Source of the DNA: Candidatus Coatesiibacteriota bacterium
Lineage (GTDB): Bacteria; RBG-13-66-14; B26-G2
Assembly: GCA_003647715.1 (NCBI GenBank)
Contig: QMNJ01000003.1
Span: 1 to 32,438 of the forward strand
Direction of reading: 5' to 3'
DNA length: 32,438 nucleotides
The stretch's first letter is position 1; every line of letters begins with the position of its first letter. The notes under the pieces were generated by a model. That model was given only the letters and a program-made list of their open reading frames with translations, searched no databases and was not told the origin of the DNA. Both the position numbers and the translations under genes were made by a program. Positions 1 to 32,438 of the stretch are shown in pieces.

Positions 1-687
1 CCTCTTACCGTTAGCATATATCAGAAACTCTATACCCATCTTACCATATTTATTAAGTAAGGTTTTATACTCCGAGTCCATCGGGTCTAAAGCCCTCTCA
101 GCGGCAGGAGTTCTAACTGGAACTACCAATGGTATCTCTTTGGTAAACAGGGGCTCTTCTATTTCTATCAGTTCTTTCTTCTTGAGAACCTTTGCTATCT
201 CTTTCGCTTCTTCTATGTCAATCCCCAGGTTTGCTGATATGTCCCTTATTGACCTGCCATCACGAATGTTGGAGAGAAACCTCCACTCATCACTGTTGAT
301 TGTAACATCAGTAGATATCTCTGATGTCTTTCGCCATATCATTGCTCTTGGTGACAGCTCCTCCTCCAACTCCTCTTCCTCATCTACACTATGCTTCCTC
401 GCATAAGAGACCATCTCATCTATGGTTATGTCTTTAATGTTTACTTCATCTACCTTCTCACGATTGATGAACTGATACTCTCCCTCATTTACATTTATCA
501 ACTTTACAAATGCATCCTTACCGTAACTATCGTTAAAACTGGCATATAAAACTCTGCCGTTTTCAAATGAGATTTTCCCCTCGCCATTCTCTGTCTTGAT
601 TACTAATATACCCGTCTCTTCAAGGTCAGCAATCACCTTGATTATCTTCTCAACAGATTCCTCTTCTATGCTACCCCTTATCTCCAT
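1..687 (-). CDS. DUF4388 (PATAN-like) domain protein, 3' part cut by the window edge
   Basis: Manual reverse translation from ATG at 687..685 gives 229 open codons to base 1: MEIRGSIEEESVEKIIKVIADLEETGILVIKTENGEGKISFENGRVLYASFNDSYGKDAFVKLINVNEGEYQFINREK..., with the 'G-x-I-x-F-x-x-G-x-x-x-x-A ... G-x-Y-x-F' pattern of DUF4388. Not in the supplied ORF track. Confidence 0.75.
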   Translation of the reverse strand, partial: MEIRGSIEEESVEKIIKVIADLEETGILVIKTENGEGKISFENGRVLYASFNDSYGKDAFVKLINVNEGEYQFINREKVDEVNIKDITIDEMVSYARKHSVDEEEELEEELSPRAMIWRKTSEISTDVTINSDEWRFLSNIRDGRSIRDISANLGIDIEEAKEIAKVLKKKELIEIEEPLFTKEIPLVVPVRTPAAERALDPMDSEYKTLLNKYGKMGIEFLIYANGKR

Positions 688-871
688 TTCTATCAAAAAA
701 ACCTAATCATCTCAAACTCACTTCTAAATACCACCAAAATACTTTGTAAGTTTGACAACTAAATATATCTATCTTTTAGAAACACTTATGTTTATTATAT
801 GAAAAAAATCCATATTTATTAAAACAAAAATATTTTCAATGCTTCCCTGGAGGTATAAACACTGCATTGGA

Positions 872-1510
872 CTACTTACTGTGTGTCAAATAATATGATA
901 ATCCTTCCATCTCAATGGAAAGGTCAACCTGGTTTACTTTTATACCATTTGAAAAGATACTTGGTAAATGTGCAAAAGATAGAATTGCCTTTATACCAGC
1001 ATCAATCAATTTTGCTACAATAATCTCTGCAACCTCTTCAGGGACAGTAACGATGCCCATTTCAATCTTTTTACTCCTTATTACCTTATCCATCTCATCT
1101 TGATGATAGACCCTTACTCCGCTGAACTCCTTCCCAACCTTTTCAGGGTCATTGTCAAATGCTGCTTCAATTATGAAATTCTGTTTTCTGAAGCCCTTAT
1201 AGGCGAGAAGCGCCCTGCCCAACCTGCCCACACCGACTAGAGCAACAGACCAATCTCTATCAATGCCCAATATGGTCCTAAGTTGACTCTTTAAGTGAGA
1301 AACAACATATCCCCTGCCCGGTCTTCCAAACTGACCATAATAAGTTAAATCCTTCCTTATCTGCGCCGCTGAAAAACCCGCTATCTCAGAAAGGTCTGCT
1401 GAGGATATTGAATCCACCCCCTCTTCCTCAAGATTACTAAGAGCCCTATAATATACACTCAATCTATAAACGGTGGTCTTGGGTATTCTCTTTTTCTCTT
1501 CCCCACTCAT
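872..1510 (-). CDS. rex: Redox-sensing transcriptional repressor Rex
   Basis: 212 aa; N-terminal wHTH (RIPKTTVYRLSVYYRAL...SSADLSEIAGFSAAQIRKDLTYYGQFGRPGRGY) plus Rossmann motif VALVGVGRLGRALL, full-length match to Rex. Confidence 0.95.
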   Translation of the reverse strand: MSGEEKKRIPKTTVYRLSVYYRALSNLEEEGVDSISSADLSEIAGFSAAQIRKDLTYYGQFGRPGRGYVVSHLKSQLRTILGIDRDWSVALVGVGRLGRALLAYKGFRKQNFIIEAAFDNDPEKVGKEFSGVRVYHQDEMDKVIRSKKIEMGIVTVPEEVAEIIVAKLIDAGIKAILSFAHLPSIFSNGIKVNQVDLSIEMEGLSYYLTHSK

Positions 1511-1550
1511 ACCTCAACAACAAATGCTAATAACTATCAACATTCAAATC

Positions 1551-1568
1551 AAGTGAAAAATTTAACAA
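1551..1568. promoter_or_regulatory. Possible Rex operator upstream of rex
   Basis: AAGTGAA-AAAT-TTAACAA: right half is a perfect TTAACAA, left half matches 5/7 of TTGTGAA; 18-bp layout like Rex boxes; lies in the rex upstream gap. Confidence 0.35.
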
Positions 1569-1600
1569 GTTATTGATGCTATAATAATTCATATATACCC

Positions 1601-2590
1601 CTATCTACCGAATAATCTGTCCACATCGCTTATAAACAACTTTGATACCTTCTCCCTCGCCTCTCTCATATCATCAGGTATCGCCTCTAATTCCTGCCTG
1701 TTAACAGGTCTCTCGCCCTTAAACTTCTTGTAGAATCTACCTGAACGAATGCTTTCCAGAAGGGAGAGCATCTTATCTCTTACCTCATCATCTATCAAAC
1801 TCTCCCCCGCTACCTTTCCACCATACAGTGCAGTGGTGCTTATCCTCCGCCTCATACCATCAATACCATATCTGAACATTAAATCAGCAATAGCCCTTAT
1901 CTCCTGCACTGTCTCAATATATGCCTGTTCTGGTGGATACCCCTTCTCAATCAGAACCTCAAACGCCCTCAAAGCGAGATAAGGAATGCCACCACATAGA
2001 ACTACCTGTTCGCTGAATAGGTCTAGCTCTGCTTCGGTCTTGAATGTGGTCTCAATGCATCCAACTCTCGCACAACCTAATGCTCCTGCATAGGCAAGGC
2101 ACATATCAAGCGCCCTACCGCTTGCATCCTGCATTACTGAAACCTTCGCCGGGAGCCCCCTCCCTGCCCTATACTCACTCCTCAGGGCATCTCCGGGTCC
2201 CATTGGACCTACCAATACAACATCAATATTGCTATCAAAATTCATGCCTTCAAAGTGAACCGCAACAGTTGAGGCAAAGACCACCATCGCCTTCTCCCTT
2301 AACCTGCCTTTCAGATATTTATTCCACACATCCATATGAAACTCATCGGGAATCAACATTGCAATAACATGCACCCTACCAACAACATCCTCAATCTTTC
2401 CAACTCTGAAGCCATCCCTGGTTGCGGTCTTCATCCTCTCAGAACCCTCCCTCAATGCAATCACTACCTTTACACCTGAATCACGGAGGTTCATCGCTTG
2501 TGCCTTCCCCTGATTGCCATAGCCAATCACCGCCACCTCCCGACCGGCAAGTGCAAAACTATCTACATCCTTCTCCCTATATATCTTCAT
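1601..2590 (-). CDS. Ketol-acid reductoisomerase-like protein (class I), atypical active site
   Basis: 329 aa; GYGNQGKAQAMNLRDSGVKVVIALREGS, ETTFKTEAELDLFSEQVVLCGG, ETVQEIRAIADLMF, ISTTALYGG. Conserved catalytic His and Lys replaced (S107, M130). Confidence 0.85.
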   Translation of the reverse strand: MKIYREKDVDSFALAGREVAVIGYGNQGKAQAMNLRDSGVKVVIALREGSERMKTATRDGFRVGKIEDVVGRVHVIAMLIPDEFHMDVWNKYLKGRLREKAMVVFASTVAVHFEGMNFDSNIDVVLVGPMGPGDALRSEYRAGRGLPAKVSVMQDASGRALDMCLAYAGALGCARVGCIETTFKTEAELDLFSEQVVLCGGIPYLALRAFEVLIEKGYPPEQAYIETVQEIRAIADLMFRYGIDGMRRRISTTALYGGKVAGESLIDDEVRDKMLSLLESIRSGRFYKKFKGERPVNRQELEAIPDDMREAREKVSKLFISDVDRLFGR

Positions 2591-3129
2591 AACGCACCCT
2601 CCCTGAAATCCTTCATCATCGCCCTATAGTAAACAGTAAGTGAATAATAACCGAATATAAGTGCAAGTATAGCCAATGGATAAAATATAACTCTTATATT
2701 AATTATGAAGGCGAGAACAGATAAGGAGGTTAGATTAATATACACCTTGCCATATAACATTGCCGACTGAACTTTTCCCATTGCTCTGATATATCTAATA
2801 GCAATATATATTGAGAAGCACTCCTTTACAATGAGAGCAATCACAAACCATGCCGGTAAATCTCTGAACACCATAAGAAAAACAATCAATGGATAATAAA
2901 GCATTTTATCCGCAATAGTGTCAAATGCTTTCCCGAACTCCGTTACCTGACCCAACCTTCTGGCTACTATACCGTCAAGAAGGTCGCTCAACAAAAACAG
3001 CCCGAATAATCCAATCACCACATACTCAGGTCTTCCTTCCATGAACACCGAATAGTATATAATGATTGGTATTAGAAAAACCCTGCCCAGTGTTATCAGA
3101 TTTGGAATGTTAAAAATACTCATTATCAA
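2587..3129 (-). CDS. CDP-alcohol phosphatidyltransferase family (PgsA-like)
   Basis: 180 aa membrane protein; exact motif DLLDGIVARRLGQVTEFGKAFDTIAD = D-x2-D-G-x2-A-R-x8-G-x3-D-x3-D. Confidence 0.9.
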   Translation of the reverse strand: MIMSIFNIPNLITLGRVFLIPIIIYYSVFMEGRPEYVVIGLFGLFLLSDLLDGIVARRLGQVTEFGKAFDTIADKMLYYPLIVFLMVFRDLPAWFVIALIVKECFSIYIAIRYIRAMGKVQSAMLYGKVYINLTSLSVLAFIINIRVIFYPLAILALIFGYYSLTVYYRAMMKDFREGAL

Positions 3130-3173
3130 TGGAATATAATAATAACAGAATTGCTCTTATATCAATTACAGAA

Positions 3174-3692
3174 CTACCTTTCATTTAATTTATTTCTGCC
3201 TTTCTTCCACGACCTCAAATACCTGTATATGACCATCAGAATAGCGGTCACAGGGACTGCGATGATTACGCCGATTACACCGAAGAAATGAGCCCCTACC
3301 ATCACCGCAATTACGACAAGAACGGGATGCAAGCCAACACTCCTCCCTAATATCTTTGGACCGATGACATAGGCATCAAGAACCTGAACGGTGGTGTATA
3401 AAGCACCAACAAGTAATAGCGACCTGATACGATGTTCAGCAAATAATGCAGATACCACCGCAGGAATAATACCTATCACCACTCCCAGGGTGGGTATGAA
3501 GTTCATCAACCCCCCGAAGTAGCCAATCCATAACGCAAAGGGTATGCCTATTAAGTAGAGACCCAGTGCAAGAATACTACCCTCAATAAGGCATATCAGG
3601 AATATACCCCTGATATAACCACTGATAACCCTCAATATGTTACGACCCAGTTCCTTTATATCCCTATTCTTGCTATGCAAATGTCCATTCAT
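3174..3692 (-). CDS. AI-2E family transporter, C-terminal half only
   Basis: 172 aa; GYIRGIFLICLIEGSILALGLYLIGIPFALWIGYFGGLMNFIPTLGVVIGIIPAVV...LGRSVGLHPVLVVIAVMVGAHFFGVIGVIIAVPVTAIL matches the second half of AI-2E proteins; in-frame stop directly before ATG. Confidence 0.8.
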   Translation of the reverse strand: MNGHLHSKNRDIKELGRNILRVISGYIRGIFLICLIEGSILALGLYLIGIPFALWIGYFGGLMNFIPTLGVVIGIIPAVVSALFAEHRIRSLLLVGALYTTVQVLDAYVIGPKILGRSVGLHPVLVVIAVMVGAHFFGVIGVIIAVPVTAILMVIYRYLRSWKKGRNKLNER

Positions 3693-3904
3693 TTATCCCT
3701 CATAAATAAACTCTGGTTCACTATTAAATAACTTATTAAATTCATCCAATTAAATCCATAAAATAACTGCAAGTATTGTTAAGAATTAAAATTCATACAC
3801 TTAAAATGAAAGGATTTTTCATATTAATAAATTCAATCTCACAAGAACTTTTGTGTTTGACATTTTTCTACCTTTATGTTATTTTAATAGATGCCGAGGT
3901 TATT

Positions 3905-4585
3905 ATGAAAAGATTGTTAATAATTATTCTCCTTTCTTACTTGTCCTTGTTCGCGGAACCCACTTCTATTAAGTTTCCATATTATACTGAACACGAAGAA
4001 CCACTACTACTACCTGACCAAGCAGATATGAGCTATCACAGTGACCCAGAGTGGTGGTGGACATTTGATGTTTCTAATTATGTTCCTGCTTGTTGTTTTG
4101 ACCCTGAAGGTGATTATGGCATCAACGAAGGATTTAAGATATTAACTATCGGTTTCATTGGTTTCCGTGAAGACGGCAATTGCACCATCTATATCCAAAA
4201 AACCAGTTCATGCGATGAACTTCCAACTGTAAACCCCGACGATGGGTGGAGCGATGCTGATTATGGACCATTCTACGGTCACATCAATGCTACATATCCA
4301 AACTACGACGACATAGATGTCAGTGAAGAGAACTGGTGTTTTGGCTATGGTCAACCATTCTGGTTGATGTATCACATTGAGAGTGCATCTCCACCACATC
4401 CGGGAAGCGACGATGGTAATAACTGGTCTGGACATAGTTATACATGGGACCCAACATCTCATGAATGGAAAGACAAACTTGGAACCCCTCCTATAGGAAT
4501 TGATTGGTGCATTCACTGTGTGGTCTTTTATCCCACATCTGTTGAAAATACTTCAATTGGTAAAATAAAATCTCTCTTCTACTAA
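3905..4585 (+). CDS. Secreted hypothetical protein
   Basis: Likely start ATG at 3905 (after gaggttatt) rather than 3776; MKRLLIIILLSYLSLFAEP signal peptide; acidic, Trp/Tyr/Cys-rich mature part; no family recognised. Confidence 0.7.
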   Translation: MKRLLIIILLSYLSLFAEPTSIKFPYYTEHEEPLLLPDQADMSYHSDPEWWWTFDVSNYVPACCFDPEGDYGINEGFKILTIGFIGFREDGNCTIYIQKTSSCDELPTVNPDDGWSDADYGPFYGHINATYPNYDDIDVSEENWCFGYGQPFWLMYHIESASPPHPGSDDGNNWSGHSYTWDPTSHEWKDKLGTPPIGIDWCIHCVVFYPTSVENTSIGKIKSLFY

Positions 4586-4701
4586 ACATAATATATACGA
4601 ACGCATTATAAAGAACTCCAAAACCACTCTTTAAGTGAAGACCCTATTATTGAACAATTATTATCTTGACAGAAAAATCATTTTTATTATCTTATTAAAC
4701 T

Positions 4702-5814
4702 ATGGCTGCTGATGTTTTCTTTATACCCTTTGGCGCTTCAGGTAAAAATGGTCTCGCGAAAGGTATCAAAGCTATTCTTGAAAGGGCAGGACTCCAAAAG
4801 ATAGTGCTTGATGGCGAAATGGTCGCAGTGAAAACCCACTTAGGCGAGAAAGGAAATACCGCCTTCGTTAAACCCATATTCGTGGCTATGGTAGTCAGGG
4901 CAATCAAAGAGACAGGTGGAAAACCATTCCTTACTGACACGAACACACTATATGTGGGTAGCAGGGGCAACGCAATAAGCCACCTTGAAACCGCATACAT
5001 ACATGGTTTTCTACCCTATCCCGTGGGGGCACCTGTGATAATCGCTGATGGACTTAGGGGTAGCGATGGTGTAGAGATTGAAATAGATGGCAAGCACTTC
5101 AAAGTAGTTGAGATTGCCAAGCATATTTCAGAGGCGGACTCAATGGTGGTGATAACCCACTTCAAGGGTCATGACCTCACCGCCTTCGGTGGCGCTATAA
5201 AAAACATAGGAATGGGATGTTCAACCCGGAAGGGCAAGTTGAATATGCACTCAAATGTAAAACCATTCGTTGAGGAGGATAGATGCACCGGCTGTAAGTT
5301 ATGCACAAAATGGTGCCCGGTAGATGCAATAAAGATTGTGAACAAAAAAGCAATAATAGATAGTGATACCTGCATTGGATGTGCTGAATGCATCGGCGCC
5401 TGCCCCGAGAAAGCAATAAATATTATCTGGGATGCCGCATCCAACTCCGCACAGGAGAAGATGGCGGAGTTCGCAAGCGGTGTCTCTAAAGTGTTAAACA
5501 ATAAATTTTTATTCATTAACTTTTTAACTGAGATAACACCTGCCTGTGACTGCTATCCATTCAGCGGTGCACCTATCGTCCCGGATATTGGCATATTAGC
5601 ATCAAGAGACCCTGTCGCCATAGACATGGCTTCCTACGACCTGGTGAACAATCAACCAGGTTTAAATAGAGAGGTTCTTGGAGACGCAGTGGCTATAGGA
5701 GCAGACAAGTTCAAGGCGATATACCCGCACTTAGACGGTCTCATCCAGTTGAGGCACGCAAAGGCACTTGGACTTGGAAGCATAGAATATAACCTGATTA
5801 AGATGGAGGATTAG
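4702..5814 (+). CDS. DUF362 protein with two [4Fe-4S] ferredoxin motifs
   Basis: 370 aa; DRCTGCKLCTKWCPVDAI and DTCIGCAECIGACPEKAI inside a DUF362-type sequence (VAVKTHLGEKGNTAFVKP, VITHFKGHDLTAFGGAIKNIGMGC, SRDPVAIDMASYDLVN). Confidence 0.93.
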   Translation: MAADVFFIPFGASGKNGLAKGIKAILERAGLQKIVLDGEMVAVKTHLGEKGNTAFVKPIFVAMVVRAIKETGGKPFLTDTNTLYVGSRGNAISHLETAYIHGFLPYPVGAPVIIADGLRGSDGVEIEIDGKHFKVVEIAKHISEADSMVVITHFKGHDLTAFGGAIKNIGMGCSTRKGKLNMHSNVKPFVEEDRCTGCKLCTKWCPVDAIKIVNKKAIIDSDTCIGCAECIGACPEKAINIIWDAASNSAQEKMAEFASGVSKVLNNKFLFINFLTEITPACDCYPFSGAPIVPDIGILASRDPVAIDMASYDLVNNQPGLNREVLGDAVAIGADKFKAIYPHLDGLIQLRHAKALGLGSIEYNLIKMED

Positions 5815-5816
5815 AT

Positions 5817-6158
5817 ATGAGGTCTGCGATATTCACAGTTATTCTAATCATAGTAATAACTTTTCTATCCTGCGGTGATACAATTATACCTCCCAACACG
5901 GCAAAGAGAACGGTATATCTTGTGAGCGAGGAGGATATTACTGGCAGGGGCGGTTATATTGATATAGCAGAACTGGCTGGCATCACCGATGTGGATGGAG
6001 AAACCGAGATGCCCTGTATTATGGTTTATGGTGACAGAAGAAAATCAGATAGCTGGTCACCGTTATCACCACAATATTACAAACTTTATGAAGGGCAGAT
6101 ATGGATAGATTCTGAAGGCGGGGACTCGGAGTTTTATAGGATAGTTGTCATCAAGTGA
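5817..6158 (+). CDS. Small putative lipoprotein
   Basis: 113 aa; MRSAIFTVILIIVITFLSCGD signal with lipobox-like FLSC; starts 2 nt after the DUF362 stop. Confidence 0.7.
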   Translation: MRSAIFTVILIIVITFLSCGDTIIPPNTAKRTVYLVSEEDITGRGGYIDIAELAGITDVDGETEMPCIMVYGDRRKSDSWSPLSPQYYKLYEGQIWIDSEGGDSEFYRIVVIK

Positions 6159-6251
6159 TTTTGTTATTGGTTTAGACATTATCTTTATAATAGAATATAA
6201 AAAACTTGATTTGAATTGAATAAGATGGATGATAGTAATTTCTATCAGTGT

Positions 6252-6271
6252 GTATTATGTTTATATAATAC
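6252..6271. promoter_or_regulatory. Perfect inverted repeat before the RBS of the coiled-coil gene
   Basis: GTATTAT-gtttat-ATAATAC (7-bp perfect arms, 6-nt loop), just 5' of aggaggg RBS. Confidence 0.3.
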
Positions 6272-6289
6272 AAATAGGAGGGATTCATT

Positions 6290-9256
6290 ATGTTTGGAAA
6301 GAAAGGGAAGATCTCGCCCGATGAGTTCGCCGACTTCCTTAATCAGTATTTTGTGGACTACTCTAACCTCCTGGAGAAGGGAGAGAACATAAGAAGCACC
6401 CTGGAGAAACAGATTACAAAAGGAAGTGAACTGGAAGAGAAGATAAACCGTCTTGAGAAAAGCGTCGCCGATAGCGAAGCAAGGATAAACTCAACCACCT
6501 CCAATGCAGAAAGCAGAATGAACTTCATCACCAGCAGGATAGACGAGGTATCCACAATTAAAACCGAATTAGAGCAATTGAAGAGAATCGCAGATGAAAT
6601 CAAGAACAAGGTTGATACATCTTTAGAGAAAGACCCGACCGAGAAGATTGAGCGAGCCAACGCCATACTTGACGACCTATCAGCCCGAGCGGTAATCATT
6701 GAAGAGCGTTATAAGGACATTGAAGAGAAGAGCAAGCGTTTTGAGGAAGTTCTGAACAGAGCCGATGACCTTACAGAAAGAGTAAACAATCTAACCCTGA
6801 CGCTTGACAACCTTAATTCCAAGTCGTCCCAGATTGAGAGCAAGACCACCACTTACGAAGATATCATTAAGCGTATCAGTTCGGACATAGAGCGAGTCAA
6901 CCAGGCGGTAGTGAAGACCGATGTCATTGAGGAGCGACTGGACAGCATTCTCAAGGATGTTAACAATGTTAAATCCCTTATTGACGAACTTCAGAGCGAT
7001 GCAAAAGATACCCGGACCTCAATGGACAAGGTGGAGGAAAAATTTGACCAGCTAAATAGAACAGCAGATACACTTCAGACAAGATTCAAGGATGACTTGA
7101 AGGATATTGAAACGAGGGTTTCAAATGCTTCCACAAGCATCTCTGAGCTGGAGAGCAGATTGAGGGACTTTGAGAGCGTAAAAGATGATATAAGCACCTT
7201 AACTAACCGACTGAGCAACATTGAGAACAGCGTGAACGATGCCTTTGATGTATTATCAAGGTTCAAAGAGGTGGAGGATAAATTAAATACTGTTGAGGGC
7301 AAACTGAACACTCTAAAGAATACATCAGATGAACTTACGGGAAAGACCGAGGAGGCGCAGAGGTCAGTGAGCAGTATATCTGAGAACCTCAACATCTATG
7401 GTCAACAGATTGAAACCTTTACTGGGCAGATAAAGGAGATAGAGAACAATATAAAATCAATTGATGAGAAGGTTGACAAATGGGTTCAGGCGAGAGACCT
7501 CTTTGAGGGCGTGGAGGATACTCTCATTGAACTACGGAAGATGAAGGGAGAAGTAGAGGCGTTCTACAACAGCATGCAGGACTACAAGACCATCTTTGAA
7601 AAGGTTCAAGATGAACATAGCCGGCTGAATGTTCAGATATGGGAGATTGAGAAGAAACTGACCGACATAGACGACAAGATTGTTAGCATCAATGAACTTG
7701 AAACGAAGATAAGGATGCTGGAGGAGAAGCGAGAGAAGCTAACAAGTGATATGAAAGTTCTTGAAGTATGGGAGTCCCGCTTAAAGGATGCCAGCAACTA
7801 CTCTGATGAAGTTGATGACCAGATGAAGAAGATTGAGAGAGGAATAAACCAACTAACCTCAAAGATAGAGTTCATTAGCTCTACCTCCGATGACATAACA
7901 CAATTGAAGGAGAAGGTGGATAGCATCATAAAGGAAAGAGATGAACTGCTTTCCACTGGAGACGACCTCAAGTCGCTTAAGAGCGAGATGGATTCAATTA
8001 TCAACAGATTAGAGCAATACACCCACAAGTTCCCCGAACTTGAGATGCAACAGAAGGGACTGGAAGCCAATCTATTTAATATTGAACAGCGTCTTGATGC
8101 GATAGGTCAGGCAGTGATAAGCGAGAGGGAATTTAACGAGAAATACAATGAGATTATGAACAAGCACTCAGAGCTTGCCAATGTCAAATCGCAGATTGAT
8201 GACTTATCCACTAAACTTGAGAATGTGAGGGACTACAGTGCTTTGTATCAGGAGGTTGAGAGCAGGATAAAACAGTTTAGTGCCGAAAAAGCTCATTTTG
8301 AAAAGTCGGTTGCTGACCTCCATTCATCATTTAGAGCCATAGAAGACGACTTCTCAAGAAAGGTGGCCGATTTCAACCGCGAGAAAACCCTGCTTGAAGA
8401 GAAGGAGCGAGATATTAGGTTCATCCGCAACAATGTTGACAACCTCTACAATCGCCTAAACGAGTTATCAGACCTCCGTGCAAAACTTGACAGAGACATA
8501 AACACCTTGAAGGACAAAGAACAAGACATACTCAGAATAAAAAGTGAAGTAGCGGAGATTGAGAAGATGGAGGCGGACACCAGAGCTATGATGGATACTC
8601 TGGTCAAAACCCGTTCAGAGATAAGTGCTTTTGAGAACGAACTTAAAAATATAAGAACCCATCAGGAGCAGGTAGAATCCACATCCAAGCAGATATCCCA
8701 GATGCTTGACGATGAGCATATTAGGATGAATGAGATGGTATCATTGAGGGATAGTTTCATAACCCTAAGAGCGGAAGTAGAGGAGAAACTAAATGAGCTT
8801 AAGGCAGACAGAAAGGTTCTGGAAGACAGCATTGAAAGGTCTAAGAAAGAAGTAAGTGCACTAATCAGGGAACTTGACGAGAAGAAGGACATTCTGGTGA
8901 CATTGAGAGACAGATTTGACTCCATCAACATGATTATGGATGATATCGACTCACGAACTGAGGAATTAAACGCCAACAGGGATGACCTTGAGAAGATGGA
9001 GAAAGAGATCAACCAGTTGACCACCAGGATGAAAGAAATAACCGAAGATGCAAGCAATATCAACCGGATGGAGAAGGATTTACACAGGATTGAGGAGAAG
9101 ATGAATGAATTGGTGGAGTTGAGGTCAAAGATACTCTCCGAATTAGACGAACTGAGAGCCAAAGAGGCAATAATCTCTGATTTGAACCACAGGATATTGA
9201 ACCTTGAGTCAAAGATGAGGTCATACAAATCTGAGTCAAGAGAGACAGAGGAGTAA
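6290..9256 (+). CDS. Giant coiled-coil protein (988 aa)
   Basis: Strong RBS (aggaggg); near-continuous heptad-like charged/Leu/Ile sequence; 3 Pro and no Cys in 988 aa by visual count; no signal peptide. Confidence 0.92.
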   Translation: MFGKKGKISPDEFADFLNQYFVDYSNLLEKGENIRSTLEKQITKGSELEEKINRLEKSVADSEARINSTTSNAESRMNFITSRIDEVSTIKTELEQLKRIADEIKNKVDTSLEKDPTEKIERANAILDDLSARAVIIEERYKDIEEKSKRFEEVLNRADDLTERVNNLTLTLDNLNSKSSQIESKTTTYEDIIKRISSDIERVNQAVVKTDVIEERLDSILKDVNNVKSLIDELQSDAKDTRTSMDKVEEKFDQLNRTADTLQTRFKDDLKDIETRVSNASTSISELESRLRDFESVKDDISTLTNRLSNIENSVNDAFDVLSRFKEVEDKLNTVEGKLNTLKNTSDELTGKTEEAQRSVSSISENLNIYGQQIETFTGQIKEIENNIKSIDEKVDKWVQARDLFEGVEDTLIELRKMKGEVEAFYNSMQDYKTIFEKVQDEHSRLNVQIWEIEKKLTDIDDKIVSINELETKIRMLEEKREKLTSDMKVLEVWESRLKDASNYSDEVDDQMKKIERGINQLTSKIEFISSTSDDITQLKEKVDSIIKERDELLSTGDDLKSLKSEMDSIINRLEQYTHKFPELEMQQKGLEANLFNIEQRLDAIGQAVISEREFNEKYNEIMNKHSELANVKSQIDDLSTKLENVRDYSALYQEVESRIKQFSAEKAHFEKSVADLHSSFRAIEDDFSRKVADFNREKTLLEEKERDIRFIRNNVDNLYNRLNELSDLRAKLDRDINTLKDKEQDILRIKSEVAEIEKMEADTRAMMDTLVKTRSEISAFENELKNIRTHQEQVESTSKQISQMLDDEHIRMNEMVSLRDSFITLRAEVEEKLNELKADRKVLEDSIERSKKEVSALIRELDEKKDILVTLRDRFDSINMIMDDIDSRTEELNANRDDLEKMEKEINQLTTRMKEITEDASNINRMEKDLHRIEEKMNELVELRSKILSELDELRAKEAIISDLNHRILNLESKMRSYKSESRETEE

Positions 9257-9316
9257 TCAACTTCATATATTGTTGAGATACTAATAGTTAATCAACTGCT
9301 TTAGAAGGAAGGTTTA

Positions 9317-10096
9317 ATGGCAAGGGTTATCTCCATTGCCTGTCAGAAGGGTGGAGTAGGAAAGACGACGACTGCTCTAAATCTTGGAATATCCTTGAAT
9401 ATTCTTGGTAAAAAGGTACTACTTATTGACCTTGACCCACAGGGATGTCTTGGGATTGCCTTTGATATGGACCAGGACTCACTATCACGCGGAATATTTG
9501 AGATGGTAGTCAAGACCTGTGAACCAAAGGATGTGATACATAAGACCGGCATAAAATCACTTCATATTATCGCTAACAATGTCTGGTCAAATCCTGCAGG
9601 TGAGGCGATAAAGAAAGCAATGAGCAATCTACGAGTTCTAAAAAAAGCGGTAAATTCTCTGAGATGTGACTATGATTATATTATAATGGATTGTCCCCCT
9701 TCTATATTTGAGAACACCATAGCCGCAATATACTCATCCGACTCCGTCCTTATTCCTGTCCAGAGCGATTACTATGTGTTTATGGTGTTAGACCAGTTTC
9801 TTCAAACAATTTGTACCATAAAGAAAAGCATCAACCGTGACCTTGAAATTGAGGGACTACTACTCACAATGTTTGATAGTCGCCTTAAGTCATCCAGGGA
9901 GATACTTAAACTCTCATGGGAGCGATATGGTTCTCTGGTATTCAAAACAATAATTCCCAGGTCAACGGAGATAGCCCAGGTGATATATTCAAGAAAGCCA
10001 ATAAGTATATATCTCCCCAAACCATCAAGGGGAGCACTTGCATATCTGTCACTGGCAAGAGAACTGATACAGAAGCAACAGAAAGATAGAAGATGA
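9317..10096 (+). CDS. ParA/Soj family ATPase (orphan)
   Basis: 259 aa; deviant Walker A CQKGGVGKTTTALNLG, LLIDLDPQG, YIIMDCPPS; aaggaagg RBS; no parB in the window. Confidence 0.95.
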   Translation: MARVISIACQKGGVGKTTTALNLGISLNILGKKVLLIDLDPQGCLGIAFDMDQDSLSRGIFEMVVKTCEPKDVIHKTGIKSLHIIANNVWSNPAGEAIKKAMSNLRVLKKAVNSLRCDYDYIIMDCPPSIFENTIAAIYSSDSVLIPVQSDYYVFMVLDQFLQTICTIKKSINRDLEIEGLLLTMFDSRLKSSREILKLSWERYGSLVFKTIIPRSTEIAQVIYSRKPISIYLPKPSRGALAYLSLARELIQKQQKDRR

Positions 10097-10578
10097 TTGA
10101 GGGCAAAGCCATAATCCTTGGGAACAATATTGATACAGACCAGATATACCCTGGTAAATATCTGCCCATTACAGACCCTGTTGAGATGGCTCCACACGCT
10201 CTGGAGGGTTTAGCAGAGGACTACTCCGAAAAACTTAAAGGTGCAATAATCATAGCGGGTAAGAACTTCGGGTGCGGAAGTTCAAGAGAGCAGGCGGCTA
10301 TATCGCTTAAATATGCAGGTGTAAATGCAATAGTTGCGGAATCGTTTGCCAGAATCTTCTACAGAAATGCTATAAATCAGGGTATACTGCTATGCCAAGT
10401 TGATAAGAAACCAAAAGCTGGTGATGATGATATCATCAGTATAGATATTGATAACTCCGTCATCATCACACCCTCAGAAAAGGTGAACTTTACTCCACTA
10501 CCTCCCTTTCTTCTGGAGATAATCAACAGAGGTGGTCTCATAGAATATACCAGGGCAATACTCACTGAAGATGAATAG
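10093..10578 (+). CDS. LeuD-like aconitase-family swivel subunit (3-isopropylmalate dehydratase small-subunit family)
   Basis: 161 aa; GNNIDTDQIYPGKYLPITDP, GKNFGCGSSREQAAISLKYAGVNAIVAESFARIFYRNAINQGIL; ATGA overlap with parA stop. Confidence 0.92.
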   Translation: MIEGKAIILGNNIDTDQIYPGKYLPITDPVEMAPHALEGLAEDYSEKLKGAIIIAGKNFGCGSSREQAAISLKYAGVNAIVAESFARIFYRNAINQGILLCQVDKKPKAGDDDIISIDIDNSVIITPSEKVNFTPLPPFLLEIINRGGLIEYTRAILTEDE

Positions 10579-10587
10579 ATAGTAGGT

Positions 10588-11631
10588 TTATAAATTAAAT
10601 CTATACCAGGACTTCTTGAGTTGGTGCAGATCTCCCCTGACAATCATTATCGTCGCCTTCAATATCCCAAAAACCTCCCCTAAACCATAAGATGTATGCA
10701 TAAGCATAGCGCTTAATCCTGTGAGAATACCCTTAACTATCCCATGCTTTCTCGCATTGTTTATAACAAATGCCAGAACTGTAGTGATATATAAGCCGAA
10801 TGGTAAAAAAGATAGAATGAGTGCCCACCACCCACCATAAATAAGTGAAGATACCACAAGCCCAGCAAATAGAATAAAGGATACAGGGAGAATCTGTCTC
10901 AATCTTAAAAAATGCGGGTGGAGATATAGAACTACAGGTTTATAGAACCCATAACCATACATTTGTTTAATGAGCTTGAAAAAACTTCCTCTGACAATAT
11001 ACTTTACAGGCAAGTCAGCAAGCACAATCATTCTCTTCCCCATCTCTCGCATCCGATAGTTGTGCTCTTCATCTGAATTCCTTGTAAGATATGGTATATA
11101 CTCTCCGGCGCTCAATAGGTCCTTCCTCCTATATAAACCAAAAGCAAGGGTGTCAACCAACCTGTCCTCCCGCATTGTCCTGAATGACATTCCAACTCCC
11201 ACAAATGATGACATAGTGATAGCAACTACCTCACCTATAAGTCCCTCCCCCTCCGAGACGAGACGACCACCAACCACATCTGCCCTGCCATCCATCATTG
11301 CAGATACAGTCCTACTTAAGTAGTTAGGTGAAAAGCGGGCATGACCGTCCAGGCGGGTCAATATCTCGCCTTTTATGTTCAGCACCCCCAGCGTCATTGC
11401 ATAGGGCACGGTCTTGCCCCTATTGTCTATAACCCTTATATCAATGCCTCTCCCGCAATACGACTTAACCACTTCCCTGGTATTATCATCGGACATGCCA
11501 TCAACCACCACTATCTCCATCCGCTCGTGGGGATAGTCCTGAGTGAGTATGCTCTCAATCGCACCACCAATGTATCTTCCAGCATTCCTCACCGGCATCA
11601 CAACCGATATAAAGGGAAAATCCCTCATCAC
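10588..11631 (-). CDS. Glycosyltransferase family 2
   Basis: 347 aa; PFISVVMPVRNAGRYIGGAIESILTQDYP...EIVVVDGMSDDNT...LTRLDGHARFSPNYL; C-terminal TM segments. Confidence 0.92.
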   Translation of the reverse strand: MMRDFPFISVVMPVRNAGRYIGGAIESILTQDYPHERMEIVVVDGMSDDNTREVVKSYCGRGIDIRVIDNRGKTVPYAMTLGVLNIKGEILTRLDGHARFSPNYLSRTVSAMMDGRADVVGGRLVSEGEGLIGEVVAITMSSFVGVGMSFRTMREDRLVDTLAFGLYRRKDLLSAGEYIPYLTRNSDEEHNYRMREMGKRMIVLADLPVKYIVRGSFFKLIKQMYGYGFYKPVVLYLHPHFLRLRQILPVSFILFAGLVVSSLIYGGWWALILSFLPFGLYITTVLAFVINNARKHGIVKGILTGLSAMLMHTSYGLGEVFGILKATIMIVRGDLHQLKKSWYRFNL

Positions 11632-12737
11632 AATCTACCACCAACCCTCAGATAGAAGTCCTGATATGACTTCACCATTGCATCCATATCATATGCTCGT
11701 TTCATATACTCCCTCCCCCGTTTACCCATTTCTTCTTTAAGCTGGTCATTATTGATAAGTGTTAGAATCTTATCCGCCAGTTCCACACAATTTCCCCTTT
11801 TGACAACAAAGCCGGATCTACCATCCATGACCAGTTCGGAATTCCCCGGAGCATCGGTCACCACACAGGGCAGACCACTTGCCGATGCCTCTAGTATAAC
11901 ATTGCACATACCCTCCGATATACTGGAGTTCACAAATATATCCATCGCATTATAGTAAGGCGCTGTGTCATCAACTCTACCGGTGAATATGAAGTTATCT
12001 TTAAGACCCCTTTGCTCTACCTCACTTACTGCCCTATCGTAATCAACTCCACCACCCACAATTAGGAACTTAACATTCCTCTGTCTTGAAACTACAATCT
12101 CTGATGCGGATATAAGCGTCCAGAAGTCCTTCTCTGGTCTGATATTCCCAACCCAGCCAATTACAACCTCGTCAGAACCGATACCAACCTCACCCCTCAA
12201 TTTATGTGCATCCCTGGGAGCAAATCTCTCTACATCAACCCCATTAACCAACACCTCTATCCTACCTTCAGGGATTAAATACTTTTTTGACACGGAATCT
12301 CTCAAACCGTATGAATTAACTGTTACAACATCTGCTAAGCGTTGACAAATCCTTAACAAAGCCCTTCTCAATATACTATCACCCCAATCTTCTCCCCAGA
12401 GTGATACAATAAACTTTGAGTTCAAATAAGAAAGGGAAGCGAGAGTCCCCCAGATTATTGCTGTTGATGAAATAAGATGAATAATGTCAGGTTCTATAAA
12501 ATGTAGTAAAGATGACAATTTCAACGCAAATAATGGGTCAAAACCAGGTGATTTATTTATTACATAATGATATTCCGGTAGTTCTCTTCTTTCATTTAGA
12601 CCTCTGTTAAGAGTAAGCAATACCGGATATATGAGTTCACTATTGAGACCATTGAGCATATAAAGTGTCTGCCACTCAGCACCACCCAGCCCTATCTCAG
12701 GCAAAAAAACCAGAACCTTTAATGGTTTTTTCTGCAT
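11628..12737 (-). CDS. Glycosyltransferase family 4 / group 1
   Basis: KVLVFLPEIGLGGAEWQT, VIGWVGNIRPEKDFWTLI, FVNSSISEGMCNVILEASASGLPCVVTDAPGNSELV. ORF track starts at 12794; Met20 at 12737 fits the GT-B N-terminus better. Confidence 0.9.
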   Translation of the reverse strand: MQKKPLKVLVFLPEIGLGGAEWQTLYMLNGLNSELIYPVLLTLNRGLNERRELPEYHYVINKSPGFDPLFALKLSSLLHFIEPDIIHLISSTAIIWGTLASLSYLNSKFIVSLWGEDWGDSILRRALLRICQRLADVVTVNSYGLRDSVSKKYLIPEGRIEVLVNGVDVERFAPRDAHKLRGEVGIGSDEVVIGWVGNIRPEKDFWTLISASEIVVSRQRNVKFLIVGGGVDYDRAVSEVEQRGLKDNFIFTGRVDDTAPYYNAMDIFVNSSISEGMCNVILEASASGLPCVVTDAPGNSELVMDGRSGFVVKRGNCVELADKILTLINNDQLKEEMGKRGREYMKRAYDMDAMVKSYQDFYLRVGGRL

Positions 12738-12797
12738 ATAATCATCAAAATAGTAAACAATTGAATAATATATTCCACTATGTAAAAATATCATAGA

Positions 12798-13823
12798 ATG
12801 AGAGAATTTCTCATCATTTTCTATATCTTTATCTTTCTAATAATAACCCTGAATATACATTCAGAAATAGATGAGATTAATGAATTAAACCTTAAACTTA
12901 CTGATGGTGTCTTAACTGATAGTAGTGTGAATACACTCCTTGCAAATATCAACTATGCGCTTGACAATGGGCTTACTGATAGGGCTGGGGAACTGGCTGA
13001 CTACCTTGATAACCATAAGCCGGTTAATTTACCTTTGAATAGCGAGTTAACCATAATAAAAGCAATATACTCAGAAGGGAATAAAAGTAGGTCAAAAGCG
13101 TATAGTATGCTCAAGAAGATTAAATCAACCATCAGTGATGAAGAAAAAGAACAATTTATAAAATTCATTCAGGATATATCTGTCACGCCCATAAAGAGGA
13201 GGATGGAGATTACGAAAATGGGTTTGAACCCTGTTGACAATTTAACAAAAGAATACAGAATTACTGAAATTATGGACCTCCAATGGTCGGTCAATATTAT
13301 ATGGCTCCTTAAGGATATGGATTCCTCGTCATTTATGGAAGCAAAGAATAATCTAATTGCAGAATTGGATAGAGAGAGAGAGTTTTCTATTGACTTCATA
13401 AACCAGTCATCCCCCCAGATAAGTGTAGAGAGGGCGAAAGATGAAGCATTCGCCGGTATTATTGGCTGGACTAGTGGGGACATAATTCCAGGCAAACTGG
13501 CTCATCTTATAGATGATAGAATGAACATAACGGGTTTTTCAATATGTATTGGACATCCCATAACATTCAAGAGTTTGAGCAGAGCACTTAAAGACCTCAT
13601 AGATTACTCTGAGCCGGAGATAGTTAAGGTTCTGGAATTTACAGAGGAGGACTACACAATTTACCGTTCGGTTGCCAGGGCGACAGCAAGCGTTAAGATA
13701 AGCATATCCCAAATTTTTACTCTTCTTGGATTGAACCCATACAGGTTCAAACCGTTCGTTCCAAAAGCCCCAATAATAGAAATAGAAGAGAAGAGAGAAA
13801 AAGACAAAGACCTTGGTTTATAG
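12798..13823 (+). CDS. Secreted/periplasmic hypothetical protein
   Basis: 341 aa; MREFLIIFYIFIFLIITLNIHSE signal-like N-terminus; no recognised domain. Confidence 0.7.
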   Translation: MREFLIIFYIFIFLIITLNIHSEIDEINELNLKLTDGVLTDSSVNTLLANINYALDNGLTDRAGELADYLDNHKPVNLPLNSELTIIKAIYSEGNKSRSKAYSMLKKIKSTISDEEKEQFIKFIQDISVTPIKRRMEITKMGLNPVDNLTKEYRITEIMDLQWSVNIIWLLKDMDSSSFMEAKNNLIAELDREREFSIDFINQSSPQISVERAKDEAFAGIIGWTSGDIIPGKLAHLIDDRMNITGFSICIGHPITFKSLSRALKDLIDYSEPEIVKVLEFTEEDYTIYRSVARATASVKISISQIFTLLGLNPYRFKPFVPKAPIIEIEEKREKDKDLGL

Positions 13824-13860
13824 TAACAATAATTTATTATATGGTATTATATAGGGAAAT

Positions 13861-14217
13861 ATGAAACATTATTTCAAAATTGTAATAATCTTTCTGGTCT
13901 CCACGATTTTTATTCTTACTACTGGGTGTAAGATAACTGCGGAGAAGCGAGCTGAAGCACTCAACAACTTTGCCCTTATGTGTGCAGACAAAGATGTATG
14001 GAAGGAGGCAGAATATCGCCTCAGGCAGGCAATAGATTTGAAACCTGAGGATGCCCGGCTCCACAACAACCTTGGTATAGTTCTGGAAGCACAGGGTAAA
14101 TTGAAGGAGGCACTCAATGAATACAAGAAGGCGCTCTCCATAGAACCAGATAATAAAATCATAAAAAGAAATCTGAAGGAGTTCATAAATGCACATAAAA
14201 TTGAGGTTGATAATTAG
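13861..14217 (+). CDS. TPR lipoprotein
   Basis: 118 aa; lipobox TTGC; TPR-like KEAEYRLRQAIDLKPEDARLHNNLGIVLEAQGKLKEALNEYKKALSIEPDN. Confidence 0.85.
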   Translation: MKHYFKIVIIFLVSTIFILTTGCKITAEKRAEALNNFALMCADKDVWKEAEYRLRQAIDLKPEDARLHNNLGIVLEAQGKLKEALNEYKKALSIEPDNKIIKRNLKEFINAHKIEVDN

Positions 14218-14917
14218 TATTGCTTTGGCTCTACTGCTGGTAACCCTATCTTGTCAGGGAACCACGAAGATAGTGATACCCATATCAGAGGAACCGATTA
14301 TTAAAGCAGAAGAAGGTAAGACCATCGCCATTATCCCCTTCACCGGTGATGATTACGATATTGATGCACTTAAGAAGGCATACACAGAGATATCAAAAGC
14401 ATTAGAGGTGAAGACCAACCTTGTAGTAATAGATAGAGATGAGGTGGAGAAGGAGTTAAAGTCAGAATCAATGAAGGAACTTAAACCGGGCACGAAACAA
14501 TATGGTTATGTTCTGGGCAAACTTCTGAGATGCGACTATGTTATCTATGGTGAACTCACCTTCTTCTCCGAGAGATATAGCGAACAGGGCTATGCACCAA
14601 ACGAAAGATACACAGCAGACCAACCATACGCACCGGAACTCTTGTTCGGACCAAGATATTCCATGTATGACTATGATATTGAAGTTAAATATACTCTGAG
14701 AATAAAACTTACCTGTATAAACATAAAAGAAGCAAAGGAGGTCTTCCACGAAGAGTTTGAAAACTCAATAAACCAATTATACAGCCCCCAAGAGCTTCCA
14801 ATAGACCTTCACAAGCTCTATCAGATATACTCATCACTATTATATAACATAGGTGATGAATTCAGAGAAAAACTCACCCCACATAATATCACTGGAAAGA
14901 GGTACGCCTTTGATTAA
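14189..14917 (+). CDS. Putative lipoprotein with CsgG/FlgO-like N-terminal fold
   Basis: 242 aa; lipoprotein-like LLLVTLSCQG; KTIAIIPFTGDD...LVVIDRDEVEKEL...LLRCDYVIYGELTF pattern; overlaps previous ORF by 29 nt. Confidence 0.6.
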   Translation: MHIKLRLIISIALALLLVTLSCQGTTKIVIPISEEPIIKAEEGKTIAIIPFTGDDYDIDALKKAYTEISKALEVKTNLVVIDRDEVEKELKSESMKELKPGTKQYGYVLGKLLRCDYVIYGELTFFSERYSEQGYAPNERYTADQPYAPELLFGPRYSMYDYDIEVKYTLRIKLTCINIKEAKEVFHEEFENSINQLYSPQELPIDLHKLYQIYSSLLYNIGDEFREKLTPHNITGKRYAFD

Positions 14918-17807
14918 AGGAAACTATACTTCTTCTGGATTTTCATTCATTCTAACAATTAATCTCGCTCTTCTTATGCTAATGGTTATAAATCCTTCTC
15001 ACTGCCTTGCAAGATACAAGGTGAATGATTACCCTTTCAACTGGAATAAATACACAACTGAACACTTCAATATCTATTTTTACGAAGAAGAGGGTTTCCT
15101 CCTTGATTATACAATAGAGGTTTCAGAGACAGCATATCAGAAGATTGCGAGAATTATTGACTTCTATCCGTCTAACAAGATTCCGGTTATAGTATATAAA
15201 TCACACCAGGAGTTTGAGCAAACCAATATCGTAGATATGCCTCTTGGAGAGGGTGTTGGAGGATTTGCAGAGATATTCCATAAGAGGGTGGTGGTTCCCT
15301 TTGATGGCAACATAGAACAATATACCAAGACCCTCATACACGAGATTACCCATGTCTTCACCTTTGAGATGTATTTTGGAGGTATGGGCAGTATATTCTC
15401 GGGTTCAATTATATATCCTGCTGAGTGGTTTATGGAGGGTCTCCCCGAGTTCATCGCCGACGACTGGACACCGGAGGGAGTTCAGGTATTAAGAGATGCT
15501 GTTCTCTCTGGCAAACTCCACAACCTGCGTGACTTAGATGATTTTGACCGCATACCATATAATGAAGTATATCTAGCATACAAAGAAGGTCAGTCCGCAG
15601 TTGAATACCTTGTGGATGAATATGGATTAGATTCGCTCACCGAGTTTGTTCATCAGATAAAGAGGACAGCATCAAGAGATGTTGATAAGGCACTCAAGAA
15701 ATCTATTGGTGTATCCCTCGATGAGTTCAATGAGGACTGGCAGGTATATCTAAAGCGGAAGTTCCTACCAGAGGTCAAGAGAAAAGAGCGACTGAAGGAA
15801 TATGGTGAACGATTGACCCCCTATGAGGAGATATATGATGGTAAATCCTACTTCGTCCCACAATTTACACCTTCGGGTGAACTAATAGTGGCTTTGAGTA
15901 ATCGTGGCAGATTCATTGACGCCTACCTGGTGAAGGTCAAGGACGGAGAGGTCATTGAGAACATAACCAAGGGGTTATCATACAGTTTATTTGACTATAT
16001 CTCACCTATGGACAATTCAATATCTATCTCTGAAGACGGCAACCTACTCACCTTTGTCGCCAGAAAGGGCACCAGAGACCGTCTTTATATTCTTGACATT
16101 GTATTCAAGAAAATTGTGGATGAATACGAACTCCCACTTGACGACATCTCATCCCCTTCATTTTCACCCGACGGCAATCATATCGCTCTGGCAGGTCTAA
16201 AAGATGGAGCCAAGAATATATATGTATTCAATATTAAATCAAATGAGCTCAAACGAATCACCAATATATCAGGTGAGGCAGGAAACCCAAAATGGTCTCC
16301 CGATGGCTCTAAAATCGTCTTCTCTGCTGAAACCACCACCGGGGAACACATCTTTGAGGTTGAAGTTAAAACAGGTAACATTGTTCAATTAACCTTTGGT
16401 GATTGGAACGATAGGTCGCCAGAGTTCTCACCTGACGGCAAAGAAATTATTTTTGTATCCGATAGGGGCGATTCCGTGATGGATATATATGTCTATAACA
16501 TTGAAAGTAAGATGTCCAGAAGAGTATCAAACCTATGGGTCGGCGCTGATAATCCAACCTTCAGTCCATCAGGAGATATGATTGCCTTCACTGGTATGGA
16601 GGATGGTGTATATCAGGTCTGCACAAAACGGCTCCCCCTACCCAACTACGGAGAGATATATGAAGAGAACCCCACTGGTGATGAGGAGGAATATGTTGTG
16701 CTTGAGACAGATGAGGAGACCTTTGAACATACAGAGAAATATGGAGTTGACATGGTTCTTGACTACGCTACCAGCAGTTTAGAATACACTACTGGCGGTG
16801 TTTTCAGAAACTATACAGAGATTGCCTTCTCAGATATCCTGGGCAATCATCGCTTTGATATCCTCTTTGACCTGACCAGCGTCTCAAGCATTGAAGATGT
16901 GGATGCAGGATTTCTCTACCACAATCTTGAACACCGCACTGATATGGGTCTCCTGGTCCAATCGTGGCGTGATTACTACGGTGGAACCAGACCAAAATAC
17001 TACTGGGAGCGTCTATCAGGGGGGGAGGCGCTGTTCTCGTATCCAATCACAACTGTGAATGCCTTCATGATAAACCCATTTTTCTATCATCGGAAACGGG
17101 ACATTTATGAAGAGAGACAGGGAACCACTGTGATGGTTCAAGAAGTGGAAAACAACCTCTGTGGTGTTGAATTAATGTTCATCAGGGACTCACGACTATG
17201 GGGCTACTATAATCCCACCAGCGGGGGCTATAATGCCTTCATCTTTGAACAAACCATACCCCTCCCCAAAACCAAAAGCGACTTACTATACACCAATCTT
17301 ATAATTGACCAGAGAAAGTATATTTATATGTCGCTAAGAAATAGTTTGGCACTCAGATTCGTCGGAGGAACTTCATTTGGCAGGGACCCGCAGAAATTCT
17401 TTGTAGGTGGTGGGTTCAGCATAAGGGGCTATCCATACTATTCATTCTACGGCACCAAGTTCTTCTATGCCACCGCAGAGCTCAGGTTTCCAATAATTGA
17501 TGCAATCTTCACCAGCATCCCTGAGTTCATAATAGGTGGTTTCAGAGGGGTATTATTCATAGATGCGGGAAGTGCCTGGTCAGGTCACAATGTAGAGTGG
17601 GATACAGGTAAGGGTGGTGACAAGTTCAGACCCTGGACAACTGTTGACGGCTTCCACCTACATCACATAAAAGCATCAATCGGGTTTGGTCTGAGATGGG
17701 CATTGTTCAGCTCGTTTGACCTGCGCCTTGACTGGGCATTTCCAACCGACCTGTCGTCAATCCATACTCCACCCTACATACATTTTTCACTCGGACCCTC
17801 ATTCTAA
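14910..17807 (+). CDS. Gluzincin-like peptidase / TolB-type beta-propeller / Omp85-like barrel fusion
   Basis: Proposed TTG start at 14910 behind aaagagg; signal peptide; TLIHEITHVF (HExxH) with downstream EWFMEGLPEFIADDW; repeated PD40 blades (FSPDGNHIALAG, WSPDGSKIVFSA, FSPDGKEIIFVSDRG, FSPSGDMIAFTG); C-terminal GGGFSIRGYPYYSF and barrel strands ending in Phe. Confidence 0.88.
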   Translation: MIKGNYTSSGFSFILTINLALLMLMVINPSHCLARYKVNDYPFNWNKYTTEHFNIYFYEEEGFLLDYTIEVSETAYQKIARIIDFYPSNKIPVIVYKSHQEFEQTNIVDMPLGEGVGGFAEIFHKRVVVPFDGNIEQYTKTLIHEITHVFTFEMYFGGMGSIFSGSIIYPAEWFMEGLPEFIADDWTPEGVQVLRDAVLSGKLHNLRDLDDFDRIPYNEVYLAYKEGQSAVEYLVDEYGLDSLTEFVHQIKRTASRDVDKALKKSIGVSLDEFNEDWQVYLKRKFLPEVKRKERLKEYGERLTPYEEIYDGKSYFVPQFTPSGELIVALSNRGRFIDAYLVKVKDGEVIENITKGLSYSLFDYISPMDNSISISEDGNLLTFVARKGTRDRLYILDIVFKKIVDEYELPLDDISSPSFSPDGNHIALAGLKDGAKNIYVFNIKSNELKRITNISGEAGNPKWSPDGSKIVFSAETTTGEHIFEVEVKTGNIVQLTFGDWNDRSPEFSPDGKEIIFVSDRGDSVMDIYVYNIESKMSRRVSNLWVGADNPTFSPSGDMIAFTGMEDGVYQVCTKRLPLPNYGEIYEENPTGDEEEYVVLETDEETFEHTEKYGVDMVLDYATSSLEYTTGGVFRNYTEIAFSDILGNHRFDILFDLTSVSSIEDVDAGFLYHNLEHRTDMGLLVQSWRDYYGGTRPKYYWERLSGGEALFSYPITTVNAFMINPFFYHRKRDIYEERQGTTVMVQEVENNLCGVELMFIRDSRLWGYYNPTSGGYNAFIFEQTIPLPKTKSDLLYTNLIIDQRKYIYMSLRNSLALRFVGGTSFGRDPQKFFVGGGFSIRGYPYYSFYGTKFFYATAELRFPIIDAIFTSIPEFIIGGFRGVLFIDAGSAWSGHNVEWDTGKGGDKFRPWTTVDGFHLHHIKASIGFGLRWALFSSFDLRLDWAFPTDLSSIHTPPYIHFSLGPSF

Positions 17808-17849
17808 ACAGTATAAACTATTGAAATCCCGCCACCTATGGAATTTCTC

Positions 17850-18995
17850 TCATTGGACCTCTTCTATCTCAACACAACTCTCACTCAGAAATGCTGATAT
17901 ATAATCATCCACAGGCAAAGCCCTCTCGGGCGTTAGAACGCCTTTATCCACCACCTTTCCCTCAGCAATAAACTTCGCCACCAGCACAGTTGGTAACGAT
18001 GTCCCCACCATCATTGCGGACAGACCCATGTCCTCATCTGGTTCAATTATGAATTTATACCTGAACTCGCAACTCTCCCCGCCACTCTCGCCCCTCGCCC
18101 ACCAATATACCAGAACCACATCATCCCCATCCTTTGGTAGATAATGCTCAAGAAGCGCTGAGAGAACCCTTCTCGGTGATGAATTAAGCCCTGATAATCC
18201 AATTACCCTATCTTCGCCAAGACCCAGATACTTAAGACCCTGCATCAATTTACAGTGCCCCCTATACCTCAGGGTCTTGTAATCTATTTCCCTCACACAG
18301 CCCTGATAGGTCTCTGGGAGTGTTGATGAACCACCAGAGGTATTAAACGCCTCCAGAACCCCATAATCACCACCAAACCTAACCTCCTCAATATCAGTAA
18401 GTGCCTCCACCCAGCATACATCACCGCCCCTGAGAACCTTACATGGCTCCACATATTCATTAACCAGACCATTCACCGAGAATACTATCTGATAATTAAA
18501 AGGAGGTACAGGGTCTATTGGCAATCCACCCACCCTTATGTGAACCTCGTCGCATCTATCAAATTCTGAGATTGCCTTCGCCACCAGGACATTGCTCAAT
18601 CCTGGTGCGAGCCCGCAATCGGGCACAATAATTACACCCGCCTCTCTGGCCCTATCATTCATTGCCAATTGAGACATTACCACATCATTGTTGCCCCCCA
18701 TATCACACATACTTACACCTGCATCTATGCATGCCTCAGTGATGGTCAGATTTAGGTAGTATGGAAGCGCACATATCACCGCATCAGAACCGTTCACAAT
18801 ATCAATAATGTCGCTCTTATCTATAATCGTTGTATTCAAGACCTCCACCCTTTTATCGGACACTACGCTCTCCAATTTGCTCAGCAGTATTTCATCCCGT
18901 TCCACAATCCTCAGATTAGTGGTCTCATCCCAGGAGAGGAGATATTCAGCGCAAGCGCCGCCCATCTTACCCGCACCTAATAGTGTAAACCTCAT
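17850..18995 (-). CDS. Saccharopine dehydrogenase family protein
   Basis: 381 aa; MRFTLLGAGKMGGACAEYL, SDAVICALPYYLNLTITEACIDAGVSMCDMGGNNDVV, DCGLAPGLSNVLV. Confidence 0.88.
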   Translation of the reverse strand: MRFTLLGAGKMGGACAEYLLSWDETTNLRIVERDEILLSKLESVVSDKRVEVLNTTIIDKSDIIDIVNGSDAVICALPYYLNLTITEACIDAGVSMCDMGGNNDVVMSQLAMNDRAREAGVIIVPDCGLAPGLSNVLVAKAISEFDRCDEVHIRVGGLPIDPVPPFNYQIVFSVNGLVNEYVEPCKVLRGGDVCWVEALTDIEEVRFGGDYGVLEAFNTSGGSSTLPETYQGCVREIDYKTLRYRGHCKLMQGLKYLGLGEDRVIGLSGLNSSPRRVLSALLEHYLPKDGDDVVLVYWWARGESGGESCEFRYKFIIEPDEDMGLSAMMVGTSLPTVLVAKFIAEGKVVDKGVLTPERALPVDDYISAFLSESCVEIEEVQ

Positions 18996-19050
18996 AATAG
19001 AAGATTATAAGAATATTCAGTTGAAAGAATAAGTAAATTTTAATTATGCA

Positions 19051-20745
19051 TTATTTAATACATATAAATCTCATGGTGTCAGATGCTATCCCGTCGCTTA
19101 ACCTCAATACATAGACACCAGAATTGAAATTGTCAAGCAATATAGAAAACTCTCCCTCACCACCCGAGACATTAAAAACCCTCTTAAGCACCTTCCTGCC
19201 TGATATATCAAATATGTCAGCAGATAACACACCACAGGGTGAACTAAACATAACATCTATGTAATCATCTGAAGGTGATGGACTGACACTAAGTATCTTA
19301 ACTACACCAACCTCAGTGGGGATTTCTCTGTTTGCGCATTCACTTGAAAGCATCTCATTGCATAATGCATTCTCCACACTTATGATTCCGCTCCCCATAA
19401 GACCCTTTTCCCACTCCTCATCGCCAATCATTGGCTTCGTAGAATTATGAACTACCCACATAATCGCCTTGCCTCCGAGAGAGGGATTCTGCGCCTTTAT
19501 CAGAGCACACAGACCACTTACCTGTGGGGCTGACATAGAGGTTCCAGAGCGTGATACATAGATATGCTCGCCAAGGTAACGCCTGTAGGTGCTCATAATA
19601 GAGAATGCAGGTGCAGATACATCCACATTACTGCCATAAGATGAGAATATCGCCCTCCTTCCATTCATATCACTACCCGCAACACAGAAGGTATCACCCC
19701 TTGAGGCAAGGTAGTGAGAATACTCATCACCAGTATTTCCCACAGCCACAACAACAACCACACCCTTTGAGACGGCATAACTTACCGCAGCGCTTATCCC
19801 ACCCGAGTTTGATGAACTCCAGCTACAGTTAACCACACAAGCGCCCATATTAACAGCATAGAATATGGCTCTGGCGCAGAAATCCATCCTCACGAAGCCG
19901 TAGGGACCCCAGCCCCATCCAGCCCTCAACACCATTATCCTGGCACCCCAGCCCACTCCCGATACCCCCACACCATTGTCTGTGGTAGCAGATGCAACAC
20001 CGGCAACCAGCGTCCCATGCCCATACCAGTCCATAGGGTCATTATCCTCAATAAAGCAATCCTCATATCTGTCTCCCCTCACCCCGTGGACGAAGTCCCA
20101 GCCGATTATGTCATCAACATAGCCATTTTTATCATCATCAACACCATTATCAGGGACCTCACCATCATTTATCCATATAGAATTAATCAGGTCAGGGTGA
20201 CGATAGTCAACTCCCGTATCAATAATGGCAATTATGGGGGAGGCATCGCCGTGCTCATATATCCAGCCCTCGGGAGCGTCAATATCAACATACGATTCGG
20301 AATCAAGATACCACTGCTCGGAGAAGAGGGGGTCGTCGGGATAGATGGCAAACACTGGGCATACACCGATTCTCTCCACATGCTCAATACATTGGCAGGA
20401 GGAGAAGTCATTGATTACATCTTCCAGCCGGTGGAGGGGTGAGAACTCAACTATATAGTAGCCGGAGAGGTCAACAGATGTGTTAGAATACCTCTCAGAT
20501 GCTGGAAACTCCCTTTCAAAGCGGTATATACCATATTTACCAATTAGCCAATCAATCTCAGCAACACCCGTTTCCAGTTCTCCATTGTTAAATACAGGGC
20601 AGATAATATCCCTATATTCAGGGGCAATGTTAACCACAAAGCCATTTTCCACATATTGATTACTCATATCAGCACTTGAAGGCAAATAAAGGAATAAATA
20701 TGAAAGGATTATAAAGAGAGGAAGAACTGTCAACATTGTCTTCAT
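19051..20745 (-). CDS. S8 subtilisin-like protease with C-terminal T9SS-type sorting-domain-like tail
   Basis: 564 aa; IAIIDTGVDYRHP (Asp), WYGHGTLVAGV (His), SRSGTSMSAPQVSGL (Ser); tail ILSVSPSPSDDYIDVMF...ADIFDISGRKVLK...FNSGVYVLRLSDG. Confidence 0.92.
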   Translation of the reverse strand: MKTMLTVLPLFIILSYLFLYLPSSADMSNQYVENGFVVNIAPEYRDIICPVFNNGELETGVAEIDWLIGKYGIYRFEREFPASERYSNTSVDLSGYYIVEFSPLHRLEDVINDFSSCQCIEHVERIGVCPVFAIYPDDPLFSEQWYLDSESYVDIDAPEGWIYEHGDASPIIAIIDTGVDYRHPDLINSIWINDGEVPDNGVDDDKNGYVDDIIGWDFVHGVRGDRYEDCFIEDNDPMDWYGHGTLVAGVASATTDNGVGVSGVGWGARIMVLRAGWGWGPYGFVRMDFCARAIFYAVNMGACVVNCSWSSSNSGGISAAVSYAVSKGVVVVVAVGNTGDEYSHYLASRGDTFCVAGSDMNGRRAIFSSYGSNVDVSAPAFSIMSTYRRYLGEHIYVSRSGTSMSAPQVSGLCALIKAQNPSLGGKAIMWVVHNSTKPMIGDEEWEKGLMGSGIISVENALCNEMLSSECANREIPTEVGVVKILSVSPSPSDDYIDVMFSSPCGVLSADIFDISGRKVLKRVFNVSGGEGEFSILLDNFNSGVYVLRLSDGIASDTMRFICIK

Positions 20746-20779
20746 ATATCAATTATGCAGATTCTGATGTCAGAGTATG

Positions 20780-21748
20780 TCACTGATTATAAATTAGAGA
20801 TTTCATTATCTTCATCGTAGTCGGTTTGAAACCTGGTAACTCAAGATAGAATATATCACTCCCCCCCGCATATCCGGGTCTGTCGGATGACCATACCAAA
20901 TAATCACCCTCAAGTATTGCCAGCCCCCAGTCATTGAATTGAGAATTGATGGGAGCAGGAAGGCGAACCACAGTGGATATACCTTTCAATACATCCTCAG
21001 TGAAGTAGATGTCATATCCCTCGCTATCATCCCTGCCATCGGAGGACCAGAACAGACCAAACTCAGAAAGAAACGGGTATTTCTCATTCCCCGAAGTATT
21101 TATCAAAGGACCCAGATTGACCGGTGCTGACCACTTACTATCACTCCTCATAGAAAGCCACAGGTCAAGACCTCCATAGCCACCATTCCGGTTAGAGGCA
21201 AATATCAGAATTGTTCCATCATCATTTACGAATGGACAGACATCAACATAACTGGTATTTATACTATCACCAAGATTACTAACATCCCTGACTATCACCC
21301 TCTTACTGCCTCCAACCACTAACGCTCCATAGATGTCCTCACAGCCATACCCTCCCGGTCTATCAGAGTGAAAAAACAGTTTGCCTAAATCACTACTGTA
21401 TGATGGCGATGCCTCAACATATCTGGTATTCAAACCAGTCAGAGGAGTTCCTGATGTGCTCTTGATGAAAATGCTTTCCACCAACTCACCCTCTGCGCTC
21501 ATATCCGCCATACCACCAAATATGGTATCGCAGGAGACGAACCATATGTCCCAGTCGTATGGCTCATCGCCATACCCGGAGGCAGAATATATAAGCCAGT
21601 TATCAACCAAAGTGATACCACTTTCATTACCTGACCCGCTTATAATTGCTAAATTCGGCTTCACAGAATATATCTCATAGAACGAATAAGACATCACAGT
21701 TAGCGATGATAACAACATAAACAGAACTAACAATCTACAAACTTCCAT
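20780..21748 (-). CDS. PD40/WD40-like beta-propeller secreted protein
   Basis: 322 aa; signal-like N-terminus; blades LFFHSDRPGGYGCEDIY, LIFASNRNGGYGGLDLW, LVWSSDRPGYAGGSDIF. Confidence 0.8.
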   Translation of the reverse strand: MEVCRLLVLFMLLSSLTVMSYSFYEIYSVKPNLAIISGSGNESGITLVDNWLIYSASGYGDEPYDWDIWFVSCDTIFGGMADMSAEGELVESIFIKSTSGTPLTGLNTRYVEASPSYSSDLGKLFFHSDRPGGYGCEDIYGALVVGGSKRVIVRDVSNLGDSINTSYVDVCPFVNDDGTILIFASNRNGGYGGLDLWLSMRSDSKWSAPVNLGPLINTSGNEKYPFLSEFGLFWSSDGRDDSEGYDIYFTEDVLKGISTVVRLPAPINSQFNDWGLAILEGDYLVWSSDRPGYAGGSDIFYLELPGFKPTTMKIMKSLIYNQ

Positions 21749-21882
21749 ATATGAAATGATAGCATAACATATTCCATCATATTACATGATAATTAACAGA
21801 TACAATTAAAGTTTTATATCACCAAAGAAGCACAACTTCTGGTAATATTCTTAATAAGTATTATGAGGGAGGAATAATTGAT

Positions 21883-22815
21883 ATGAAACATATTGTAACC
21901 GGGGGTGCGGGCTTTATTGGTTCTCATCTCGTAGACCGATTGATTGATGCAGGTGATGAGGTAATGGTCATTGACAACCTCTCAACCGGCAAAAGAGAGT
22001 TTGTGAATGCAAAGGCGAAATTTATAGAAGGCGACATAGTGGATAAGGACATGATTGAAAGGGTCTATTCAGAATACAAGCCCGACTATCTCCATCACCT
22101 TGCTGCGCAGATAGATGTCAGATACTCGTTTGACCATCCTATCATAGACGCCCAAGTGAACATCATCGGCACCCTCAATCTTATTGAGTCGGCAAGGAGG
22201 TATAGTACCAGAAGGATTGTCTTCGCATCCAGCGGTGGAACGGTCTATGGTGAGCCGGATAGAAATCCTGTGCCTGAGAGTTATCCCAATATCCCTGTCT
22301 CTCCCTATGGAATGTCCAAACTTGTCTCCGAGAAATACCTGGACCTCTATAAGCGCCTTTATGGGCTTAATTATGTATCCCTCCGCCTGGGGAATGTCTT
22401 TGGACCCAGACAGAGTCCCAAAGGTGAATGTGGGGTCTTCTCCATCTTCGCTTTGAAGATGCTCAAAGGTGAGAGACCTACAATCTATGGCGACGGCACA
22501 GCGACACGCGACTACATCTTTGTAGATGATGTCATAGATTCATTCATTGCATCTCTTGATGAAAATATCCCCTCTGATTACTATAATATCGGTAGAGGGG
22601 AGGAAACATCTACGAAAGAAGTATATGACCTCCTTGCTAAAGTGGTTGGATACTCAGAAGAACCAATATATAGCGACCCCAGACCTGGAGAGGTTTACCA
22701 GATATCCCTTGATATTTCAAAGGCGAAGGAGAACCTAAAATGGGAGCCGAAGACCTCTCTTGAGGAAGGGGTTAGAAAGCTCATTGAGTATATAAAAGAG
22801 AAGGAATTTTACTAA
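21883..22815 (+). CDS. NAD-dependent epimerase/dehydratase (UDP-glucose 4-epimerase-like)
   Basis: 310 aa; VTGGAGFIGSHLVDRL, SSGGTVYGEP, YGMSK (YxxxK), RLGNVFGPRQ. Confidence 0.94.
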   Translation: MKHIVTGGAGFIGSHLVDRLIDAGDEVMVIDNLSTGKREFVNAKAKFIEGDIVDKDMIERVYSEYKPDYLHHLAAQIDVRYSFDHPIIDAQVNIIGTLNLIESARRYSTRRIVFASSGGTVYGEPDRNPVPESYPNIPVSPYGMSKLVSEKYLDLYKRLYGLNYVSLRLGNVFGPRQSPKGECGVFSIFALKMLKGERPTIYGDGTATRDYIFVDDVIDSFIASLDENIPSDYYNIGRGEETSTKEVYDLLAKVVGYSEEPIYSDPRPGEVYQISLDISKAKENLKWEPKTSLEEGVRKLIEYIKEKEFY

Positions 22816-22828
22816 GGAGGGAAAAGAA

Positions 22829-23494
22829 ATGAAGATTGTATGGTTTGGTCACTCATCATTCAAGATTACCACACGAGACGATATCAGTATAGTTACTGAC
22901 CCATATGAGAGCGGGGCATTTGGTGGGGCACTCAACTATAAGCCCATTGACACTAATGCAGATATTATAACCATAAGCCACTCACATGCTGACCACAACT
23001 TCATCCAGGCGGTCAGTGGGAATCCGGAGGTAGTCAGGGAATCAGGCGAATACACCATCAAGGGCATAAAGATTATCGGACTTGACACATATCATGACAA
23101 AAGCAAGGGTAGAGAACGTGGCGAGAATGTTATATTCATATTTGAGGCAGATGAACTCAGAATAGCGCATCTTGGAGACCTGGGTTGCGAGCCATCACCC
23201 AACATCATAGATGTTCTGAAGGGCGTTGATATTCTAATGATACCAGTAGGCGGAACCTACACTATAAACGCGAAAGAAGCAAGAGACCTGATAGAGAAAA
23301 TCGCGCCCCGCATAGTAATCCCCATGCACTTCAAGACCGATGCAGTGGAATTCCCCATAGATAAAATTGATGCCTTCATAAGTGAATTTGGTAAAGACCA
23401 TATCAAGAACCTCAATACCAGCACCTACGACACAGAAACGGACGGATTTCCAGAGGAGACACAGGCGATAATACTGAAACCACTTAGAATGTAA
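22829..23494 (+). CDS. MBL-fold metal-dependent hydrolase (UlaG-like)
   Basis: 221 aa; MKIVWFGHSSFKI, ISHSHADH, AHLGDLG, PMHFKTD; strong RBS aaggaggg. Confidence 0.93.
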   Translation: MKIVWFGHSSFKITTRDDISIVTDPYESGAFGGALNYKPIDTNADIITISHSHADHNFIQAVSGNPEVVRESGEYTIKGIKIIGLDTYHDKSKGRERGENVIFIFEADELRIAHLGDLGCEPSPNIIDVLKGVDILMIPVGGTYTINAKEARDLIEKIAPRIVIPMHFKTDAVEFPIDKIDAFISEFGKDHIKNLNTSTYDTETDGFPEETQAIILKPLRM

Positions 23495-23509
23495 GTATTC
23501 AAAACCGCT

Positions 23510-24349
23510 TTGAGAGAGATTGACATATTGAAGGTCAAGCAGACAGTTTACTGTATGTTCCTAGAGATGAACAGGAGATTACCGAGGGATGTCTTCAATG
23601 TCATCAAATCCGCCCATAAGAGAGAGACACACAAGGTAGCCAGAACCATTCTGAAGCAGATACTTGATAATGCAGAAATTGCGGAGAAGGAGGGTCTGGC
23701 ACTATGTCAGGATACAGGGACTGCTGTTATCTATATTGAGAAGGGAGAGAAGGTGCTGGTGAATGGCAATCTTATAGAAGCGATAGAGGATGGCGTTGAG
23801 AAGGCATACATAGATGGCTTCTATAGAAAGAGTATGGTCAAGCATCCACTTGACAGGGTAAATACCAATAACAACCTGCCCGCATCGGTCCATATAGAGA
23901 TGGTTGGTGGTGATGATTTCGTAATTATGGGGATGGCGAAGGGCGGTGGGTCAGAGAACGCATCCAGGGTCTATATGCTCAATCCCACCACCACTGAGGA
24001 TGAGGTTGCAGATACTGTAGCAGAAGACCTCATTGAGATAGGAGGCAGGGCTTGTCCACCGTTATTTGTCGGCATCTGTATAGGCGGTGACCTCACACTG
24101 GCGCCCTCACGGGCAAAGCAACTATTATTCCGCGAGGTTGGAAAAAAATCGGGCGACCTAATCTCAGATAGAATTGCCAGCAAGGTTAAAGAGCGTCTGA
24201 ATAGAAGCGGTGTGGGTCCAATGGGTCTTGGTGGCGATACAACCTGCCTTGAGGTCTGGGCTGATGCCCTGCCCTGCCACATCGCATCCCTTCCGGTTGC
24301 GGTGAGCGTATGCTGTCACAGTTTGAGACGGGCAGTAGTGAGAATATAA
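23510..24349 (+). CDS. Fumarate hydratase class I, alpha (N-terminal) subunit
   Basis: 279 aa, TTG start; CQDTGTAVIYIEKGE, MGMAKGGGSENAS, PPLFVGICIGGD, GVGPMGLGGDTTCLEVWADALPCHIASLPVAV. Confidence 0.92.
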   Translation: MREIDILKVKQTVYCMFLEMNRRLPRDVFNVIKSAHKRETHKVARTILKQILDNAEIAEKEGLALCQDTGTAVIYIEKGEKVLVNGNLIEAIEDGVEKAYIDGFYRKSMVKHPLDRVNTNNNLPASVHIEMVGGDDFVIMGMAKGGGSENASRVYMLNPTTTEDEVADTVAEDLIEIGGRACPPLFVGICIGGDLTLAPSRAKQLLFREVGKKSGDLISDRIASKVKERLNRSGVGPMGLGGDTTCLEVWADALPCHIASLPVAVSVCCHSLRRAVVRI

Positions 24350-24370
24350 TATAATGGAAATATCTTTGAA

Positions 24371-25690
24371 TTAAGAAGCGGACTCTTTCTTCCTCTCTCT
24401 GAATTCTCTGGATAGTTTCACTGCACACAGGGATGAGCACATTGAACAGGCATCTGTATCACTTAAGGGGCATCTATCTCTCACTTTCTCAACTATAAAG
24501 GGGTCAATCGCCTCTTCAGCCTGACGGCGCCAGTCAAGGTTTCTTCTTGCAATACTCATTCTTAAATCCCAATCCCCTGCACCAGACACACCCTTTGCAA
24601 TGTCTGCGGCGTGAGCGGCTATACGGGCTGAGATAACGCCGACCTTCACATCATCCACATTGGGGAGAGTGAGGTGCTCTGCTGGGGTCACATAACAGAT
24701 GAAGTCGGCACCATTCCATGCAGCTATGGCTCCACCAATAGCAGATGTGATGTGGTCGTAACCCGGCGCTATATCAGTTACAATGGGACCGAGAACATAG
24801 AACGGTGCTCCATCACATATCTTCTTCTCCAGGGACACGTTTGCCCCAATCTGATGCAATGGTATATGCCCTGGACCCTCAATCATAACCTGAACACCTG
24901 CTTCTTTTGCTCGCTTGGCAAGTTCTCCAAGAACAGTCAGCTCTGCAAGCTGAGACACATCAGTCGCATCCGCAATTCCACCCGGTCTCAAGCCATCACC
25001 CAAACTCAGGGTCATATCATATTTGAGCGCTATATCAAGAATTGTGTCAAATCCCGAATATAGTGGATTCTCCATCCCCCTCTTTTTCATCCATTTAATA
25101 AGATAAGCCCCGCCTCTACTCACCACCCCCATAATCCTTCTGCCAACATCTTCGCTGGACTTCAGGGTAACCCCACAGTGCACGGTAATGAAATCAATAC
25201 CATCTTCACCATGCATCTCTATGGTCTCATACATCTCATTGGGTGAGACCTCAGAGAAGTCAACACCCTCATCTGCACACTTAGCGATAAGGTCATATAT
25301 GGGCACGGTTCCCATTGGAACAGGACATTTCTTTCTTATCATACGCCTGATGGCACGAATATCGCCGCCCGTTGACAAATCCATCACCGTATCGGCACCA
25401 CTGGCGATTGCGGTATCAAGCTTCTTAATCTCTAACTCAGGGTCACATAAGTCCCTTGAGGTTCCTATGTTGGCATTAACCTTGGTTATCAGACCCTCAC
25501 CTATGGCAACCGGTTTTATTGCTCTACCTTCATCTTTATGCAGAAGATTGTAAGGAAGGACTACTCGCCCTTTAGATATTTTATCTCTGATGAATTCTGG
25601 TTCAACTCCCTCATACTGGGATGCTTGAGCCATCTCGGGAGTCACTTTACCTACCTGTGCTTTTTGAAGCTGAGTTGCTTTCTCACACAT
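24371..25690 (-). CDS. thiC: Phosphomethylpyrimidine synthase ThiC family (short form)
   Basis: 439 aa; VNANIGTS, GADTVMDLSTGGD, ITVHCGVT, LSLGDGLRPGGIADA, MIEGPGHIPLHQI, CYVTPAEHLTLPN; terminal CSMCSSLC. Confidence 0.92.
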   Translation of the reverse strand: MCEKATQLQKAQVGKVTPEMAQASQYEGVEPEFIRDKISKGRVVLPYNLLHKDEGRAIKPVAIGEGLITKVNANIGTSRDLCDPELEIKKLDTAIASGADTVMDLSTGGDIRAIRRMIRKKCPVPMGTVPIYDLIAKCADEGVDFSEVSPNEMYETIEMHGEDGIDFITVHCGVTLKSSEDVGRRIMGVVSRGGAYLIKWMKKRGMENPLYSGFDTILDIALKYDMTLSLGDGLRPGGIADATDVSQLAELTVLGELAKRAKEAGVQVMIEGPGHIPLHQIGANVSLEKKICDGAPFYVLGPIVTDIAPGYDHITSAIGGAIAAWNGADFICYVTPAEHLTLPNVDDVKVGVISARIAAHAADIAKGVSGAGDWDLRMSIARRNLDWRRQAEEAIDPFIVEKVRDRCPLSDTDACSMCSSLCAVKLSREFRERKKESAS

Positions 25691-25722
25691 TATTCACTCG
25701 TGCCTTTCTATCAATAACATAC

Positions 25723-26580
25723 TTAAAACTCTTCAATTAATAAGAAGGGTTCAGGGTCAATATATTTACCATTATATCTCACCTCGTAATGGAGATGAGT
25801 CCCTGTTGACCTTCCAGTGTTCCCCATATAGGCAATCAACTGCCCACGCTTGACCACATCCCCCACCTCTACTACATTGCCCTTATTGTGGCAATATGCG
25901 GTGATATACCCATTGCCATGGTCAATCTCTACAGTAAGACCATAACCACCTTTAAGCCCCGAGAATATCACTACCCCATCAGCAGAAGCAACTATCGGCT
26001 GTCCGCGCTCACCAACTATATCAATACCCCTGTGCATTTGAATTGTGTTGGTAAATGGTGACTCATAATAACCAAATTTCCTGTATATCCACCCTTTGGT
26101 TGGCTTCAAACTTGGGATTCTCCTGCTGTCATCACCCATATTCTTGACTCTTGAATATATTGTCTCTAACCTCTGCCTCATTGTCCTTGCAGACAACAAC
26201 GCCTCACCTATACTCATTTTCTCATACCTTTTCAGATTACCTTCATCTCCCCTCAATTTATCAAGCTGTAGCTTCCTCTCCACATCATCCTGTGCCAACC
26301 TTATCTCTGAAAGCTTTGACTCCAGCTCAGGTATGGTCTTCTCCATTATCTCTATCTTACGTTCTTTCTTCTCTTTCACCTCCTCAAGATAGGTAACCAA
26401 TCTGGCATCCACCAGCGAATGCGTATAACAATATATCAAATAACCGACACCTGAAACAAAGAGAATAAACCCGACAAGTATAATTATAAGCACAGGAGGT
26501 GAAATATAAACATTCTTAATTTCCCCTTCCTTCTCAGGGGCTATGATAACCTCAATCCCTCTCTTCTTTTTTTCTCTCAA
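25723..26580 (-). CDS. M23 (LytM-type) peptidase
   Basis: 285 aa; one TM, coiled coil, MHRGIDIVGERGQPIVASADGVVIFSG...GNGYITAYCHN...GNTGRSTGTHLHYEVRYNGKYIDPEPF. Confidence 0.93.
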   Translation of the reverse strand: MREKKKRGIEVIIAPEKEGEIKNVYISPPVLIIILVGFILFVSGVGYLIYCYTHSLVDARLVTYLEEVKEKKERKIEIMEKTIPELESKLSEIRLAQDDVERKLQLDKLRGDEGNLKRYEKMSIGEALLSARTMRQRLETIYSRVKNMGDDSRRIPSLKPTKGWIYRKFGYYESPFTNTIQMHRGIDIVGERGQPIVASADGVVIFSGLKGGYGLTVEIDHGNGYITAYCHNKGNVVEVGDVVKRGQLIAYMGNTGRSTGTHLHYEVRYNGKYIDPEPFLLIEEF

Positions 26581-26779
26581 ACTACTCCTTGCTTATAATT
26601 TACTGAACAAATAGAAAAATATCCATAAAACATCTTAATAACACTATATATTCTTTTAATTATATCACATACTCTACTGTCCATAAACTTAAAAAATAAA
26701 AAACAATACATCAAATAGATACATCTTTTAACATTAAATATTTGTCCTGTGATATTATTGGTTACTAATTTTGACTAAA

Positions 26780-28795
26780 CTACTGCATAAGGTTTCGCAT
26801 TCGTCTTAACATTTCTGCCTGCTCTTCTTCTGACTGCGGTGCTAATAATTCTTTTACATCCATCTTTACCTCAACCTTGTTTCTCAATGCAGTATAGAAA
26901 TCCATATAGATACCCTGTCTTATACTCTCTCTCATTGACTTGAGGGTTGAACTAAGATGCTTCTCAATCTCCTCATCAGTTGGTTCTTTAACTGATTTCA
27001 CTAATACGAAACACACACCATCCCTACAGCGAAGTGGCTTGCTTACTTTTCCTATCTCTAAATTAAATATGGAATCAAGTATTCTAAAATCATTACCTAT
27101 GCCAGGTGCACCCATTCCCTTTGATATATTTTCCCTCCTCTCTATCTTCTCTCCAGTCATTTCTGCAATATATTCAAGTGTCAACTCCCCATTCGCCCTG
27201 CTACGATTGATATTCTCAACCTCCTCAAGAGCAAGTTCAAACGCCTTCTCCCTCAATGCATCCTTCTCCACCTGCTCCCTCACATCCTCAATTCCTGCTA
27301 TCTCTGACGGCTTCCTGTCCATTACCTGAAACACAATGTAACCAGTTAATTGTGGTGGAGCGTAGGCAATACTCTGTGTGATGGGGAGAACTCTACCCAC
27401 ATCTCCAATATTTAGTTTAAATGCCTCGTTGGCGAGCGAGGGCATCCGCCCCAGCTCCTTGATAAACCCATCTTTTGAGAAGTAATCTGTCTCAACCACC
27501 TTCAAACCGAGTGTCATTCCCTCAACATCTATAGAATTTCCACCCTTAACTGATTCATATACTTCTTGTGCCTTCTTCTCAGCCCTCTCTTCCGCTATTG
27601 CACGCGTCAATATCTCCTTAATGTTCTCCTTCTGCTCATCATAAGGAGGGACATCCTCCTCCCTGAGAATTATATGATAGCCCTCCTCATCGCGGACTGG
27701 CTCTTTCGTGTATTCTCCAGCGTTAAGTTCAAGGGCATTCCTATCAAACTCATCTCCCCACTGACCTGGCATATAGAAGCCAAGGTCTCCACCAAGTGAC
27801 GAACTTGGGTGGTCAGAATACTTCTTGGCGAGCTCTGAAAAATCAGCCCCACTATTGAGTTCGGCAATCACCCTTAATGCCTTCTCTTTAGCCCTTGCAT
27901 CTTCTGATGGCGAAGCATCTTTGGGAACTGCAATGAGAATCTGTCTGGTATGTATCATACCCATATCAAGATAATCATTTTTGTGCTGTTCATAATAAGC
28001 CCTCATCTGCTTCTCACTCACTTCTATATCCTTTGCTATCTCGTTTATGTCAATATAAATATATTTAACCTTCACCCTCTCCGGCTTCCAGTATCTCTCC
28101 TTATGTTCCTGATAGTAAGAGATTACATCATCTTCTCCCAGTTTCACATCATCTTTATACTTTTCAACAGGTATCTTCACATATTCAATATCTGCTGTGG
28201 TTAAACTATCCCTTATAAGTTCTTCCACCTCTTTGGCAGAGATTCTGCTATTAGATGCAACAATATCAATAACAAAGGAACAAACCATCTCCTTCCTCAA
28301 GTTCTCCTCAAACTCTGCAGGGGTCATATATAACTCGCTGGCAAGCAACTCTCTATAGAGCTCTATGTCAAATTCACCCCCCCTCTGGAAGGCGGGAGAA
28401 GAAATTACCCTGTCTCTTATTACATCATCCGCAATCTTAATTCCCATTCGTTCAGCGATATTCAATAGTGACTGCCTGTATATAAGCATCTCAAGTGTCT
28501 TCTGCGCCGATATAGTCCTCAAATAGTTATCCATATCTTTCGTGATGTTCCCCTGATACTGCTTGCGCGCCTCCCTCAACCGAAGAGCATACTCCCTCTG
28601 CATCTCAATGAAGAACTCATCCCGCTTTATTGCTTCACCATCAACCTTGGCAATGGTAGAAGCTCTCCTCTCAGTAAATAATTTAATACCAGTTGAAGCA
28701 CCCCACAAAAATATCGCTCCAACAAATGCAATTATCACCACCCACATTATTGGTTTCATTCCCTCTCGTATTCCCCGAAGCATCTTACTTCTCAA
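26780..28795 (-). CDS. PpiD/SurA-type peptidylprolyl isomerase
   Basis: 671 aa; N-terminal TM MKPIMWVVIIAFVGAIFLWG; parvulin core HTRQILIAVP...FSELAKKYSDHPSSSLGGDLGFYMPGQWGDEFDRNALELNAGE...EEGYHII. Confidence 0.92.
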   Translation of the reverse strand: MRSKMLRGIREGMKPIMWVVIIAFVGAIFLWGASTGIKLFTERRASTIAKVDGEAIKRDEFFIEMQREYALRLREARKQYQGNITKDMDNYLRTISAQKTLEMLIYRQSLLNIAERMGIKIADDVIRDRVISSPAFQRGGEFDIELYRELLASELYMTPAEFEENLRKEMVCSFVIDIVASNSRISAKEVEELIRDSLTTADIEYVKIPVEKYKDDVKLGEDDVISYYQEHKERYWKPERVKVKYIYIDINEIAKDIEVSEKQMRAYYEQHKNDYLDMGMIHTRQILIAVPKDASPSEDARAKEKALRVIAELNSGADFSELAKKYSDHPSSSLGGDLGFYMPGQWGDEFDRNALELNAGEYTKEPVRDEEGYHIILREEDVPPYDEQKENIKEILTRAIAEERAEKKAQEVYESVKGGNSIDVEGMTLGLKVVETDYFSKDGFIKELGRMPSLANEAFKLNIGDVGRVLPITQSIAYAPPQLTGYIVFQVMDRKPSEIAGIEDVREQVEKDALREKAFELALEEVENINRSRANGELTLEYIAEMTGEKIERRENISKGMGAPGIGNDFRILDSIFNLEIGKVSKPLRCRDGVCFVLVKSVKEPTDEEIEKHLSSTLKSMRESIRQGIYMDFYTALRNKVEVKMDVKELLAPQSEEEQAEMLRRMRNLMQ

Positions 28796-29255
28796 CCTCC
28801 AGACCTATAATGTGTCTCATATCTAACTCTATTTTCAAAGTATTTCTGAAAAGTCCCTCACCCGCATCCCTCGCAAGATTATCTGCCCTCTTATTACTCT
28901 CCCTCTTAATATATAAAACTTCAATATCTAGACCCTTACTAAGGTCAAAATACCTCTTTACAAGCTCCCTTATTCTATCATTTTTTACCCGATACTCTCC
29001 ATTAATCTGCTTGGACATCAACTCACTATCAGTGTATATCTTTGCCTTTTTTGCACCCATTTGTTTTATTATCTCAACTGCTATCAGGAGAGAAATGTAT
29101 TCTGCCATGTTATTGGTGGTCTCGCCAATACCCGCTGAAAAGACACCAACTTCATTACCATCTCTATCTTCCACCAAAACACCAATCCCTGAGGGACCGG
29201 GATTTCCCTTTGAGGAACCGTCTATATAAATATTCAGTTCTCCTACATCATTCAT
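28785..29255 (-). CDS. RNase HI-like protein
   Basis: IYIDGSSKGNPGPSGIG, NMAEYISLLIAVE, IYTDSELMSKQINGEY, NKRADNLARDA retain the catalytic D/E/D/D; start set at Met overlapping the zinc-ribbon stop (track start 29297). Confidence 0.9.
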   Translation of the reverse strand: MNDVGELNIYIDGSSKGNPGPSGIGVLVEDRDGNEVGVFSAGIGETTNNMAEYISLLIAVEIIKQMGAKKAKIYTDSELMSKQINGEYRVKNDRIRELVKRYFDLSKGLDIEVLYIKRESNKRADNLARDAGEGLFRNTLKIELDMRHIIGLEVEK

Positions 29256-29973
29256 CCTTATGCTCCTCATCATCCTTATGATACAAGTAGCATGCACAGT
29301 TAGGACAGCGCTCTACGGTCTCACCTAAGATTACTCTATTAACCAACTGTGGTGGAAGATTGACAAAGCAGTTCTGACACACACCATCTACGACAATAGC
29401 AGTTGCTCTACCCTGGTTATGTTCTCTAGTTCTCTCATATCTGGAAAGTATCATCTTATCTATCCTGCCTGCCAATCTCTCTCTCTCTATCGTTAACTCA
29501 TCAATTGTCTTCTTCAATTCATTCTCACGCTGTTTAGAAAAGTCGCGGAAGGCATTGACATCCCTTCTTTTACTCTCAATAGAACCTTCTAACTTTTTAA
29601 TACTTTCTTCATAGTTATCTATCTCTTCCAGTAGCATTATTACCTCATCCTCAAGAACCGATATATCATTCCTGGTATTATCAATCTCTTTCAAGATAGC
29701 TGTATATTCCTCATTGGTTTTGACCTCAAACAATTGCTTCTGATACTTATTAAGAAGCGATTGTGTTTCTTCAAGATTTCTCTCTTTACGAATCCTCTGC
29801 CTTTTGGTCTCCTCCAACCTTGTTTTAATATCTTCAAGCTCCTCTTGAAGCGTCTTTAACTCGTTAAACTTTTTTGAGATTTGAAGGGGGAGATTTTCTA
29901 ACTCTTTTCTTGCAGTATCTATCCTGGTGTCTACTTCTCCCAGTGATACTATCAAGAAAAGAGTTTCGTTCAT
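29248..29973 (-). CDS. Coiled-coil C4-type zinc-ribbon protein (COG1579-like)
   Basis: 241 aa coiled coil followed by GVCQNCFVNLPPQLVNRVILGETVERCPNCACYLYH. Confidence 0.88.
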   Translation of the reverse strand: MNETLFLIVSLGEVDTRIDTARKELENLPLQISKKFNELKTLQEELEDIKTRLEETKRQRIRKERNLEETQSLLNKYQKQLFEVKTNEEYTAILKEIDNTRNDISVLEDEVIMLLEEIDNYEESIKKLEGSIESKRRDVNAFRDFSKQRENELKKTIDELTIERERLAGRIDKMILSRYERTREHNQGRATAIVVDGVCQNCFVNLPPQLVNRVILGETVERCPNCACYLYHKDDEEHKDE

Positions 29974-31607
29974 CTTCGGAAAATCACCTTCTCAAAGAAC
30001 TTACCCACTCTATCTGGAAGGACAATGAGTTTGTATAAAACCCTATGCCTTCTCTCAAAATCGCTGGTGTCGAAAAACAGAGCGACAAATGCAACCAGAC
30101 AACCCAGGAATATTCCAAATAAAAATCCAACAAGAAGATTGAACTTCTTGTTGGGTGATACTGGGTCTTCATAAGCATACGGTTTATGCAGATACCTAAT
30201 CTGCTTTTCTACGGGTCTTTGTTGTATCTCTTCAATTTTCTGTCTTTCATACTCAGTTACAAGGACAGTATACACAGATTGTAGTTCTGTTAATCGCTTG
30301 GTCAGACGAGCCATTTCCATCTGCTCTTTAGGCATCTTTGATGTGATTTCTGCAAAGGTTTTCTCATAACTTGATATCTGGCTGTTGATACCCACAAGCC
30401 TTGATTTTATATTGCTTAAAACCATCTCATAAAATCTCTCCTTGAGATTCTTCAGCTCTCTCTCTTTATTTTTAACAGAGGGGTGTTTCTCAGTATATAT
30501 TGATTTCATCCTCGCCAGCTCTGTGCTTGCGGTATCAACCTGTGTCTTAAGAGAAGCAAGAGTAGGGTCATCAGAGACCAGAGGGATAGAAACACCGAAG
30601 GGGATATCAGTAACATCTATCTTATCCTCCACCAATAAGGTGAAGTATCTGTTAGAGAGGTCCCTCTGAATTTCAAGTGCTATCCTCTGTCCGGTCAATT
30701 CAGAGAGGATTGCAACCACCTCTGAAATAGCATCGCCATAATACAATGTTTTATGTTCTTTCTGATATTTAACCAGTTCATCCTGAATCTGCTCCATCTC
30801 CCTGTTTACCTCTTCTATCTCTTCTCCAAGTATCGCCAAACTTTCCTCCATAGATGAGAACTCATATTCCGAAGTCAACTTAAGGTATTTTTCAAGAACT
30901 AATTTCAGGATGTTTTTTGCTGTTATTCTATCTGTCCAATCAGCCGTTATTTCAATAATCCTTGGTCCTGGGTTCTTAGTAGTTATTGCAACATTACCCA
31001 GATATTCCAGCAATGCAAATTTATCCCACACACTAAACTCAATCTCATCACCCTTCTTGAAATCACCGGTTACTACAAATTTCAATCCGCCACCAGTATA
31101 TCTCTCACCAATCTTCCCACTGCCTACATATTCATCATCATTATAATAGACATTATAATCGCCACTATTATTTACAAACCTAATGGTGTATTCACCCGCT
31201 GAATTAAGTTTGTTTATAGATATAGGTCCCACAACATTCTCACCATATTCATCCTTAGGTATTTTACGCCTGTCAACATAGAGATTCAATTCATCTGCAA
31301 CACTCTCTAAATTCCGCAAACTGGTCATCACATATGTCTCAGTATCAAGCGCAGAAATCTCACCAAAACCGACCATAGACATCAACACATCAACCCCTGT
31401 GGATACGAAGCCAGGGGTCGGTCCAGTCGCCTGAGGAACCATAATAGCGGTAGTCGCCCGATACTTCGTGGTCATCATAAGAGTAGCCGCAACTGCACCA
31501 AAGGTAACCAGAATAGCAATAAAAAGAACAAGATATCTCCTGCTCCAGATTGCTTTTATATAATCTATTATGTTGAACCTTCTTTCATCCCGCATCTCTT
31601 TAGCCAT
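29970..31607 (-). CDS. Wzz/GumC-type polysaccharide chain-length protein
   Basis: 545 aa; N-terminal TM, long coiled coil, SPNKKFNLLVGFLFGIFLGCLVAFVALFF C-terminal TM; no kinase domain. Confidence 0.88.
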   Translation of the reverse strand: MAKEMRDERRFNIIDYIKAIWSRRYLVLFIAILVTFGAVAATLMMTTKYRATTAIMVPQATGPTPGFVSTGVDVLMSMVGFGEISALDTETYVMTSLRNLESVADELNLYVDRRKIPKDEYGENVVGPISINKLNSAGEYTIRFVNNSGDYNVYYNDDEYVGSGKIGERYTGGGLKFVVTGDFKKGDEIEFSVWDKFALLEYLGNVAITTKNPGPRIIEITADWTDRITAKNILKLVLEKYLKLTSEYEFSSMEESLAILGEEIEEVNREMEQIQDELVKYQKEHKTLYYGDAISEVVAILSELTGQRIALEIQRDLSNRYFTLLVEDKIDVTDIPFGVSIPLVSDDPTLASLKTQVDTASTELARMKSIYTEKHPSVKNKERELKNLKERFYEMVLSNIKSRLVGINSQISSYEKTFAEITSKMPKEQMEMARLTKRLTELQSVYTVLVTEYERQKIEEIQQRPVEKQIRYLHKPYAYEDPVSPNKKFNLLVGFLFGIFLGCLVAFVALFFDTSDFERRHRVLYKLIVLPDRVGKFFEKVIFRR

Positions 31608-31613
31608 AATAAT

Positions 31614-32306
31614 TTACCTCTGAAAAGTGTCATATACATTCCCGCTTCTGATTATCATACTCATTGCTGGAGTGACATTCTGAAGCACTTCATTCAATCT
31701 GGTCATCATGGTCTTGGGAACAAAGATGATATCACCTGGCTGTATCATAATGTTATCTTGCAGATTGCCTTCTGTCATTACCTCATCAAGATTGCAGGAA
31801 ACTAACTCTGGATTCTTAAGTCCACCCCTTATTACCTTGACATCATATTTCAGAGCAGTTCTAAGAAATCCTCCTGAAGATACTATTGCCTCCAGTATAG
31901 ATATATCCCTATTCAATACATATACACCTGGTTGTCTAACCTCACCACATATGATATACCTGGCATTTGCCACCTTTTCAACCGATACAATAACTTCTGG
32001 CTCTATTATATACTCACTCAACCTGCTCTGCAGTTCTTCCTCAAGCATAGAAGTGGTCATACCTGTAACTTTTATCCTCCCTACCAGATGGAGATTAATA
32101 GTTCCATCGCTATCAATAATTACCCTGCCACCTACAGGGTATTCTGTCTCCACTCCCTCGTGGGAGCTCATCGGTAAAATCGGCTCGAAAACAGGTAGAA
32201 CAGAGATATACAGAACATCCTGTGGTCCAAGAATATACTCTGAAAGACCCTGACCTGTTAATGTCATTGCGATAAACAACAATATACATACTGGTCTTAA
32301 AACCAT
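31614..32306 (-). CDS. Polysaccharide export protein (Wza-like, SLBB)
   Basis: 230 aa; YILGPQDVLYISV, GGRVIIDSDGTINLHLVGRIKVTGMTTSMLEEEL, ARYIICGEVRQPGVYVLNRDISILEAIVSSGG, IQPGDIIFVPK. Confidence 0.92.
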   Translation of the reverse strand: MVLRPVCILLFIAMTLTGQGLSEYILGPQDVLYISVLPVFEPILPMSSHEGVETEYPVGGRVIIDSDGTINLHLVGRIKVTGMTTSMLEEELQSRLSEYIIEPEVIVSVEKVANARYIICGEVRQPGVYVLNRDISILEAIVSSGGFLRTALKYDVKVIRGGLKNPELVSCNLDEVMTEGNLQDNIMIQPGDIIFVPKTMMTRLNEVLQNVTPAMSMIIRSGNVYDTFQR

Positions 32307-32438
32307 AGCTATTATCCCCTTATCTCCAGAAAGACCTAATTACACCTCCTGGGTGCTTCAGGATAAGATTATACAATATGCTCATAATATTAATTTCTCT
32401 AAAATGCCTATTATCTATTGCTTTTTTTAACAATACTA

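Follow-up and report, generated by a model that had tools for sequence, protein, structure and literature searches.

In Myxococcus, the division site is positioned by the PomX/PomZ system. PomX activates its ATPase via a short basic N-terminus, as do ParB, MinE, and ParG (PMC7993993), and short positively charged N-termini have been proposed for the partners of ParA/MinD ATPases in general, while orphan ParA ATPases have partners of such diversity that a good number remain to be identified (PMC10241942). Long coiled coils can also meet a ParA: Scy of Streptomyces, a 1326-aa coil with a repeat of 51 residues in 14 turns (3.64 residues), uses a long non-canonical coil to bind ParA, whose polymerisation it inhibits (PMC3718342), and KfrA coils, which form filaments, have both IncC (ParA) and KorB (ParB) as interaction partners (PMC7821693). 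The arginines with which the ParA-type ATPase Soj binds DNA are R189 and R218 (PMC3778016).

The locus compared here with these systems lies in a window of 32,438 nucleotides (the whole stretch of DNA that was analyzed, contig C3 of a 1.6 Mb draft genome), in which the gene of a very long coiled coil is directly followed by that of a ParA ATPase (Table 1). A sequence-only reading had described the first as a long cytoplasmic coiled coil, and both its composition (3 Pro, 0 Cys, net charge -62) and its hydropathy agree with this, as no transmembrane segment or signal peptide was indicated in the coil (top 19-residue hydropathy 0.51). The same-strand layout, the 60-bp gap, and the good ribosome-binding sites of both genes (AGGAGG precedes the ATG of the coil ORF) were borne out by the ORF coordinates. 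The heptad-type hydrophobic signal of the coil exceeds that of sequences shuffled from its own residues by 27 standard deviations, and the rod would be about 145–147 nm long, assuming one continuous helix; the structure prediction had low confidence (mean pLDDT 56) and was taken solely as indicating a helical protein.

Table 1. Features of the coil-ParA locus, numbered by their position in the window
Feature	Position	Strand	Remarks
Ribosome-binding site of the coil gene, AGGAGGG	6275..6281 (approximate span)	+	
Coil ORF	6290..9256	+	988 aa, ATG start, seven-genome orthologue family, period 3.461
Basic tip, MFGKKGKIS	6290..6316	+	Gly3-Lys4-Lys5 is the sole invariant run in the family
Core motif, residues 425-476	7562..7717	+	Leu446 and Trp451 invariant across phyla
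Second conserved segment, residues 869-898, LVTLRDRFDSINMIMDDIDSRTEELNANRD	8894..8983	+	Best-conserved 30-residue window between four families
Ribosome-binding site of parA, AGAAGGAAGG, in the 60-bp spacer	9303..9312 (approximate span)	+	
Soj-type ParA ATPase	9317..10096	+	KGGVGKTT, Cys44, WSN 90-92, Arg189 kept, Glu at the Arg218 position

The ParA (259 aa, starting 60 bp downstream of the coil gene) falls in Pfam AAA_31 at 9e-47, matches a solved ParA homologue at 5.8e-49, and carries the Walker A, A', and B motifs of the ParA/MinD family as KGGVGKTT (with the signature lysine), LIDLDPQG, and IIMDCPPS, which is in line with the ParA/Soj ATPase with a deviant Walker A motif named in the sequence-only reading. 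When it was used as a query against 61 genomes, the top matches beyond the window genome (41–46% identity) were found in six other genomes of the same order/class, and the gene just before ParA encoded in each of these a coiled coil of 952–1190 aa on the same strand, a range that also spans the orthologous coils of all seven class genomes. The adjacency is thus conserved among the relatives in every one of the seven class genomes, which belong to four families, with the same order and strand and a short spacer; as four of the seven fall in one genus, they amount to about four independent lineages. The flanking genes of the pair differ among the window, G001, and G005, but the window has two downstream genes in common with members of the four-genome genus, and G001 has one gene in common with this genus, so shared inheritance of gene order may account for some of the adjacency. 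The window also encodes a 984-aa protein (14853-17807, + strand) in which a peptidase-MA domain is combined with PD40 propeller repeats and an Omp85-like barrel; in three class genomes, related proteins are encoded close to the pair.

A tree of 68 ParAs places the six paired ParAs of full length in one clade (support 87/88), to which the parB-linked ParAs of these genomes do not belong; the seventh paired ParA, from G006 (L092, 9327-10109, + strand), is broken by an N run in its last third and is comparable only to about residue 206. The signature of the clade consists of Cys44, WSN at 90-92, Asn104, and Phe161. Its members were found neither in seven sister-class genomes nor in 372 sampled genomes outside the phylum: with a profile of the clade, the paired ParAs scored 370–493 bits and the next best match 307, no long coil was seen beside ParA at the fetched loci of these next-best matches, and a contig scan with a single ParA query returned remote ParAs only. 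Next to the paired clade, the tree places a second ParA of G001 (L106, G001:C14, 7550-9814, + strand), which is encoded directly 3' of a 452-aa helical protein without a Pfam/NCBIfam match and keeps the arginine at the R218 position.

The positions equivalent to the two DNA-binding arginines were mapped with what we take to be the Soj sequence, which agreed at both arginines. R189 is kept in 6/6 paired ParAs, while the R218 position is occupied by E, A, A, A, A, and T, compared with a basic residue in 48 of 52 other ParAs. To judge from these replacements, the paired ParA could perhaps no longer ride DNA; two further ParAs (L121 and L123) have alanine there, yet parB adjoins each, so the replacement is not diagnostic and no proof of a new substrate.

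As the sequence-only reading had it, no parB or parS-like partner lies nearby: the parS consensus had 0 matches in the window at ≤ 3 mismatches, and no ParB-like domain was found among its main ORFs, so the arrangement of a ParABS set, with parB beside parA and parS near, is not the one seen here. An ordinary parA and parB lie on contig C105 of the same genome, followed by genes resembling a peptidase-type protein and a bactofilin (both named by eye), and the ParA of C105 falls in another clade than the paired ParA.

Across the seven coils, only 20 of the 988 residues of the window's copy are invariant, and the only three consecutive invariant columns are GKK, residues 3-5 (7/7 coils, shuffle P 0.007). 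The first nine residues of the window coil have a charge of +3 and those of the other six coils +1 to +3. MFGKKGK is a short, conserved, positively charged N-terminal peptide, as expected of an ATPase activator, and resembles the basic N-terminal activating peptides of PomX, ParB, and MinE, with the caveat that it is short and has two invariant lysines only.

The hydrophobic seam of the coil follows a single coherent period over the full length, 3.460–3.464 residues in 7/7 coils, a value that, by simple arithmetic, would result from inserting three residues about once every 45; when insertions were placed at random in simulated coils, the coherence observed here was hardly ever reached. The SMC arms of the same genome gave 3.505–3.512, as expected for heptads, and the period lies on the opposite side of 3.5 from the 3.64 of Scy/FilP, whose 51-residue repeat the coil does not share, and from most of SpiroCoCo. 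Judged by this seam, the rod is probably overwound, with an unusual period.

The sequence-only reading recognized no described family for the coil and considered an SMC-like match as a possible objection. An SMC is ruled out, since the scores were far below the curated cut-offs for heads and hinge and a complete SMC is encoded separately in the same genome; matches to models of SMC, Rad50, tropomyosin, EzrA, and similar proteins were read as coiled-coil cross-matches. No DNA-binding domain was recognized in the coil by the Pfam/NCBIfam scans, nor was a PomX model among its matches in these model scans. The closest candidate was SpiroCoCo (NF047515): it is the top NCBIfam match of the window coil, with 145.8 bits, and of each of the four scanned relatives, and all five formally pass the 125-bit cut-off of SpiroCoCo_C. 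The model matches at several places along the length, however, and probably reads a repeating pattern (the genome's own SMC does not match it), and the SpiroCoCo N-terminal domain model scored 66.8 bits, below its 75. The SpiroCoCo proteins examined (G030/G177) have a hydrophobic anchor at the N-terminus, which the coil lacks, a main period of 3.63–3.64, and no ParA nearby, and membership was rejected on N-terminus and architecture despite the C-terminal score. Two of them (L167, 239-4231, + strand; L168, 4735-8664, + strand) pass from a period of 3.63 in mid-protein to 3.455 in the last 300 residues, the latter like the coil, and the gene after them resembles serS.

A profile of the coil also matched coils in four genomes outside the phylum (G277, G076, G347, and G150) and in one of the same phylum (G008). 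The similarity centers on the core motif. With the four proteins from outside the phylum, three class members share 42–56% of its residues, G001 35–38%, and the window's own copy 17–27%; G008 shares 21–35%, and the background is 15 ± 6%. Leu446 and Trp451 are invariant in 10/10 aligned coils. The profile-profile comparison with these homologues gave 2e-42, a value inflated by coil composition, and four of them have a period of 3.455–3.456. GKK is absent in 5/5, roughly the first 200 residues are missing in three of the five, and the deviant Walker A motif is absent from the 9–17 kb fetched around each. Tip and neighboring ParA are thus missing together elsewhere and co-occur, in one class, on a scaffold found more widely, and as the seven positives are mutually related, they are better counted as one event than as seven. 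The core motif was not found in the plasmid search, and the literature searched contained no mention of it or of the word SpiroCoCo. In two genomes, the ParA-less homologue (L193, 7219-9510, - strand; L194, 5450-7747, - strand) lies directly upstream of a YjeF-like gene (an NAD(P)HX repair enzyme, named by eye). Three points are new relative to the sequence-only reading: the GKK tip, the existence of homologues without ParA in other phyla, and the period of 3.46 residues.

Among the described systems, PomX/PomZ shares with this locus a ParA-type ATPase, a partner other than ParB (an activator in PomX, a putative one in the coil), and a basic N-terminal peptide, and PomX has a self-assembling C-terminal domain (PMC7993993), but its N-domain is rich in Ala and Pro and a second activator, PomY, takes part, whereas here 950–1190 aa of nearly pure coil are found. 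The Scy-ParA pair of the Streptomyces tip-organizing center is similar in its very long coil with a regular non-heptad period and in the contact with ParA, which for the coil is putative, although Scy uses the chromosomal ParA and the coil sits beside a dedicated one. McdA/McdB and PpfA/TlpT likewise combine a ParA with a dedicated adaptor with a basic N-terminus, but these adaptors differ from the coil, and neither shell-protein genes nor chemoreceptors track with the pair. Shell proteins (PF00936) were rejected as cargo: of the seven class genomes, six have them, but so do four genomes of the sister class that lack the pair, and no match was found in G005 (89% complete), which has the pair; in G000, microcompartment-type shell-protein genes (three PF00936 matches) lie on C29 (8575-12162, - strand), a contig without an AAA_31 match of this genome. 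Chemoreceptors, of which none were found in G000, G001, and G005, were rejected as well. Division-site placement by the pair is possible: FtsZ is encoded in 7/7 class genomes (as two fragments in the window's own genome), and a search of 14 phylum genomes found MinC in none of them, which says nothing on a replacement of MinC.

We consider it fairly probable that coil and ParA form one module, in which ParA, fired via the GKK tip, would position the scaffold. The constant pairing in the class and the tip's likeness to ParA activators suggest what is probably a new, self-contained system that would place a scaffold within the cell and would most likely work as PomX/PomZ or Scy-ParA do, a likeness of design. 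The earlier proposal that the coil is the cognate adaptor or scaffold of ParA is partly supported and survives the three tests that bear on it (adjacency in the relatives, the clade of the parB-linked ParA, and the match to known families), while interaction and ATPase stimulation are what we infer. A polarity scaffold in the manner of Scy or TipN, in which the rod binds ParA and recruits, stores, or depolymerises it at a pole while GKK serves, e.g., for membrane or DNA contact, seems rather unlikely to us: Scy does bind ParA through a long non-canonical coil and inhibit its polymerisation (PMC3718342), and the replacement of Arg218 in each of the six paired ParAs that could be read there would fit less reliance on DNA, but Scy acts on the chromosomal ParA and not on an adjacent dedicated one, its period is 3.64 against 3.46, and GKK co-occurs with ParA.

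There is a still smaller chance that the coil is structural, giving shape to the cell or spacing its envelope, and that the neighboring ParA is co-transcribed but no direct partner. The ParA-less homologues of other phyla, two of them next to the YjeF-like gene, speak for this, but the immediate pairing persists in four families though most other flanking genes differ, the ParA clade was found only with the coil, and the tip only with ParA. Hardly probable at all is a second chromosome or plasmid segregation set with the coil replacing ParB, as KfrA-type coils assist plasmid ParA/ParB; the paired ParA is Soj-type and KfrA coils contact both IncC and KorB (PMC7821693), but a DNA-binding head and a ParB partner, both features of KfrA, were not seen for the coil, no parS lies in the window, and the genome already has an ordinary parAB.

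Under the preferred reading of a ParA-positioned scaffold, the two genes would be transcribed together and the coil would dimerise into a long overwound rod, and rods would probably assemble into a higher-order scaffold. The basic tip would contact the ATP-bound dimer of its own ParA and trigger ATP hydrolysis and release, and repeated cycles would move, space, or anchor the scaffold, plus anything held by it, relative to the surface bound by ParA, probably the nucleoid, perhaps more weakly than usual. A more doubtful, tentative version would start from an older rod scaffold of several phyla, turned into ParA cargo in one class by the gain of the tip and of a private ParA; this ParA would lack some of the surface normally used to bind DNA and so might travel on the rod or along it, and not on the nucleoid only. 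Because the same scaffold occurs with and without the tip and ParA, it becomes directly testable whether a scaffold can be made positionable by grafting an activating peptide onto it, and the homologues suggest that several phyla share an unnamed family of very long coils that are tightly overwound.
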